This document shows, one piece after another, positions 1-64,000 of a DNA stretch of 64,000 nt. How positions within the stretch are numbered: the stretch's first letter is position 1; each line of letters starts with the position of its first letter. Under the pieces are notes generated by a model. The model was not told the origin of the DNA. It worked only from the letters and a program-made list of their open reading frames with translations, and did no database searches. The position numbers were made by a program, and so were the translations under genes. The stretch spans positions 310,001 to 374,000 of the forward strand of contig NZ_QBUG01000001.1 of assembly GCF_003058225.1 (NCBI RefSeq), written 5' to 3'. The stretch comes from Promicromonospora sp. AC04. GTDB taxonomy: Bacteria; Actinomycetota; Actinomycetes; Actinomycetales; Cellulomonadaceae.

Positions 1-223
1 GCAGCGAGGCCGGCGACAGGTTCACGGTGATCTTCTTGACCGGCCACGGCAGCCCCGTGGAGGTCACCGCCGCCCGCACCCGATCGCGTGACTCGCTCAG
101 GGCGGCGTCCGGCAGCCCCACCAGCGTGAACCCCGGGACCGACGCCGCCAGGTGCGCCTGCACCTCCACCACGTGCCCCTGCATCCCGACGAGCGACACC
201 GCTCGCGTGGTCGCTATCCCCAT
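1..223 (-). CDS. comM: ComM/YifB-type Mg-chelatase-like AAA+ ATPase, N-terminal fragment
   Basis: Only the first 74 codons lie in the window; the gene continues beyond base 1. The visible protein starts MGIATTRAVSLVGMQGHVVE and continues with VPGFTLVGLPDAALSESRDR and VKKITVNLSPA, which is the characteristic N-terminal substrate-handling (ChlI-like S5 fold) segment of ComM. ComM is a hexameric helicase-like ATPase that helps branch migration during integration of transformed DNA. The ATG shares its A with the TGA of the upstream yraN-like gene (TGATG), so the two are translationally coupled. The comM-yraN-DUF2469-rnhB order is standard in actinobacteria. Confidence 0.88.
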   Translation of the reverse strand, partial: MGIATTRAVSLVGMQGHVVEVQAHLAASVPGFTLVGLPDAALSESRDRVRAAVTSTGLPWPVKKITVNLSPASL

Positions 224-654
224 CAGGCCACCGCCTCGAGGTGCTCGACGACGGCGGGCCCCTGCTCCTGCAGCGTCACCGCCACCACGTCGATGCGGAT
301 CGCGCCGAAGCGCGTGCGCACGTCCGGCAGCACCGGCACCGGGCTGCCCGACGCCGTCTCCTCCCGCAGCCGCGCCGCGGCCAGGCGCTCCCGGAAGACG
401 GTGAGCCACTGCCCCGTCAGCCGCTTGATGCGCGCCAGCTTGCGCGGCGTGACCGCCTCCGCGGGATGCCCGAAGCCCAGGCTCGACCGCGTCTTGACCT
501 CGACCACCACCAGCACGTCGCCGTCGAGCGCGACGATGTCGAGCTCTCCGTCCTTGCCGCGCCAGTTGGTGTCGAGCACCTGCCAGCCACGTGCCTCCAC
601 GTGCCGCAGGGCTACCCGCTCGCCGTACCGGCCCACGCCGTCTTTCTTCGCCAT
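223..654 (-). CDS. yraN: YraN/UPF0102 family endonuclease-like protein
   Basis: A protein of 143 residues of the UPF0102 family, whose fold is that of a Holliday-junction-resolvase-like PD-(D/E)XK nuclease. The core is visible: GRYGERVALRHVEARGW near the N-terminus, then GELDIVALDGDVLVVVEVKT, which carries the D...ExK catalytic pattern, and PRKLARIKRLTGQWL. I chose ATG 654 because GGAG lies about nine bases upstream; an in-frame GTG at 663 is possible. It overlaps comM by one base. No biochemical role is established for most family members. The position next to comM and rnhB suggests DNA maintenance (inference). Confidence 0.85.
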   Translation of the reverse strand: MAKKDGVGRYGERVALRHVEARGWQVLDTNWRGKDGELDIVALDGDVLVVVEVKTRSSLGFGHPAEAVTPRKLARIKRLTGQWLTVFRERLAAARLREETASGSPVPVLPDVRTRFGAIRIDVVAVTLQEQGPAVVEHLEAVA

Positions 655-855
655 CGCGTCCACCTCCGTGACCAGCCTTGGTCACGAAGGGGCCCGCCGA
701 CGGCGCCGCCGGCTCACCTGTGCACGGATCGACGATCCACAGGCCCGGCGTCGCGCACGAACCGTTGGAATCTCGCCGAGAGGGTCTGTGCCGACCCTCA
801 GGTAATTTCAGCCCGACTGTGTACGCCTACGCCCGGCCCAGCCGGAAGGACGGCG

Positions 856-1155
856 TCAGAGCGCCAGCTCGGCCTTCGCCAGCTCCTCGACGTTCACGTC
901 CTTGAACGTCACCACGCGCACCGACTTCACGAAACGCGCCGAGCGGTAGACGTCCCACACCCAGGCATCGCCGAGCCGCAGCTCGAAGTACACCTCGCCC
1001 GCGGCGGACCGCACCTGCAGGTCCACCTGGTTGGCCAGGTAGAACCGGCGTTCGGTCTCCACCACATAGGCGAACAGGCCCACCACGTCGCGGTACTCGC
1101 GATAGAGCGCTAGCTCCATCTCCGTCTCGTAGTTCTCGAGGTCTTCGGCGCTCAC
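856..1155 (-). CDS. DUF2469 family protein
   Basis: A 99-residue acidic protein starting MSAEDLENYETEMELALYRE, with the family core YRDVVGLFAYVVETERRFYLAN and a tail rich in V, K and L. This is the actinobacteria-specific DUF2469 family, normally encoded just downstream of rnhB as here (7 bp gap). No function is known. No signal peptide or membrane segment is visible. The preserved position in the lepB-rnhB-yraN block supports annotation as a real conserved gene. Confidence 0.9.
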   Translation of the reverse strand: MSAEDLENYETEMELALYREYRDVVGLFAYVVETERRFYLANQVDLQVRSAAGEVYFELRLGDAWVWDVYRSARFVKSVRVVTFKDVNVEELAKAELAL

Positions 1156-1162
1156 GACGACA

Positions 1163-1855
1163 TCATCCCACCGACGCCGGGGTTCCGGGCAGGTTCCAGG
1201 ACCTGCGGTGCTGTGGCGTGGGCCCGTGCAGCCCGAGGGCGTCCATGTGCGCCTTCGCGCTGTAGCCCTTGTTCTGGTCCCACGCGTACTCCGGGTGCCG
1301 CTGCGCCAGCTCGACCAGGATCGCGTCGCGCTCCACCTTGGCCAGTACGCTGGCGGCGGCCACGGACGTGCAGGTCATGTCGGCCTTGATCAGCGTCCGC
1401 ACCGCGGGCTCCGGGGCTCCGTCGCCGGGGGCGGCGTCCGCTGCCTCGAACAGGTCGAGCGCCGGGGTCGAGAGCCAGTTGTGCTTGCCGTCCAGCACGA
1501 CGACGTCGACGTCGCCGCACACCAGCCGCACCTGCGCGAGCGCGCGCCGTCCGGCCAGCCGGAGCGCGGCGATGATGCCGTGCTCGTCGATCTCGGCCGG
1601 GCCCGCGTGGCCCACACCCCAGGCCACGGCCCAGCGCCGCACGGCGGGCGCGATCGCCTCGCGCGCGTTCGGCGTCAGCAGCTTCGAGTCGGCCACGCCC
1701 TTGGGCCCGGTGCGCGTGGCGGCGTCGACCACCACGACGCCCACGCTGACGGGGCCCGCGAGGGCCCCGCGCCCCACCTCGTCCATCCCCGCCACGAGGC
1801 GGGCGCCGGAGGCGAGGAGAGCCCGTTCCTGTCGCAGCGTGGGCACCTTGCGCAC
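1163..1855 (-). CDS. rnhB: Ribonuclease HII
   Basis: Cleaves the RNA strand of RNA-DNA hybrids, including single ribonucleotides in duplex DNA, in the cytoplasm. The 230-residue protein carries the RNase HII signature [17 protein letters not shown] (first catalytic Asp-Glu pair in DEVGRG), then [29 protein letters not shown] (catalytic Asp) and the tail motif [20 protein letters not shown] placed the start at GTG 1855 ([14 protein letters not shown]), four bases after the lepB stop. The frame is open further upstream, but that part overlaps lepB. It is probably co-transcribed with lepB and DUF2469. Confidence 0.93.
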
Positions 1856-1859
1856 CGCC

Positions 1860-2678
1860 CTACTTCCCCGCTGGAGGCGAGTCGGGGACCGCACCGAAGA
1901 CGTCGTCCGGACGGCTGTGCCAGTCCAGCCGGTCCAGCGGCCACACGGTGGCGAACGCCGTGCCCACGACGTTCTCGACGGGCACGAACCCGCCGCCCGG
2001 CTTGCCACGGTTGTACCGCGAGTCCTGCGAGTTCTGGCGGTTGTCACCCATGACCCACAGCATGTCCTCGGGCACCGTGACCTCGAACGGGTCCTGGCTC
2101 GGGATCGACCCGGGCTTGATGTACGTCTCGTCGATCGGTGTGCCGTTCACCGACACGCGTCCCTCGGCGTCGCAGCACACGACCTTGTCACCAGGCAGGC
2201 CGATCAGGCGCTTGATGAGGTGGTCGCCGGTGTCCTGCGGCAGCAGGCCCACCGTCGTCAGGAACGACACCGCCGCGTCGCCGACCGGGCCACGCTCCGG
2301 CGGCATGTAGGGCGGCAGCCAGTCGCCCGGGTCCACGAAGACGACGATGTCCCCGCGCTCCAGGTCGAACGGGCCGGGCGTCAGGCGCGACGCCATGACG
2401 CGGTCGCCCTCCGTCAGCGTGTCCTCCATGGACGCGCTCGGGATGTAGAACGGCTGCACCAGCAGCGTCTTGATGAGCCACGACAGGATCAGCGCGCTGA
2501 CCACGATGATCGCGATCTCCTTGAGCATCGCGAGGAAGCCCGACTGCTGCTTTCGCGGCTCACGACCGTGCGCGGCCCCACCCCGACGATGCGCCCCACC
2601 GTTTCCCCACGGATCCACTTCGCTCAAGGGCGTCCCATCGATAGGGGTGGGCGGAGCCACCCGGTCGAAACTCGTCAC
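1860..2678 (-). CDS. lepB: Signal peptidase I
   Basis: Membrane-bound type I signal peptidase, removing signal peptides from exported proteins. One N-terminal membrane segment (about residues 54-72, [20 protein letters not shown]) follows a charged Gly/Arg-rich cytoplasmic tail. The catalytic Ser lies in PSASMEDTL (about residue 83) and the general-base Lys in [14 protein letters not shown]. The conserved [13 protein letters not shown] box is near the C-terminus. The start is uncertain: GTG 2678 is used here, but the frame stays open to 2735 with another GTG at 2687. The gene lies between rplS and rnhB, its usual place in actinobacteria. Confidence 0.92.
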
Positions 2679-2843
2679 GAGGGTAACTCTGTCACCTTGG
2701 AGCGCCCGCTGCGAAATGGTCTGGCGGGCGAACACGGACCCCGTCGAATATCCGCACAGACCTGCGCGGGTACGGCGCCGGCCGCCGCCCTCGATGCGGA
2801 GGACGGCGGCCGGTGCCGCTTGCGTGCTGGAGCGCTCGGCGCC

Positions 2844-3191
2844 TCAGTTCTCGCGCTTCTCGCGGATCTTCGCCTTCTTGCCGCGCAGCTCGCGCAGGTA
2901 GTACAGCTTCGCACGACGCACGTCACCGCGGGTGACGAGCTCGATGGACTCGATGGTCGGCGCGTGCAGCGGGAACTTGCGCTCCACGCCCACCCCGAAG
3001 CTGACCTTGCGGACAGCGAACGTCTCGCCGATCCCGCCGCCGTGGCGGGAGATCACGACGCCCTGGAACGCCTGGACACGAGAGCGGTTGCCCTCGACGA
3101 CCTTGACGTTGACCTTGACGGTGTCACCGGCACGGAACTCCGGGATGTCGGACCGCAGCGAGGCTGCGTCGATCATGTCGAGCTTCTGCAT
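2844..3191 (-). CDS. rplS: 50S ribosomal protein L19
   Basis: A 115-residue protein beginning [19 protein letters not shown], followed by [42 protein letters not shown] and the basic tail [20 protein letters not shown], all diagnostic for L19, which sits at the 30S-50S interface. The ATG is preceded by the AGAGAA purine stretch. It is separated from trmD by a 285 bp gap containing a hairpin, so it may have its own promoter or be partly insulated from the rpsP-khpA-rimM-trmD operon. Confidence 0.97.
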
Positions 3192-3375
3192 TGTTCTCTC
3201 CGGGCCTGCCACAGGTCAGACGCGAATCTCGTGGGCCCTGCCCCGGCCGGACGGCCGTCAGGGTCCCGAAAGGGTGTGGATGGCGGTGCGGCTTGACCCG
3301 GTCGGGGGCGGTTGCCCGCCCCGGTCGTCCCCTGTGGCAGAGACCTGACCGGCGACGCACCAGCGGCTCATTCTA

Positions 3376-3412
3376 CCCACACGCATGTGCGGGCGGCACA
3401 CGTGTGTGTGGG
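3376..3412 (-). terminator. Hairpin in the trmD-rplS spacer
   Basis: CCCACAC at 3376-3382 pairs with GTGTGGG at 3406-3412, with an inner TGTGC/GCACA pairing. The element sits 64 bp beyond the trmD stop on the minus strand, in a 285 bp spacer before rplS. It could be an attenuator, an RNA processing site or an rplS leader element. There is no T-run, so rho-independent termination is uncertain. Confidence 0.4.
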
Positions 3413-3476
3413 GACACACAAACGCCCAGGCCGACGCCCCGAGCGAGTCTGACCTCAGCCGGGCGCTCAAGCGCGC

Positions 3477-4265
3477 TCAGGCTCGCGTCAGCTTCCCGTC
3501 ATCGCCCGGATCCGGCACCCAACCGAGCTCCGCGAGCAGCGCCAGGTCGTGCTTGTCCAGGCTCGCAACGGGGAGCGCGGCGATCATGTCCGGCCGCCGC
3601 TGCGCCGTCCGCTCCAGCGCGCGGTCCCGGCGCCAGCGCTCGATCTTCGCGTGGTGCCCCGACAGCAGCACCTCGGGGATCTCGAGGTCCGCCCACGACG
3701 GCGGCTTCGTGTACACCGGGTACTCCAGCAGCCCGGCGGCCCCGTGCGACTCCTCCACCAGCGAGTCCGGGTTGCCGACCATCCCGGGGATCAGCCGCGC
3801 CACGGCCTCGATCATGACGAGCGAGGCGACCTCACCGCCGTTGAGCACGTAGTCGCCGATCGACAGCTCGTGCACGGTGACGCCGGCGTCCCGGTAGTGC
3901 TCGGCGACACGCGCGTCGATCCCCTCGTACCGTCCGCACGCGAACACGAGCTGGTCGGCCGACGCGAGGCTCTCGGCGTGCCGCTGGGTGAACACCTCGC
4001 CCGACGGCGTCGGCACGATCAGGTGCGCGCCGGCGGCGCCATCCAGCACCTCGTCGATCGCCAGACCCCACACGTCCGGGCGCATGACCATGCCCGCTCC
4101 CCCGCCGAACGGGGTGTCGTCGACGGTGCGGTGCCGGTCGGTGGTCCAGTCGCGCAGGTCATGCACGCGCAGGTCCAGCAGGCCGCGCTGCCGCGCCTTG
4201 CCCACGAGCGACAGGTCGAGCACGGACAGGTAGTCCGGGAAGATCGAGACGACGTCGACGCGCAC
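3477..4265 (-). CDS. trmD: tRNA (guanine-37-N1)-methyltransferase
   Basis: Methylates G37 next to the anticodon using S-adenosylmethionine, preventing +1 frameshifting. The 262-residue protein starts at GTG 4265 ([20 protein letters not shown]). It shows the SPOUT trefoil-knot elements [30 protein letters not shown] and [20 protein letters not shown], plus the C-terminal DNA/RNA-binding helix region with [16 protein letters not shown]. Only one base separates the rimM TGA from this GTG, so the two are probably translationally coupled. Confidence 0.97.
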
Positions 4266-4266
4266 G

Positions 4267-4815
4267 TCAGTCGTCTTCCCGGTCGACGACGGCGGCGTCC
4301 GCGTCCCGCGCCAGCAGCCCACCGGGCGGGGTCAGCACCACGCGACCGCCCGCGACGTCGACCACCGGCACGATCGCCATGACGAACGGGACCAGCGTGC
4401 GGGCCGTCCCGCCGTCGGGCAGGCTCTCCTCGATCAGCAGCGCCTCGTGGGCCGGCTGGTACTCCAGGGTGACGACCTTGCCCACCACCGTGCCGTCGGT
4501 GAGCTCGACGCGCAGGCCCTCGAGCTCGTGCGGGTACCAGGCGTCCTCCTCGTCGGAGTCGCCCGCCTCGACCACAAGCTCGGTCCCCCGCAGCTCCTCC
4601 GCCGCGTTCCGGCCGGTGACCTCGGCGAACGTGACGAGCCACCGCCCCTGGTGCTCGCGCGAGTGCGTCACCGTCAGCGGCCCGACGCCGGCCGGCACGG
4701 TCTCGAGCCGCTCGCCGATCGCGAGCCGGGTCTCCGGGTCGTCCGTGCGCAGGTCGAGGGCAACCTCGCCCTTGAGCCCGTGCGCCTTGCTGACGCGGGC
4801 CACGGTGAGCTGCAT
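4267..4815 (-). CDS. rimM: Ribosome maturation factor RimM
   Basis: Binds the 30S head through protein S19 and promotes 16S rRNA 3' domain maturation. The 182-residue protein starts [20 protein letters not shown], the typical RimM opening with the GxxG turn. It has the N-terminal beta-barrel ([16 protein letters not shown]) and the C-terminal PRC-barrel ([18 protein letters not shown], then [12 protein letters not shown] and [13 protein letters not shown]). The start was set at ATG 4815; the upstream open frame runs through a hairpin and is unlikely to be coding. Confidence 0.95.
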
Positions 4816-4887
4816 GTCTCTCCTCGAAGATGAAGTGGGGGTCTCGACCGGCTCGACCAGCGGGTCCGGCCCCCCGGAGATGAGCAA

Positions 4888-4913
4888 GGCCCGGTCCGAG
4901 TTCGGACCGGGCC
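4888..4913 (-). terminator. Stem-loop between khpA and rimM
   Basis: GGCCCGGTCC (4888-4897) and GGACCGGGCC (4904-4913) form a perfect 10 bp stem with a 6-base loop, or a 12 bp stem if GA/TC pair. It lies in the 124 bp spacer between khpA and rimM on the minus strand. The following bases are only weakly T-rich, so it may attenuate or process the operon mRNA instead of fully terminating it. Confidence 0.55.
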
Positions 4914-4939
4914 TCGTCGTCGTGCTGAGTACGGGACGC

Positions 4940-5179
4940 TCAGCGCCGGTCGACGTCCACGACGTCGACCCGCACCGGGCCCTCGGTGGCGAGCGCACCG
5001 ATCACGGTGCGCAGAGCGCGCGCCGTGCGACCGCCCCGGCCGATGACTCGGCCGAGGTCGTCGGGGTGCACGCGGACCTCGAGCAGGTCACCACGGCGCA
5101 GCGTCTTCGCGGAGACGCGGACGTCTTCCGGGTTGTCCACGATGCCGCGCACCAGGTGCTCGAGGGCCTCCGAGAGCAT
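4940..5179 (-). CDS. khpA: KhpA-type KH-domain RNA-binding protein
   Basis: A 79-residue single KH domain protein (formerly YlqC/UPF0109). The KH core is GDLLEVRVHPDDLGRVIGRG with the GxxG loop in IGRGG, followed by RTARALRTVIGALA. Family members bind RNA, often with KhpB/Jag, and affect cell division and small-RNA function. Its ATG overlaps the TGA of rpsP by one base (TGATG), as is usual in the rpsP-khpA-rimM-trmD operon. Confidence 0.93.
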   Translation of the reverse strand: MLSEALEHLVRGIVDNPEDVRVSAKTLRRGDLLEVRVHPDDLGRVIGRGGRTARALRTVIGALATEGPVRVDVVDVDRR

Positions 5180-5604
5180 CAGGCCTCGTCGCCCTCGGCC
5201 GGCGCAGCCGGAGCCTCGGCGGCGGCAGCGGCAGCCTTCTCGGCGGCCTTGGCCTTGGCCTTCTCGGCGTCGGCGTTCACGGCCTCGATAGCGGCGGCCG
5301 CGCCGGCCTTCTCGCCCTTGACCCGCAGGGTGCCCTCGGCACCCGGCAGGCCCTTGAACTTCTGCCAGTCACCGGTCACCTTGAGCAGGGCGGCGACCTG
5401 CTCGGTCGGCTGCGCGCCGACACCGAGCCAGTACTGTGCGCGCTCTGACTTGATCTCGATGAGCGACGGCTCCTCGGTCGGGTGGTACTTGCCGATCTCC
5501 TCGATCACGCGACCGTCGCGCTTGGTGCGCGAGTCGGCGACGACGACACGGTAGTACGGGGCCCGGATCTTGCCGAGGCGCTTGAGACGAATCTTGACAG
5601 CCAC
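5179..5604 (-). CDS. rpsP: 30S ribosomal protein S16
   Basis: Starts at GTG 5604 ([19 protein letters not shown]), the canonical S16 N-terminus, with [20 protein letters not shown] following. The 141-residue protein is longer than the roughly 85-residue bacterial core because of an Ala/Glu/Lys-rich C-terminal extension ([20 protein letters not shown]), common in actinobacterial S16. It heads the operon rpsP-khpA-rimM-trmD. The 192 bp upstream up to the amidohydrolase probably contains its promoter. Confidence 0.96.
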
Positions 5605-5796
5605 GAAGTGGTCTCTCCTGGTTCTGATGGGATGGTCCGAGCACCGCGACGTGGGGTGAAGCAGTGGGTGGGACCGAGACGCAGCCTGGCCGGGTGAGAG
5701 GGGCCCGGGCACGCCGAGTACCTGCATATTGTGCCAGACGGCGCGGGGCGCCACCAACCGCGTGTGCGTCACACCGCCCAGGGTCAGCGGGCGGGG

Positions 5797-6918
5797 TCAG
5801 CCGGCGGTCGGGTAGATCACGCCGCGCAGCACGACGGCGGTGGGGTGCCGCAGCACCTCGATGTCCTCGCGCGGGTCCGCCGGGTACACCACGAGGTCCG
5901 CGCTGGACCCCTCGACGACGGCCCCGAAGCCCAGGTAGTCGCGAGCGCGCCAGGACGCCATCGCCACGACCTCCGCCGCCGGGATCCCGGCGGCGACCAG
6001 CTCGACGCACTCGTCAGCGATGCGGCCGTGCGAGATGGTCCCGCCCGCGTCCGTCCCGACCAGGAGCCGCACACCTGCCTCGTACAGGTCACGCACCTGC
6101 TGGTACCGGCGCGCGTACATGGCGCGCATCCGCTCCGCGTACACCGGGTACTTGCCGTCGGCCTGGGCCGCGATGTTCTCGAACTGCCCCACCTGCAGCA
6201 GCGTGGGCGTGACGGCGATGCCCCGCTCGGCGGCCACGTCCATGTGGTCGGCCGTCATTCCGGTGCCGTGCTCGATGCAGTCCACCCCGGCCGCCAGCAG
6301 GCCGTCGATGGTCTCCGTCGCGAAGGCGTGCACCGTCACGCGCGCCGCCTCGGCGTGCGCCACGGCGACCGCCTCGGCGAGCACGTCGTCGGGCCACAGG
6401 GGACGCAGGTCGGCGTCGGCCCCGAGCGTGCGGTCGATCCAGTCGCCCACGAGCTTGACCCAGCCGTCGCCGCGGCGGGCCTGCGTGCGCACCGCCTGCG
6501 GGAGCTGGTCCGGGGACTCGAGCTCGAGCCCGTAGTTACGGAGGTACCGCTTGGGGAGCGCCAGGTGCATGCCCGCCCGCAGCAGGTGCGGCAGGTCGCC
6601 GCGCCGGTGCACCCACGCGGTGTCCAGCGGCGAGCCGGCATCGCGGATCAGCAGCACCCCGGCGTCGCGGTCCGCCACTGCCTGCTTCTCGGCCTCGTCC
6701 TCGGACACCGCGCCGTCGGCCGCGAGCCCGATGTGGCAGTGCACGTCGACCAGGCCGGGCACCGCCCAGCCCTCCAGCACCTGCATGTTGGTGCCCTGCG
6801 CCGACGGGCGGGTCAGGCTGACGCGACCACCGCGGACCCAGATCTCCTCGGCCTCGCGGTCGTCACCCAGCAGGATGCGTCCGCGGATCGCCGCGGTCGG
6901 ACCTCCCAGCGCAGACAT
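5797..6918 (-). CDS. Amidohydrolase family protein (metal-dependent hydrolase)
   Basis: A 373-residue cytosolic hydrolase of the urease/dihydroorotase superfamily. Metal-ligand motifs are in order: VDVHCHIG (HxH), WVKLVGDW (candidate Lys), TVHAFATET (His), DCIEHGTGM (His) and LLVGTDAGGTISHG (Asp). The N-terminal beta-sandwich part ends in AVPGLVDVHCH, and the tail SSADLVVYPADPREDIEVL is typical of the imidazolonepropionase/prolidase-like group. The substrate cannot be told from sequence. It sits between rpsP and ffh, a position usually without such a gene, so it is probably an accessory insertion in a conserved block. Confidence 0.8.
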   Translation of the reverse strand: MSALGGPTAAIRGRILLGDDREAEEIWVRGGRVSLTRPSAQGTNMQVLEGWAVPGLVDVHCHIGLAADGAVSEDEAEKQAVADRDAGVLLIRDAGSPLDTAWVHRRGDLPHLLRAGMHLALPKRYLRNYGLELESPDQLPQAVRTQARRGDGWVKLVGDWIDRTLGADADLRPLWPDDVLAEAVAVAHAEAARVTVHAFATETIDGLLAAGVDCIEHGTGMTADHMDVAAERGIAVTPTLLQVGQFENIAAQADGKYPVYAERMRAMYARRYQQVRDLYEAGVRLLVGTDAGGTISHGRIADECVELVAAGIPAAEVVAMASWRARDYLGFGAVVEGSSADLVVYPADPREDIEVLRHPTAVVLRGVIYPTAG

Positions 6919-6990
6919 CCGGCTCCCTCGCTCTCCCGACTCACCCTGTGGACTCGCCCTGCCCCGGCGGACATCGCCGGTCCACGCCCC

Positions 6991-7009
6991 GGCCGACCAC
7001 CGGTCGGCC
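6991..7009 (-). terminator. Probable terminator of ffh
   Basis: GGCCGACC (6991-6998) and GGTCGGCC (7002-7009) form a perfect 8 bp stem with a 3-base loop, flanked by C- and G-runs that extend the helix. It lies 27 bp beyond the ffh stop codon on the minus strand. No T-tract is present, as is common in high-GC actinobacteria. Confidence 0.5.
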
Positions 7010-7035
7010 CCGCAAGCCGGCCCCGCCGGCCGACC

Positions 7036-8682
7036 TCACCGCCCCAGGAACTTCTCCAGGCCCGGCGGCAGCTCGATGCTGCTCAGGTCCGGCGCCTCGT
7101 CGTTCTTCTTCGGGGCCATACCGAACGCCGACCCGGCGGGCGCGGCCGGCGCGGCGGCGGGTCCACCGCCCAGGGCGCGCTGCATGGCTTCCTTCTCCTG
7201 CTGGGCCCGCTTGGCCGGGTTCCCGGACTTGCCCTTCTTGCCCTTCTTCGGCGGCTGCGTCTTGCCACGGGACTTCTTGCCCATACCCATACCGGGGCCG
7301 CCGGGCATCATGGGCATCCCGCCGGGGCCCATGCCGCCGCCCTTGGACATCTGCCGCATCATCTTCTGGGCGTTCTCGAACCGCTCCAGGAGCTGGTTGA
7401 TGGCCGTCGTCGTGGTGCCGGAGCCCTTGGCGATACGGGCCCGGCGCGAGCCGTTGATGATCTTCGGGTTGTCGCGCTCGGTCGGCGTCATCGAGTGGAT
7501 GATCGCCTCGATGCGACCCACCTCGCGCTCGTCGAACTGGTCGAGCTGGTCGCGCATCTGGGCCATGCCCGGCATCATGCCGAGCATCTTCTTCATCGAG
7601 CCCATGTTCTTCAGCTGCTGCATCTGCACCAGGAAGTCGGCCAGCGTGAAGTCCTGGCCGCTGGCCAGCTTCTGCGCCATCTTCTCGGCCTCGCCGGCGT
7701 CGAACGCCTTCTCGGCCTGCTCGATGAGGGTGAGCACGTCACCCATGTCGAGGATGCGGCTCGCCATGCGGTCGGGGTGGAAGACCTCGAAGTCCGTCAG
7801 CTTCTCGCCCGTGGACGCGAACATGATGGGCCGGCCGGTGACCTTGGCTACCGAGAGCGCGGCACCACCGCGGGCGTCACCGTCCAGCTTCGAGAGCACC
7901 ACGCCGGTGAAGTCGACGCCGTCGGCGAAGGCCTTGGCGGTGTTCACCGCGTCCTGGCCGATCATCGCGTCGATGACGAACAGGACCTCGTCCGGGTTCA
8001 CCGCGGCGCGAATGTCCGACGCCTGCCGCATCAGCACCTCGTCGATGCCGAGGCGGCCCGCGGTGTCCACGATCACGACGTCGTGCTGGCGCTCCTTGGC
8101 GTACGCGACGCCGTCCCGGGCGACGCCGACCGGGTCGCCGATCAGGGGCGCGTCGGCCGCGGGGTCGTCCGCCTCCGACGTGTTGCCCGGGTGCGGCGCG
8201 AAGACCGGGACGCCGGCGCGCTCGGCCACCACGGACAGCTGGGTCACCGCGTTGGGGCGCTGCAGGTCGGCGGCGACCAGCACCGGCGTGTGGCCCTGCC
8301 CCTTCAGGGCGTGCGCGAGCTTTCCGGCCAGCGTCGTCTTACCGGCACCCTGCAGACCCGCGAGCATGATGACCGTTGGCGGAGTCTTGGCCAGCGTGAG
8401 CGGGCGCGTCGCCCCGCCGAGGATGTCGACGAGCTCCTCGTTGACGATCTTGACGACCTGCTGCGCCGGGTTCAGCGCACCCGAGACCTCGGACGACAGC
8501 GCGCGCTCGCGCACCGCGCCGGTGAACTCGCGCACCACGGGTACCGCGACGTCGGCGTCGAGGAGGGCGCGGCGGATCTCCCGCACGGTCGCGTCGATGT
8601 CCGCCTCGGAGAGACGGCCCCGCGTGCGCAGGTTCTTGAACGTCGAGGTAAGCCGGTCGGACAGGGAATTGAACACGGGCAC
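7036..8682 (-). CDS. ffh: Signal recognition particle protein Ffh
   Basis: SRP54-type GTPase that binds signal sequences and 4.5S RNA and delivers ribosomes to FtsY. In the 548-residue protein the order is: N domain (MPVFNSLSDRLTSTFKNL), G domain with G1 LAGLQGAGKTTLAGKLA (about 107), ADLQRPNAV, VVIVDTAGRLGID, LSKLDGDARGGAALS and FASTGEKL, and the M domain from about 300 with SMTPTERDNPKIINGSRRAR and a Met/Gly-rich tail (GMGPGGMPMMPGGPGMGMG). The C-terminal 100 residues are a Lys/Pro/Ala-rich extension. glnD ends 28 bp upstream. Confidence 0.97.
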   Translation of the reverse strand: MPVFNSLSDRLTSTFKNLRTRGRLSEADIDATVREIRRALLDADVAVPVVREFTGAVRERALSSEVSGALNPAQQVVKIVNEELVDILGGATRPLTLAKTPPTVIMLAGLQGAGKTTLAGKLAHALKGQGHTPVLVAADLQRPNAVTQLSVVAERAGVPVFAPHPGNTSEADDPAADAPLIGDPVGVARDGVAYAKERQHDVVIVDTAGRLGIDEVLMRQASDIRAAVNPDEVLFVIDAMIGQDAVNTAKAFADGVDFTGVVLSKLDGDARGGAALSVAKVTGRPIMFASTGEKLTDFEVFHPDRMASRILDMGDVLTLIEQAEKAFDAGEAEKMAQKLASGQDFTLADFLVQMQQLKNMGSMKKMLGMMPGMAQMRDQLDQFDEREVGRIEAIIHSMTPTERDNPKIINGSRRARIAKGSGTTTTAINQLLERFENAQKMMRQMSKGGGMGPGGMPMMPGGPGMGMGKKSRGKTQPPKKGKKGKSGNPAKRAQQEKEAMQRALGGGPAAAPAAPAGSAFGMAPKKNDEAPDLSSIELPPGLEKFLGR

Positions 8683-8710
8683 AGCCTAATCGAGATGGGT
8701 CACCACACGT

Positions 8711-10516
8711 TCATCCGGGCAACTGAGCCCGGGCCCGCTCCGTGAGCCCGTCCACGAGCTGCTGCCGCCAGCCCGTCCAGGCCTTCGGCCCCAGCGACGT
8801 GGTGTCCGCCTCCGTCAGCGCGCGCAGCACCTCGAGCAGGTCACGCCGGTGGTCCACCGCCTCCAGCAGGGTCGCCACCGTGGCCGGGTCGTCCGGGTCG
8901 GCGGTGGTGGCCAGGTCGGCGAGCGTGAGGTGGTGGCGCACGAGCAGCGTGACGTCGTCGACCACCCGGGACGGGAAGCCCGCGCGGGCCAGGACGCCCG
9001 GCACCAGCCGGGCGCCCTCCGCCGAATGGTCGGCCGCGCCACGCACCTTGCCGATGTCGTGCAGCAGCGCGGACAGGAGCAGCAGGTCGCCGGAGCCGTG
9101 CCCGGGGCCCGTCGACGGGTCGGCCAGCCGACGTCGCAGCCGGGCCGCCACCGACGCCGTCTCGACGAGGTGCCGGTCCACCGTGTGCCGGTGGATCGCC
9201 GCGCGCTGCGGCCGGTTGCGCACGTCCGCCCACTCGGGGATCCAGGAGGTGACCACCCCGGCGAGGTCGAGCGCCTCCCACACGGGGACCTGCGCCTGTC
9301 CGGCGGCGAGCAGCGAGAGCAGGCTCTCGCGCGCGGCCGGCGGCCACGGCTCGGGCAGGGGCGGGCTCTGCTCCAGGCTCCGGATGGTCACGGGCGACAG
9401 CACGAGCCCCGTCCGGGCCGCCGTCGCGGCGGCTCGCAGGGGCAGCAGCGCGTCCGACGCCGGCCGGGTCCCGACGCCGAGCACGAGCTCGCCGTCGTGC
9501 TCCACCAGGCCGTCGCCCACCGAGCGGAGGCGCGGCGGCGTGCGCCGTCCGCGCACCATCATCGGCTTGCCCACGCCCACCGGGCGGGACAGCGCCTGCC
9601 GGGCGCGGCGGACGGTCATGTCGAGCGCGTAGGAGATGACCCGGCCCGACTCCGCGAGGCTCGCCAGCAGCTCGTCCCCGTCGTCGTACCCGGTGCGCTC
9701 GGCGACCTCCTCGAGGTCCGCCAGCAGGAGGCGGCTGGTGCGCCGCCGGGTGACGACCTGCAGGGTGTCGCGGACGTCGAGCAGGTGCGTGTACGCGCCG
9801 TCCACCGCGCCGTGCGGACGGTCGGTGAGCCAGGTGGCGGCCAGCGCGGACAGCAGGACCGCGTCCCGCATGCCGCCGCGCGCCTCCTTGAGGTCGGGCT
9901 CGATCAGGTAGGCGAGCTCCCCCGCGCGCTGCGCGCGGTCGCGCGTGGACGAGATGAGCTCGGGCAGGCGCCGCCGCGCGGCGGCGCGCCAGTCGGTCAG
10001 CACTGCCGACGCCGCCCGGTGCACGACGACGGCGTCGCCCGCCACCGCCCGCACGCTCAGCCAGCCGATCACCGCCGGGAGGTCGCTCGCCGCCACCTGC
10101 CGGGACTGGCTCAGGGACCGCACCGCGTGGTCGATGTCCACGCCCGAGTCCCACAGCGGGTACCAGAGGCGCTCGGCCACCTGCTGCAGCGCTTCGGGGC
10201 TGTGGGTACGCCCGTCGTGCACGAGCACCAGGTCGAGGTCGCTCAGCGGGCCGAGCTCGCCACGGCCGAGGCTCCCGACGGCCGCCAGGGCGATGCCCGA
10301 CGGGTCGACATCCTTGGTCGCCTCGGCGAACAGGGCGCCCAGGCGGTCGGTGACCCGCTGGCCCACGGCGGACCGCCGGGCCAGGCCCGAGCGGCCCGGG
10401 CCCGTGAGGCCCGCGGCAAGATCGAGGAGTTCGTCGCGGAGGCCCCGCACCCCGTCCGTGGGGTGCGGGGCCTCCGCCTGCTCCCGGGCGCCCTCAGGCA
10501 CCGGGTCACTTGTCAT
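8711..10516 (-). CDS. glnD: PII nucleotidyltransferase/deadenylylase GlnD without ACT domains
   Basis: Modifies PII protein in response to nitrogen status. The 601-residue protein starts at ATG 10516. It has the nucleotidyltransferase motif [20 protein letters not shown] (81-100), the central GlnD helical region ([20 protein letters not shown]) and the HD hydrolase domain ([28 protein letters not shown] near 485). It ends at SWRQ-equivalent helix [20 protein letters not shown], exactly where the paired ACT glutamine-sensing domains of the Escherichia coli enzyme would begin. ffh starts 28 bp further on, so there is no room for them. In actinobacteria the modification is usually adenylylation of PII Tyr51. 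Confidence 0.9.
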
Positions 10517-10536
10517 GCGTCGTCGAGCACTCCCGG

Positions 10537-10887
<351 letters not shown>

Positions 10888-10918
10888 CTAAGAGTCGGTT
10901 GCTGCACCGTAGTCACGG

Positions 10919-12238
10919 TCAGCGCACCTCGGTGATGGTGGAGCCGGTGGCTGCCTCGTACGCCGTCTCGCCGTGGACGGCGAGGTCGATGCCGCTGACC
11001 TCGGCCTCCTCGGAGATGCGCCAGCCCATGATGGCCTTGAGGGCGTACCCGATGATCGCGGTGACGACGAAGCTGAACACGACGGCGATCAGCGCGGCGA
11101 CGATCTGGGTGATGAGCTGCGTGACGCCACCGCCGTAGAACAGGCCGTTGAGCGCGCCCTCCGGGTACCAGGTGCCGTAGGACGCGACGGCCGCTTCGTC
11201 GCCGGTGGCGAACAGACCGATGAGCACGGTGCCGACGAGGCCACCGACCAGGTGCACGCCGACCACGTCGAGCGAGTCGTCGTAGCCGAACTTGTACTTC
11301 AGGCCGACGGCGAGGGCGCAGAGGATGCCGGCGACGAGGCCGATGGCGATCGAGCCGTAGGTGTCGACCGCGGCGGCCGCCGGGGTGATGGCGACCAGGC
11401 CCGCGACGACGCCGGAAGCGGCACCGAGGGTGGTCGGCGCACCGTCACGGAACTTCTCCGTGGCCATCCAGGCCAGCATCGCGACACCGGTCGCGACGAG
11501 GGTGTTCAGCCAGGCGCGGCCGGCGGTGCCGTCGGCGGCGAACTCGGAGCCGGCGTTGAAGCCGAACCAGCCGAACCACAGGAGGGCGGCGCCGAGCATG
11601 ACGAACGGCAGGTTGTGCGGACGCATGGCCTCGGTGCCGAAGCCCTTGCGCTTGCCGATGATCAGCGCGAGCGCCAGGCCCGCGGCACCGGCGTTGATGT
11701 GCACCACGGTGCCACCGGCGAAGTCGATCGGGACCGACAGGGCCGAGGCGATCGGGCCGTCGGCGCCGAGGAGGCCGCCACCCCACACCATGTGCGCGAT
11801 CGGGCTGTAGACCAGCGTCACCCAGAGGGCGGCGAAGACGAGCCAGGTGCCGAACTTGACGCGGTCCGCGATGGCGCCGGAGATGAGGGCGACGGTGATG
11901 ATCGCGAACGTGGCCTGGTAGCCCGCCGCGACGGTGGCCGGAACGCCGTACGCACCCATGAGCGAGTCGGCGTCCGTGATCGCGAGGCCGAAGAACTCGG
12001 CGGGGTTGCCGATGATGCCACCGAGGTCGCTGCCGAAGGTCAGCGAGTAGCCGTAGAGCACCCAGATCAGACCGACGACGCCGATCGAGCTGAAGCTCAT
12101 CATCATCATGTTGAGGACGCTCTTCCCGCGCACCATGCCGCCGTAGAAGAACGCCAGGCCAGGCGTCATCAGCAGCACGAGCGAGGAGGCGGTGATCATC
12201 CAGGCAGTGTTTCCACTGTCCAGAACAAACTCTTCCAT
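10919..12238 (-). CDS. amt: Ammonium transporter
   Basis: A 439-residue integral membrane protein with about 11 hydrophobic segments. Family motifs are LMTPGLAFFYGGMVRGKSVL near the N-terminus, AHMVWGGGLLG, FAGGTVVHINAGAAGLALAL (a conserved pore His) and GVHLVGGLVGTVLIGLFA (second pore His). It conducts ammonium/ammonia and is blocked by GlnK, encoded directly downstream. A GlnR-like motif lies 89 bp upstream of the start, which fits nitrogen-limited induction. Confidence 0.97.
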   Translation of the reverse strand: MEEFVLDSGNTAWMITASSLVLLMTPGLAFFYGGMVRGKSVLNMMMMSFSSIGVVGLIWVLYGYSLTFGSDLGGIIGNPAEFFGLAITDADSLMGAYGVPATVAAGYQATFAIITVALISGAIADRVKFGTWLVFAALWVTLVYSPIAHMVWGGGLLGADGPIASALSVPIDFAGGTVVHINAGAAGLALALIIGKRKGFGTEAMRPHNLPFVMLGAALLWFGWFGFNAGSEFAADGTAGRAWLNTLVATGVAMLAWMATEKFRDGAPTTLGAASGVVAGLVAITPAAAAVDTYGSIAIGLVAGILCALAVGLKYKFGYDDSLDVVGVHLVGGLVGTVLIGLFATGDEAAVASYGTWYPEGALNGLFYGGGVTQLITQIVAALIAVVFSFVVTAIIGYALKAIMGWRISEEAEVSGIDLAVHGETAYEAATGSTITEVR

Positions 12239-12304
12239 CAGATGCCTCTCTCCCCGGACCGGTCCTGTTGACTCGGCCCACCGCGACTACCGTCGCGGGA
12301 AGCC

Positions 12305-12342
12305 GTTACGCGTGACCTGCACCGAGGTTACGGTTACGTGAC
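12305..12342 (-). promoter_or_regulatory. Candidate GlnR-type nitrogen-control box upstream of amt
   Basis: In plus-strand reading, GTTAC occurs at 12305, 12327 and 12333, and GTGAC at 12312 and 12338. The words at 12305, 12327 and 12338 are spaced 22 and 11 bases apart, the half-site periodicity of actinobacterial GlnR boxes (GTnAC-n6-GnAAC type). It lies in the 287 bp spacer between amt and ftsY. The match is to the pattern only; the second half-site is GTGAC, not the preferred GAAAC. The rest of the spacer is AT-richer and probably holds the amt promoter. Confidence 0.4.
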
Positions 12343-12525
12343 GCAGACGGGAAGCATGTAAACGTCTTATTTCACGACTACTTTTGGGCGAAATTTCTTA
12401 GCGAACCGTGATCTGATCGTGATTTCGCGGTATCCATATGTGCGGCCACGCTTGCGCTGGCATCTTCTCATATATTGGACACAAAGCCAGTGCGTACCAA
12501 TTTCTGACTAAAGTCGGTCAATTCT

Positions 12526-13686
12526 TCAGCCAAGAATTCCGTCCACGAAGTCGTCGACGTCGAACGGCGCCAGGTCGTCCGGGCCCTCACCGAGGCCGAT
12601 GAGCTTGACCGGCACACCAAGCTCCCGTTGCACCTGCACCACGATCCCGCCCTTGGCGGTCCCGTCCAGCTTGGTCAGGACGATGCCCGTGACGCCGGCG
12701 ACCTCAGCGAAGACGCGGGCCTGCGAGAGCCCGTTCTGGCCAGTGGTCGCGTCCAGCACCAGCAGCACCTCGCTCGGCGCGGCGACCTTGCTCGCCACCC
12801 GCACGATCTTGCCGAGCTCGTCCATGAGGCCGGCCTTGTTCTGCAGGCGCCCCGCGGTGTCCACGAGCACGACGTCGGTCTTGTCGTCCCGCCCACGCGC
12901 GACCGCCTCGAACGCCACCGACGCCGGGTCCGCGCCCTCGCGGTCCGAGCGCACCGTCTGGACGCCCACCCGGTTGCCCCAGGTGGTGAGCTGGTCCGCC
13001 GCCGCGGCCCGGAACGTGTCGGCGGCGCCGAGCACCACGCTGCGGCCGTCCGCCACCAGGACCCGGGCCAGCTTGCCGACCGTCGTCGTCTTGCCCGTGC
13101 CGTTCACGCCCACCACGAGGGTCACGGCGGGCAGGTGAGTGCCGTCCTCCGCGGTGGTGGGCTCGGTCTTCAGCGTCCGGTCCAGCTCGGGCTGCAGGAG
13201 CGCCACCAGCTCGGAGCGCAGCAGGTCGCGCACCGCGGCGGGCTCGCGCACGCCCAGCACGCGGACCTTGGTGCGCAGCGCGTCCAGCAGCTCCGTGGTG
13301 GGGCCCGCACCGACGTCGGCGAGGAGGAGCTCCTCCTCGATCTCGTCCCAGTCGTTCTCCGTGAGCGAGTCCCTCGACAGGACCGAGAGGAGCCGCGCGC
13401 CCAGCGGCGAGCCCGACCGGGCGAGGCGGTCACGCAGGCGCACCAGGCGGCCGGCGGTGGGCGCCGGGTGTTCGAGGGCCGGCGCCGTCGAGACCGGAGT
13501 CTCGGCGGGCTCGACCGACGGGGCCTCGACAGGCTCGACCGTCGATCCGGGCTCGACCGTCGCCCGGGCGTCCCCCTGGTCCTGGGTTCGCCTCCGGCGT
13601 CGGGCTACCAGGAGGCCGGCGATGCCGCCGCCGCCCGCGAGGACGACTACGGCGGAGATGATCTCGATCCAGGGAAGCTCGTTCAC
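12526..13686 (-). CDS. ftsY: Signal recognition particle receptor FtsY
   Basis: SRP receptor GTPase at the membrane. The 386-residue protein begins with a membrane anchor, IEIISAVVVLAGGGGIAGLL (8-27), followed by a basic and then an acidic, Val/Glu/Pro-rich linker, the actinobacterial form. The NG domain has G1 LVVGVNGTGKTTTVGKLARV, ADTFRAAAADQL, VVLVDTAGRLQNKAGLMDEL, LTKLDGTAKGGIVV and the closing GEGPDDLAPFDVDDFVDGIL. It pairs with Ffh encoded 4 kb away. Confidence 0.97.
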   Translation of the reverse strand: MNELPWIEIISAVVVLAGGGGIAGLLVARRRRRTQDQGDARATVEPGSTVEPVEAPSVEPAETPVSTAPALEHPAPTAGRLVRLRDRLARSGSPLGARLLSVLSRDSLTENDWDEIEEELLLADVGAGPTTELLDALRTKVRVLGVREPAAVRDLLRSELVALLQPELDRTLKTEPTTAEDGTHLPAVTLVVGVNGTGKTTTVGKLARVLVADGRSVVLGAADTFRAAAADQLTTWGNRVGVQTVRSDREGADPASVAFEAVARGRDDKTDVVLVDTAGRLQNKAGLMDELGKIVRVASKVAAPSEVLLVLDATTGQNGLSQARVFAEVAGVTGIVLTKLDGTAKGGIVVQVQRELGVPVKLIGLGEGPDDLAPFDVDDFVDGILG

Positions 13687-13759
13687 GCCCAGATTCTTTC
13701 ATCTCGCGGACGGCGGCGTGCGAGCCCCGTCCCTGTCGCCCGCCGCACAGGGGCCGGGG

Positions 13760-13778
13760 TTAGGGTCGCCTAATCTCC
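13760..13778 (+). promoter_or_regulatory. DtxR/IdeR-type iron box
   Basis: TTAGGGTCGCCTAATCTCC matches the 19 bp IdeR/DtxR consensus TTAGGTTAGGCTAACCTAA at about 13 positions, including both TTAGG and CTAA cores. It lies 101 bp upstream of the iron-siderophore binding protein start and faces away from ftsY. Iron-loaded repressor binding here would give iron-starvation induction of the importer (inference). Confidence 0.65.
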
Positions 13779-13878
13779 AAGTGTAGGGTGACGTAGCCGC
13801 GAGACCCGAGCGCGACGACCGCGCCGGCTCAGACCCACGGCCGTGCGCCACCACCACCGAGAACACAGAGGAACAACC

Positions 13879-14928
13879 ATGCCCCGCGCAGTCTCCGCGT
13901 CCGTCGCTGCCCTCGTCCTGGGCGCCGTCCTGCTCACCGGCTGCGGCGCGGCGGACGAGTCCGGCACCGGCGACAACAAGTCCAACGTCGCCACCGGCCA
14001 GGAGGGGTTCGACGACGTCCGTGAGCTCGCCGCCCAGCTCGGCACCGACGCCGCGCCGGGCGAGTTCCCGCGCTCGGTGCGCAACCTCGTGGCGAACGAG
14101 GAGGTGGGCGAGACCGAGATCCCCGCCCGCCCGGAGCGCGTCATCGTGCTCGACACCGGTGAGCTCGACAACATGATCTCGCTGGGCATCGAGCCGGTCA
14201 GCATCGCCCACCCGGCCGACGTCGGGATGGCGCCCGACTACCTGGACGTCGGCGACGCCGTCGACCTGGGCCCGTACGACGCCCTGGACCTCGAGCAGAT
14301 CAAGAACCTCGAGCCGGACCTGATCCTCGGCACGTCGCTGCGCATCGACGACGACGGCCTCAAGCGCAGCCTGCAGGAGATCGCGCCGACCGTGCTGTCC
14401 CCGCGCCCCGGCGTGCTGTGGAAGGATAACTTCCTGCTCAACGCGGCGGCCGTGGGCGAGGAGGAGCGCGCGCAGGAGCTGCTGGACGCCTACGAGGAGC
14501 GCGCGGAAGAGGTCGGCGCGGAGGTCGTCGAGGCGAACGGTGGCGAGGCACCGACCATCTCCATGCTGCGCTTCATGGCGGGCCAGATCCGGCTGTACGC
14601 CAACGACTCGTTCGTCGGCATCATCCTCGCCGACGCCGGCCTGCCCCGGCCGGAGACGGAGGACATCGCCGACCTCGCCGTGGAGATCTCGGCGGAGGAG
14701 ATCACGCTCGCCGAGGGCGACTGGCTGCTGTGGGGCACCTACGGCGAGCCGGACTCCACCGAGCAGGCAGCCGTCGTCGACGGTCCCCTGTGGGACCAGG
14801 TCCCCGCGGTGGTCGACGGCGGCGTCGTGCGCGAGGTGCCGGACGAGACCTGGTACCTGGGTCTGGGTGTGGCGGGGGCCGGGCTGGTCCTCGACGACCT
14901 GGAAGCCATCGCCGCCGACCAGCGTTGA
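13879..14928 (+). CDS. Iron-siderophore ABC transporter substrate-binding lipoprotein
   Basis: A 349-residue lipoprotein. The signal peptide ends in LLTGC (lipobox, Cys about residue 24), so it is anchored to the outer face of the membrane. The mature part has the FecB/FepB periplasmic-binding fold: PARPERVIVLDTGELDNMIS, GPYDALDLEQIKNLEPDLIL, RSLQEIAPTVL and VPDETWYLGLGVAG. ATG 13879 is preceded by GAGGAA. It is the first gene of a four-gene importer with overlapping stops and starts, behind an iron box. The substrate is probably a ferric siderophore; which one cannot be told. Confidence 0.92.
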   Translation: MPRAVSASVAALVLGAVLLTGCGAADESGTGDNKSNVATGQEGFDDVRELAAQLGTDAAPGEFPRSVRNLVANEEVGETEIPARPERVIVLDTGELDNMISLGIEPVSIAHPADVGMAPDYLDVGDAVDLGPYDALDLEQIKNLEPDLILGTSLRIDDDGLKRSLQEIAPTVLSPRPGVLWKDNFLLNAAAVGEEERAQELLDAYEERAEEVGAEVVEANGGEAPTISMLRFMAGQIRLYANDSFVGIILADAGLPRPETEDIADLAVEISAEEITLAEGDWLLWGTYGEPDSTEQAAVVDGPLWDQVPAVVDGGVVREVPDETWYLGLGVAGAGLVLDDLEAIAADQR

Positions 14929-15944
14929 GCGCGTCCCGCACCGCGGCGCGCGGCGAGACCGCGGTCGCCGCGGTCCTGCTGGTCGCGCTCGTCCTGCTCG
15001 TCGTAGCGACGCTGGCCAGCGTCACCGTGGGCACCCGGGTCCTGTCGCCGGCCGAGACCCTCGCCGGCCTGCTGGGTCATGAGGGCATCGCCTCGACCGT
15101 CATCTGGGAGCTGCGGCTGCCCCGGACCCTGCTCGGCCTCCTCGTCGGCGTAGCCCTCGGCGTCGCCGGGGTGCTCGCGCAGGCGGTCACCCGCAACCCG
15201 CTGGCCGACCCGGGCCTGCTGGGCATCTCCGCCGGCGGCGCCGTGGCCGTGGTCGCGGGCAGCGTCTTCCTCGGCCTCGGCGCGGGCCTGCCCCGCGTGC
15301 TGCTGGCCCTGGCCGGCGCGGCGCTGGCCACGGTGGCCGTGTACCTGTTCGCGAGCCGTTCGCCCGAAGGGCTCACGCCCGTGAACATGACGCTGGCCGG
15401 GATGGCCCTGACGGCCTTCCTCGGCGCCGCCGTCTCGGCGACAGTGCTGCTCAGCGCCTCGACCATGGACCAGTACCGGTTCTGGGTGGTGGGCGCGCTG
15501 AACCTGCCCGACCCCGCCGTCCTCCTGCCGGCCGCGGTGCCGGCCGTGGCGGGCGCGATCCTGGCGATCGTCGTCTCCGGTTCGCTCAACGCCCTGGCCC
15601 TCGGCGACGACACCGCTGCGGCCCTCGGCGTCGCCGTCCTGCGCACCCGGCTGCTGGCGGGCGCGGCGGTCGTGCTGCTGTCGGGGACCGCGGTGGCGCT
15701 GGCCGGGCCGATCGCCTTCGTGGGACTCGTCATCCCGCACATCGCGCGGGCCCTGGTGGGCACCGACGTGCGCCGCGTGCTCGCCGTCTCGGCTGTGCTG
15801 GGTCCCCTGCTGCTGGTGACGGCCGACGTCGTCGGCCGCCTCGTCGCGCGCCCGGCCGAGGTGCAGGTCGGCGTCGTCACCGCGCTGCTCGGCACGCCCT
15901 TCTTCATCTGGCTGACGCGGCGTGCGAAGGAGCGTTCCCAGTGA
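14925..15944 (+). CDS. FecCD family iron-siderophore ABC permease, subunit 1
   Basis: A 339-residue, highly hydrophobic permease of the FecCD/BtuC family with about 10 membrane segments. Diagnostic motifs are IWELRLPRTLLGLLVGVALG, GVLAQAVTRNPLADPGLLGI and GPIAFVGLVIPHIARALVG, the coupling-helix region that contacts the ATPase. The likely start is TTG 14925, overlapping the TGA of the binding protein (TTGA), which implies translational coupling. It forms the membrane channel with the next gene product. Confidence 0.93.
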   Translation: MSASRTAARGETAVAAVLLVALVLLVVATLASVTVGTRVLSPAETLAGLLGHEGIASTVIWELRLPRTLLGLLVGVALGVAGVLAQAVTRNPLADPGLLGISAGGAVAVVAGSVFLGLGAGLPRVLLALAGAALATVAVYLFASRSPEGLTPVNMTLAGMALTAFLGAAVSATVLLSASTMDQYRFWVVGALNLPDPAVLLPAAVPAVAGAILAIVVSGSLNALALGDDTAAALGVAVLRTRLLAGAAVVLLSGTAVALAGPIAFVGLVIPHIARALVGTDVRRVLAVSAVLGPLLLVTADVVGRLVARPAEVQVGVVTALLGTPFFIWLTRRAKERSQ

Positions 15945-16993
15945 TCGCCGCACCGACGCGCACCGCACGCTCGCTGCTGCCCCGGCCCCGGCCGCGGCGG
16001 CGGGTGGTCGTCGCCGTGCTCGGGACCCTGCTGGTCCTTGCGGTCGCGTCCGCGGTCGCCCTGAGCCTGGGCGACGAGCCCACTGCCCCCGCCGCCCTGT
16101 GGGAGGCGCTCAACGGGCGCGGACCGGAGAACACGGTCTATGCGGTGCTCGAGGTCAGGCTCCCCCGGGTGGTGCTGGCCCTGGCCGTCGGCACCGCCTT
16201 CGGCGTCGCCGGCGGGCTGAGCCAGAGCGTGCTGCGCAACCCGCTGGCCAGCCCCGACGTGCTGGGCATCAGCGCGGGCGCCTCGGTGGCGGTGGTGGCG
16301 GTCATCGCCGTCGGCTCCCTGGGCGGCCCCGTCGGCGTCGTCCCGATCCCGGCCGCCGCCCTCGCGGGCGGCCTCGCCGCGGCGGGCCTGATCGCGCTGC
16401 TCGCCCGCGACGGCGCCCTGCAGGGCCGCCGGATCCTCCTGGTCGGCATCGCGCTGTCCGCCGCGCTGACCGCCCTTACGCAGTTCCTGCTGACGCGCAT
16501 CGACGTCTACGACGCGCAGCGCTCGGCGGCCTGGCTCACCGGAAGCCTGAACGCGCGCGGCTGGGGCGAGGCGATGCCGGTCCTGGTCGGCGTGGCCGTG
16601 CTGCTGCCCGCGGCGCTCGTGCTGGCCCATACCAACCGTGCGCTGCTCTTCGAGGACGAGGTGGTGGCCGGGTGGGGCGTCCGGCCCGGACGTTCCCGCA
16701 CCGCCCTGCTGGTGATCGCGGTGTGCCTCGCGGCGCTCGCCACCTCGGCCGCCGGGCCCGTCGCGTTCGTCGCCCTCGTCGCCGGGCAGGTGGCCCGCCG
16801 GCTCGCCGCCGTCCCCGACATCCCGCCGATCCTGGCGGGCGCCGCCGGCGCGTCGCTCGTGCTGGTCGCGGACACGATCGCGCGCACCGCGCTGCCCTTC
16901 CAGCTCCCCGTCGGCGTGCTGACCGCCCTGGTCGGCGCGCCCTACCTGCTGTACCTGCTGCAGCGTCGCCGCTCCACGAGAGGGACCCCCTGA
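15941..16993 (+). CDS. FecCD family iron-siderophore ABC permease, subunit 2
   Basis: A 350-residue permease, homologous to the preceding gene, starting at GTG 15941 that overlaps the previous TGA (GTGA). Family motifs are VLEVRLPRVVLALAVGTAFG, GLSQSVLRNPLASPDVLGI and GPVAFVALVAGQVARRLAA. The FepG-type shorter coupling sequence suggests it is the second half of a heterodimeric channel. Its stop overlaps the ATPase start (TGATG). Confidence 0.93.
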   Translation: MIAAPTRTARSLLPRPRPRRRVVVAVLGTLLVLAVASAVALSLGDEPTAPAALWEALNGRGPENTVYAVLEVRLPRVVLALAVGTAFGVAGGLSQSVLRNPLASPDVLGISAGASVAVVAVIAVGSLGGPVGVVPIPAAALAGGLAAAGLIALLARDGALQGRRILLVGIALSAALTALTQFLLTRIDVYDAQRSAAWLTGSLNARGWGEAMPVLVGVAVLLPAALVLAHTNRALLFEDEVVAGWGVRPGRSRTALLVIAVCLAALATSAAGPVAFVALVAGQVARRLAAVPDIPPILAGAAGASLVLVADTIARTALPFQLPVGVLTALVGAPYLLYLLQRRRSTRGTP

Positions 16994-17802
16994 TGAACAC
17001 GGCCATCGCGTCCGACGCCCGCCTGCGGGCGGACGCCGTCACCCTGGCGTACGGCGACCGGACCGTCGTGCGGGAGCTGTCCCTCGACGTCCCGGACCAG
17101 CAGGTCACCGTCATCGTCGGGCCCAACGCCTGCGGCAAGTCCACCCTGCTCCGCGGCCTCGCGCGCCTCATGCCGCCGGCGAGCGGCACGGTGCTGCTGG
17201 ACGGCAGGGCGATCGCCGAGCGGCCCACCCGCGAGGTGGCGCGGGTCATGGGCATGCTCCCCCAGTCGCCCGTCTCGCCCGAGGGCATCACCGTGCGCGA
17301 CCTCGTCTCCCGCGGGCGCCACCCGCACCAGAGCTGGTGGCACCAGTGGGGCAAGGCCGACACGGAGGCCGTGACGGACGCGCTGCGCGCCACCGGCACG
17401 GAGGACCTCGCCGGGCGGGACGTGGACGAGCTGTCCGGCGGGCAGCGCCAGCGGGCCTGGATCGCGATGGCGGTCGCCCAGCGGACCGACCTGCTCCTCC
17501 TGGACGAACCGACCACGTACCTCGACATGGCCCATCAGCTGGACGTCCTGGAGCTCGTCGCAACGCTCAACCGGGACCGCGGCCGGACCGTCGTCATGGT
17601 GCTGCACGACCTGAACCTCGCGTGCCGGTACGCGCACCACATCGTCGCGATGCGCGACGGCGAGATCGTCGCGGAGGGCCCGCCCGCCGAGGTGGTGACC
17701 GCGGACCTGCTGCGCGACGTGTTCTCCGTCGAGGCGTCGATCCTCACCGACCCGCTGAGCGGTACGCCGGTGATCGTGTCCCACCGCACGGTGCCGAGCT
17801 GA
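16993..17802 (+). CDS. Iron-siderophore ABC transporter ATP-binding protein
   Basis: A 269-residue ABC ATPase of the FepC type. It has Walker [17 protein letters not shown]-loop MGMLPQSPVSP, signature DELSGGQRQRAWIAMAVAQ, Walker B DLLLLDEPTTYLDMAHQ and H-loop VMVLHDLNLACRYAHH. It is the last gene of the operon with the lipoprotein and two permeases and powers iron-siderophore import. The ATG overlaps the preceding stop by one base. Confidence 0.95.
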   Translation: MNTAIASDARLRADAVTLAYGDRTVVRELSLDVPDQQVTVIVGPNACGKSTLLRGLARLMPPASGTVLLDGRAIAERPTREVARVMGMLPQSPVSPEGITVRDLVSRGRHPHQSWWHQWGKADTEAVTDALRATGTEDLAGRDVDELSGGQRQRAWIAMAVAQRTDLLLLDEPTTYLDMAHQLDVLELVATLNRDRGRTVVMVLHDLNLACRYAHHIVAMRDGEIVAEGPPAEVVTADLLRDVFSVEASILTDPLSGTPVIVSHRTVPS

Positions 17803-17841
17803 GCGGTCGGACCGCCTGACCGGCCGGACCGCCGCGGCGCC

Positions 17842-18378
17842 CTAGCTCGCGGCCTGGGCCGGGCCTTCCTCGGCCGCGGGCGGCTCCTGCGCGACCTGCT
17901 GCACGGACCGCACCGGGCGGACCGCCCGCAGCTGGCCGGGAACGAGGTTGGCCGGCCGCAGCGGCACGGTGCCGAGCGGCACGTGCAGCGTCTTCTGCGC
18001 CTGGTCCCGGGCCCGGTTCAGGACGTCGGTCAGCTCCTCGGCGTCCACGTAGCCGGGCTTGGACTCGATGGTCGCGGCGAAGAACTCGGACATCCCCATG
18101 TCCACCGGGGAGAGGTCCGGCTTGACCACGGGAGGCTTGCCGACCCATACCGACGGGGCGCCCACTGCATGCGTCGCGACGGCGGACGCGCCGCGCCGGC
18201 GACCGTCCCTGCGTCCCTTGGTGTTACCGCGAAGACGAGCGAGGCCGGACCGGAACCACTGGACGAACGAGAACTCCTCGGTGCTGCTGCTCGAGGGCGC
18301 GTCCATCTGACTGGCGACGACGAAGACAACTACCGCCAACACCAGGCACACGACGAGCAGAATGACCGACCACCACAT
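17842..18378 (-). CDS. Hypothetical protein with single N-terminal membrane segment
   Basis: I do not recognise a characterised family. From ATG 18378 the protein has 178 residues: MWWSVILLVVCLVLAVVVFV is a clear membrane anchor, followed by a Ser-rich then basic linker (RGNTKGRRDGRRRG) and a polar cytoplasmic part containing SPVDMGMSEFFAATIESKPG and a Pro/Glu/Ala-rich tail. The frame is open 16 codons further upstream, but that stretch is basic and precedes the obvious anchor. It lies alone between the convergent iron operon and smc; the position next to smc recurs in related genomes (weak recollection). Confidence 0.6.
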   Translation of the reverse strand: MWWSVILLVVCLVLAVVVFVVASQMDAPSSSSTEEFSFVQWFRSGLARLRGNTKGRRDGRRRGASAVATHAVGAPSVWVGKPPVVKPDLSPVDMGMSEFFAATIESKPGYVDAEELTDVLNRARDQAQKTLHVPLGTVPLRPANLVPGQLRAVRPVRSVQQVAQEPPAAEEGPAQAAS

Positions 18379-18576
18379 AGCCCTATTGTGTCGCGTCTGG
18401 TCCGGTCGTGCCGCACAGAGGCGCACGACACGCCGCGCAACACGCGCGCCGGCAACAGGAGAAATCCCTCACACCTGGAGGTTCCTGGCTCCGGAGGACG
18501 AAAAATCACCCTCTCGCCGCATCGCTTCGGGCGCGCGCCTCGTCCCTCGGCCCGCACCCTGCGCTGCATCTCCGGC

Positions 18577-21500
18577 TCAGGCGGTGACCGCCTCCCGGTC
18601 ACCCATGCGCTGGCTGATCAGCGTCGTGACGCCGTCGCCCCGCATGGTGACGCCGTAGAGGGCGTCGGCCACCTCCATCGTGCGCTTCTGGTGCGTGATC
18701 ACGATGAGCTGGCTGTCCTTCTGCAGCTCCTTGAAGATCTCGATGAGGCGGCCGAGGTTCACGTCGTCGAGCGCCGCCTCGACCTCGTCCATGATGTAGA
18801 ACGGGCTGGGCCGCGCCTTGAAGATCGACACGAGGAACGCAACTGCCGCCAGCGAGCGCTCACCGCCGGAGAGCAGCGAGAGGCGCTTGACCTTCTTGCC
18901 CGCTGGGCGCGCCTCGACCTCGATGCCGGTCGTGAGCAGGTTCTCCGGCTCGGTGAGCGTCAGCTTGCCCTCGCCGCCGGGGAACAGCCGGGGGAAGATC
19001 TCGAGGAACTTCGCGGCGGTGTCCTGGAACGCCTCGGCGAACACCTGCTGCACGCGCTCGTCGATGTCGTCGACGATCTGGAGCAGGTCCTCGCGCGACT
19101 TCTTCAGGTCCGCGAGCTGGTCCACGAGGAACTGGTGCCGCTCCTCCAGGGCCGCGAACTCCTCCAGCGCCAGCGGGTTCACGGCGCCGATCCGCGACAG
19201 CGCCCGCTCGGCCTTCGCCAGCCGGGCCTCCTGCTCCTCGCGGACGTACGGGATCATCCGGTCCGGCTTGGGCGGCCCGGGGGCCGTCTCCTCGTCCGTT
19301 GCGGCAGCGTCCTCGTCCCCGGCCGGGCCGTCCTCCGGCTCGGCGCCGGCCGCCGCGACGATCACGGCGGTGGCCGCCGGGTCGTCGGGCCGGAGCCCTG
19401 CCTCGTGCAGGGCGCGCGTCCGGGCGATGAGCGCGTCTTCGCGCGCCGCGGCGCCACGCGGCAGCGCGGGGTCGCCCTCGTACCGGATCGGGTTGCCCTC
19501 TTCGTCGCGCTCCACCACCGCGCGCCGCTTGCGGTCGCGCACCGTCGCCTCGCCCTCGTAGACGGGGACCGGCTGGTGCGGGCCGAACTCCTCCATGAGC
19601 ACGTCCGGGTCCGTACCCAGCTCCTCACTCGCGCGCGTCTGGAGCTGCTCCAGGCGCAGCAGCTGCTGCGCCCTGGCGACCTCGTCGCGGTGCGCGACGT
19701 CGGTGAGCTCGCGCAGCTCGCCCGTCAGCGACTCCACGCTCCCCCGCACGGCCACCAGCTGCTCCGAGCCCGCGGCGCGGGCCTCCTCGGCAGCGGCCTT
19801 CTCGGCCGCCGCCCGGTCCAGCGACCGCCCGATCGCCTCGAGCGCCACCGCTACGGCCTGCTGCACCAGCGTCGCGCGCGACGCGTCGCGACGGCGCGAC
19901 TCCTCGCGCTCGGCCGCCCGGGCGCGGGCCTCGCGTTCCTGCTCCGCCGACGCCGCCAGCGCCTGCGCGCGGCCCGACACGGCGCGGGCGCGCTCCTCGG
20001 CGGTGCGCAGCGCCAGCCGGGCCTCGGTCTCGCGGGCGCGTGCTGCCGAGGCGGCCGCGGCCGCCTCGTCGCGCTCGGCCTGCACCTCGTCGACCGATCC
20101 CTCGTCGTCGGAGGGCTCCTCCTCGGCGATAGTCATGCGCTCGACGAGGGCCTCGAGCTCGATCTCGTCCTCGGCGCGGCGCGACTGCGCCTGCTCCAGC
20201 GCGGCGCGGTGCCGGTCGGCCTCGGCCCGGGCGGCGCGCGCGGCGGCGCCGAGCGATCCGAGCTGCTCGGCTGCGGCCGCGCGCGCGGCGTCCGCCTCCC
20301 CGAGCCGGGCGAGCGTCTCGTCGTACCGCTCCTGCGCCGACGTGCGCTCGGCCCGTGCGCGCTCCAGGTGCGCCGACCCGTCCGTCTCCTGGGCCGCCGC
20401 CTCGTCGCGGGCAGCCTTCGCCTCGTCCAGCGCCGACTGCAGGTGCAGCACGCTGGGCGCGGCCGCCGACCCGCCCCAGGCGCGGGTGGCGCCCAGCAGG
20501 TCGCCGGCCCGGGTCACCGCTACCACCGGCTGGTCGCGCACCAGGGCACGGGCGCGGGCGAGATCGTCCACCACCACGACGTCGCGCAGGATCGTCAGCA
20601 GGGCGGCCGACGCCGGGCCAGCCACCTGGACCACGTCGGTGGCCCAGCGGGCACCCGCGGGCAGGCTCACGGACGGGCGGGCGGCAGCGCCGTCGTGCGC
20701 CGTCCGGTCCGAGCCCACGACCAGGCTCGCCCGGCCGGCATCCTCGTCACGGAGCAGGCGCAGCGCGTCCACGGCCTCGTCGACGCCCGCGACGGCGACG
20801 GCGTCCGCCACCGGGCCGAGCGCGGCCGCGACCGCGTCCTCGAAGCCCGCCTCGATGCCCAGCAGGGCCGCCACCGAGCCCAGGACTCCCGCCTGGTCGG
20901 CGGCCAGGAGCGTGCCCGCACCGTCCTTGCGGTCCAGGCTCAGCTCGAGCGCCTCGACCTTCGCGGCCGCGGAGCTGCGGTCCCGCTGCGCCGTCGTCAC
21001 CTGCTCCTGGAGGTGCCTGACCTCGGCCTTCGCCAGCTCGAGCACCTCGGACGCCGCCTCGTGCGCGACGTCGAGCCCTTCCTCGCCGCCCTCGACCCCG
21101 CCGACCTCCGTCTCGAGCGCCCCGAGCTCGCGCGAGGACTCCTCCACGCGCTGCTCGGCCTCGAGCAGGGCGTCGCGCAGCCGGTCGAGCTCCGACTGCG
21201 CGGCCTCGACGCGGCTGCGGCGCGCGGCGACCTGGCCGGCCAGGCGGGCGAGGCCCTCACGGCGGTCCGCTGCGGCACGCAGCAGCGCGGCGTGCGAACG
21301 CTCGGCGGCCTGCGCGGCTGCCTCGGCCTCCGCCCGGACGTCGACGGCGGACTCGACGGTCTCGCGCGCGATGGCGACCTCGGCGGTCAGCTCCTCCTCG
21401 CTCGCGCGGGCGCGTGCGGCCTGCGCCTCGAGGTCGTCGGGGTCCTGGCCCTGGTGCGCGGGCTCGGCCGTGCCCAGCAGGCGGGCCCGCTCCCCGGCCA

Positions 21501-22416
21501 GGGACTGCAGGCTGCGCAGGCGCTCCCGCGTCTGGGACAGCGCGAAGACGGTGTCGCTCGCCTGGCTGACCTGCTGCGACTCCGCCGACGTCGCCGCCTC
21601 CAGGCGGGCCAGCATCCCCCGCGCCTCCCCCAGCGCCGCCTCGGTCTCGGCCTGCCGCTGCTTGAGGGACCGCTCGTCCGCGCTTTCCTGCTCGAGCTGA
21701 GCGGTGAGCTGGGCCAGGTCGTCGGCGAGCAGGCGGGACTTCGCGTCGCGCAGGTCGCGCTGCACGGTCTGCGCCTTGCGGGCCGCCTCGGCCTGCCGGC
21801 CGAGCGGGCCGAGCTGCCGCCGCAGCTCGGCGGTCAGGTCACCCAGCCGCGCGAGGTTGCCCTGCATCGACTCGAGCTTGCGGAGCGCCTTCTCCTTGCG
21901 CTTGCGGTGCTTGAGGACGCCCGCCGCCTCTTCGATGAAGCCGCGGCGCTCCTCGGGCGTCGCGCGCAGGACGGCGTCGAGCTGCCCCTGCCCCACGACG
22001 ACGTGCATCTCGCGCCCGATGCCGGAGTCGCTCAGGAGCTCCTGGATGTCCAGCAGGCGGCAGCTGTTCCCGTTGATCGCGTACTCGGAACCGCCGCTGC
22101 GGAACAGCGTGCGGGAGATCGTGACCTCGGTGTAGTCGATCGGCAGCGCGCCGTCGGTGTTGTCGATGGTCAGGGCCACCTCGGCGCGACCCAGCGGGGC
22201 GCGGCCGGACGTGCCGGCGAAGATGACGTCGTCCATCTTGCCGCCGCGCAGCGACTTGGCACCTTGCTCGCCCATGACCCAGGAGAGCGCGTCGACCACG
22301 TTGGACTTGCCGGAGCCGTTGGGGCCCACCACGCAGGTGATGCCCGGCTCGAGCTCGAGGGTGGTCGCCGACGCGAAGGACTTGAAGCCCCGGAGCGTGA
22401 GCGTCTTGAGGTGCAC
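18577..22416 (-). CDS. smc: Chromosome segregation protein SMC
   Basis: A 1279-residue SMC ATPase, the core of the condensin complex with ScpA and ScpB. It starts at GTG 22416. The head has MHLKTLTLRGFKSFASATT and Walker A CVVGPNGSGKSNVVDALSWV, then a long Ala/Glu/Arg-rich coiled coil. The hinge is about residues 500-640 (ADQAGVLGSVAALLGIEAGF), followed by a returning coiled coil. The C-terminal head carries LSLLSGGERSLAAVAFLV and Walker B PSPFYIMDEVEAALDD. An acidic insertion (GPAGDEDAAATDEE) lies before the C-terminal head. The length is at the upper end for bacterial SMC. Confidence 0.97.
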   Translation of the reverse strand: MHLKTLTLRGFKSFASATTLELEPGITCVVGPNGSGKSNVVDALSWVMGEQGAKSLRGGKMDDVIFAGTSGRAPLGRAEVALTIDNTDGALPIDYTEVTISRTLFRSGGSEYAINGNSCRLLDIQELLSDSGIGREMHVVVGQGQLDAVLRATPEERRGFIEEAAGVLKHRKRKEKALRKLESMQGNLARLGDLTAELRRQLGPLGRQAEAARKAQTVQRDLRDAKSRLLADDLAQLTAQLEQESADERSLKQRQAETEAALGEARGMLARLEAATSAESQQVSQASDTVFALSQTRERLRSLQSLAGERARLLGTAEPAHQGQDPDDLEAQAARARASEEELTAEVAIARETVESAVDVRAEAEAAAQAAERSHAALLRAAADRREGLARLAGQVAARRSRVEAAQSELDRLRDALLEAEQRVEESSRELGALETEVGGVEGGEEGLDVAHEAASEVLELAKAEVRHLQEQVTTAQRDRSSAAAKVEALELSLDRKDGAGTLLAADQAGVLGSVAALLGIEAGFEDAVAAALGPVADAVAVAGVDEAVDALRLLRDEDAGRASLVVGSDRTAHDGAAARPSVSLPAGARWATDVVQVAGPASAALLTILRDVVVVDDLARARALVRDQPVVAVTRAGDLLGATRAWGGSAAAPSVLHLQSALDEAKAARDEAAAQETDGSAHLERARAERTSAQERYDETLARLGEADAARAAAAEQLGSLGAAARAARAEADRHRAALEQAQSRRAEDEIELEALVERMTIAEEEPSDDEGSVDEVQAERDEAAAAASAARARETEARLALRTAEERARAVSGRAQALAASAEQEREARARAAEREESRRRDASRATLVQQAVAVALEAIGRSLDRAAAEKAAAEEARAAGSEQLVAVRGSVESLTGELRELTDVAHRDEVARAQQLLRLEQLQTRASEELGTDPDVLMEEFGPHQPVPVYEGEATVRDRKRRAVVERDEEGNPIRYEGDPALPRGAAAREDALIARTRALHEAGLRPDDPAATAVIVAAAGAEPEDGPAGDEDAAATDEETAPGPPKPDRMIPYVREEQEARLAKAERALSRIGAVNPLALEEFAALEERHQFLVDQLADLKKSREDLLQIVDDIDERVQQVFAEAFQDTAAKFLEIFPRLFPGGEGKLTLTEPENLLTTGIEVEARPAGKKVKRLSLLSGGERSLAAVAFLVSIFKARPSPFYIMDEVEAALDDVNLGRLIEIFKELQKDSQLIVITHQKRTMEVADALYGVTMRGDGVTTLISQRMGDREAVTA

Positions 22417-22481
22417 TGGGTGAGCCTAACTGTGAACACGGTCTGAACGTCGGACGTACCGCCGTCGGACGCCGAAGAGAG

Positions 22482-22562
22482 CTGTGGCGAGACAGAACTG
22501 TGGCGAGACAGAACACCGGCGGTGCTGGAGTTCTACCTCGCTGTGGTTCTATCTCGCCACAG
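22482..22562. repeat. Tandem plus inverted 16 bp repeats between ndk and smc
   Basis: CTGTGGCGAGACAGAA occurs twice in direct tandem (22482-22497 and 22498-22513). Its reverse complement recurs once at 22547-22562 with one mismatch (TTCTATCTCGCCACAG), and a diverged copy abuts it at 22531-22546. The inverted copy can pair with either direct copy, giving two alternative long hairpins in the ndk-to-smc transcript. It is not a CRISPR: no regular spacers. Confidence 0.75.
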
Positions 22563-22594
22563 TTCTACTTCGGCGGACGGACTCGGGGGGCCGG

Positions 22595-23068
22595 TCAGAC
22601 CAGCTCGGGGAACCAGAGCGCGATCTCGCGGGCGGCCGAGTCCGTCGAGTCGGAGCCGTGCACCAGGTTCTGCTGCACCTTGGTGCCCCAGTCGCGGCCC
22701 AGGTCGCCGCGGATCGTGCCGGGTGCGGCGTCGGTCGGGTTGGTGGCGCCCGCCAGGGAGCGGAAGCCGGGAATGACGCCCTCGCCCTCGGCCACGACGG
22801 CCAGGACCGGGCCCGACATCATGAACTCGACCAGGGGGGCGTAGAACGGCTTGCCCTGGTGCTCGGCGTAGTGCGCTGCGAGCAGCTCCGTCGTGGCGTG
22901 CTTGAGCTCCACGGCACGCAGCGTGTAGCCCTTGGTCTCGATGCGGCGCAGGATCTCGCCGGACAGGCCGCGGCGGACGCCGTCCGGCTTGACGAGGACG
23001 AGGGTGCGCTCGGCCACGGGCTGCGTCGAGGCCTCCGTGGGCAGGGTCTTCTCTGCGACGTCGGTCAT
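22595..23068 (-). CDS. ndk: Nucleoside-diphosphate kinase
   Basis: Transfers the gamma phosphate among nucleoside di- and triphosphates through a phosphohistidine. The 157-residue protein has ERTLVLVKPDGVRRGLSGEI, GKPFYAPLVEFMMSGPVLA, ATNPTDAAPGTIRGDLG and the active-site NLVHGSDSTDSA with His about 137. It carries an N-terminal extension of about 20 residues (MTDVAEKTLPTEASTQPVAE) relative to the compact family core; a later internal start is not obvious. A terminator-like hairpin separates it from the upstream DUF4233 gene. Confidence 0.95.
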   Translation of the reverse strand: MTDVAEKTLPTEASTQPVAERTLVLVKPDGVRRGLSGEILRRIETKGYTLRAVELKHATTELLAAHYAEHQGKPFYAPLVEFMMSGPVLAVVAEGEGVIPGFRSLAGATNPTDAAPGTIRGDLGRDWGTKVQQNLVHGSDSTDSAAREIALWFPELV

Positions 23069-23132
23069 GACGCAACCTTATCCGGGCCGGAAGCCTCCGG
23101 ATGACGCCGGGCTCCCCGCCCGGAACACGCCA

Positions 23133-23164
23133 GACGCCCAGGCCACGTGAGTGACCTGGGCGTC
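23133..23164 (-). terminator. Terminator between DUF4233 gene and ndk
   Basis: GACGCCCAGG (23133-23142) pairs perfectly with CCTGGGCGTC (23155-23164), with a further CAC/GTG pair in the 12-base loop. It follows the DUF4233 stop by 12 bp on the minus strand, so transcription of the exporter/DUF4233 unit probably ends here and ndk has its own promoter. Confidence 0.65.
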
Positions 23165-23176
23165 CGGCACAGGACG

Positions 23177-26068
<2,892 letters not shown>

Positions 26069-26126
26069 GTCTCAATTCTTGCACCCCACGCAAAATTTCA
26101 TCAACTGCAAAAAGATGAGACCGCGG

Positions 26127-26897
26127 TCACACCTCGCCGAAGCCGGACTCGATCATCGCCACGACTGTCGCCACCGCCTCCGCCGCCCCGTCCCCGGTGG
26201 CCTCCACGCGCAGCTCACGCCCCTGGGTGGCGCCGAGGGCCATGAGCTGGAGCACGCTGGAGGCGTCCACGCCGTCGATCGTCACGGCAGCGCCCAGCTC
26301 GGCCACCTTGCGCGACACCAGCGCCGCGGGCCGCGCGTGCAGGCCGAGGGGGTTGCGCACGGTCACGGTGCGCGAACCGCCGGTCTCCCCGGCCGACGCC
26401 GCCCCGCTCGCCTCGGGTGACTGCGCCGCCTCGATCGCCGCGAACATCCGCGCCGACGCGTTCGCCGACGCCAGCACCGTGTCCAGGTCCGCCCCGCCGT
26501 GCGCCGTCACGGCCGCGGCGACCGCGCCCTCGACGAACGGCGCACGCGCCAGCACCACCCGCTCGGCAAGGGACTCGTCCAGCTCCAGCGCCGACTCGAC
26601 AGTGAGCACCGACGACCCGAGGTCTCCGAGCACGACGACGCCGCCGCCGTCGGGCGCCCTGCCGACGGGTGCGCCGCTGTCCCCTGCGCCGTCGGCCCGC
26701 GCCGCGTCGGCCAGGGTCGCCAGGACCTCCGCGAGGTTCTTCTGGATGGCGTCGAGCGAGGTGCCCAGCCCGCCGTCGGGACCGCCGCCCACCCCGCGGA
26801 CCAGGACGTCGGGTGCCATCTGGCCCGCGAGCTCCGCCGCCCCGCGAGCCAGCTCGGCGGAGTGCGAGACGAGGACGAGCGCGACCCGCGCCGTCAT
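26127..26897 (-). CDS. dhaM: Dihydroxyacetone kinase phosphotransfer subunit DhaM (EIIA-HPr)
   Basis: Phosphodonor for DhaKL. Residues 1-145 are the EIIA-man-type DhaM domain with the active His at 12 (VALVLVSHSAELARG) and GVVVLGDLGSS. After an Ala/Ser/Gly linker, residues 175-256 form an HPr domain with RNPLGLHARPAALVSRK (His about 187) and the regulatory-Ser region DASSVLQLMALGATQGREL. There is no EI domain, unlike the three-domain E. coli DhaM, so phosphate must come from PTS enzyme I encoded elsewhere. Its start overlaps the end of dhaL by 4 bp. Confidence 0.93.
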   Translation of the reverse strand: MTARVALVLVSHSAELARGAAELAGQMAPDVLVRGVGGGPDGGLGTSLDAIQKNLAEVLATLADAARADGAGDSGAPVGRAPDGGGVVVLGDLGSSVLTVESALELDESLAERVVLARAPFVEGAVAAAVTAHGGADLDTVLASANASARMFAAIEAAQSPEASGAASAGETGGSRTVTVRNPLGLHARPAALVSRKVAELGAAVTIDGVDASSVLQLMALGATQGRELRVEATGDGAAEAVATVVAMIESGFGEV

Positions 26898-27577
26898 GCC
26901 GCGCTGCGCGGGTCGGCCGGCGCAGGCCCGGCGAGGGCTGCGGCCATCGCCGCGCCCAGGACAAGTGCGGTGGAGCGCGCACCCGGGTCCTCGTGCCCCG
27001 CGCTGCGCTCGCCGAGATAGGACGCGCGGCCCTTGGTCGCGACCATCGGGATCGTGCCCGTCGCGGCCTTGTCCGCGGCCTCGGCCGCCGCCCGCAGGAC
27101 GTCCACCTCCGAGCCGCCGCCGCGCGCCGCGGCCTCGGCCGCGTCGACCGCCGCCTGCCAGGCGTCGACCATGGTCTTCTCCCCCACCGTCGCCTTGCCG
27201 CGCGAGGCCACCCCCTCGAGCGCGGCCTCCAGCACGGCAACGACCGCGGGCGGGTCGATCTGGGGGCGGCCCGACACCTTGGCCGCCCGCAGGTACGCCG
27301 TGCCGTACAGCGGGCCCGACGCGCCGCCCACCGTGGACATCAGCGTGGTCGCCACGAGCTTCAGCACGTCGCCGACGGTCCGCTCGTCAGGGGTCCCGCG
27401 CTCGGCCGCGGCGTCGTCGAACCGCGCCACCACCGCCCGGAAGCCGCGATGCATGTTCTCGCCGTGGTCGCCGTCGCCGATCTGCCGGTCGAGCTCGGTG
27501 AGCTCGTCCTTCGCGTCCGCGATCGCGTCCGCCGTGCGGCGAACCCATCGCTCCGCCCAGTCCGCGTCCAACGCCAT
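26894..27577 (-). CDS. dhaL: Dihydroxyacetone kinase ADP-binding subunit DhaL
   Basis: A 227-residue subunit that holds ADP and passes phosphate from DhaM to dihydroxyacetone on DhaK. The nucleotide- and Mg-binding loop is LTELDRQIGDGDHGENMHRG, with further family motifs VGGASGPLYGTAYLRAAK and ATKGRASYLGERSAGHEDPG. It lies 19 bp after dhaK and overlaps dhaM, so dhaK-dhaL-dhaM form one operon. Confidence 0.95.
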   Translation of the reverse strand: MALDADWAERWVRRTADAIADAKDELTELDRQIGDGDHGENMHRGFRAVVARFDDAAAERGTPDERTVGDVLKLVATTLMSTVGGASGPLYGTAYLRAAKVSGRPQIDPPAVVAVLEAALEGVASRGKATVGEKTMVDAWQAAVDAAEAAARGGGSEVDVLRAAAEAADKAATGTIPMVATKGRASYLGERSAGHEDPGARSTALVLGAAMAAALAGPAPADPRSAA

Positions 27578-27596
27578 GTCTTGAACCCTTCCTGTC

Positions 27597-28592
27597 TCAC
27601 CACCGGAGTGCTGCAGTGTTCACCGGCGCGTCCCAGAGGGCTTCCAGCTCGTCGTCCAGACGGAGGACGGTGACGGATGCTCCCTGCATCTCGAGGGACG
27701 TCACGTAGTTGCCCACCAGCGACCGGGAGACCGTAACGCCGCGCTCCTCGAGAAGGTGCCGCGCTCGACCATAGACCACGTAGAGCTCGGACAGCGGGGT
27801 GCCGCCCATACCGTTGACGAACAGCAACACTCGCTCGCCGCCGGCGAGGGCGAGGTCGTCGGCGACCGGCGTCAGAAGCATCTCCGTCACCGCGTCGGCG
27901 CTGGCAGCGGGCACCCGGTGGCGGCCGGGCTCGCCGTGGATCCCGATCCCCACCTCGATCTCGCCCTCGGACAGGTCGAAGCTCGGCCGACCGACGTGCG
28001 GCACCGTGGGCGCCGCCAGCGCCACCCCCATGGTCCGCACGTTCGCGATGACGCGCTTGGCGATGTCGGCCACGCTGGCGAGGTCGGCGCCCCGGGCGGC
28101 GGCCGCGCCCGCGATCTTCTCGACGGCGAGCGTTCCGGCCACCCCGCGCCGGCCGGCGGTGTAGAGCGAGTCCTCGACGGCGACGTCGTCGTTCACGAGC
28201 ACCGACGCGACCTCGATGTCCTCGGCCTCGGCCAGCTCCACCGCGGTCTCGAAGTTGAGCACGTCACCCGTGTAGTTCTTGACGATCGTCAGCACGCCGG
28301 AACCGCCGTCGGCCGCCTGGATGGCGGGCAGGATCTGGTCCGGCGTCGGGGACGTGAACACGGCGCCCGGGACGGCGGCGTCGAGCATGCCGTCGCCCAC
28401 GAAGCCCGCGTGCAGCGGCTCGTGCCCCGACCCGCCGCCGCTGACCAGCCCCACCTTGCCGGTCACCGCACCTCCGGTCCGGCTGACGAAGACGGGCGAC
28501 GTACTGACCTGGACCAGCTCGGCGTGGGCGAGCGCGAAACCGGCCAGGGAGTCGGCTACGGCATCGGCGGGATCGTTCAGCAGCTTCTTCAC
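27597..28592 (-). CDS. dhaK: Dihydroxyacetone kinase substrate-binding subunit DhaK
   Basis: A 331-residue subunit that binds dihydroxyacetone as a hemiaminal. It starts at GTG 28592, preceded by an excellent GAGGAGG. Active-site residues are visible: SGGGSGHEPLHAGFVGDGML (His57), VKNYTGDVLNF (Asp110) and the covalent His219 in VGIGIHGEPGRHR. The VNGMGGTPLSELYV segment is also family-typical. With DhaL and DhaM it converts dihydroxyacetone to DHAP for glycolysis using PTS phosphate. Confidence 0.96.
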   Translation of the reverse strand: MKKLLNDPADAVADSLAGFALAHAELVQVSTSPVFVSRTGGAVTGKVGLVSGGGSGHEPLHAGFVGDGMLDAAVPGAVFTSPTPDQILPAIQAADGGSGVLTIVKNYTGDVLNFETAVELAEAEDIEVASVLVNDDVAVEDSLYTAGRRGVAGTLAVEKIAGAAAARGADLASVADIAKRVIANVRTMGVALAAPTVPHVGRPSFDLSEGEIEVGIGIHGEPGRHRVPAASADAVTEMLLTPVADDLALAGGERVLLFVNGMGGTPLSELYVVYGRARHLLEERGVTVSRSLVGNYVTSLEMQGASVTVLRLDDELEALWDAPVNTAALRW

Positions 28593-28718
28593 GGCGACCT
28601 CCTCGCGGGGCTGTGCGGCCCGGCGACGGCGCCGGGCCTGCGGACAAGCCCCATGGGGTTCATGTAACACCACGCCGGGCCGGGTCGTACAGCACTTGGC
28701 CGCCCGGCCCCCGGGTCT

Positions 28719-28758
28719 CACCCGGCAGTCTCACCCTGTCGGGTGGGACTGCCGGGTG
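28719..28758 (-). terminator. Terminator of folC
   Basis: A two-step hairpin 27 bp after the folC stop: CACCCGGCAGTC (28719-28730) with GACTGCCGGGTG (28747-28758), and inside it CACCC (28732-28736) with GGGTG (28741-28745) around a TGTC loop. It separates folC from the dhaKLM operon on the minus strand. Confidence 0.75.
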
Positions 28759-28785
28759 GAACTCCCGGGTGGAACTGCTGGTCGG

Positions 28786-30216
28786 TCAGCCGCGGCCGAC
28801 CAGGATGCGGGTGTCCGCGACCGTCACCACCGAACCGGTGACGAGCACGCCCGTACCGACGCCGCTGCCGTGCTTGTCGTCGGCCTCGGCCAGGTCCGTC
28901 GCGATCTGCAGCGCCTCGTCCAGCCGGCCGGCCACGTGCACGCGTTCCTCCCCGAAGACCTCGCGCGCCACCTCGGCCAGGTCCTCCGGGTCTGCGGACC
29001 GGTCCGACGAGTTCCGGGTGACCACGATCTCCGCGACCGTCGGCTCCAGGACGGACAGGAGCCCCTCGGAGTCCTTGTCGGCCATCATGGCCAGGACGGC
29101 GACGATGTGCCCCAGGTTGAACGACTCCTCCAGCGCGTCCACCAGGGCCTCCGCCCCCGCGGGGTTGTGCGCGACGTCGACCAGCACCGTGGGGCTGGAG
29201 CGCACCAGCTCGAGGCGACCCGGCGCGTCGACGTCGCCGAACGCCACCTCGACGATCTCCGCACCCAGAGCGCGGCCGCCGCTGAGCAGGGCCTCCGTGG
29301 CCGCGAGCGCCAGCAGGGCGTTGTGCGCCTGGTGCGCCCCGTGCAAGGGCAGGAAGATCTCGGTGTAGACGCCCGCGGGCGTGCGCAGGTCGATGAGCTG
29401 TCCGCCGACGGCGATGCGCCGGTCCATGACCTCGAGGTCCACGCCCTCGCGGATCAGGTGGGCGTTGACCGACCGGGCGCGCGCGAGGATCGGTTCGAGG
29501 GCGTCGTCGCGCTGCTCCGCGATCACGGCGACGGCGCCGTCCTTGATGATTCCCGCCTTCTCGGTGGCAATCTCGTCGAGCGTGGAGCCGAGCCAGCGCT
29601 CGTGGTCCATGGCTATGGGCGTGATGACGGCGACCTCGCCGTCGACGACGTTGGTGGAGTCCCACCGGCCGCCCATGCCGACCTCGATGATCGCTATGTC
29701 GACGGGCGCGTCGGCGAATGCGGCGAAGGCCATGACGGTGAGCACCTCGAAGAAGCTCAGGGGCGGGCCGCCCTGCTCCTGGGACTCGCGGTCGGCGACG
29801 CCGATGTAGGGCGCGACGTCCTCGAACACCTCGACGAACCGTTCCTGGGTGAGGGGCTCGCCGTCGACGGCGATGCGCTCGGTGACGCTCGTCAGGTGCG
29901 GGGACGTGAACCGGCCGGTACGCAGGCCGTGCTCGCGCACCAGGCGCTCGACCATGCGGGCCGTGGAGGACTTGCCGTTGGTCCCGGTGATGTGGACGGT
30001 CCGGTAGGCGCGGTGCGGGTCGCCGAGCAGCTCCAGGACGCGCTCGACGCGGGCCATGGTGGGGTCGATGTCGTGCTCGGGCTGCCGGGACAGGATCTCC
30101 TTGTAGACCCGGTTCAGTGCCTCTTGGACGGCGGGGTCCGCGTTCTCGGCGCCGCGGCTGGTACCGCGGCGATTGCTGGATCCGTCGCGGAGGGTCTTGT
30201 TCAGGGAGTCGGCCAC
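28786..30216 (-). CDS. folC: Dihydrofolate/folylpolyglutamate synthase
   Basis: Adds glutamates to folates, and L-glutamate to dihydropteroate, with ATP. The 476-residue Mur-ligase-family protein starts at GTG 30216 (VADSLNKTLRDGS). The P-loop is TVHITGTNGKSSTARMVERL; other motifs are GRFTSPHLTSVTERIAV, MGGRWDSTNVVDGEVAVIT and DVAHNPAGAEALVDALEE. An N-terminal extension of about 40 residues precedes the catalytic core. In most relatives it sits between ileS or valS and DUF4233/ndk; here accessory genes lie on both sides. Confidence 0.95.
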   Translation of the reverse strand: MADSLNKTLRDGSSNRRGTSRGAENADPAVQEALNRVYKEILSRQPEHDIDPTMARVERVLELLGDPHRAYRTVHITGTNGKSSTARMVERLVREHGLRTGRFTSPHLTSVTERIAVDGEPLTQERFVEVFEDVAPYIGVADRESQEQGGPPLSFFEVLTVMAFAAFADAPVDIAIIEVGMGGRWDSTNVVDGEVAVITPIAMDHERWLGSTLDEIATEKAGIIKDGAVAVIAEQRDDALEPILARARSVNAHLIREGVDLEVMDRRIAVGGQLIDLRTPAGVYTEIFLPLHGAHQAHNALLALAATEALLSGGRALGAEIVEVAFGDVDAPGRLELVRSSPTVLVDVAHNPAGAEALVDALEESFNLGHIVAVLAMMADKDSEGLLSVLEPTVAEIVVTRNSSDRSADPEDLAEVAREVFGEERVHVAGRLDEALQIATDLAEADDKHGSGVGTGVLVTGSVVTVADTRILVGRG

Positions 30217-30325
30217 GTACCGAGGATATGTTTCCGCGGGCCGCAAGACCGCATCCGGGCCCGACGACGGCTGCGTGCGCGCCAGTAGTGTTCGGTCCAC
30301 GCGCCGCACGCTGTGAGGAGATCGC

Positions 30326-31558
30326 ATGCCCGGTCCTGGTCCTTCTCAGTCACAGAGCACCGTGGTCGCCGCCGCCCGCTCCGGGTTGCCGTCCTCGATT
30401 CCGATCGTCATCCTGACCGACAACGTCCTGGGGGCCGCGTCGGGTCCGGTGCCGGTCCAGGTCCATCACGGAGAGCGCCGAGCTGACGCCTGGGCGTGGA
30501 GCGAGCATGCTTGGGAGTCGGCGCCCCAGGAGAGCGGATCGGCTGACGATCTCGTGGGTGACACCGCGACGAGGGTCGCGAGACGAGCTTGGATGACTCG
30601 CCTCCTGCTCGAGAGCCTCGACCTGCACGACGTCGACGACCTGGAGACACGAACCGTGTCCGTGGCTGTGCCCAGAGCTGTCCTGTGCAAGCCGGTACTG
30701 CCTCTCGTGCACGACCTGCCTGACAACACCGAGGTTCAGGTGTCACGGAGCGACTTCGACGACCCGCACAACCGCCACGTGCTGGTGCGCAACGGCGTTG
30801 CCGCATGGGTCAACCTCGTCCCACGCGACCATGTCCGACCGGGAACGGTTCGCATATCGAACCATCTGAGAGCCATCACCGAACCGGCGGCCGCTCAGGC
30901 CTCGAGAACAGCACCCGTGGCGATCCTCCGTCCTCAGCATGGCGAACCGCCCGTCCGTCAGGCCTCGACACGTGGCGCAGCAGTCGCGTGGCGGATTCGC
31001 ACCCACCTCAGGTTCGCCACCGAGATGGTCCTGCGTTGGACCTTTGGTGCCCCGGAGCAGCTGATGCGAGTAGTGCCCGCGCATCCGGACGACGAGCACG
31101 GGCACGTCGTGGCGCTCCAAGAGGTGGCCCTGACCCGTCTCGGCCTTCGATCAGGTGACATGGTCGTTCTCCGATGGGGCACGTCAGAGGTTGAAGTTGC
31201 GGTCGTAGCGGATCACGACACACCTGCGGCGGAACGACCCTCGATGCCCCACGACCGGTCCAAGCCCGGATTCGCCACCGCGATGCCGATCCACTTGGCG
31301 ATCCGCGTCCCGACCGCTCTGCGGTTCGTGATGGGGCTTCCCGGCGCCGCCGTGGTGTCGGTCAGACGCAGCACACGCTCGGTCCTCGCGCGCAACCTCA
31401 ACAGTCTCGTGATCCCGGTCGCGAGCCTTGCACTTGCCGGTGCCGCCCTGAACGACCCGAACTGGTGGCTCCTGGCATGCGGTGCGGTAGCAACGGCCGT
31501 GCTCGGCCTGAGCCGGCTTCGGTTGAGCACTCGGCGCGCGACGCAGCTTCACGGCTGA
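30326..31558 (+). CDS. Unknown protein with beta-barrel-like repeats and C-terminal membrane anchor
   Basis: I do not recognise a family. It has 410 residues; ATG 30326 follows GAGGAG. The N-terminal two thirds are soluble, with three segments of similar pattern: VAVPRAVLCKP...DNTEVQVSR, EVALTRLGLRSGDMVVLRWG and IRVPTALRFVMGLPGAAVVS (the DNTEVQVSR end belongs to the first). These resemble double-psi beta-barrel or AbrB-like strands that place Gly-Asp/Ala before a valine-rich strand (inference). The C-terminus has two hydrophobic helices (LVIPVASLALAGAALN; WWLLACGAVATAVLGL) and a short basic tail, so it is probably membrane-anchored. It is followed, same strand, by a helicase-nuclease gene 227 bp away, and lies in the folC-ileS island. 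Codon use looks less GC-rich than the neighbours. Confidence 0.6.
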   Translation: MPGPGPSQSQSTVVAAARSGLPSSIPIVILTDNVLGAASGPVPVQVHHGERRADAWAWSEHAWESAPQESGSADDLVGDTATRVARRAWMTRLLLESLDLHDVDDLETRTVSVAVPRAVLCKPVLPLVHDLPDNTEVQVSRSDFDDPHNRHVLVRNGVAAWVNLVPRDHVRPGTVRISNHLRAITEPAAAQASRTAPVAILRPQHGEPPVRQASTRGAAVAWRIRTHLRFATEMVLRWTFGAPEQLMRVVPAHPDDEHGHVVALQEVALTRLGLRSGDMVVLRWGTSEVEVAVVADHDTPAAERPSMPHDRSKPGFATAMPIHLAIRVPTALRFVMGLPGAAVVSVRRSTRSVLARNLNSLVIPVASLALAGAALNDPNWWLLACGAVATAVLGLSRLRLSTRRATQLHG

Positions 31559-31785
31559 CGTCGTGGACGTCGAGACCGAGATGGGGTTCACACCACCGTT
31601 GGCCTGACGCAGGACCGGCGCAATCCCATCAACGTGGGGCCACCGAGCCTCAAGCAGCTGCGACCTCGCGGTCGACAATTGCGGATGCACCCGCGAGAAA
31701 GTATCACCGCCGTGAATGCCACATCCGGAACCCGCGGATACGTTGCAGTTGTTCGTCCTGGTTGCTGGTGGGGCTCTGGTGAGGG

Positions 31786-34647
31786 GTGTGGCTGACGATG
31801 ATCGATCCGCGCGTGCAGGGCATCCTCATCAGGAGGAAGGCAGATGAGGGACCAGGATTCACCCGCGACGGCGACGACCTGCGCAACTACCGCATCGATG
31901 GGAACTACGTCATCGTGACCCTAAAGGGGCCGAAGCCGCTCCCGTACAACCGCCGCCGGATCGTATTCCTGGAGGTCCCCGAACGGATCGATCTGCCAGC
32001 CGACACGCAGGTGATCGCCGAAGGTTGCCTGCAGGAGAACGTGATCGACCTCTACCGGTTCACCACCCCGCACGACGGCGCCTGGATCCGAGTGTTCCGG
32101 ACCGACGACGGCCACAACAGGTTCGATACCTACGCTGAGCACACCGTGCGATTCGGCACCAGCAGCCCGGTGGCCGAGACCGCTCCGCGGGACGTCCTCA
32201 GGTACCTGCGCGACGTCGTCGCTCACATGCCGCCTGATGCGCCGCTGCACAAGACCTTCAAGGATCTCAGCGACGTCCACCCGGACAGCGCGCTCGCGCG
32301 CTTCCTCACTGGCGACCTGCTCAAGCCACGCAAACGGTCCACTGATGCGGGCGGCGAACTGATCTTTCCGTTCGGTACCAACATCAGCCAGCGTGAGGCT
32401 GTCGAAACCGCGCTTGCCCACCCGGTCTCCGTGATCGACGGGCCACCCGGTACCGGAAAGACCCAGTCGATCCTGAGCCTCGTGGCGAACATCGTGCGCG
32501 AGCCTGGCAGCACCGTCGGGATCGTGTCCCACGCCAACGCAGCTGTCGAGAATGTCCGCGAGAAGCTGACCAGGGAGGGCTTCGGCGTCGTAGTCGCCGA
32601 CCTTGGGCGGCGGGAGAAGCGCGATGCGTTCTTTGCGAGCCAGGCTGCGCGCAACGCCGAGATCCCGAGCTTTCTCGACCGTTCCGCGCAGCAGCGTCCG
32701 GACGAGGCGGAGCTGGCCGACCTGGGCAGGCAAATTCACGGGCTGCAACGGGTCGAACGGCAGTGCGCGGAGCATCGCGCACAGGCTGCCGCCTTCCGCA
32801 CTGAACGCCGCCACTTTCACCGGCACGTCGAGCAGCACGAGCTGCCCGATCTCTCGCAGTTTCCGCTGCTGCGCAGATCGTCCGAGAAGATTCTGCGATT
32901 TCTCGCGGAGTCCGAGCTCGCGCCCGTGCCGAAGAACCGCCTGCGCCGCCTCATGGGACAGGTCAGGCGCTACCTCCAGTTCGGGGTCCCGGACCAGGTC
33001 GACCCAGACGACGTCGAGAACGTGCTCGCCCTGCAGCTGGCCTACTACGACAAGAAGATCGCCGAGCTTGAACACGCCGCCGAGAACGCGCAGGGCGCGT
33101 TGGAACTCAACGACTTCGACGGGCGCGTCGAACGGCACCGCGAGCTGTCCCAGGCTGCCCTGCGCACCGCGCTCGCGGAACGCTACCGACGGGGCACCGC
33201 AACGTACAGCGCCCGAGATTTCACCGAGCCGGGCACGTTCGAGCAGTTCGTCGTCGACTATCCCGTGATCCTCAGCACCTGCCAGTCCCTGCGCAGATGT
33301 GTCCGTCCTGGGTACCTGCTCGACTACCTCATCATCGACGAGGCATCCCAGGTGGACCTGCCGTCCGCGGTGCTGGCCCTCTCGTGCGCGCGCCGCGTGG
33401 TCGTGGTCGGCGACGAGAAGCAGCTGCCGCACATCCCCGCGAAGCAAGCCACCAACGGGCTGACCGCGCCGGCGCTGGTCTACGACTACGACCGGCACAA
33501 CATCCTGTCGTCCGTGCTCGGCATCATGGGCTCGGACGCCGGTAAGCCCCGCAGGGTTCCCCGCCGCATGCTGCGCGAGCACTACCGCTGCGACCCGGCG
33601 ATCATCGACTTCTGCAACCGCAAGTTCTACGACGACAAGCTCATCCCCATGACCGAGCACAAGCGTAGTGCTCGGAGCCTAGCGATACGGCCGACGGTCG
33701 AGGGAAACCACACGCGAAGGCTCGCCGACGGCAGCAGCTACAACGTGCGGGAGGCGCAGGTGATAGCCGGAGAGGTGCTCCCCCGGGAACAACAACGCAG
33801 CGGGCCGGGCAGCGTCGGCGTCGTCACCCCGTTCCGGCGGCAGGTCGACCAGGTCACGGCGACCATCGACGACGTCGGCATCGAGGTCGACACGGTGCAC
33901 AAGTACCAGGGCCGTGAGAAGCCGACCATGATCCTCACTACCGTTCTCGACGAGTCCAAGCAGGGGCACATCAGCGCCAAGTTCCTGGACAACCCGAACC
34001 TCGTCAATGTCGCGGTCTCCCGCGCGGCAGAGCGGCTCGTGGTGGTCACCAACCACGCTATGTTGCCCCGGACACGGCACGTCAGGGAGCTGCTGGACTA
34101 CATCCGGTACCAGGACCCGAACAACGTTGTGCAGTCGGAACTCGTCTCCATCTTCGACCTGCTCTACCGCGAGTACTCGCTCCGCCTCGAAGCGTTCGCC
34201 CGGAAGGTCAAGGGTCCCTCCAGATACCTCTCGGAGAACGCCGCAGAGACACAGCTGCGCGAGATCCTCGCGGGCGAGGATCAGTACAGCAGCCTGAAGG
34301 TCGCCCGCCAGGTCCGGCTGGCTCATCTCGCGCGTGACCCTGGGCTGGTGGCCGAACTGACAGCGCGGCAGAACTCGTTCCGGCGCCGCTCGTCGGTCGA
34401 CTTCGTGGTGTACAACCGGATCACGCTCCGGCCGGTGCTCGCCGTCGAGGTGGACGGCCACAACCACATGATCGACCCAAAGCAGGTCGAGCGGGACAAG
34501 ATCAAGAACGAGATGCTCGACCGGATCGGCCTGCCTTTGCTACGGCTGGTAACCAGCGACAGCGGTGAACCCGACCGCATCCGGCACCGCCTCGAGAAGG
34601 CGCTCCGATCCGCTACCGCTCTCCCGGTCCCGGAATTCGAGACCTGA
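31786..34647 (+). CDS. SF1 (DNA2/NAM7-like) helicase with C-terminal DUF2726-type nuclease domain
   Basis: A 953-residue protein. Motifs in order: a unique N-terminal part (1-190); Q-like FGTNISQREAVETAL (197-211); Walker A VIDGPPGTGKTQSI (about 216-229); Ia VSHANAAVENV; a helical insertion (265-490); Walker B LIIDEASQVDLP (DEAS near 519); III VVGDEKQLPHI; REHYRCDPAIIDFCNRKFY; V TVHKYQGREKPTMIL; VI NVAVSRAAERLVVVTN. The tail (about 855-940) reads RRSSVDFVVYNRITLRPVLA then VEVDGHNH and NEMLDRIGLPLLRLV, the D...ExD pattern of DUF2726, a Vsr/DUF559-like nuclease fold. Helicase-nuclease fusions of this kind are typical of phage-defence genes. The start is GTG 31786 or ATG 31798, both behind GAGGGG. 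Confidence 0.85.
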   Translation: MWLTMIDPRVQGILIRRKADEGPGFTRDGDDLRNYRIDGNYVIVTLKGPKPLPYNRRRIVFLEVPERIDLPADTQVIAEGCLQENVIDLYRFTTPHDGAWIRVFRTDDGHNRFDTYAEHTVRFGTSSPVAETAPRDVLRYLRDVVAHMPPDAPLHKTFKDLSDVHPDSALARFLTGDLLKPRKRSTDAGGELIFPFGTNISQREAVETALAHPVSVIDGPPGTGKTQSILSLVANIVREPGSTVGIVSHANAAVENVREKLTREGFGVVVADLGRREKRDAFFASQAARNAEIPSFLDRSAQQRPDEAELADLGRQIHGLQRVERQCAEHRAQAAAFRTERRHFHRHVEQHELPDLSQFPLLRRSSEKILRFLAESELAPVPKNRLRRLMGQVRRYLQFGVPDQVDPDDVENVLALQLAYYDKKIAELEHAAENAQGALELNDFDGRVERHRELSQAALRTALAERYRRGTATYSARDFTEPGTFEQFVVDYPVILSTCQSLRRCVRPGYLLDYLIIDEASQVDLPSAVLALSCARRVVVVGDEKQLPHIPAKQATNGLTAPALVYDYDRHNILSSVLGIMGSDAGKPRRVPRRMLREHYRCDPAIIDFCNRKFYDDKLIPMTEHKRSARSLAIRPTVEGNHTRRLADGSSYNVREAQVIAGEVLPREQQRSGPGSVGVVTPFRRQVDQVTATIDDVGIEVDTVHKYQGREKPTMILTTVLDESKQGHISAKFLDNPNLVNVAVSRAAERLVVVTNHAMLPRTRHVRELLDYIRYQDPNNVVQSELVSIFDLLYREYSLRLEAFARKVKGPSRYLSENAAETQLREILAGEDQYSSLKVARQVRLAHLARDPGLVAELTARQNSFRRRSSVDFVVYNRITLRPVLAVEVDGHNHMIDPKQVERDKIKNEMLDRIGLPLLRLVTSDSGEPDRIRHRLEKALRSATALPVPEFET

Positions 34648-34762
34648 TCCGTTGCTCTGACTTCGAGACGCCCGTTGTCGTCCGTCGCGACAACTCCTCT
34701 GTCCTCGGTGGGCTCCCCTGAGACGCCATGCCTTGCCGCCGGCACGGTCGTAGACAGCGCGA

Positions 34763-34801
34763 AGCCCGGGCTACCCGCCTAATCGGGCGGGCTCCCGGGC
34801 T
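34763..34801 (+). terminator. Strong terminator after the helicase-nuclease gene
   Basis: AGCCCGGG (34763-34770) pairs with CCCGGGCT (34794-34801), and inside it CCCGCC (34774-34779) pairs with GGCGGG (34786-34791) around a short AATC-containing loop. It lies 116 bp after the stop codon and closes the 30326-34647 unit. The rest of the 463 bp spacer to 35110 shows no credible gene, only a second inverted repeat at 34911 and the protease promoter region. Confidence 0.75.
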
Positions 34802-34910
34802 CACTTCTCAGGGCTATTGCCCATCGCACTCCCAACAGTACTAATACCCCCTGGTTCCGCAAGCGTCTCCGACAAGAGTTGTGCGCCCAAGGTCTCTTTC
34901 CACCAAGCCT

Positions 34911-34944
34911 TTGCGCATGCTCCAGTGCCGGAATGCATGCGCAA
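34911..34944. promoter_or_regulatory. Perfect inverted repeat upstream of the S1 protease
   Basis: TTGCGCATGC (34911-34920) and GCATGCGCAA (34935-34944) form a perfect 10 bp dyad with a 14-base spacer, 167 bp upstream of the protease ATG. It could be an operator for a dimeric regulator or a leader hairpin. No regulator gene is adjacent. Confidence 0.45.
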
Positions 34945-35110
34945 TCGCTTGGTCGCGGCGGACTTCTTCCCGGCCCACGCCCGCACGAAGCGCAACACGC
35001 CCGCCCCCGCCCGCACCACGTACCGTGTTGCGGCATTTCACCCTGTGAAGAACGATGTCACCGCGGCGTCAGACGTGAGGCGCACGGTCCGTCGAGGGGG
35101 AAACGACAGC

Positions 35111-36460
35111 ATGAGACGAAAGAGCTCGGTGCAGCGCGCGATCGTCGTCGGGGCCGTGGCGCTGGCCGCGGCGCTCTCCGCACCGGCCGCGGCCTCCGCG
35201 CCAGCCACCTCCGCGCCCGCCGCCTCCGCGCCAGCAGCGGCCGGTGACTCCACCAGCCAGTCCGATCAGGTCCAGGCGGCCACGGTGTCCGCCGTCGACC
35301 ACGCCGCCGGGGCTGCCACCGCCCTTGCCGAGAAGCCCGGCTATGCCGGGGTCGCCGTCGACTACGACGCCGCGAAGGTGACCGTCTCCTGGAAGGGCGA
35401 CGCTCCGGCGTCGGTCAGTGCGCTGGAGACGAAGGTGCCTGACGGTGTGACCGTCGACGTCGAGCGGACGCCGCTCAGCGAGGCGGACCTGCACGCCGCG
35501 AGCACCCGGCTGCTGGACAGCCAGCGCGCGGCGCACGGCCCTGACGCAGTGGTCGCCGCGTTCCCGGCCGAGGACTACGCGAGCCTGGTCGTCGAGGTCA
35601 GCCGCGACTCGGCCCTCGCCCGCGAGGCGGGGTCTACCGTCGCCAGCGAGACGGGCGCCAGCAAGACAGGCGCCAGCGAGACGGCCGCCGCCCGCACAAC
35701 CAGCCTGGCCCAGAGCCTCGAAGAAGAGGCAGGCGTCCCGGTCCGGGTCGAGCTCGTCGACGATGGCGTCCAGCCCACCGCCGCCAGCCGTCGCAACGAC
35801 GCCGCCCCCTGGACCGCCGGCGGGGCGATGGCCACGACCAGCGGCTCGGACTACTGCACGACCGGCTTCTCGATAGTCACCGCCGCCGGCAACCACAAGA
35901 TCGTCAGCGCCGCGCACTGCAACGCGGGGGTCGGCTCCCTGGTCCGCGACGGCATCGGCCAGCGGCTGGGCACTGTCGCCAACCGCGCGGCAGGCATCGA
36001 CGCCGAGCTCATCGACCCGGTCGGCAACCCCGAGACGGCAGGCGCCGTGTTCGGCGGCCCGTGGAACGCGTCCAGCGTCAACTCGCGCTACCGGTTCCCG
36101 GTGGCGGCGGTGCACCAGCCCGCCGTCGGGCAGAACATCTGCTCCTCCGGAGCGGTCACCGGCGAGCACTGCGGGGCGAAGATCCGCGCCACCGACGTCG
36201 CCTGGACCTGCGGCAACCGCACGTGCCACGGGTTCCGGGCGAGCCGCGACGACGGCGGTGTCGTGGTGGGCGGCGGCGACAGCGGCGGCCCGATGTACAT
36301 AGTCATCAACGGCCAGGCGTACGCCCGCGGGATGATCGACGGCGGCTCGAACCGCCGCAGCTGCGGAAGCACCTCGGTGCCCACCCAGTGCTTCTCGTAC
36401 GTCTACGGCATCCCGATGGTGGACATCCTGAACCACTGGAACGCCCGCATCGACAACTGA
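35111..36460 (+). CDS. Secreted S1 family (chymotrypsin-fold) serine protease with pro-region
   Basis: A 449-residue preproprotein. The signal peptide is residues 1-28 (RRKSSVQRAIVVGAVALAAA then LSAPAAASA), followed by an Ala/Pro/Ser-rich stretch and a pro-region up to about 240. That region includes a repeated SETGASKTGASETAAA patch. The catalytic domain has KIVSAAHCNAGVG (His about 268), GIDAELI (Asp about 297) and VVVGGGDSGGPMYIV (Ser about 391), with six or more Cys suggesting disulfides (AAHC; YCTTG; NICSSG; EHCGAK; TCGNRTC; SCGS). It resembles streptogrisin/alpha-lytic-type extracellular proteases. ATG 35111 is preferred over an upstream in-frame start at 34817, because it directly precedes the signal peptide. 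Confidence 0.88.
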   Translation: MRRKSSVQRAIVVGAVALAAALSAPAAASAPATSAPAASAPAAAGDSTSQSDQVQAATVSAVDHAAGAATALAEKPGYAGVAVDYDAAKVTVSWKGDAPASVSALETKVPDGVTVDVERTPLSEADLHAASTRLLDSQRAAHGPDAVVAAFPAEDYASLVVEVSRDSALAREAGSTVASETGASKTGASETAAARTTSLAQSLEEEAGVPVRVELVDDGVQPTAASRRNDAAPWTAGGAMATTSGSDYCTTGFSIVTAAGNHKIVSAAHCNAGVGSLVRDGIGQRLGTVANRAAGIDAELIDPVGNPETAGAVFGGPWNASSVNSRYRFPVAAVHQPAVGQNICSSGAVTGEHCGAKIRATDVAWTCGNRTCHGFRASRDDGGVVVGGGDSGGPMYIVINGQAYARGMIDGGSNRRSCGSTSVPTQCFSYVYGIPMVDILNHWNARIDN

Positions 36461-36475
36461 CACGGGCCGCCCGGT

Positions 36476-36548
36476 GGCTCCGTTGAGTGCTGGCTATCCG
36501 TTGCCCCGAGCCGGGAGACCCGGCAAACAGCCAGCACTCAACGGAGCC
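36476..36548. terminator. Bidirectional terminator between the protease and ileS
   Basis: GGCTCCGTTGAGTGCTGGCT (36476-36495) is a perfect 20 bp inverted repeat of 36529-36548, with an extra CCGG/CCGG match outside and a G/C-rich 33-base loop. It lies between convergent genes, 15 bp after the protease stop and 6 bp before the ileS stop, so it can serve both transcripts. Confidence 0.8.
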
Positions 36549-36554
36549 GGCCGG

Positions 36555-39500
36555 TCAGGCCTTCGTCACCGCCACCGCGCGCTCGGCGCCCGCGGTCACC
36601 GCGAGGCTCGTCGCCAGCGTCTCGCGCGACACCAGCTCGCGGTGCTCCTCGACGGCCGCGACCCACTCGGCCGGCACCGTCAGGTCCAGCGCGATCCGGT
36701 CGGCGACCTGCAGACCCGCCGCCTTGCGCGCGTCCTGCACATCCCGCACGACGTCGCGGGCGTAACCCTCGGCGCGCAGCGCGTCGTCGAGCTCGAGGTC
36801 GAGCACCACGAAGCCGCCGCCCGCGAGCACGGCGGCCGCGACGTCGGCCGACTCCGCGGACTCGCCGCCCACAACGGTCGTCAGCTCGTACTCGGTCTCG
36901 AGCAGTTCGACGTCGCCGTCGGCCGTCGCGACCACCACTGCGCCGGCGTCGGACTTGGACCACGCGCCGGACTTCGCCGCCTTGATCACTGCCTGCACCC
37001 CGCGCCCGAGGCGCGGGCCCGCGGCCCGGGCATTGACGGCGAGACGCTCGGTGATGCCGTAGTCGGCGGCCACCTCGGGCGAGAACGCGACGAGGCGCAC
37101 CTCCTTGACGTTCAGCTCCGTCTCCAGCAGCCCGGCGAACGGCGCGACGCCGTCCGGGTCTGCCACGGCCACGACGAGCGACCGCAGCGGCTGCCGCACG
37201 CGCAGCTTGTTCGCCTTGCGCAGCGCCAGCGTCTGCGACACCACGGCCCGCGCGGACTCGACGGCGGCCACGAGCGCGTCGTCGGCCACCAGCACGTCCG
37301 CCTCCGCGCAGCGCATCGTCGCGCCCTCGGGCGCGGCGATCGACGGCCACTCCGCCAGGTGCACCGAGCGCTCGCCGGTCAGGCCGCGCCAGACCTCCTC
37401 CGTGAGCAGCGGCGCCAGCGGCGCCATCACCCGGCACAGCACCTCGAGCGCGGTGGACAGGGTGTCGAACGCGTCGGCGTCCTCCGCCCAGAACCGGTCG
37501 CGCTGAGTGCGCACGTACCAGTTGGTCAGGGCGTCCAGGTACTGGCGCACCGAGTCGCAGGCGCCCGCGATGTCGTACCCGTCGAGCTGCTCGGTCACGT
37601 CCGCGACCAGCCCGCGCGTGCGCGCCAGCAGGTAGCGGTCCATGACGGGCAGCGCGGCCACCCGCTCCGCCGTCAGGGGCTGCGCGGCGTAGCCCGCGCC
37701 GTCCGAGGCGGCGTTGGCGTACAGCGTGAAGAAGTAGTACGTGCTCCACAGCGGCAGCAGCACCTGGCGCACCGCGTCGCGGATCCCCTCCTCCGTGACC
37801 ACGAGGTTGCCGCCGCGCAGGATCGGCGACGCCATGAGGAACCAGCGCATCGCGTCGGAGCCGTCGCGGTCGAAGACCTCGTTGACGTCCGGGTAGTTCT
37901 TCAGCGACTTCGACATCTTGCGCCCGTCGGAGCCCAGCACGATGCCGTGCGACAGCGCCGTCTGGAAGGCCGGCCGGTCGAACAGCGACGTGGCCAGCAC
38001 GTGCAGCGTGTAGAACCAGCCGCGCGTCTGCCCGATGTACTCGACGATGAAGTCGCCCGGGTAGTGGTGCTCGAACCAGTCGGCGTTCTCGAACGGGTAG
38101 TGCACCTGCGCGTACGGCATGGAGCCGGAGTCGAACCAGACGTCCAGGACGTCCTCGACCCTTCGCATGGTCGAGGCCCCGGACGGATCGTCCGGGTTGG
38201 GCCGCGTCAGCTCGTCGACGAACGGGCGGTGCAGGTCCGGGTTGCCGTCCTTGTCGCGCGGCAGGCGCCCGAAGTCACGCTCGAGCTCCTCGAACGACCC
38301 GTAGACGTCGATCCGCGGGTAGGCGGGGTTGTCCGACTTCCACACCGGCACGGGCGAGCCCCAGAACCGGTTGCGCGTGATCGACCAGTCGCGGGCGTTC
38401 TCCAGCCACTTGCCGAACTGGCCCTGCTTGATGTGGTCCGGCACCCAGGTGATCTGCTCGTTCAGCTCGACCATGCGGTCCTTGAACTTCGTCACCTCGA
38501 CGAACCACGAGGACACGCCCATGTAGATCAGCGGCTGACGGCAGCGCCAGCAGTGCGGGTACGAGTGCGCGTACTGCTCGCGGCGCAGCAGCACCGTGCC
38601 CGACGTCGTCCGCCCCGCCTCGTCGTCTGCCGCACCGCGCGTGCGGGCCTTGAGGTGGTCGATGATCGGCGCGTTCGCGTCGAAGACCTGCAGGCCCGCG
38701 TACTCCTCCACGGGGAAGGTGAAGCGCCCGTCGGCGCCCACGGGGATAACCGGCTCCACGCCCTCGCGGTCGCTGACCTGCTTGTCCTCCTCACCGAAGG
38801 CGCCGGCGTTGTGCACCAGGCCCGTGCCGTCGGTGGTGGTGACGAAGTCGGCCTCGACCACGCGGTGGGCGCCGGTGTGCCCCTCGAAGTACGAGAACGG
38901 GGGCTCGTAGGCAGCGCCCAGCAGGTCGCTCCCCTTGAGCCGCCCGACGACGCTGGGCGCCTCCGCACCCTCGTCCGTCAGCTCCCGCGCGTACGCGTCC
39001 ACGCGGGCCTCCGCCAGGACGTAGCGCTGCGGCGTGCCGGTGAAGGACGACTCGACCACCGCGTAGTCGACGTCTGGCCCCACCATGACGAGCAGGTTGG
39101 ACGGCAGGGTCCACGGCGTGGTGGTCCAGATCAGCAGGTGGTCGCCCGCGCGGAGCACCTCGCCGCCGTCGGGCACCTCCGTGACCCGGAAGCCGACCGT
39201 GACGGACGGGTCCTGCCGCTGCTGGTACACGTCGTCGTCCATGCGCAGCTCGTGGTTGCTCAGCGGCGTCTGGTCGTTCCAGCAGTAGGGCAGCACGCGG
39301 AAGCCCTCGTAGATCAGGCCCTTGTCGAACAGCGACTTGAAGGCCCAGATGACGCTCTCCATGAACGTCGGGTTCAGGGTCTTGTAGTCGTTGTCGAAGT
39401 CCACCCAGCGGGCCTGGCGCGTCACGTACGTGCGCCACTCGTCGGTGTACTTGAGCACGCTGGAGCGGCAGGCCTCGTTGAACTTGTCGATGCCGAGCTC

Positions 39501-39869
39501 GACGATCTCGTCCTTGGTCTTGATGCCGAGCTGGTTCATCGCCTCCAGCTCCGCCGGCAGGCCGTGCGTGTCCCAGCCGAAGCGGCGCTCGACGCGCTGC
39601 CCGCGCATGGTCCGGTAGCGGGGCACGACGTCCTTCGCGTACCCGGTCAGCAGGTGGCCGTAGTGGGGCAGGCCGTTCGCGAACGGCGGGCCGTCGTAGA
39701 AGACGAACTCGTTGCTGCCGTTCTCGCCGGCCGGGCGGGCGTCGACCGACGCGCGGAAGGTGTCGTCCTGCTCCCAGTACGCGAGGACGTCGCGCTCGAG
39801 GTCGGGCAGGCTGGGTGACGCGGGCACGGGGTTTTCGGCGTCGCTGGGACGGTGCAGCGGATAGGCCAT
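36555..39869 (-). CDS. ileS: Isoleucyl-tRNA synthetase, type 2
   Basis: Charges tRNA-Ile; a 1104-residue class I synthetase. The catalytic HIGH-type motif is [20 protein letters not shown] (HYGH at 69-72), the KMSKS loop [15 protein letters not shown] is near 650, and the CP1 editing domain ([16 protein letters not shown]) lies between. The length and the HYGH form match the IleRS2 group found in actinobacteria and eukaryotes, which as a class tolerates mupirocin. The C-terminal tRNA-binding domain is divergent ([20 protein letters not shown]). Translation is probably controlled by the T-box leader upstream. Confidence 0.97.
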
Positions 39870-39875
39870 TTTGAT

Positions 39876-40150
39876 GGGTCCTCGCGGTTCAGCGGTTCGG
39901 CAGCAGGTGGACTTCTTTTGGTGCTCTGCTGCGAGGACGCCGCACCTGGGTGCGCCGCGGTACCACCCCGCTTGACGCTCGCCGGGGGCGAGCGTCCGCT
40001 CGTTGACGGCTGTGACGGGCCTACCCGTCCGGTTCTACTGAGGCTCCCCCGCTGCCCGACGGCGGTGGGGTCACCTGTTCTTCCGGAGGCTCACCGGTGA
40101 TGGCCGGGTCGATGCCTGTGAGGCAATCGTACCGGGCCGCGGCAACCGGA
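39876..40150 (-). ncRNA. Translational T-box riboswitch of ileS (ultrashort stem I)
   Basis: On the minus strand the leader contains TGGTACCGCG (complement of 39956-39965), the T-box bulge that pairs with the tRNA acceptor end. Upstream is a short stem (CTCAC/GTGAG) around CCGG-CCATCA-CCGG, which puts an ATC isoleucine specifier (40101-40099) in the apical loop, as in the ultrashort stem I class. Another stem is 39974-39983 with 39987-39996. Downstream, the ileS Shine-Dalgarno GCGAGGA (complement of 39879-39885) is exactly complementary to TCCTCGC (complement of 39931-39937), a sequestrator. Uncharged tRNA-Ile would free the site. The exact 5' end is not visible; the rest of 39870-40233 holds the divergent promoters. 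Confidence 0.88.
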
Positions 40151-40233
40151 AAAGTGCGGGGTGCACTGTTCCGTGTGCGGATCGCACTCCTCGGTGTGCA
40201 ACCTCCCCGTACCTGGCGCACGTCCTTAAGGAC

Positions 40234-40875
40234 ATGAACGCAATCAGCCAAGCGATCGGCCCACCTGCCGGCACCGCGCTCGACACCTCCTGGCAGGCTG
40301 ACCCCGTGCCAGACCATGACGGTGCCCCCTCCGCGGCGCCCGAGTTCTCAGTGGTCCGCACCGGCCTGTCCGCCGAGGAGCAGTTCCGGCTCTTCGCCGT
40401 CGAGAACACCGCGGCGCTGCACCGGATCGCCTACCTGCTGTGCGGCGACGACCACCGCGCCCACGACCTCACCCAGATCGCCCTGGAGCGCACCTACCGA
40501 CGCTGGTCCCGGCTCAAGGACGGCTACCCGTTCGCGTACGCCCGGCGGGTGCTGGCCACCGCCCGCATCGACGGGTGGCGGCGCACGCGCCGCGAGGTGC
40601 TGCAGTCGCCGGAGGACGTCGCCGTCGCGCAGGAGGTGAGCCGGGGCCCCGGCACCGACAGCGGCGCCCAGGTCGCGGAGCGCGAGCGCCTCGTGCGGGC
40701 GCTGCGGCACCTCGGGCCGAGCCAGCGTCGCGTGGTCGTGCTGCGCCACCTGCTCGACCGGTCGGAGGCCGACGTCGCCAAGGAGCTCGGCGTCAGCGTC
40801 GGCAACGTGAAGTCCCAAGGCGCACGCGGCCTGGCCCGCCTACGCACTCTGCTTAAGGAAGGACAGGACGCATGA
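40234..40875 (+). CDS. SigE-family ECF RNA polymerase sigma factor
   Basis: A 213-residue sigma-70 family ECF factor. Region 2 is FRLFAVENTAALHRIAYLLC, DDHRAHDLTQIALERTYRRW and YPFAYARRVLATARIDGWRR. Region 4 is VRALRHLGPSQRRVVVLRHL then DRSEADVAKELGVSVGNVKS (helix-turn-helix). The SigE-type IALERTYRRWSRL pattern fits the SigE/ECF41-like actinobacterial group. The gene is divergent from ileS. Its TGA overlaps the ATG of the next gene (ATGA), which encodes a membrane protein probably acting as its anti-sigma partner. The regulon and signal are unknown. Confidence 0.88.
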   Translation: MNAISQAIGPPAGTALDTSWQADPVPDHDGAPSAAPEFSVVRTGLSAEEQFRLFAVENTAALHRIAYLLCGDDHRAHDLTQIALERTYRRWSRLKDGYPFAYARRVLATARIDGWRRTRREVLQSPEDVAVAQEVSRGPGTDSGAQVAERERLVRALRHLGPSQRRVVVLRHLLDRSEADVAKELGVSVGNVKSQGARGLARLRTLLKEGQDA

Positions 40876-41801
40876 CCAAGAACAGCCACCCCACCACCGA
40901 GCCCGTCGACGAGAGCTGGATGGCGCACGTGCGCGAGGTCAGCACCGGCGTCGTGCCTCCGACCCCGGCCAACCCGCAGGACATGTCCCGCGTCGCCATC
41001 CGCCGCACGCGCACCCGCCGCGCGGTCCTCGTGACCGGCGGCGGTCTGGCCACCGCAGCGGTCGTGGCGGGCGCCGCGTTCGCGTTCGGCGGCCCGACGA
41101 CGGGCGGCGTGCTGCTCCCGGGCTCGGAGACGTCGTCGGTAACGCCGGGCGTGTCGGCGGAGGCGGAGGCACTGCTGGCAGAGGCGGACGCGGAGGCACT
41201 GCGGGCGGAGGAGCTGCGGGCAGCGGCGGCGGCAGCGAAAGGTGAGCTGCGGACGGAGGAACTGCAGGCAGAGGCAGCGGAGGCGGAGACGCGGGCCAAG
41301 GCCCTGCGGGCCGCGGCGGAATCGTCACCGGATCCGGCATCCGGCGACCCGACCGGGTGGGAGGTGCACGAGCTGGAGGGCCTCACCTACGCCCTGCCGG
41401 CCGAGATCGTGACCAGCGGGCCGGTCCAGGACGAGCCCGGCGTGACGTCCGACATGTGGCACAGCAGCGTTGACCCGGACTCGCCGCCGTTCTTCCGGAT
41501 CGCCTACGTCACTCCCGACTACGAGTTCTACGACGCGAAGTCGGGCGGCCTGACCCAGACCCCGGGCAGCGCCGCGACGTCGTTCGAGCTGCCCGGGGCA
41601 ACCGTGGCAACCATCGAGGACGGGACCAGCGAGGAGCTACGCGAGATCACGGCCATGCCTGCGGGCGACGGGGCGGTCGAGCCCGTCCGGATCCTCGTCC
41701 ACCGCGCCGACGGTCCCGGCAGGTACATCATCACGATGACTCTGCCCGAGGGCAACGGCGACCTCATCGAGGGATTCCGGAACTCGCTGAGCTTGAACTG
41801 A
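40872..41801 (+). CDS. Probable membrane-anchored anti-sigma/sensor protein
   Basis: A 309-residue protein coupled by a 4 bp overlap to the sigma factor. Residues 1-50 are a short cytoplasmic part ending in IRRTRTRRA. A single membrane segment, VLVTGGGLATAAVVAGAAFAF (about 52-72), follows. Then come an Ala/Glu-rich coiled-coil stalk (about 95-150: EAEALLAEADAEALRAEELR) and an extracytoplasmic domain (ELEGLTYALPAEIVTSG onward). No zinc-binding HxxxCxxC anti-sigma motif is seen, so the anti-sigma role rests on topology and operon position. The stalk was probably built by repeat expansion. Confidence 0.65.
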   Translation: MTKNSHPTTEPVDESWMAHVREVSTGVVPPTPANPQDMSRVAIRRTRTRRAVLVTGGGLATAAVVAGAAFAFGGPTTGGVLLPGSETSSVTPGVSAEAEALLAEADAEALRAEELRAAAAAAKGELRTEELQAEAAEAETRAKALRAAAESSPDPASGDPTGWEVHELEGLTYALPAEIVTSGPVQDEPGVTSDMWHSSVDPDSPPFFRIAYVTPDYEFYDAKSGGLTQTPGSAATSFELPGATVATIEDGTSEELREITAMPAGDGAVEPVRILVHRADGPGRYIITMTLPEGNGDLIEGFRNSLSLN

Positions 41802-41837
41802 CCCGGGCCACCCGCCGCCCACGTAGAAGTTAGTCAC

Positions 41838-41879
41838 GCGGTTGCTCCGGGATTCCATGTGGGATCCCGGAGCAACCGC
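41838..41879. repeat. Long hairpin, left flank of the AbiEi-nuclease gene
   Basis: GCGGTTGCTCCGGGAT (41838-41853) and ATCCCGGAGCAACCGC (41864-41879) form a perfect 16 bp stem with a 10-base loop. Flanking bases AAGTTAGTCAC and ATGATCAACTT nearly extend it. It can terminate the sigma operon. Its arm (TGATCATGCGGTTGCTCCGGGAT read inward from the right) is closely related to the hairpin at 42948, so both belong to one repeat family. Confidence 0.8.
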
Positions 41880-41898
41880 ATGATCAACTTCGGAGCCT

Positions 41899-43071
41899 GT
41901 GGATAACAAGCATCATCAAGCAGTATCACACGGTGTAATTGATGATGTGGCGAATAGAAAACCCATAGCTAAGAAGCTGATCCGGCTGGCGCTACAACAG
42001 GCCGGCCTCGTTTCCGCTGAGCAGTGCGACGCGACCGGCGTCGGGGCATCGCGGCGGAGCGAGCTGGTCGCCCGGGGTGAGTGGCGGCGAGTGACCCGCG
42101 GGGTCTTTGACACGGGCGAGGTCCCAGGTCATCTGCATTCCTACGACGTGGACCGGCTACGATCCGTCTGGTCCGCACTGCTGGCCAACCGGCGGGCGAT
42201 CGCCGTCGGCGCGTGCGCGCTGATGCTGCACGGGGTCAAGGGCCTGCCGCGCCGGCTCGTGCCGGAAGCGGCCCTGCCGAAGGGCTCCTTCCGGAAGGCC
42301 CGCGACGGGATCGTCTTCCGGCAGTACGCCCCGCGAACGGGGATCGTCGAGATCCATGGCCGGCTGGTCGTCGCGCTGGTCGACGCTTTCGTCCAGGCCT
42401 TGCCCGCACTCACGCGCGAACAGGCGATCGCGTGCCTCGACAGCGCCCTGCACCAGAGGCTTCTTCAGGTCGAGCAGCTCGACGTGATCCGACGTCGGCT
42501 CCGGCACCACAAGGGCTCGGCGAAGGTGATCGCCTGGCTGCCGCTGGCCAACGGGCGGGCCGAGTCGCCGCCGGAGAGCCACGCCCGCCTGGCATGCGTC
42601 GACGCCGGGGTCGCGCCCGACGACCTGCAGCGGGACTTCTTCGACACCCGGGGACGCTTCCTGGGCCGGGCCGACATGGTCTGGCACCTGGGCAACGGCC
42701 GCTGGCTGATCGTCGAGATCGACTCACAGGAGTTCCACGGCGCCGAGCGCCAGGTGCAGCGCGACGCGACCCGGCAGAACGGACTGCTCGGCGAGGGGCA
42801 GAACATCATCCTGCGGTTCTTCCCGAGCCATGTGAGCGGTGGACACTTCGTGGGCGAGGTCGCCCAGGTCCTGCGCCGGGAGCACTGGCAGCCGGCCCGC
42901 AGGCTCCCGCCACGCGAGTCCCGCCGCCGTCGGGCCCCGGCGAAGATTGACCATGCGGTTACTGCGGAATATGGCCGAGATTCCGCAGTAACCGCGTGGT
43001 CAGTTCGCGGTCAGACGGCGGCCGCGGACGGTGGTGTGCCCTCAGTGGCGGCGTCCGGGGCCTCGCGGTAG
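41899..43071 (+). CDS. AbiEi-like wHTH protein fused to a DUF559/Vsr-type nuclease domain
   Basis: A protein of 390 residues if started at GTG 41899; GTG 41947 is an alternative. The N-terminal half has the AbiEi/type IV antitoxin look: LVSAEQCDATGVGASRRSEL (winged helix), VARGEWRRVTRGVFDTGEVP, WSALLANRRAIAVGACALML and HGVKGLPRRLVPEAALPKGS. The C-terminal half resembles a PD-(D/E)XK nuclease: SPPESHARLACVDAGV (Glu), GRFLGRADMVWHLG (Asp), WLIVEIDSQEFHG (ExD), then QRDATRQNGLLGEGQNIILR. The last 40 residues read through a hairpin into the end of the convergent exporter gene (60 bp overlap). No AbiEii partner is adjacent. The function may be DNA repair or defence (inference). Confidence 0.75.
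   Translation: MDNKHHQAVSHGVIDDVANRKPIAKKLIRLALQQAGLVSAEQCDATGVGASRRSELVARGEWRRVTRGVFDTGEVPGHLHSYDVDRLRSVWSALLANRRAIAVGACALMLHGVKGLPRRLVPEAALPKGSFRKARDGIVFRQYAPRTGIVEIHGRLVVALVDAFVQALPALTREQAIACLDSALHQRLLQVEQLDVIRRRLRHHKGSAKVIAWLPLANGRAESPPESHARLACVDAGVAPDDLQRDFFDTRGRFLGRADMVWHLGNGRWLIVEIDSQEFHGAERQVQRDATRQNGLLGEGQNIILRFFPSHVSGGHFVGEVAQVLRREHWQPARRLPPRESRRRRAPAKIDHAVTAEYGRDSAVTAWSVRGQTAAADGGVPSVAASGASR
41911..41947 (+). promoter_or_regulatory. Inverted repeat at the start of the AbiEi-nuclease gene
   Basis: CATCATCAA (41911-41919) and TTGATGATG (41939-41947) are a perfect 9 bp dyad around a smaller palindrome ACACGGTGT (41928-41936), in a locally AT-rich stretch. If translation begins at GTG 41947, the dyad covers the promoter or leader and could be an autoregulatory operator, as AbiEi antitoxins bind inverted repeats. 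If GTG 41899 is used, it is coding. Confidence 0.45.
42948..43002. repeat. Long hairpin, right flank of the AbiEi-nuclease gene
   Basis: TGACCATGCGGTTACTGCGGAAT (split here as TGACCATGCGGTT plus ACTGCGGAAT, 42948-42970) pairs at 22 of 23 positions with 42980-43002; the odd pair is a T/G wobble. The loop is ATGGCCGAG. It is shared in design with the 41838 hairpin: (T)GA(T/C)CATGCGGTTnCTnCGG. It lies inside the 3' end of the AbiEi-nuclease frame and 9 bp before the stop codon of the convergent MFS gene, so it probably acts as a bidirectional terminator. Confidence 0.8.
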
Positions 43072-44417
43072 CGCCGGCTCAGCAGCCGGTAGTACTTGCT
43101 CGACAGCGCATATCCCGTCAGCAAGAGCCCCAGCACCGCGATCAGGACGAACACCAGCGCGATCCCCCGGGCGTCGCCCGTGCCGAACCAGTCGCCGATC
43201 CAGCGGGCACCCGTACCGCCCTCGCGCATGAACGGGATGAAGAAGAACTGGGTGAGCGGGCTGATGAGGAACGCCGTGAGCGGGGAGGCGGCCTGCTCCA
43301 GCGACTGCGCGAACCCGAACACCCGGCCCTGGCGCTCGTAGGGCACGACCTTCTGCAGCACCGTCTGCTCGGACGCCTCGACGTACGGCATGGCCATCAT
43401 GTACACCGCCAGCCCCGCCACCAGCCAGACCACGGAGGCCCGCATCGGGAAGACGACGGTGACGGCCCACAGCGCCATGTTGACGAGCAGGATGGTGCGC
43501 ACCGGGTTGGATCCGAGTCCCGTGCGCGCGATGAGCAGGCCGGCCAGGATCATCAGGGCGCTGAGCCCGCCCCAGACGAAGCCCCACGCCTGTACGGACA
43601 TCATGGAGAGCCCGTAGGCGTCCATCAGCGCCATGAACGCGCCGCCCAGCAGGTTGTTCAGCGCGGTGAACGCGATCAGCGCCCACATGCCGGGGATGGA
43701 CCCCACCACCTTCATGGTGCCGCGCAGGTCGACCTTGCGCGGCTCACCCTCGGCCGCCGCATGCGACAGCGACTCGGGGACCTTGATGAAGTGCATGTGC
43801 ACCAGCGCCACGGCGAGGACGCCGATGGCGAGGATCAGGCACGTCCGCATCCCGTCGAAGGCGACGAGCAGGCCGCTGATCACCGACGTCACGAGGAACG
43901 AGATGCCGAGGACGGTTCCGACCAGGCCGTTCGCGCGGTCGCGGAGGGTCTCGTCGAAGAGCGCCGTGACCACCGTCGGGAGCGCGATCGAGCGGAGGTT
44001 GCCCGCGATCACGCCGCACATGAGCAGCACGATGAGGCTCCAGAGCCGCACGCTGCCCGGGTTCGTCCACTCCTCGGCCGGGGTGAGGAGGTAGATGACG
44101 AGGCACGCCGCGTAGAAGACGATCGAGACCAGCGCGGACGCCTGCATCACCGTCTTCTTGCGGTGGTGGTCCACGAGGCTGCCGAACCACACGCCCGTGG
44201 CGACCATGGACACGAGGAAGAGGCCGGCGATGACGCCCGTCGCGAAGACCGACCGGGTCTGCAGGAACACGAAGAACGTGATGGCGAACCACACGGTGAA
44301 GTTGATGACGCCCACGACCAGCACGTTCACCAGCAGCTTCACGAACGTGCGCACGGTGGGGTCGGAGAGATGCAGGCGCGGGGGGTCGACGGCGGCCTGC
44401 GAGGCTTCGTTGCTCAT
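43011..44417 (-). CDS. MFS transporter (12-TM, MFS_3/enterobactin-exporter-like)
   Basis: A 468-residue transporter with about 12 membrane segments. It starts MSNEASQAAVDPPRLHLSDP and has LLVNVLVVGVINFTVWFAIT, GVWFGSLVDHHRKKTVMQAS (motif A), FDETLRDRANGLVGTVLGIS and VPYERQGRVFGFAQSLEQAA. These fit the MFS_3-type exporters of macrolide/siderophore type; the substrate is unknown. GGAG precedes ATG 44417. A SoxR-like dyad lies 16 bp upstream of the start. It is divergent from azoR and overlaps the 3' end of the convergent AbiEi-nuclease frame by 61 bp. Confidence 0.88.
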   Translation of the reverse strand: MSNEASQAAVDPPRLHLSDPTVRTFVKLLVNVLVVGVINFTVWFAITFFVFLQTRSVFATGVIAGLFLVSMVATGVWFGSLVDHHRKKTVMQASALVSIVFYAACLVIYLLTPAEEWTNPGSVRLWSLIVLLMCGVIAGNLRSIALPTVVTALFDETLRDRANGLVGTVLGISFLVTSVISGLLVAFDGMRTCLILAIGVLAVALVHMHFIKVPESLSHAAAEGEPRKVDLRGTMKVVGSIPGMWALIAFTALNNLLGGAFMALMDAYGLSMMSVQAWGFVWGGLSALMILAGLLIARTGLGSNPVRTILLVNMALWAVTVVFPMRASVVWLVAGLAVYMMAMPYVEASEQTVLQKVVPYERQGRVFGFAQSLEQAASPLTAFLISPLTQFFFIPFMREGGTGARWIGDWFGTGDARGIALVFVLIAVLGLLLTGYALSSKYYRLLSRRYREAPDAATEGTPPSAAAV

Positions 44418-44432
44418 GGGGTTACTCCAGCG

Positions 44433-44450
44433 CCTCAACATTGGTTGAGG
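44433..44450 (-). promoter_or_regulatory. SoxR/MerR-type dyad in the exporter promoter
   Basis: CCTCAACATTGGTTGAGG is an 18 bp dyad (CCTCAAC-4-GTTGAGG) matching the SoxR box CCTCAAGTTAACTTGAGG in length and in both CCTCAA and TTGAGG arms. On the minus strand a TTGACC -35-like element overlaps it, so the dyad would sit between -35 and -10, as MerR-family activators require. A redox-responsive regulator encoded elsewhere could control the exporter (inference). Confidence 0.5.
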
Positions 44451-44651
44451 TCAAGGTCGTGGTTCGCAACTTCATCGTTCTCCAGGTCGACGACGGGGGC
44501 CACCGGAAGTCATCGACCGTCGCCCCGGGTCGCACCCCAACCGGCACGTGACCCAGATCACATGCGCTTGGGAAATACTCTGTGCTGCACAAACGATTGA
44601 CGCTGGAGGCCGTATCGGCCGGACCTGACAGACCTCCAGGAGGACCCGACC

Positions 44652-45299
44652 ATGGCAACACTGCTGCACATCGACGCGAGCATCCAGGGCGAGGGCTCGA
44701 TCAGCAGGCAGCTCACCGCCCGTGCCGCGAGCGCCTGGCGCGCCGCGCACCCCGACGGCGTCGTGACCTACCGCGACCTCGGCGCCGACCCGGTGCCGCA
44801 CTTCGACAGCGCCGCGAACCTCAGCCGCGGCCTTCCGCCGGACCAGCACACCCCGGCCCAGGCGGAGTCGTGGGCCCTGATCACGGAGCTCGTCGGCGAG
44901 GTCGCGGCCGCCGACACCGTCCTGCTCGGCCTGCCGATCTACAACTACGGCGCGCCGAGCGCCGTGAAGTCGTGGGTGGACCACCTGATCGTGCCCGGGC
45001 TCTCCATCGATCCCGAGACCCGCGAGGGTCTGCTGGGCGGCCGCGACTTCGTCGTGATCGTCTCGCGCGGCGGCGGGTACGCCGAGGGTGCGCCGCGCCA
45101 CGGCTGGGACCACGCCACGGCCTGGCTCCCGCACGGCGTGGCGCTGACCGGGCTCGAGCCGCGCTTCATCACCACCGAGCTCACGCTCGCTCCGGTGAAC
45201 CCCGCGATGGCCGAGCTGGTGCCGATGTACGAGGAGAGCCGCCGGCAGGCCGAGGCAGCCATCGACGAGCTCTGGGCGCCGGCGGTCGCGAACGCCTGA
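44652..45299 (+). CDS. azoR: FMN-dependent NADH-azoreductase / flavodoxin-fold quinone reductase
   Basis: A 215-residue cytosolic flavoprotein of the AzoR (flavodoxin_2) family that reduces azo dyes and quinones by two electrons. The FMN phosphate loop is LLHIDASIQGEGSISRQLTA. Further motifs are VLLGLPIYNYGAPSAVKSWV (flavin-binding PxYNxxxP-like) and VVIVSRGGGYAEGAPRHGWD. GGAGG precedes the ATG. A MarR-type regulator is encoded 87 bp downstream on the same strand, so azoR is probably induced by quinone or oxidative stress. Confidence 0.92.
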   Translation: MATLLHIDASIQGEGSISRQLTARAASAWRAAHPDGVVTYRDLGADPVPHFDSAANLSRGLPPDQHTPAQAESWALITELVGEVAAADTVLLGLPIYNYGAPSAVKSWVDHLIVPGLSIDPETREGLLGGRDFVVIVSRGGGYAEGAPRHGWDHATAWLPHGVALTGLEPRFITTELTLAPVNPAMAELVPMYEESRRQAEAAIDELWAPAVANA

Positions 45300-45386
45300 G
45301 CCGGTCGCTCGCCGGTAATTCCCCACGTCGCGACCCCGCGCTCCCGTAGAGTGGCTGCGCGGGGTCGCGACGACGAAGGAGATGCC

Positions 45387-45839
45387 GTGGATGAGCCGCA
45401 GGTGCTGGATCAGGCCGTTCGGCGGTCGGGTGCGCTCATCGACTACCTGGCACGCCACCTCCGTCGTCGTACGGAGACGGCGCTGACGCCGCTCGGCCTG
45501 CGCACCCGGCATCTCGTCGCCCTCACCGTGCTCCGCGACCGCGGCGACATCACGCAGCGCGACCTCGCGACGTCGCTCGTGCTCGACAGCACCAACATCG
45601 TCGGCCTGCTCAACGAGCTGGAGGGCAGGGGCCTGGCCGAGCGGCGGCGCTCGGCGGAGGACCGGCGCCGGCACGTCGTCTCCCTGACGGACGAGGGCTT
45701 CCAGGTGCTCTGCCAGGCGGAGACCGCTCTCGCGGCCGTCGAGGACGAGGTCTTCGAGCCCCTCTCCCCGAAGCAGCGCGAGCAGCTCCACGAGCTGCTC
45801 GTGGCCGCCACGTCTGCCGCATCAGCTCCGTTCTGCTGA
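45387..45839 (+). CDS. MarR family transcriptional regulator
   Basis: A 150-residue winged-helix regulator. It starts at GTG 45387, preceded by AAGGAG. Helices and wing are visible: ALTPLGLRTRHLVALTVLRD, GDITQRDLATSLVLDSTNIV (recognition helix) and ERRRSAEDRRRHVVSLTDEG (wing with the DRR motif). It is encoded directly after azoR and probably represses it in the absence of a quinone or phenolic ligand. There is a single Cys near the dimer region (VLCQAE) and one in the C-terminal FC. Confidence 0.9.
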   Translation: MDEPQVLDQAVRRSGALIDYLARHLRRRTETALTPLGLRTRHLVALTVLRDRGDITQRDLATSLVLDSTNIVGLLNELEGRGLAERRRSAEDRRRHVVSLTDEGFQVLCQAETALAAVEDEVFEPLSPKQREQLHELLVAATSAASAPFC

Positions 45840-45912
45840 CCGGCCGTGGTCGGGCGCCGCACCGAGGCTGACCCGGGCACGGCCCGCCTGCCGAGGCGCG
45901 TCAGGGGCCGCG

Positions 45913-46584
45913 TTACGGCCGCGGCACGGCCGCCAGGGCCGACTGTCCCAGCCACACAGGCAGCTCCCGGCGCGCCTCGGGCGGCCCGTCCAGGCTCACG
46001 GCCTCCCCGCGCAGCGCGACCTGCCACGACAGGTCGCCCCGCCAGACCCGGACCAGCGTGCGCAGCGCGGCCGACACCGTGACCGTCGCCTCGAAGCCGG
46101 GGTCGTAGTCGCAGACGTCGGCCTCGCCGTCGCGCACGACGAGCCACCAGCGCGCGACGGGCGTAGGGACGCCGTCGAGCCGGAACGCGACGACCGTGCG
46201 CTCGCGCGGCCAGGCGGACACCGGCACCGTGCGTCGCATGTCCCACATGAGCAGGTGCGGGTCCAGGTCGGCCTCGCCGAGCCCGCCGACCCAGCGCGTG
46301 CCCCAGGCGCCCAGGCCCTCCACGAGCGGCCGCAGCTCCTCGCCCGCTCGCGTGAGCAGGTACGCGGGGTGGCCGTTCGCATCGAAGCGCCGCACCACGC
46401 CGGCGCGCTCCAGGCTGCGGAGGCGCTTGGCGAGCAGCGCCGGCGACATCTTCGGGTTGCCGCGGCGCAGCTCGTTGAACCGGGTGCTGCCCGCCAGCAG
46501 CTCGCGGACCACCAGGATGGTCCACCGCTCGTCGAGCACCTCCATGGCCTTGGCCACCGGGCAGAACTGGCCGTAGGTCGTCAT
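45913..46584 (-). CDS. HxlR family regulator with C-terminal SCP2-like domain
   Basis: A 223-residue regulator. The N-terminal HxlR winged helix (1-100) has TYGQFCPVAKAMEVLDERWT, LVVRELLAGSTRFNELRRGN, PKMSPALLAKRLRSLERAGV and a wing. The C-terminal part (about 125-220: AFRLDGVPTPVARWWLVVRD, EATVTVSAALRTLVRVWRGD) resembles an SCP2 sterol-carrier-like ligand domain. The Cys in FCPVAKA is the position used by redox-sensing relatives. ATG 46584 was chosen; the open frame upstream overlaps the divergent methyltransferase promoter. It faces that gene across 172 bp and probably controls it. Confidence 0.87.
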   Translation of the reverse strand: MTTYGQFCPVAKAMEVLDERWTILVVRELLAGSTRFNELRRGNPKMSPALLAKRLRSLERAGVVRRFDANGHPAYLLTRAGEELRPLVEGLGAWGTRWVGGLGEADLDPHLLMWDMRRTVPVSAWPRERTVVAFRLDGVPTPVARWWLVVRDGEADVCDYDPGFEATVTVSAALRTLVRVWRGDLSWQVALRGEAVSLDGPPEARRELPVWLGQSALAAVPRP

Positions 46585-46756
46585 GGCGTCTCCTCGTACG
46601 TCCCCCCGCAGTCCCCAGTCAACGCCCGGTCGCGACCAGCGACCAGTACAGATCGTGAACCTCACCCGGTACAGATGCGGCACTGGAGGGCGCGTGCCTT
46701 CCCGGCGGACAGTGAGACTCCCAGCACTTCCAGCCGTCCAGCCGAGGAGCAGTCCC

Positions 46757-47590
46757 ATGTCCGACACCGTGATCGTCCCGCCCGACGTCCTCACCGCCGT
46801 CCGCGCCAAGCATCGCGCCCTGTGGGCGCTCGGCGACTACCCTGCGGTCGCCACCGAGGTCATCCCCGCCCTGGGGCCGGTCCTGGTCGAGGCCGCCGGC
46901 GTGCGGCCGGGCGACCGGGTGCTCGACGTCGGGGCGGGGTCCGGCAACGCCGCAATCCCCGCCGCCCTCGCGGGCGCCGACGTCATCGCCTCTGACCTCA
47001 CACCCGAGCTGTTCGACGCCGGACGGGCCGCCGCCGCGGCCAGCGGCGCCGAGCTCACGTGGGACGAGGCCGACGCCCACGCGCTCTCCTACGACGACGG
47101 GGCGTTCGACACGGTGCTGTCCTGCGTCGGGGTCATGTTCGCCCCGTTCCACCAGACCGCGGCCGACGAGCTGGTCCGCGTGACCCGCCCCGGCGGGACG
47201 ATCGGGCTCATCGCCTGGACGCCGGCCGGATTCATCGGCCAGATGTTCGCGGCCATGAAGCCGTTCGCGCCCGCTCCGCCGCCCGGCGCTCAGCCGCCGC
47301 CCCTGTGGGGCGACGAGGAGCACGTGCGCGCGCTGCTCGGCGACCGCGTCACCACAGTGGACGCCGAGGTGCGTTCGCTGCCCGTCTCCCGGTTCGCCTC
47401 GGGCGCGGAGTTCCGCGACTTCTTCAAGGCCGTCTACGGCCCCACCATCGCGGTCTACCGCAACATCGCCGACGACGCCGACCGCACCGCCGAGCTCGAC
47501 GACGCGCTCCTGGACCTGGCCGCCCGGTTCCAGGACGCCGACGGCGCGATGGGCTGGGAGTACCTGCTGCTCACGGCGACGCGGAGCTGA
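46757..47590 (+). CDS. Class I SAM-dependent methyltransferase
   Basis: A 277-residue methyltransferase of the UbiE/Methyltransf_11 type. The SAM-binding motif I is GDRVLDVGAGSGNAAIPAAL. Motif II-like ELTWDEADAHALSYDDGAFD and post-motif FDTVLSCVGVMFAPFHQTAA follow, then RVTRPGGTIGLIAWTPAGFI. ATG 46757 is preceded by GAGGAG. The substrate is unknown. It is divergent from an HxlR-SCP2 regulator that likely senses a small hydrophobic molecule, so substrate and inducer may be related (inference). Confidence 0.9.
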   Translation: MSDTVIVPPDVLTAVRAKHRALWALGDYPAVATEVIPALGPVLVEAAGVRPGDRVLDVGAGSGNAAIPAALAGADVIASDLTPELFDAGRAAAAASGAELTWDEADAHALSYDDGAFDTVLSCVGVMFAPFHQTAADELVRVTRPGGTIGLIAWTPAGFIGQMFAAMKPFAPAPPPGAQPPPLWGDEEHVRALLGDRVTTVDAEVRSLPVSRFASGAEFRDFFKAVYGPTIAVYRNIADDADRTAELDDALLDLAARFQDADGAMGWEYLLLTATRS

Positions 47591-47593
47591 GGG

Positions 47594-49210
47594 TCAGCCC
47601 ACCGACACCGTCACCGTGTGCCAGCCCGTGGCTCCGTCCGGGGCAGGCGGAGCCTCGGCCTCGGTCTGGACCAGGCCGTCGGCGTCGGTGGCCCGGACCG
47701 TGAGCGTGTGGTCGCCCGCGGCCAGGTCGATCGACACCCGCCACTGGCGCCACGTGTCCGAGCCCACCGTCTCGGCGAGCTCGGCGCTGACCCAGTCGCC
47801 GTCGTCGGCCCGGACCTCGACGGCGCCGATGCCCGTGTGCTGCGCCCAGGCGATCCCGGCCACGGTCACCGTGCCGGCCGCCGCCGAGCCGCGGGGCACG
47901 TCGATGCGCGACTGGACCTTGATGGGTCCCAGCGCGGACCAGCCGCGTGGGGTCCAGTAGCCCTGGTCGGCGGCGAAGGTGGTGACCTCGAGCGACGTCA
48001 CCCACTTGGTGGCCGAGACGTACCCGTACAGGCCCGGCACGACGAGCCGCGCGGGGAAGCCGTGCTCCACGGGCAGCGGCTCGCCGTTCATGCCGATCGC
48101 GAGCAGGCTGTCGCGGTCCGGGTCCTGCAGCACCTCCAGCGGCGTGCCGGCGGTGAACCCGTCGTCGCTCCGGGAGAGCACCATGTCGGCGCCCGCCTGC
48201 GGCTTGGCCCGCTCCAGCAGGGCGCGGATGGGGTAGCCCAGCCACAGGGCGTTGCCGATGAGGTCGCCGCCCACCGTGTTGCTCACGCAGGCCAGCGTCA
48301 CGTGGTGCTCCTCGAGCGGCAGCGCGAGGAGCTCGTCCCAGGTGATCGTGAACGGCTCGTCCACCATGCCGTGCACCTCGAGCGACCAGTCCTTGGGGTC
48401 CAGCTGCGGCACCAGCAGCGCGGTGTCGATGCGGTAGAAGTCCGGGTTCGGCGTGATGTACGGGGCCAGGCCGTCGAGCTCCAGGTCGGCGCCCGCCGGC
48501 ACCGCGGGCGCCTTGGTGCGCGGGGCGGGCAGGCGGATCGTCTCGCGCACCGCGGTCACCGCCGCCGAACCCGCGGACAGCACGCGGGAGCCCGCCAGCG
48601 CCAGGACCGCCACGCCCGCCGCGATCCCGGTGACGGCCAGGAACCCGCGCCGGTCGAAAGTGCCGCTCGACGGCGCCCCGTCCGTGGCCGCCTCTCCCCA
48701 CGGCGCCCCGCCCGATTCCGCAGCCCGGTCCGGCACGGGTCGCAGCCGCGCCACGGCCGCGCGCAGCAGGAGCACGGCGCCGCCGATGCCGACGAGGCTG
48801 GGCAGCGCCCACAGCGCCGTCGCGTCGGGCCGCAGCACCGCGACGATCGCCCCGACCACGCCGACCACGCCGATCAGCACCGCCCCCGACGGCGGACGGC
48901 GCAGCTCCAGCCAGCCCGCCAGCCCGGCCCCCACGGCCAGCACGACGCCCATCGACCCGAGCAGCACCGCCTTGTCGTTGGTGCCGAACCACTGCACGGC
49001 GAAGTCCTTGAGCCACCCGGGCACGGCGTCGACGACGGCCGCGCCGCCCGCGAACAGGGTGCTCGAGCCGGGCGCGACGAGAGCGGCCACGAGCTCCGCG
49101 ACGGCCAGCCCCGCGGCACCGGCGATGACGCCTGCGAGGGCGGCCCAGCCGGCGTCGTGCGGTGAGCGGTCGGCCCGCGGGCTCGCGGGGCTCTCGGTTG
49201 CCTGAGTCAT
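47594..49210 (-). CDS. Membrane-anchored sulfite-oxidase-family molybdopterin oxidoreductase
   Basis: A 538-residue protein. The N-terminal 150 residues hold four membrane helices (for example AALAGVIAGAAGLAVAELVA and VLIGVVGVVGAIVAVL), followed by FDRRGFLAVTGIAAGVAVLA, a twin-Arg-like fifth segment. The extracytoplasmic domain has the sulfite oxidase fold: the Mo-cofactor Cys about 308 in HHVTLACVSNTVGGDLIGNA, FPARLVVPGLYGYVSATKWV, and the C-terminal Mo-co dimerisation domain from about 430 (VTVAGIAWAQHTGIGAVEVR). Actinobacteria commonly have this arrangement. The true electron donor is unknown. It ends convergently 4 bp from the methyltransferase stop. Confidence 0.92.
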   Translation of the reverse strand: MTQATESPASPRADRSPHDAGWAALAGVIAGAAGLAVAELVAALVAPGSSTLFAGGAAVVDAVPGWLKDFAVQWFGTNDKAVLLGSMGVVLAVGAGLAGWLELRRPPSGAVLIGVVGVVGAIVAVLRPDATALWALPSLVGIGGAVLLLRAAVARLRPVPDRAAESGGAPWGEAATDGAPSSGTFDRRGFLAVTGIAAGVAVLALAGSRVLSAGSAAVTAVRETIRLPAPRTKAPAVPAGADLELDGLAPYITPNPDFYRIDTALLVPQLDPKDWSLEVHGMVDEPFTITWDELLALPLEEHHVTLACVSNTVGGDLIGNALWLGYPIRALLERAKPQAGADMVLSRSDDGFTAGTPLEVLQDPDRDSLLAIGMNGEPLPVEHGFPARLVVPGLYGYVSATKWVTSLEVTTFAADQGYWTPRGWSALGPIKVQSRIDVPRGSAAAGTVTVAGIAWAQHTGIGAVEVRADDGDWVSAELAETVGSDTWRQWRVSIDLAAGDHTLTVRATDADGLVQTEAEAPPAPDGATGWHTVTVSVG

Positions 49211-49304
49211 AGGCTCAGCCTGGCACGGGAGCGATCGAACTCACCTTGCCGGGGCCGACCTGTCACCTCACCGTAACGAGCTTGCGCCGCAGAGCCTGAT
49301 CCGA

Positions 49305-49979
49305 TCAAGACGTCGGATCGCCCGACTGATCCATGTGCCGGACCGCGAGGTCGTCAGCCCAACCAACGGCCCAGGACCGCAACGCCTCGATCACTCCGGA
49401 GTCCAGCCCGTAGGCGGCAAAAGCCTCGTCGTCGATCCACTCGGCGCCCGCGAGAATGGACTGAAGGTCCTCCTGATCGAAGCGGCCGCGAGCGTGCCGG
49501 TGACCGAACTCCTCAAGATCGGCGGTGGTCCAGCGTTGCGACGCTGCGAACACGTCTATCAGGTCGCGGGGAGCACCTCGGTCTGCCAGCGCACGAACCT
49601 TTGTTCCGATGACGTCTTCCTCAGCGAGGACGGGGCCGTAGGGGCTCTGGACGGGCGGTCGCCAGAAGACCTCCTTGAGTACATCGACCTCGCACTCCTC
49701 CAGGGTTGCTGGGTCGGTCACGGTGAAACGGGCGGACAATGGCGCAGTCTCCAGGGAGCGCACGCGCCATCCTCGTTGCTCAAGGCCCGCTCGAAGCGCA
49801 TCCGCGATGTCGGTCATCGGTGCCGGGTTCTCGGTCGCCACATCGAGGTCCTGGCTGGGGCGGCTCACAAGCCGATGCATGCGCACGGCATAGCCGCCGG
49901 TGAGAACAAGCGGGTACGGAGAGCCGAGCTCGATGACATCTGCCAGGAGCCGCGCATGCAGCTCCGGCATGTCCGTCAC
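49305..49979 (-). CDS. AbiEii/AbiGii-type nucleotidyltransferase (putative toxin)
   Basis: A 224-residue DNA-polymerase-beta-fold nucleotidyltransferase of the AbiEii/MenT group. The active-site motif is LVLTGGYAVRMHRLVSRPSQ then DLDVAT: Gly28-Gly29 and Asp44-x-Asp46. The third acidic position is probably in CEVDVLKEVFW, and GTKVRALADRGAPRDLIDVF follows, as in the family. The gene starts at GTG 49979, overlapping the stop of the upstream small gene (GTGA), so the two are co-translated. Family toxins transfer nucleotides to tRNA 3' ends or GTP-like targets; the target here is unknown. The neighbour is not a typical AbiEi. Confidence 0.85.
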   Translation of the reverse strand: MTDMPELHARLLADVIELGSPYPLVLTGGYAVRMHRLVSRPSQDLDVATENPAPMTDIADALRAGLEQRGWRVRSLETAPLSARFTVTDPATLEECEVDVLKEVFWRPPVQSPYGPVLAEEDVIGTKVRALADRGAPRDLIDVFAASQRWTTADLEEFGHRHARGRFDQEDLQSILAGAEWIDDEAFAAYGLDSGVIEALRSWAVGWADDLAVRHMDQSGDPTS

Positions 49980-50368
49980 GCCGCCGCCTGAGCGCGGGCA
50001 GCGAGCTGCGGAAACGCGTCCTCCCACACACCACGTACTGTTCGACCGACGAGCCTACGGAGAACCGGCCAGAGCTCAAGAAGCAGGTCTCGGTTGAGAT
50101 AGACCAGAAGATCGTCGTGGAGACCTTCGTGCAGAACGATCCGGTACAGACTCATGCGCTGCCGCGGCTTGTCCAGGGCGTACGACGTCATCCCCGACCA
50201 GGCAACATGCTGTGGCAGCACCACCATCCCGCCGGACGGACCCCGGAGCATGTCGAGCGAGGCGGGCAGCCGTCGTTGAAACTTTGCCCGATACAACGCC
50301 AGGTCCTCGACCTCCACGCCGGAGCGGGACGACGTTGCGGCAGGCGGTGCCGGTGGGCTGGTGTCCAT
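49976..50368 (-). CDS. Small partner (putative antitoxin) of the AbiEii-type nucleotidyltransferase
   Basis: A 130-residue protein starting MDTSPPAPPAATSSRSGVEV. The core LALYRAKFQRRLPASLDMLR, GGMVVLPQHVAWSGMTSYAL, DKPRQRMSLYRIVLHEGLHD and DLLVYLNRDLLLELWPVLRR contains no obvious winged helix. I recall the same gene pair in other actinobacteria, always upstream of this nucleotidyltransferase type, but know no experimental characterisation. The 4 bp overlap, with the small gene first, is the usual antitoxin-toxin layout. The function as antitoxin is inference. Confidence 0.75.
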   Translation of the reverse strand: MDTSPPAPPAATSSRSGVEVEDLALYRAKFQRRLPASLDMLRGPSGGMVVLPQHVAWSGMTSYALDKPRQRMSLYRIVLHEGLHDDLLVYLNRDLLLELWPVLRRLVGRTVRGVWEDAFPQLAARAQAAA

Positions 50369-50406
50369 GCCCTCATTGTGTCTGATCTCTGCCACTGTGG
50401 CCTGCC

Positions 50407-51279
50407 TCACACCCCGGTTCGCACGATCTTCGAGTTGTGGGCCTGCGCGCGCGGCCGGACCGTCACCAGGTCGATGTTGACGTGGTCCGGACGGGACATC
50501 GCCCAGGCGATGGTGTCGGCGATGTCGTCGGCCACCAGGGGCGTGTACCCCTCGTAGACGGCGGCGGCCCGCTCGGCGTCGCCGCCGAACCGGACCAGCG
50601 AGAACTCCTCCGTCGCCACGGCGCCCGGCGCCACCTCGATGACCCGGACGGGCTCGCCCGCGATCTCCCACCGCAGCGTCTGCGACAGCATGTGCTCCGC
50701 GTGCTTGGCGCCCGTGTACCCGGCGCCGCCCTCGTAAGCGTTCTGGGCGGCGGTCGAGGTCACGTTCACGACGTCGGCGACCCCCTTGGTCGCGCCCGCC
50801 TTGCGCAGCAGGGGCAGCACCGCCTTGGTGACGCGCAGCGTACCGAGCACGTTGATCTCGTACATGCGGCGCCAGCTGTCCACGTCGGAGTCCTCCACCC
50901 GGTCCAGGCCGAACGCGCCGCCCGCGTTGTTCACCACGGCGTCGAGCCCGCCGGTGGCGGCGAGGTGGTTCGCGAGGGCGGCCACGGCGTCGTCGTCGGT
51001 CAGGTCGACGGCGTAGACCTCGCAGCCAGTCTCCGCGGCGAGCGCCGCCAACCGGTCCGCGCGGCGGGCGGCGGCCACGACGTCCCAGCCGTCGGCGCGC
51101 AGCCGGCGCGCGGTCGCGGCACCGATGCCCGACGACGCCCCGGTCACCAGAGCGCGTCGGGCCGGCCTGGTCTCCGATCCCGTTCCGGAACCGGTCACGG
51201 TGCTGGTCCCGGAACCGGTCACGGAACGAATCTCGGCGCCGGTCGGGGTGGCTGTCTCGGGGGCGGTGCTGTCGCTCAT
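50407..51279 (-). CDS. SDR family NAD(P)-dependent oxidoreductase
   Basis: A 290-residue classical short-chain dehydrogenase. The cofactor loop is ALVTGASSGIGAATARRL (TGxxxGIG), with VVNNAGGAFG (NNAG), VVNVTSTAAQNAYEGGAGY and the catalytic GYTGAKHAEH (YxxxK). An Arg after the first beta strand (AAARRADR) suggests NADP. The first 40 residues are a Ser/Thr/Gly-rich repeat-bearing extension (VTGSGTSTVTGSGTGSET) not seen in ordinary SDRs. It lies 17 bp downstream of the substrate-binding protein gene and is probably the last gene of that operon. The substrate is unknown; YdfG-like serine or hydroxy-acid dehydrogenases are closest by pattern. Confidence 0.88.
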   Translation of the reverse strand: MSDSTAPETATPTGAEIRSVTGSGTSTVTGSGTGSETRPARRALVTGASSGIGAATARRLRADGWDVVAAARRADRLAALAAETGCEVYAVDLTDDDAVAALANHLAATGGLDAVVNNAGGAFGLDRVEDSDVDSWRRMYEINVLGTLRVTKAVLPLLRKAGATKGVADVVNVTSTAAQNAYEGGAGYTGAKHAEHMLSQTLRWEIAGEPVRVIEVAPGAVATEEFSLVRFGGDAERAAAVYEGYTPLVADDIADTIAWAMSRPDHVNIDLVTVRPRAQAHNSKIVRTGV

Positions 51280-51296
51280 GGCCGCACTGTAATGCC

Positions 51297-52589
51297 TCAG
51301 CCGCCGCCCGCCGTCGGCTCGATCATGCGGGGCTCGAAGCTCTCCCCCATCACGTCGAGGCCCTCCTCGGCGAGGTTGGCCCGCGCCACGCGGGCGTAGC
51401 GGTTGGTGAAGGACGAGGCGGGCGGCGCCTCGGTCAGGAGGGTGTCTCCCGCCGGGTTCCGCGTGGTCAGCGCGGCCTCCACCGTGTCGTCCCAGTCGCC
51501 GGGGTCGATGACGCCGATGCCCCGCGTGGACGGCCAGATCAGCCGGTTGACCTCGTTGGTCTGCCAGTACTGGTGCGAGGGGCCCAGCGCCGACCCGGAC
51601 GCGGACGCCGAGCCCGCGACGACCGCCGCGGCATGCTCCGGGTGGTCGCGTGCGTAGACCCAGCCCTTGAGCGACGCCGTGAGGAACGCCACGGTGGTGT
51701 CCTCGTAGGCCGGGTCGTCCTCCAGGCGTGTGGTGTCCGCCCAGATCGCGTCCTGGAGCATTGCCGAGCCGGTGTGGTTCCAGTCGATCGTCTCCAGCTC
51801 GTCCGGCTGGTACAGGTCACCCGTCGCTGGGTTGACGGTCTCCAGCAGCTGGGCGACCTCGTTGTAGGTGGTGGCCTGCGCGGCGTCGACGTCGCCGGCC
51901 ACGAAGGCGGTCAGGTCGGCGGCCTGGCGCACCAGCTCGACGTCGTGGGCGACGTCGACCCCCGCGGCCTGGAGCCCCGCGAACAGCTCCCACTCGTTGC
52001 CGTCGCCCCAGACGCCTACCTTCTTGCCCGCCAGGTCGGCGGGCGCGTCGAGGCCCTGGCCCATGGCCGTGACCTGCACCGTGCCCGATCGCTCGAACAC
52101 CTGCGCCACGTTCGTGACCCGCGCGCCCTGCTCGATCGACCCGAGCGCGCGCGGCACCGGGGAGACGGCGTAGTCGGCTCCGGCCCGGGCCAGGACCTCG
52201 ACAGGGACCGTCGTGGTACCCGCCTCCTGGAGCGTCACGTCGAGGCCCTCGTCGGCGTAGAAGCCGAGCTCCTCGGCCACGACGTAGCCGGCGAACTGCG
52301 CCTGCCGCACCCAGGAGAGCTGCAGGGTCACGGGCGTCAGGTCGTCGCCGTCGGCGGGCCTGCCGTCGGCTTCTGGGCCCGACGCCGGGGCGGCACCCGC
52401 GCAGCCGGCCAGGACCAGGGCCCCTGCGACTGTCGCCGCCGTGCCGAGGTGTACGCGACGCGCGGCCGTTCCTCCGGTGTGCGGGTCTCGGATGCGTTCC
52501 GCTCCGGTGTGTGCTTCTCCGGTGTGTGCTTCTCCGGTGTGCGGCTCTCCGAGGTGCGGCTCTCCGAGGTGCGGTTCTCCGGTGCGCAT
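51297..52589 (-). CDS. NMT1/THI5-type ABC transporter substrate-binding lipoprotein (copy 1)
   Basis: A 430-residue binding protein. Typical family segments are LTPVTLQLSWVRQAQFAGYV, YADEGLDVTLQEAGTTTVPV, AQVFERSGTVQVTAMGQGLD, LAGKKVGVWGDGNEWELFAG and LQDAIWADTTRLEDDPAYED. They belong to the riboflavin/pyrimidine-type SsuA/THI5 group. A lipobox LVLAGC (about residue 60) is preceded by an unusual N-terminus: MRTGEPHLGEPHLGEPHTGE then AHTGEAHTG, a run of GEPHTG-like repeats. A later start just before RRVHLGTAATVAGALVLAGC would give a normal lipoprotein. ATG 52589 overlaps the upstream permease stop (TGATG). It is paralogous to the binding protein at 57228-58358. Confidence 0.88.
   Translation of the reverse strand: MRTGEPHLGEPHLGEPHTGEAHTGEAHTGAERIRDPHTGGTAARRVHLGTAATVAGALVLAGCAGAAPASGPEADGRPADGDDLTPVTLQLSWVRQAQFAGYVVAEELGFYADEGLDVTLQEAGTTTVPVEVLARAGADYAVSPVPRALGSIEQGARVTNVAQVFERSGTVQVTAMGQGLDAPADLAGKKVGVWGDGNEWELFAGLQAAGVDVAHDVELVRQAADLTAFVAGDVDAAQATTYNEVAQLLETVNPATGDLYQPDELETIDWNHTGSAMLQDAIWADTTRLEDDPAYEDTTVAFLTASLKGWVYARDHPEHAAAVVAGSASASGSALGPSHQYWQTNEVNRLIWPSTRGIGVIDPGDWDDTVEAALTTRNPAGDTLLTEAPPASSFTNRYARVARANLAEEGLDVMGESFEPRMIEPTAGGG
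52500..52589. repeat. 15 bp minisatellite at the start of the binding-protein gene
   Basis: Five to six head-to-tail 15 bp units related to CTTCTCCGGTGTGTG or CTCTCCGAGGTGCGG fill 52500-52589. They encode GEPHLGEPHTGEAHTG-type pentapeptides ahead of the lipoprotein signal. Neighbouring units are nearly identical, indicating recent slippage expansion. Confidence 0.8.
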
Positions 52590-53980
52590 CAGGCGGCCGC
52601 CGCGTTCGCGACACGACCCTGCACCGATGACGCCGCCGACGGCGCGGGCGCCGTCGGCCGGGACGTGACGAACGGGAGGTCGAGCACGCTGTCGGCCTCG
52701 CGCGCGGCGGGCCGCTGGGCGAACGCCGCCCGGAACAGGATCCGGGTCTCGGGCAGCTTCTCGACCTGGCCGACCACCAGGTGGAACGCGAGGCCCACGA
52801 CCATCGCGCTCAGCACGTAGGCCCAGGCGAGGCCGTGGTGGCTGGACGCGGCGGCCGAGGTGATCGCGGTGCCGAGCCCGGTAGCCGGACCGCCGAAGCA
52901 CTCGGCGACCAGCGCCGACACCACGGCGAGCGCCGAGGCGACCCGCAGCCCGGTGAAGAAGAACGGCAGGGCCCCCGGCAGGAGCACGGTGCGCGTGGCC
53001 TGCCACGGCGTCGCCGCGTAGGACCGCAGGAGGTCGCGGTGCACGGGCTCCACCGTCCGCAGCCCGCGCAGCGTGTTCAGGTAGACGGGCACCAGGACGG
53101 CGACGGCGGCGACCGCCACCCGCGCCCCCTCCGAGTCCGTGCCGTACATCCCGTAGGCGACGGGAGCCAGGCTCACGACCGGGACGGCCGCGGCGGCGGT
53201 GACCAGCGGCGACGTCATGTCGTCGAGCAGGTGGCTGGCCGCCGTGAGGGCCGCGCCGGCAAGGGCGAGGGTGACGCCCACCAGGAGGCCCAGCACCGCG
53301 TTGCGGGCCGTGGACAGCGCGGCGGGCACGACGGCGCCGAGGTTGCCGAAGAGCTCGGCCACGATCTCCGTCGGCCGCGGCACGACGTACGCCTCGACGC
53401 CGCCGAGCGTCGTCGCCGTCTGCCACACGAGGACAAGGACCAGCCACGCCGCTGTCGGTCCCCCGACGAGCACGGCGCGATCGGGCAGCTCCTCAAGCCA
53501 GCGGCGAAGGTCGCGCACCAGGTCCGCCGTGCCCGACCAGAGCCCCTCCGGCCGTACCTCACGCCAGGCCGCCGCCCGCCAGCCGACGTCTCGGCTGACG
53601 TCCGGCACCGTGTCCTGCCAGACCGCTCCCCGCTGACCGGCATCCCGGCTGACGTCCGGCACGCTGCTCCGCCAGACCGCTCCCCGCCAGCCGGCATCCC
53701 GGCTGACGACGGGACGCGCCTCCCGCCACACCGCCCCACGCCAGCCCGCATCCCGACTGACGTCGGGACGCGCCTCCCGCCACACCGCCCCACGCCAGCC
53801 CGCATCACGGCTGATGTCGGGACGCGCCTCCCGCCACGCCTCCCCCCGCCAGCCCGCATCACGGCTGACGTCGGGACGCGCCTCCCGCCACGCCTCCCCC
53901 CGCCAGCCGGCGTCCCGGCTGACGTTCCATCGCTCGTCCCGCACCAGGTCCAGCCGGCCCACCTCGCGCCACGAGATCAT
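52589..53980 (-). CDS. ABC transporter permease with seven N-terminal 18-residue repeats
   Basis: A 463-residue protein. Residues 20-145 are seven tandem copies of VSRDAGWRGAVWREARPD-like units. From about 165 a normal SsuC/ThiX-type permease follows: TAAWLVLVLVWQTATTLGGV, VVPRPTEIVAELFGNLGAVV, LNTLRGLRTVEPVHRDLLRS then YAATPWQATRTVLLPGALPF (EAA-type ATPase-contact loop) and FTGLRVASALAVVSALVAEC. The C-terminal 50 residues are another low-complexity tail. The paralogue at 57228-59096 has no such repeats and is fused to its binding protein instead. It is part of the operon permease-ATPase-permease-binding protein (55782 down to 51297). Confidence 0.88.
   Translation of the reverse strand: MISWREVGRLDLVRDERWNVSRDAGWRGEAWREARPDVSRDAGWRGEAWREARPDISRDAGWRGAVWREARPDVSRDAGWRGAVWREARPVVSRDAGWRGAVWRSSVPDVSRDAGQRGAVWQDTVPDVSRDVGWRAAAWREVRPEGLWSGTADLVRDLRRWLEELPDRAVLVGGPTAAWLVLVLVWQTATTLGGVEAYVVPRPTEIVAELFGNLGAVVPAALSTARNAVLGLLVGVTLALAGAALTAASHLLDDMTSPLVTAAAAVPVVSLAPVAYGMYGTDSEGARVAVAAVAVLVPVYLNTLRGLRTVEPVHRDLLRSYAATPWQATRTVLLPGALPFFFTGLRVASALAVVSALVAECFGGPATGLGTAITSAAASSHHGLAWAYVLSAMVVGLAFHLVVGQVEKLPETRILFRAAFAQRPAAREADSVLDLPFVTSRPTAPAPSAASSVQGRVANAAAA
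53546..53923. repeat. Seven 54 bp tandem repeats encoding VSRDAGWRG(A/E)xWRExRPD
   Basis: Seven contiguous 54 bp units in frame. On the minus strand, units 1-4 are nearly identical, and units 5-7 (nearest the permease domain) are diverged, as in an array growing from the 5' end of the gene. Each 18-residue unit carries two Trp, four Arg and a conserved SRD. No spacers, so not CRISPR. Confidence 0.92.
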
Positions 53981-54004
53981 GGCGCCACCCCCTTGCTCAG
54001 TCCG

Positions 54005-54931
54005 TCAGGTAGTTGCAGTTGCTCGGCCAGACGCGTGCAGCGCCTCCCGGACCGCCGACGTCAGCTCGAAGAACGCCCGGTCCCCCCGCAACGCACCGCC
54101 GCTCTGCGCGCGTTCGGCGGGATCGCCGAGGGCCACCTCGACCGTGTCGACCACACGGCCGGGCCGCGGCGACAGCACCACCACCCGGTCCGACAGGTAG
54201 ACGGCCTCCTGGATCGAGTGCGTCACGAACACCACCGCCGCGCCCGTGGCCGCGCGGAGGTTCAGCAGCTCGGTCTGCATCCGCTCGCGCGTCAGCTCGT
54301 CGAGCGCGCCGAAGGGCTCGTCCATCAGCAGCAGCCGAGGACTGCGGGCCAGGGCCCGCGCGATCGCCACCCGCTGCTGCATCCCGCCCGAGAGCTGGTG
54401 CGGGCGGTGCCCTGCGAAGTCGGCCAGGCCCACGAGCGCCAGCAGGCTCTGGGCCCGCGTGCGCCGGGTCACGGCGGGCTCGCCGTGGAGCTGCATCGGC
54501 AGCTCGACATTCGCCTGCACGGAGCGCCAGGGCAGGAGGCCCGCCTCCTGGAACACGATCCCGTAGTCCTGGTCCGCCCGGGCCTGGGCGGGCGTCTTGC
54601 CGAACACGGCAACGGTGCCCGACGTCGGGGTGTCGAGGTCCGCGATCAGGCGCAGCAGCGTCGACTTGCCGCAGCCCGACGGACCGATCAGGGACACCAG
54701 CTCCCCCTCACCGACCGCCAGGTCCACACCTGCCAGCGCGGACGTCGATCCGGCGTCGGCCGGGAACTCGCGGGTCGCGCCCCGCACCTCGACCGCGGCA
54801 GGCGCCTCGGGTAGTGGGCTGGTGTCGGGACCGGCGTCCGGCACCGCTGCCTGACCTACGTCCGGCGCCACTGCCGGTCCGCCCCCCGGGTTCGCGTCCG
54901 GTTCCAGGTCCTCGCTCGCGCCCCGGCTCAC
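54005..54931 (-). CDS. ABC transporter ATP-binding protein (SsuB/ThiZ type, copy 1)
   Basis: A 308-residue ATPase. It starts at GTG 54931, overlapping the upstream permease stop (GTGA). A 45-residue Asp/Pro/Gly-rich extension ([20 protein letters not shown]) precedes the domain. Motifs: Walker [22 protein letters not shown]-loop [15 protein letters not shown], signature [20 protein letters not shown], Walker [21 protein letters not shown] and H-loop [20 protein letters not shown]. It energises the importer formed with the permeases at 52589 and 54928 and is closely related to the ATPase at 59191. Confidence 0.93.
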
Positions 54932-55782
54932 CGCGCCTCCCCTGGCCGGTACCGCCGCAGGCCGGTCGCAGCGCCCGCCAGGACCAGCGTCGTCGCCAGC
55001 CCGACCAGGATCGCGCCGAGCAGCGGCGACCACTGCCGGGCGGGATCGGCGGCGGCCGACGCGCCGAAGTCGACGATCAGACGACCCAGGCCTCCCGGCA
55101 GGCCCGTGTAGACCTCCGCGACGATGGTCCCGGCCACGGCGTTCGCCGCGGCCAGCCGCAGCGCGGGCAGCAGGTACGGGACCGACGCCGGCAGCCGCAG
55201 CCGCCAGAACCCCGACCACCAGCCGACGCCGAACGACCGGAACAGGTCCACGTACAGGCCGCCGCGGTCGTCGTCGGGGGCGGTGAACCCGCGCAGGGCA
55301 CCGATCGACACCGGGAAGAACGCCAGGTACGACGCGATGGCCACGACCGGCACCCACGGCTGCCCGTCCGCCGAGTCGGGCCGCGCGACCAGCGGCGCGA
55401 CCGCGATCAGGGGCACCACCTGGCTCAGCACCACCCACGGCAGCAGCACCGCGCGAGCCCGGGCCAGGCGGGCCATGACGACGGCGAGCAGCAGCCCGAC
55501 CAGCACGCCGCACACCCAGCCGGCCGTTGCCAGCACCAGCGAGGACCCGGCGCCGCGCAGCGTCACGAGCCACAGCGGCGGTGCACCGGCCGCGCTGCTG
55601 ACCGGCTCGCCCGCGCTTGCCGCCAGGTCCCACAGGTGCGGCATCGCCGCATCGGTGGTCCGCGGCAGGACCCGCACTCCGCCCAGGACCAGACCGTCAT
55701 CGGGCGCCGCGGCCTTGTACCCCTCCCAGCCGAAACCGAGCAGCAGTACACCGGCGGCGCCCGCCATCGCGCGCCCTAGCAC
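54928..55782 (-). CDS. ABC transporter permease (copy 1, second subunit)
   Basis: A 284-residue permease with six membrane segments: GVLLLGFGWEGYKAAAPDDG, a periplasmic stretch RTTDAAMPHLWDLAASAGEP, then LVLATAGWVCGVLVGLLLAV and LPWVVLSQVVPLIAVAPLVA. The ATPase-contact loop is FRSFGVGWWSGFWRLRLPAS with VPYLLPALRLAAANAVAGTI. It pairs with the repeat-bearing permease as a heterodimer. It is the first gene of the copy 1 operon; the 132 bp upstream (55783-55914) contains a near-direct repeat CCAGTTGTG at two places and is the likely promoter. Paralogue of 60006-60929. Confidence 0.9.
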   Translation of the reverse strand: MLGRAMAGAAGVLLLGFGWEGYKAAAPDDGLVLGGVRVLPRTTDAAMPHLWDLAASAGEPVSSAAGAPPLWLVTLRGAGSSLVLATAGWVCGVLVGLLLAVVMARLARARAVLLPWVVLSQVVPLIAVAPLVARPDSADGQPWVPVVAIASYLAFFPVSIGALRGFTAPDDDRGGLYVDLFRSFGVGWWSGFWRLRLPASVPYLLPALRLAAANAVAGTIVAEVYTGLPGGLGRLIVDFGASAAADPARQWSPLLGAILVGLATTLVLAGAATGLRRYRPGEAR

Positions 55783-55914
55783 TCAGACACCTCACCCATC
55801 GGGCCACCCCCAGATTTCACCCGCCCGATTAATACCAGTTGTGGTGAAGTGGGCACAGTGGGTCGCCGGGCTTCGTGGCCCAGTTGTGATCTGCGGGGGT
55901 GGTGCCGGGAGACC

Positions 55915-57228
55915 TCAGTGGCCGGTCGCCGCGGCCGCCAGGACCGAGTCGAGCACCGACAGGCCCTCCCGGGCCTCGTCCGGGGTGATGACGCACGGCG
56001 GGACCACGTGCACCCGGTTGTCGGCGACGAAGGGCAGCACGCCGCCGTCGAGCAGGGCCTTCTTGATCGCCGCCATCGCGGCCGCGCCGAGCGGCTCCTT
56101 CGTCACGGGGTCCGCGACGAGCTCGACCGCCCAGAAGACGCCGAGACCGCGCACCTCCCCGACCAGCGGGTTCGCCTCCGCGATCGCGGCAAGCCCCGGA
56201 CCGAGCACCTCGGCCCCGACGCGCGCGGCGTTCTCGACGATCCCTTCGTCGGCCATCGTGTCCAGCGTCGCGACAATCGACGCCATGGCGAGCGGGTGCC
56301 CCGAGTAGGTGAGCCCCCCGGGGAAGGCACGCTCCTCGAAGGTCGCCGCGACCTCTGGCGACACCAGCACCCCGCCCGCTGGCACGTACCCGGAGTTCAC
56401 GCCCTTGGCGAAGACGACCAGGTCGGGGCGAACGTCGTGCTGGTCCAGGGCGAGCCACGAGCCCGTGCGGCCGAACCCGGCCATCACCTCGTCCAGGATC
56501 AGCACGATCCCGTACCGGTCCGCGATCCGCCGCACGCCCGCGAGGTAGCCGGGTGGCGGCACGAGGATGCCGGCCGTCCCGGGGACGGTCTCCAGCAGGA
56601 TCGCCGCGACGGTGTCCGGCAGCTCCGCCTGGATCATGCGCTCCAGGTGGTGCAGCGCCCGCTCGCACTCCTCCTCGACCGACGCCGACCAGAACTCCGA
56701 CCGGTACAGGTACGGCCCGAAGGCGTGCACGTGCCCGGTCGCGTACTCGTTCGGCACCCGCCGCCGGTCCCCCGTGGCGACGATCGCGGCGCCCGTGTTG
56801 CCGTGGTACGACCGGTACATCGACACGACCTTGTCCCGGCCCGTGTGCACGCGCGCCATGCGGATCGCGTTCTCGATGGCGTCCGCCCCGGCGTTCGTGA
56901 AGAACACCTTGCCGCCTCCATCAAACGGCGCGCGGGCGAGCACCCGCTCGGCGGCCTCGCCCCGCACGCGCACCGCGAGCGCCGGGGACGCCGTCACCAG
57001 CTCGCGCGCCTGGCGCGCTATCGCCTCGACGACGCGCGGGTGCTGGTGCCCGATGTTGGTGTTGACCAGCATCGACGACATGTCGAGCCACTCCTGCCCC
57101 GCGTGGTTCCACACCCGGGACCCGGAGCCGCCGGCGATCGAGAACGTCGGCGCGGCGGAGCTGGGCGACCAGGACTGGATCAGCAGGTCACGGGCCGCGG
57201 CGATGGCGAGGGAGTCGTCGTCGGCCAT
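55915..57228 (-). CDS. Class III PLP-dependent aminotransferase (omega-aminotransferase)
   Basis: A 437-residue enzyme of the beta-alanine/4-aminobutyrate aminotransferase group. PLP-binding features are FTNAGADAIENAIRMAR, SMYRSYHGNTGAAIVATGDR, IVLILDEVMAGFGRTGSWLA (Asp246) and LVVFAKGVNSGYVPAGGVLV (Lys275). Downstream of genes that would yield beta-alanine from N-carbamoyl-beta-alanine, it probably converts beta-alanine to malonate semialdehyde (inference from context). Its ATG shares one base with the stop of the binding-protein gene (TGATG), so it belongs to the same operon. Confidence 0.92.
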   Translation of the reverse strand: MADDDSLAIAAARDLLIQSWSPSSAAPTFSIAGGSGSRVWNHAGQEWLDMSSMLVNTNIGHQHPRVVEAIARQARELVTASPALAVRVRGEAAERVLARAPFDGGGKVFFTNAGADAIENAIRMARVHTGRDKVVSMYRSYHGNTGAAIVATGDRRRVPNEYATGHVHAFGPYLYRSEFWSASVEEECERALHHLERMIQAELPDTVAAILLETVPGTAGILVPPPGYLAGVRRIADRYGIVLILDEVMAGFGRTGSWLALDQHDVRPDLVVFAKGVNSGYVPAGGVLVSPEVAATFEERAFPGGLTYSGHPLAMASIVATLDTMADEGIVENAARVGAEVLGPGLAAIAEANPLVGEVRGLGVFWAVELVADPVTKEPLGAAAMAAIKKALLDGGVLPFVADNRVHVVPPCVITPDEAREGLSVLDSVLAAAATGH

Positions 57229-58358
57229 CAGCTGCCGCCCTCAGTGAGCTCGACGTCGAGGGGCTGGAAGTCCGTGCCCGCCACGTCCACGCCCTCCTCC
57301 TCGAGCTGCGCGAGCGCCTCCTCGACGTACTCGTTGGTGTACGCGGTGGCGGGCGGCTCGGCGGTGATCACGGTCGCGCCCGTCTCGTTCTCGGTGCCCA
57401 TCGCGATCTCGACGGTCTGGTCCCACTGGTCGGCGTTGACGGTGCCGATGCCGCTGGTGGAGGGCCAGATCAGCTTGTTCACCTCGTTGGTCTGCCAGAG
57501 CTGGTGCGAGGTGCCGAGGGTGGAGCCCGCCGCGGTGACGATCCCGGCCGCCTCCTCGGGGTTGTCGCGGACGTACGCCCAGCCCTTCAGGGATGCCTTG
57601 ACGAACTTGACGGTGGTGTCCTCGTACTCCTGGTCGTCGGCCAGGCGTCCGGCGTCGGCCCAGATGGCGTCCTGGAGCATTGCCGTCCCGTAGTCGTTCC
57701 AGTCGATGACCTCGAGGTCCTCGGGCTGGTACAGCTCGCCCGTCTCAGGGTTCACGGTCTCCAGGATCTGGGCGTACTCGTTGTAGGTCATGGCCTGGGC
57801 GGCGTCGATGTCGCCGGCGAGGAACCCGTTCATGTCGAACGCCTGCTGCACCAGCTCGACGTCGTCGGGGGTCTTGATCCCGGCGTCCTGCATGCCGGCG
57901 AACAGCTCCCACTCGTTGCCGTAGCCCCAGGAGCCCACCTTCTTGCCCGCGAGGTCGGCGGGCTCGGTGATCCCGGCGTCCTTGAACGCGACCTGCAGCG
58001 TGCCCGACCGCTCGAACACCTGGGCGACGTCGGTCACCTCGGTGCCCTGCTCGATGGACCCGAGCACCTTCGGCACCCAGGAGATCGCGTAGTCGGCGTC
58101 GCCGGCGGCGAGCACGTCGATCGGCACGGTGTCCGTGCCGGCCTCCTGGATGGTGACGTCCAGGCCCTCGTCCGCGTAGTAGCCCTGGTCGACGGCGGCG
58201 TAGTACCCGGCGAACTGCGCCTGGGCCACCCACTGCAGCTGCAGGGTGACGGGCGTGAGGCCGTCGGCCTCCGGTTCGGCGGACGACGCGGCGCAGCCGG
58301 CGAGAGCGACGGTCGTGGCCAGGCCCAGTGACGCGCGCAGCACGTTCTTGCGATGCAT
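57228..58358 (-). CDS. NMT1/THI5-type substrate-binding lipoprotein from internal start (copy 2)
   Basis: An alternative product of the same frame, 376 residues from ATG 58358. GAGAGGAA sits seven bases upstream, and the first residues form a perfect lipoprotein signal with lipobox VALAGC (Cys22), so independent translation is likely. The mature part matches copy 1 closely: LTPVTLQLQWVAQAQFAGYY, YADEGLDVTIQEAGTDTVPI, LAGKKVGSWGYGNEWELFAG and LQDAIWADAGRLADDQEYED. Ligands of this group are pyrimidine- or vitamin-precursor-like; a nitrogenous pyrimidine compound fits the neighbours (inference). Confidence 0.8.
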   Translation of the reverse strand: MHRKNVLRASLGLATTVALAGCAASSAEPEADGLTPVTLQLQWVAQAQFAGYYAAVDQGYYADEGLDVTIQEAGTDTVPIDVLAAGDADYAISWVPKVLGSIEQGTEVTDVAQVFERSGTLQVAFKDAGITEPADLAGKKVGSWGYGNEWELFAGMQDAGIKTPDDVELVQQAFDMNGFLAGDIDAAQAMTYNEYAQILETVNPETGELYQPEDLEVIDWNDYGTAMLQDAIWADAGRLADDQEYEDTTVKFVKASLKGWAYVRDNPEEAAGIVTAAGSTLGTSHQLWQTNEVNKLIWPSTSGIGTVNADQWDQTVEIAMGTENETGATVITAEPPATAYTNEYVEEALAQLEEEGVDVAGTDFQPLDVELTEGGS

Positions 58359-59096
58359 TGTGTTCCTCTCGATCAAAGCGGTGACGGCATAGAAGACGAG
58401 TCCCGTGGCGACGGCGCCCAGCACGTACGCCCAGGCCAGGGCGTAGCGGCTGGAGGAGACGGCCGAGGTGATGGCCTTGCCGAGGCCGTCGACGGGCCCG
58501 CCGAAGTACTCGGCGACCAGCGCGGAGATGACGGCGAGCGAGGACGCGACCCGCAGCCCGGTGAAGAAGAAGGGCAGCGCGCCGGGCAGGGTGACGTGCC
58601 GCGTGGCCTCCCAGGGCGTCGCGGCGTAGGAGCGCATCAGGTCCCGGTGCACGGGCTCGACGGTGCGCAGCCCGCGCAGCGTGTTGATGTACACCGGGAC
58701 GAACACGGCGATCGCCGCGACGACGACGCGCGTGGTCTGCGCGTCGGTGCCGAACATCGTGTAGAAGACGGGCGCCAGGCACACGATCGGCACGACGGCG
58801 GTGGCCGTGACCAGCGGGTTCGCTGCGTCGGCGACGAGGCGCCACGCCGCCGAGATCCCCGCGCCGACCAGGGCGAGGAGCGTCCCGAGCACGAGGCCGA
58901 GCAGGGCGTTGGCCGCCGTCGCCAGGGCCGCGTCCGTGACGACGCCGAGGTTGGCGGCGAGCTCGGCGGCGATGTCCGACGGCGCCGGGATCACGAACGG
59001 CTCGATCCCCAGCCCGGTCACGACCGCCTGCCAGAGCGCTACGGCCAGCACGCCGACGACGACGGGCGCACCCAGCCCGAGCCACCGACCCCTCAC
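57228..59096 (-). CDS. ABC permease fused in frame to NMT1/THI5-type substrate-binding protein (copy 2)
   Basis: A single open frame of 622 codons from GTG 59096 (GAGGGGGAGG upstream) to 57228. Residues 1-240 form an SsuC-type permease: GVLAVALWQAVVTGLGIEPF, VIPAPSDIAAELAANLGVVT, LNTLRGLRTVEPVHRDLMRS then YAATPWEATRHVTLPGALPF. The last membrane helix ends YAVTALIERNT, and with no stop the frame continues MHRKNVLRASLGLATTVALA then GCAASSAEPEADG, a lipoprotein signal, and a complete binding domain. Either a fused transporter is made, with the signal acting as a seventh helix, or an internal start gives a free lipoprotein. The copy 1 paralogues are separate genes. Confidence 0.85.
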   Translation of the reverse strand: MRGRWLGLGAPVVVGVLAVALWQAVVTGLGIEPFVIPAPSDIAAELAANLGVVTDAALATAANALLGLVLGTLLALVGAGISAAWRLVADAANPLVTATAVVPIVCLAPVFYTMFGTDAQTTRVVVAAIAVFVPVYINTLRGLRTVEPVHRDLMRSYAATPWEATRHVTLPGALPFFFTGLRVASSLAVISALVAEYFGGPVDGLGKAITSAVSSSRYALAWAYVLGAVATGLVFYAVTALIERNTMHRKNVLRASLGLATTVALAGCAASSAEPEADGLTPVTLQLQWVAQAQFAGYYAAVDQGYYADEGLDVTIQEAGTDTVPIDVLAAGDADYAISWVPKVLGSIEQGTEVTDVAQVFERSGTLQVAFKDAGITEPADLAGKKVGSWGYGNEWELFAGMQDAGIKTPDDVELVQQAFDMNGFLAGDIDAAQAMTYNEYAQILETVNPETGELYQPEDLEVIDWNDYGTAMLQDAIWADAGRLADDQEYEDTTVKFVKASLKGWAYVRDNPEEAAGIVTAAGSTLGTSHQLWQTNEVNKLIWPSTSGIGTVNADQWDQTVEIAMGTENETGATVITAEPPATAYTNEYVEEALAQLEEEGVDVAGTDFQPLDVELTEGGS

Positions 59097-59190
59097 CGCC
59101 CCCTCCCCCTCTTGGCTGTGGGCGCGATCGTTGCTCCCGAACCGGGCGCGATGTCGCACCGGTCGCACCCCCAACCACGACGGGCGCGGT

Positions 59191-60009
59191 TCACGACGAC
59201 ACCCGGTCGGACGCCGCGTCGCCCGAGTGCAGCACCTCGCGCACGGCCGAGACCCGCTCGAAGTACGCCGGGTCCTCACGCAGCCCGATGCCGCGCGCGA
59301 CCCGGTCGGCCGGGCCGCCCAGCGGCACGTCGAGGGTCGCCACCACCCGGCCGGGCCGGGGCGACATGACCACCACGCGGTCCGAGAGGTACACGGCCTC
59401 CGCTATCGAGTGCGTCACGAAGACGACCGCCGCCCCGGTGGCGGCCCGGATCCGCAGCAGCTCGTCCTGCAGCCGCTCGCGCGTCATCTCGTCGAGCGCG
59501 CCGAACGGCTCGTCCATCAGCAGCAGCCGCGGGCTGCGGGCCAGCGCCCGCGCGATCGCCACCCGTTGCTGCATCCCGCCCGAGAGCTGGTGCGGCCGGT
59601 GGTCGGCGAAGTCCGTGAGCCCGACCAGCGCGAGCAGCTCCGCCGACCGGGCCGCCCGCTCCGCGCGGCCCGACAGACCGCCCGCGCCCCGCAGCTGCAT
59701 CGGCAGCTCCACGTTGGCCCGCACCGACCGCCACGGCAGCAGGCCGGCCTGCTGGAACGCGATCCCGTAGTCCTGGTCCTTGCGCGCCCGCTCCGCCGTC
59801 TTGCCAAACACCGCGACGCTGCCCGACGTCGGGGCGTCCAGGTCCGCGATCAGACGCAGCAGCGTCGACTTGCCGCACCCCGACGGACCGATCAGGGACA
59901 CCAGCTCGCCCTCGCCGACCGTGAGGTCCACGTCGGTCAGGGCCACCGTCCCGGCGCCGGAACCGCCGTCGAACACCCGGCCCGCGCCGGACACGACCAC
60001 CGCCGTCAT
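59191..60009 (-). CDS. ABC transporter ATP-binding protein (SsuB/ThiZ type, copy 2)
   Basis: A 272-residue ATPase starting MTAVVVSGAGRVFDGGSGAG. Walker [22 protein letters not shown]-loop [15 protein letters not shown], signature [20 protein letters not shown], Walker [21 protein letters not shown] and H-loop [20 protein letters not shown] are all present. It lacks the N-terminal extension of copy 1. Its ATG overlaps the upstream permease stop by 4 bp. The 94 bp gap to the fused permease gene has no visible terminator. Confidence 0.94.
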   Translation of the reverse strand: MTAVVVSGAGRVFDGGSGAGTVALTDVDLTVGEGELVSLIGPSGCGKSTLLRLIADLDAPTSGSVAVFGKTAERARKDQDYGIAFQQAGLLPWRSVRANVELPMQLRGAGGLSGRAERAARSAELLALVGLTDFADHRPHQLSGGMQQRVAIARALARSPRLLLMDEPFGALDEMTRERLQDELLRIRAATGAAVVFVTHSIAEAVYLSDRVVVMSPRPGRVVATLDVPLGGPADRVARGIGLREDPAYFERVSAVREVLHSGDAASDRVSS

Positions 60010-60929
60010 GCCACATCTCCTGACTGATACCGGCGCAGGCCCAGGGCGACCAGCGCCACCAGCCCCGTCGCCGCGAGCCCCACGAGCACGGCGCCCGCGA
60101 TGGGCGACCACTGCTTGGCCGGGTCCGCGCTCGCGGAGGCGCCGAACTCGACGATCATCCGGCCGAGCCCGCCCCGCAGCCCCGTCGACACCTCCGCCAC
60201 GACCGTCCCGACCACCGCGTTCGCGGCGGCCAGCCGCAGCGCGGGCAGCAGGTACGGGACGGACGACGGCGCCCGCAGCCGCCAGAACGTCGTCCACCAG
60301 CCGACGCCGTAGGCGCGGAACAGGTCGAGCCGGACGCCGTCGGCGGCGGCGTCCGGGGACGTGAACCCGCGCAGTGCCCCGACCGAGACCGGGAAGAACG
60401 CCAGGTAGGACGCGATCACGGCCACCGACATCCAGTCCTGCCAGTCGAACGTGCCGATCTCCAGCTGCGCGCCCCACCGCTTGACCAGGGGCGCGATGGC
60501 GATGAGGGGCACCGTCTGGCTCAGCACCACCCAGGGCAGCAGGCCGGCGCGCGCCGGCACGAACCGCGCCATGAGCACCGCCACGAGCAGGCCGAACGTC
60601 ACCCCGACCACCCAGCCCACCGCCGAGACGCCGAGCGTGAACCCCGCGCCCTGCAGGGTCGCGAGCCACAGCGGCGGAGAGTCGGGCGCGGAGGTCAGCG
60701 GCTCGGCGGCGCGGGCGGCCATGTCCCACAGGTGCGGCATCGCGACGTCGGTGGTGCGGGGCAGCACGCGGACCTCGCCGAGCACCCAGCCGTCGTCGGG
60801 CACCAGGGCCTTGTACGCCTCCCAGGCCGCGGCCAGGGCGAGCACGCCGGCCGTGCCGGCGAGCGATCGCGACAGGCGGCGCGGCGGGCTCGACCGACGG
60901 GGCGGGCTCGACCGGCGGGAGGGGCTCAT
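60006..60929 (-). CDS. ABC transporter permease (copy 2, second subunit)
   Basis: A 307-residue permease with six helices. Segments include AGTAGVLALAAAWEAYKALV, LGVSAVGWVVGVTFGLLVAV and LPWVVLSQTVPLIAIAPLVK. The ATPase-contact loop is FRAYGVGWWTTFWRLRAPSS with VPYLLPALRLAAANAVVGTV. The N-terminus has a short repeat (SRRSSPPRRSSPPRR), basic and cytoplasmic. The ATG overlaps the LLM gene stop (ATGA). It works with the permease domain of the fused gene and the ATPase at 59191. Confidence 0.92.
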   Translation of the reverse strand: MSPSRRSSPPRRSSPPRRLSRSLAGTAGVLALAAAWEAYKALVPDDGWVLGEVRVLPRTTDVAMPHLWDMAARAAEPLTSAPDSPPLWLATLQGAGFTLGVSAVGWVVGVTFGLLVAVLMARFVPARAGLLPWVVLSQTVPLIAIAPLVKRWGAQLEIGTFDWQDWMSVAVIASYLAFFPVSVGALRGFTSPDAAADGVRLDLFRAYGVGWWTTFWRLRAPSSVPYLLPALRLAAANAVVGTVVAEVSTGLRGGLGRMIVEFGASASADPAKQWSPIAGAVLVGLAATGLVALVALGLRRYQSGDVA

Positions 60930-61954
60930 CCGGCCGCCACCGGGTGGCCCTGCATGGCGGGGATGATCGTCTCGCCGTAGGCCCGCAGGGTCTCCTCCTT
61001 GCCGTCGTGCTGCAGGTAGACAGCGAACTGGTCGCAGCCGAGGGCCTCGAGCTCCTTGAGCCGGGCGATGTGCTCGTCCGGGGTGCCGACCAGGCAGAAC
61101 CGGTCCACGACGTCGTCGGGCACGAACTCCGCGTGGGTGTTGCCGGCCCGGCCGTGCTCGGCGTAGTCGTAGCCCTTGCGGCCCTCGATGTAGTCGGTGA
61201 GCGCGGCGGGAATGTGCGCGCCGCCGCTCGGGTCCGCCCCGTACCGCGCCACGATCTCCGCCACGTGGTTGCCGACCATGCCGCCGAACCAGCGCACCTG
61301 GTCGCGCATGTGCGGCTTGTCGTCGCCCACGTACGCGGGCGCGGCCACGCAGAACTTCAGCGCCTCGGGATCCCGGCCCGCGGCCTCCGCCGCCTCGCGG
61401 ACGGCGCCGATCATCCACGCAGCGATGTCCGGGTCGGCGAGCTGGAGGATGTATCCGTCGCCCACCTCGCCGGCCAGCGTGAGCGCCCGGGGCCCGTATG
61501 CCGCCACCCACACGTCGAGCTGGGAGCCGTGCGACCAGGCGAACCGCACCGGGCTGCCGTTGACGTCGGCCTCCCGGGAGTTCCCGAGGTCCTTGATCAC
61601 GGCCACCGACTCCCGGAGGGTCGCCAGGCTGGCCGGCCGTCCGTGCAGCGTGCGCACGGCTGAGTCCCCTCGGCCGATGCCGCAGATCGTCCGGTTGCCG
61701 TACGTGTCGTTGAGCGTGGCGAACATCGAGGCGAGCACCGTCGAGTCGCGTGTCGCCGGGTTGGTCACCATCGGGCCCACGATCACCCGCTGGGTGGCCG
61801 CCAGGATCGCCGGGTAGATCACGAACGGCTCCTGCCACAGCAGGTGCGAGTCGAACGTCCACACGTAGTCGAAGCCCTGGTCCTCCGCCTGGCGGGCCAG
61901 GTCGACCACCCGGGCGGCGGGCGGGTCGTTCTGCAGCACTATCCCGAAGTCCAT
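60926..61954 (-). CDS. LLM-class F420-type oxidoreductase (TIGR03842-like)
   Basis: A 342-residue luciferase-like TIM-barrel oxidoreductase starting MDFGIVLQNDPPAARVVDLA. Family segments are AEDQGFDYVWTFDSHLLWQE, TQRVIVGPMVTNPATRDSTV, CGIGRGDSAVRTLHGRPAS and VWVAAYGPRALTLAGEVGDG. The pattern is that of the putative F420-dependent family associated with hydantoinase/dihydropyrimidinase loci. It could catalyse an oxidoreductive or ring-opening step on a pyrimidine, hydantoin or related heterocycle using F420H2 or FMNH2 (inference). It is in one operon: 40 bp after the dihydropyrimidinase and overlapping the permease gene. Confidence 0.85.
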   Translation of the reverse strand: MDFGIVLQNDPPAARVVDLARQAEDQGFDYVWTFDSHLLWQEPFVIYPAILAATQRVIVGPMVTNPATRDSTVLASMFATLNDTYGNRTICGIGRGDSAVRTLHGRPASLATLRESVAVIKDLGNSREADVNGSPVRFAWSHGSQLDVWVAAYGPRALTLAGEVGDGYILQLADPDIAAWMIGAVREAAEAAGRDPEALKFCVAAPAYVGDDKPHMRDQVRWFGGMVGNHVAEIVARYGADPSGGAHIPAALTDYIEGRKGYDYAEHGRAGNTHAEFVPDDVVDRFCLVGTPDEHIARLKELEALGCDQFAVYLQHDGKEETLRAYGETIIPAMQGHPVAAG

Positions 61955-61994
61955 AGTTCTCCCTTGCTACCGGCGGTCGAGCCTGTCGAGGCCG

Positions 61995-63425
61995 TCAGAC
62001 CAGGTACTGGCTCAGCCCGCGCTTGACGAACCGGCCGTGACCGGCCCGGCCGTGGAACCCGCCGTCGTCCACGACCACCTCGCCGCGCGAGAGGACGACG
62101 TCGACGTGCCCGTCCACCTCGAAGCCCTCCCACGCCGAGTGGTCCATGTTCATGTGGTGCGTCCTGACGCCGAGGGTGGTGAGCCCCGCGGGGTCGTACA
62201 CGACGATGTCGGCGTCGGCCCCTGGCTGGATCACGCCCTTGGTGCCGTACATGCCGAACATGCGGGCCGGGGTCACCGAGCACAGCTCGACCCAGCGTTC
62301 GAGCGAGATCCGCCCCGTCACCACGCCCTGGTAGAGCAGGTCCATGCGGTGCTCCACGGAGCCGATCCCGTTCGGGATGGCCCGGAAGTCGCCCCGGCCC
62401 AGCTCCTTCTGGTCCTTCATGCAGAACGGGCAGTGGTCCGTGGAGACCACCTGCAGGTCGTTGGTGCGCAGTGCCTGCCACATCGCGTCCTGGTGTCCCT
62501 CCGCCCGCGCGCGCAACGGGGTGGAGCACACCCACTTCGCGCCCTCGAACGTGCCGAACTCCTCGCTCGACGCCCCGAGCTGCTCCTCCAGCGACAGGTA
62601 CAGGTACTGCGGGCAGGTCTCGCCGAACACGTTCTTGCCCGCGTCGCGGGCGGCCGCGAGCTGGGCGACCGCCTGCTTGGCGCTGACGTGCACCACGTAC
62701 AGGGGCGCGCCCGTGAGGTCGGCCAGCATGATCGCCCGGTGCGTCGCCTCCTCCTCCATCTGCCAGGGCCGTGCGAGCCCGTGGTAGTACGGATCCGTCT
62801 TGCCCGCCGCCACGAGCTGGCCGGCCAGGACGTCGATCGCCGGGCCGTTCTCGGCGTGCATCATCGTCAGCAGGCCCTCGTCGCGGGCCACCTGCATGGC
62901 GCGCAGGATCTGGGCGTCGTCGGCGTAGAAGACGCCGGGGTAGGCCATGAACATCTTGTAGCTCGTGACGCCCTCGTCGACGAGGGTGCGCATCGCGGCG
63001 AGCGCGTCGTCGTCCACCCCGCCGACGATCTGGTGGAACGAGTAGTCGATGGCGCAGTTGCCGGCCGCGCGCTTGTGCCAGGCCTCGAGGCCGTCCTGCA
63101 CGCGCTCGCCCTGCCGCTGCACCGCGAAGTCGACTATCGAGGTGGTGCCGCCCCACGCCGCGGCGGTGGTGCCCGTCTCGAACGTGTCGCTGGCGGCGGT
63201 GCCGCCGAACGGCAGCTCCATGTGGGTGTGCGCGTCGATACCGCCGGGCACCACGTACTTGCCGGTCGCGTCGATCACGCGGTCCGCGGTCGCCGCCAGG
63301 TCCGCCCCCAGGGCGGTGCTTCCAGGGGCGACGACGGCCACTACCGTCTCGCCGTCGATCAGCACGTCCGCCTCGACCGTGCCGGTCGCGTTCACGACCG
63401 TTCCGCCGGTGATGAGTGTCGTCAT
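61995..63425 (-). CDS. hydA: Dihydropyrimidinase / D-hydantoinase
   Basis: A 476-residue zinc amidohydrolase that opens 5,6-dihydrouracil (or hydantoins) to N-carbamoyl-beta-alanine. Metal ligands are visible: VVPGGIDAHTHMELPFGG (His66, His68), VTSYKMFMAYPG (carboxylated Lys157), MMHAENG, YVVHVSAKQA (His) and VVSTDHCPFCMKDQKELG (Asp). PNGIGSVEHRMDLLYQGVV is the substrate-side loop conserved in dihydropyrimidinases. ATG 63425 was chosen. The preceding gene encodes the next enzyme of the same pathway. Confidence 0.95.
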   Translation of the reverse strand: MTTLITGGTVVNATGTVEADVLIDGETVVAVVAPGSTALGADLAATADRVIDATGKYVVPGGIDAHTHMELPFGGTAASDTFETGTTAAAWGGTTSIVDFAVQRQGERVQDGLEAWHKRAAGNCAIDYSFHQIVGGVDDDALAAMRTLVDEGVTSYKMFMAYPGVFYADDAQILRAMQVARDEGLLTMMHAENGPAIDVLAGQLVAAGKTDPYYHGLARPWQMEEEATHRAIMLADLTGAPLYVVHVSAKQAVAQLAAARDAGKNVFGETCPQYLYLSLEEQLGASSEEFGTFEGAKWVCSTPLRARAEGHQDAMWQALRTNDLQVVSTDHCPFCMKDQKELGRGDFRAIPNGIGSVEHRMDLLYQGVVTGRISLERWVELCSVTPARMFGMYGTKGVIQPGADADIVVYDPAGLTTLGVRTHHMNMDHSAWEGFEVDGHVDVVLSRGEVVVDDGGFHGRAGHGRFVKRGLSQYLV

Positions 63426-63481
63426 CGTGCCTCCATGTGGGTGTGCAGGGTTCGTCCGGTTCGCTCTGGCGCGTCCTCGCG

Positions 63482-64000
63482 CTACGGCGCGGTGATGGCG
63501 GTGTAGGCGTCCGGACGACGGTCGCGGAAGAACTGCCACCGCTCGCGGACCTCGCGCACCTGGTCGAGGTCGAGGTCACGCACCACCAGCTCGTCCTGGG
63601 TCGAGGAAGCGATCTCCCCCACGTACTTCCCGTCCGGCCCGACGGCGTACGAGGACCCGTAGAAGTTCACCGCCTCGTCGCCGTACTCGTTGTCCTCCAG
63701 GCCCACCCGGTTGTTCGCCACGACGAAGTAGCCGTTGGCGACCGCGGCGGCCGGCTGCTCGATCTCCCAGAGCCGGTTGGACAGCCCGGGCTTGGTCGCG
63801 TTGGGGTTGAAGACGATCTGCGCGCCGTTCAGCGCCAGCTCGCGCCAGCCCTCGGGGAAGTGCCGGTCGTAGCAGATGTAGACGCCGATCTTGCCGACGG
63901 CGGTGTCGAAGACCGGGAAGCCCAGGTTGCCGGGCCGGAAGTAGAACTTCTCCCAGAACTTGTCGAGGTTCGGGATGTGGTGCTTGCGGTAGCTGCCGAG
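63482..64000 (-). CDS. Nitrilase-superfamily amidohydrolase (beta-ureidopropionase-like), C-terminal part
   Basis: The frame is open from the window edge to 63482, giving the last 172 residues; the N-terminus with the catalytic Glu lies outside. Visible are the Lys motif YRKHHIPNLDKFWEKFYFRP, the nucleophile Cys in GVYICYDRHFPEGWRELALN, NPNATKPGLSNRLWEIEQ and VANGYFVMANNRVG. These match beta-ureidopropionase/N-carbamoyl-beta-alanine amidohydrolase, which gives beta-alanine, CO2 and ammonia. The neighbouring dihydropyrimidinase and aminotransferase support that role. N-carbamoyl-D-amino acid hydrolase is the main alternative. Confidence 0.9.
   Translation of the reverse strand, partial: LGSYRKHHIPNLDKFWEKFYFRPGNLGFPVFDTAVGKIGVYICYDRHFPEGWRELALNGAQIVFNPNATKPGLSNRLWEIEQPAAAVANGYFVVANNRVGLEDNEYGDEAVNFYGSSYAVGPDGKYVGEIASSTQDELVVRDLDLDQVREVRERWQFFRDRRPDAYTAITAP

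Follow-up and report, generated by a model that had tools for sequence, protein, structure and literature searches.

The folC-ileS interval of Promicromonospora sp. AC04 carries a gene, here called HEL, that has probably spread by horizontal transfer as a one-gene defence system; its product combines a UPF1/DNA2-type SF1 helicase with a DUF2726 nuclease, and the membrane-anchored protein encoded upstream (P1) is not its partner. Defence is our best guess for HEL because the gene is patchy, accessory, and repeatedly found beside anti-phage genes. The features of the locus are listed below by their positions in the window, the whole 64,000-nucleotide stretch of DNA that was analysed.

28786..30327, minus strand: folC, left edge of the variable interval, with Mur_ligase_M and Mur_ligase_C domains and an uncertain start codon
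30326..31558, plus strand: P1, a barrel protein of 410 residues with a membrane anchor, corresponding to the C-terminal part of longer homologues
31055..31378, plus strand: P1 residues 244-351, a predicted p97/CDC48-N-type double-psi beta-barrel
31373..31522, plus strand: P1 residues 350-374 and 380-399, two predicted membrane helices (model secondary structure, hydropathy)
31557..31607, plus strand: ML fossil, a remnant of the 3' end of a FolC-like ligase gene (ML)
31701..31785, plus strand: leader of HEL, conserved between the window and genome G001
31786..34647, plus strand: HEL, a 953-residue UPF1-like SF1 helicase with a C-terminal DUF2726 nuclease
32176..34146, plus strand: HEL residues 131-787, the UPF1/IGHMBP2-like helicase core
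34291..34599, plus strand: HEL residues 836-938, the DUF2726 PD-(D/E)xK-type nuclease, with D872/E888/D890
34763..34801, plus strand: GC-rich hairpin downstream of HEL, without a T-run
34817..36460, plus strand: PROT, a protease-like open reading frame that bounds the interval on the right and adjoins ileS in the genus
36555..39869, minus strand: ileS, the right flank, 76-94% identical wherever the compared stretch of a relative reaches it

Both open reading frames, of 410 and 953 residues, lie where a sequence-only reading of this DNA had placed them, and its description of the pair as an island agrees with the comparison of relatives: in three of the 13 same-genus genomes, the window's own among the 13, the interval is empty and folC directly adjoins protease-ileS, without P1 and HEL (G004, G005, and G006). 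Each of the other 12 P1 loci has a folC orthologue, 68-92% identical, next to P1. PROT, called a protease from a GDSGGP motif and without a Pfam match up to E 0.1, is present in 12 of the 13 same-genus genomes (own included) and absent from the stretch of G009 examined. G+C content is 64-68% across P1 and HEL, compared with 70-79% in most flanking segments; two segments of ileS are also low (66.8%). The strong terminator proposed to close the pair holds as far as its hairpin, a 66-nt stretch folding at -34.1 kcal/mol (z -2.95; 2 of 200 shuffled sequences fold equally well), but not as to a T-run or a consensus match, a terminator scan of the locus having returned 0 terminators.

The predicted SF1 helicase with a C-terminal D...ExD nuclease is upheld by both Pfam domains and invariant catalytic residues. 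HEL matches AAA_11, AAA_12, and DUF2726 above their cut-offs (for DUF2726, PF10881, 49.0 bits versus a cut-off of 24.7), and it has the two RecA-like domains, the SF1 motifs, and the UPF1/IGHMBP2 fold of UPF1-like SF1 helicases. The Walker A residues and D872...E888-x-D890 are invariant in 62 aligned sequences, the window's included, as are Q900, D904, and K907. The nearest solved folds are those of Ighmbp2, UPF1, Sen1/SETX, and DNA2, and residues 11-126 are beta-rich in a structure model of HEL. DUF2726 is described as a REase-fold DNase in PMC3710099. No model in PADLOC or NCBIfam spans the HEL architecture. A search of full-text literature found no description of a UPF1-like helicase-DUF2726 fusion, which is weak evidence of novelty, since preprints (bioRxiv) and most subscription papers fell outside it.

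HEL is sparsely distributed. Among the 149 relatives, which include the window's own genome, five have full-length HEL; among 396 genomes of the order, ten have it at E<=1e-80. Both counts come from scoring just the most promising candidates of each genome, 5 in the first survey and 2 in the second. Within the genus it occurs in 2 of 13 genomes. This patchiness rules out a universal housekeeping gene. To judge from record titles, homologues are spread over many phyla, and they are present in 643 of 5426 complete E. coli genomes (~12%). The position of HEL varies between genomes; of three E. coli loci viewed, two have IS elements close to HEL and the third has none listed. HEL is also rejected as a phage gene: of 50,697 phage records, 9 match, and in none of them does the match span 80% of the query. 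A scan of IMG/VR, which detects close relatives only, gave three loci, two of them with identical match figures. Among 72,556 plasmid records, 1065 match, and four of these contain a region that spans 80% of the query.

Several HEL loci contain recognisable defence genes. In G001, whose HEL is 73% identical to that of the window, HmaB, HmaC, HmaA, and then HEL lie between P1-ML and protease-ileS. In four loci picked by eye for scanning, a PDC-S48 exonuclease and a type ISP restriction enzyme follow HEL (G147), a GmrSD_N protein adjoins it (G025), TerY-PP2C-STK_OB directly precedes it (Nocardia camponoti), and a SEFIR protein and an N6-methylase lie near it (Parabacteroides). At E<=1e-30, the 123 proteins immediately neighbouring HEL at 31 loci give matches to 61 PADLOC families, clearly above the 3 for 125 control proteins, which were drawn from the 16 genomes of an earlier survey and not from the genomes of those 31 loci. 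That earlier, same-genome survey gave a weaker excess, 38 families for 126 neighbours (16 loci) versus 17 for 124 controls at E<=1e-15. The significance of both surveys is approximate because the counts are of families and not of distinct proteins, and one protein can match many. Many HEL loci have no recognisable defence neighbour, and no neighbour family occurs in more than 10 of 82 loci, the largest cluster comprising 14 proteins in 10 of the 82. One protein of that cluster resembles, by eye, an ABC transporter.

P1 homologues are found in 13 of 149 relatives (own included), and a search of plasmid records gave no match. The sequence-only reading recognised no family for P1, and profile searches likewise drew a blank, with no Pfam match above cut-off and no PADLOC or NCBIfam match up to E 1. 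The barrel and two C-terminal helices it proposed are recovered in a barrel-type model; 19-residue windows with hydropathy above 1.5 begin at residues 353, 357-358, and 382, as well as at 328 within the barrel. Modelled strands in residues 1-240 suggest a further barrel. Ten of the 12 other homologues carry an extra, amidohydrolase-like N-terminal domain that the window P1 lacks. ML directly follows P1 in 10 of 13 P1 genomes, being present in 10 of 10 genomes with long P1 versus 0 of 3 with short P1. What is left of ML in the window is 84% identical at the DNA level over 44 nt (31564-31607, E 2.7e-07), and its translation agrees with ML residues 405-418 at 10 of 14 codons (E 0.48 in one search, 0.012-0.023 in another); G008 also has an ML fossil. 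P1 is thus most likely the remnant of a resident folC-side operon, encoding an amidohydrolase-barrel-membrane protein and a FolC-like ligase, that has lost its first domain and its second gene. Short P1 may still have a function because dN/dS against G008 is ~0.28 (dN 0.35, dS 1.27). HEL is cargo between P1 and protease-ileS in the variable interval, which looks like a site of gene exchange among related bacteria.

The cooperation of P1 and HEL in a two-gene defence module, as first proposed, is very improbable. The two genes share a strand, are 227 bp apart, and both have lower G+C, and P1 is apparently under purifying selection. They also co-occur above chance over the 149 relatives, P1 being present in 4 of 5 HEL genomes (Fisher p 0.0002); in the three genera that have P1, they do not (p 0.18). 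Both are present in four of the 149 relatives searched (own included) and adjacent in just one, that of the window; elsewhere they are 13 kb apart in the same interval (G001), on different contigs (G014), or 1.4 Mb apart (G025). Such rarity of adjacency is what the sequence-only reading had itself named as refuting the pair. Searched with the P1 profile, a further 22 genomes with HEL and one plasmid gave a single, partial match, to the amidohydrolase-like domain. The module is rejected because P1 and HEL are unlinked, with ML the usual neighbour of P1 and the ML fossil lying between the two. The earlier suggestion of a role in defence persists for HEL by itself.

Two further readings keep HEL as an independent gene or assign it to another system. 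It could serve in DNA repair or RNA processing as an accessory nuclease-helicase, a bacterial equivalent of DNA2/UPF1 whose distribution is simply patchy; its nearest solved folds, the same architecture class in DNA2-like repair enzymes, and loci in which HEL lies amid apparent housekeeping genes (read by eye in L062, L063, and L066, all Actinomycetota) are consistent with this. We regard it as unlikely, based on the patchiness of HEL within the genus, its varying location, the nearby IS elements in E. coli, and an excess of defence neighbours over controls, albeit smaller in the earlier survey. Alternatively, HEL may be an accessory component of Hma that was left behind in the window when HmaABC were lost. 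In G001 it lies after HmaA in the corresponding interval, and the two loci share a leader of ~85 nt (blastn 75% over 202 columns, window 31701-31896, extending into HEL). However, none of HmaA, HmaB, and HmaC is among the genes of the window interval, nor is HEL itself one of the three; beyond the leader, the P1-HEL gap has no clear homology to the end of HmaA in G001, the one genome compared. HmaC appears once among the 123 HEL neighbours, in G001 itself, and other HEL loci scanned protein by protein contain other systems, making such an origin quite improbable.

Several named systems resemble HEL in part. Eukaryotic DNA2, a phmmer match of HEL (E 1.3e-22), likewise joins a nuclease to an SF1 helicase in a single polypeptide, but its nuclease is N-terminal with an Fe-S cluster, whereas that of HEL is C-terminal. 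AbpAB, Hachiman, and Nhi use helicase and nuclease families other than those of HEL. Mokosh type II MkoC, a helicase and nuclease in a single chain as in HEL, is the best PADLOC match (PDLC03924, 195.8 bits), with the best stretch in the helicase part. Mokosh type II has a PLD-like domain, according to PMC10952713, in place of which HEL has DUF2726; no PLD family is among 15 Pfam matches of HEL up to E 0.1. The nearest description found of such a fusion is the CoCoNuT work (PMC11090510), in which type III-B CnuH is, like HEL, a UPF1-like SF1 helicase fused directly to a PD-(D/E)xK nuclease. That nuclease is Vsr-like, however. The III-B helicase has an N-terminal wHTH, from which the N-terminal region of HEL, modelled as beta-rich, may differ. 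Unlike HEL, CoCoNuTs carry McrBC-type CnuB/CnuC partners; CnuB/McrB and CnuC are absent beside HEL in the window, where the neighbours are folC, P1, the protease-like frame, and ileS. TerY-P neighbours are reported there for CoCoNuT types II and III-A. The Hma system, DUF499-centred and BREX-related (PMC12839542), shares its hotspot with HEL in G001.

We infer the defence function of HEL, its substrate, its trigger, and the order of events as follows. HEL occupies the cargo slot between the probable P1 remnant and protease-ileS. Its product would load on exposed single strands, which may be phage replication intermediates, unprotected DNA ends, or RNA, and would track along the single-stranded nucleic acid. 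ATP-driven movement would position or release the C-terminal nuclease, which would then cut the invader or poison the infected cell. A model for the trigger is provided by AbpAB, Hachiman, and Nhi, helicase-nuclease defences that are reported to respond to DNA damage or to the ssDNA-binding protein of the phage (PMC10732053, PMC12278908); AbpAB and Hachiman work with two proteins, whereas HEL is a single chain. Tentatively, HEL may even found an unnamed pan-bacterial immune family whose members sense and cut, alone in many genomes and elsewhere as exchangeable effectors coupled to dissimilar sensors (Hma, the TerY-P kinase triad, type ISP restriction).

The case of P1 and HEL illustrates how gene loss can yield a false two-gene module, in which a resident gene without its neighbour now lies beside unrelated cargo. 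Should HEL prove to be an immune protein that acts alone, its E. coli homologue, a common gene annotated just as "AAA domain-containing protein", would offer a single-gene defence open to direct testing, with the active site as an obvious control.

The sequence-only reading proposed that P1 and HEL form a two-gene defence module. The relevant features of the window are:

30326..31558 (+), P1, 410-aa membrane-anchored barrel protein adjoining folC
31564-31607, fossil of the 3' end of ML, the FolC-like ligase gene that follows P1 in relatives
31786..34647 (+), HEL, 953-aa UPF1-like SF1 helicase with a C-terminal DUF2726 nuclease
34817-36460, protease-like gene, adjoining ileS in 12/13 same-genus genomes, empty sites included

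P1 and HEL occur together in 4 of 149 relatives (p 0.0002), and both are mainly confined to the same three genera. Within these genera (19 genomes), 13 contain P1 and four contain HEL, all four of which also contain P1, an overlap with a probability of 0.18. Full-length HEL is present in 5/149 relatives. An order-wide sample of 396 genomes contains HEL in 10 (E<=1e-80) and P1 in two, the source genome G000 and G025, both among the 10. A P1 profile run against 22 HEL genomes and one plasmid from elsewhere returned one match, an amidohydrolase-like domain in a Nocardia.

By its gene neighbourhood, P1 goes with folC, not with HEL. Homologues are found in 13/149 relatives, the source genome included, and folC adjoins P1 in all 12 other loci. 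Ten of the 13 are a long form of about 630–680 aa (starts picked by eye) with a common N-terminal region; in G001, the single long P1 scanned, this region matches PF05013, N-formylglutamate amidohydrolase (E 2.7e-07). ML lies directly 3' of P1 in 10/10 long-P1 genomes and 0/3 short-P1 genomes, as judged from coordinates. It is 26% identical to folC over some 340–350 residues (two genomes) and has no Pfam match up to E 0.01; ML searches of six P1-less genomes gave only weak matches to FolC-type genes. The short forms (G000, G008 and G047) are one clade with support 1.0 and a long branch, and their dN/dS of about 0.28, a rough figure as dS is >1, suggests that the short protein is maintained by selection.

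In G001 (L046:10492-13664) and nine other genomes P1 and ML form a two-gene unit, with folC adjoining in 10/10; its first product is amidohydrolase-like and membrane-anchored with a double-psi barrel, and its second is a FolC-like ligase.

Comparison among relatives identifies the folC-ileS interval as a hotspot. The site is empty in 3/13 same-genus genomes (G004, G005 and G006), where folC abuts the protease-ileS pair; the protease-like gene was not detected in six loci read from two other genera. Cargo in other genomes includes a PIN-domain gene in G012, ML with an ATPase (assigned to PADLOC PDC-S27 in G001) and, in G008 (L041:8876-10926), a gene whose product combines glutamine-amidase and Imm33-like domains. 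The G008 stretch also contains an unassigned ORF whose start resembles, by eye, ORFs in loci L047 and L043. In G001 the cargo order is HmaB, HmaC, HmaA, then HEL, which is 73% identical to the window HEL and shares with it a leader of about 85 nt. The G001 HmaA frame continues into the HEL start (L053:12257-16066), while an alternative frame stops about 90 nt before HEL and may be the true HmaA C-terminus; the overrun is possibly a frameshift or sequencing error.

The fossil directly behind the P1 stop is 84% identical to the ML 3' end of G012 (44 nt, E 2.7e-07), with 10/14 ML residues readable in frame, and we take it to explain the P1-HEL adjacency. The genus has one other short-P1 genome, G008, which matches the last ML codons together with the flank that follows (75% over 115 columns, E 3.7e-18) and, more weakly, ML proper (71 columns, E 5e-04). 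In G001 the ML 3' end recurs between the ATPase gene and HmaB (L046:8486-8572, about 87 nt); this second copy is 84% identical to the ML of G001 itself and 75–86% to that of four relatives. Based on the fossils in the window and G008 and this second copy, ML 3' repeats may mark the places where modules of the hotspot join, and recombination between them would be a plausible route of gene gain and loss. With an ML fossil between the genes, P1 tied to folC and ML, and one partial P1 match in HEL genomes elsewhere, the proposed pairing is not supported; it looks like a false module produced by gene loss and insertion. Overall, the sequence-only observation is confirmed in part.

HEL itself has at least 520 relatives of any quality in species genomes. 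Going by record titles, the best 80 come from many phyla, and complete ORFs of 840–970 aa are present for 66 of the 80. One E. coli plasmid record carries a homologue that is 35.5% identical over 80% of HEL, and near-identical copies of it occur in 643/5426 E. coli genomes, all chromosomal. In the three strains viewed (L166, L167, L168), pseudogenes surround the gene, and a PAPS-reductase gene follows after 500 nt, with IbrB-like and PerC-family genes next in order. IS elements appear at two of these loci, type I restriction genes at a single one.

No neighbour family recurs in more than 10 of 82 HEL loci (749 neighbour proteins). Among neighbours chosen by eye for scanning are a PDC-S48 exonuclease and a type ISP restriction enzyme (G147), a GmrSD_N protein (G025), SEFIR and an N6-methylase (Parabacteroides), and, in Nocardia camponoti (L107:6270-12790), a TerY, PP2C and STK_OB kinase triad immediately before HEL, stop adjoining start. 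In one pool (E<=1e-15), 126 neighbours from 16 loci matched 38 PADLOC families; the 124 same-genome control proteins, a JetA/JetC pair included, matched 17. In another (E<=1e-30), 123 neighbours from 31 other loci matched 61 versus three, GlgB among them, for 125 control proteins not matched by genome. These counts are of families, not distinct proteins; judged from the 25/61 family names shown, distinct proteins number 8–10 versus two (Fisher p 0.06–0.02), so the excess of defence neighbours is suggestive rather than strong.

In PMC3710099, DUF2726 is described as an REase-fold DNase fused to AbiJ-type domains, and in PMC11090510 UPF1-like helicases are described as acting on RNA and ssDNA; in the type III-B CoCoNuTs treated there, a UPF1-like helicase is fused to a Vsr-like nuclease. 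AbpAB, a nuclease-helicase defence, is reported to be activated by ssDNA-bound phage Gp32 or DNA damage, and Hachiman and Nhi are named among systems with the same activating protein (PMC10732053). By analogy, HEL would most likely engage exposed single strands, of DNA or RNA, and cut them with DUF2726. Its architecture is not fully covered by any PADLOC 2023 or NCBIfam model. HEL alone is plausibly a single-gene defence of known general kind.
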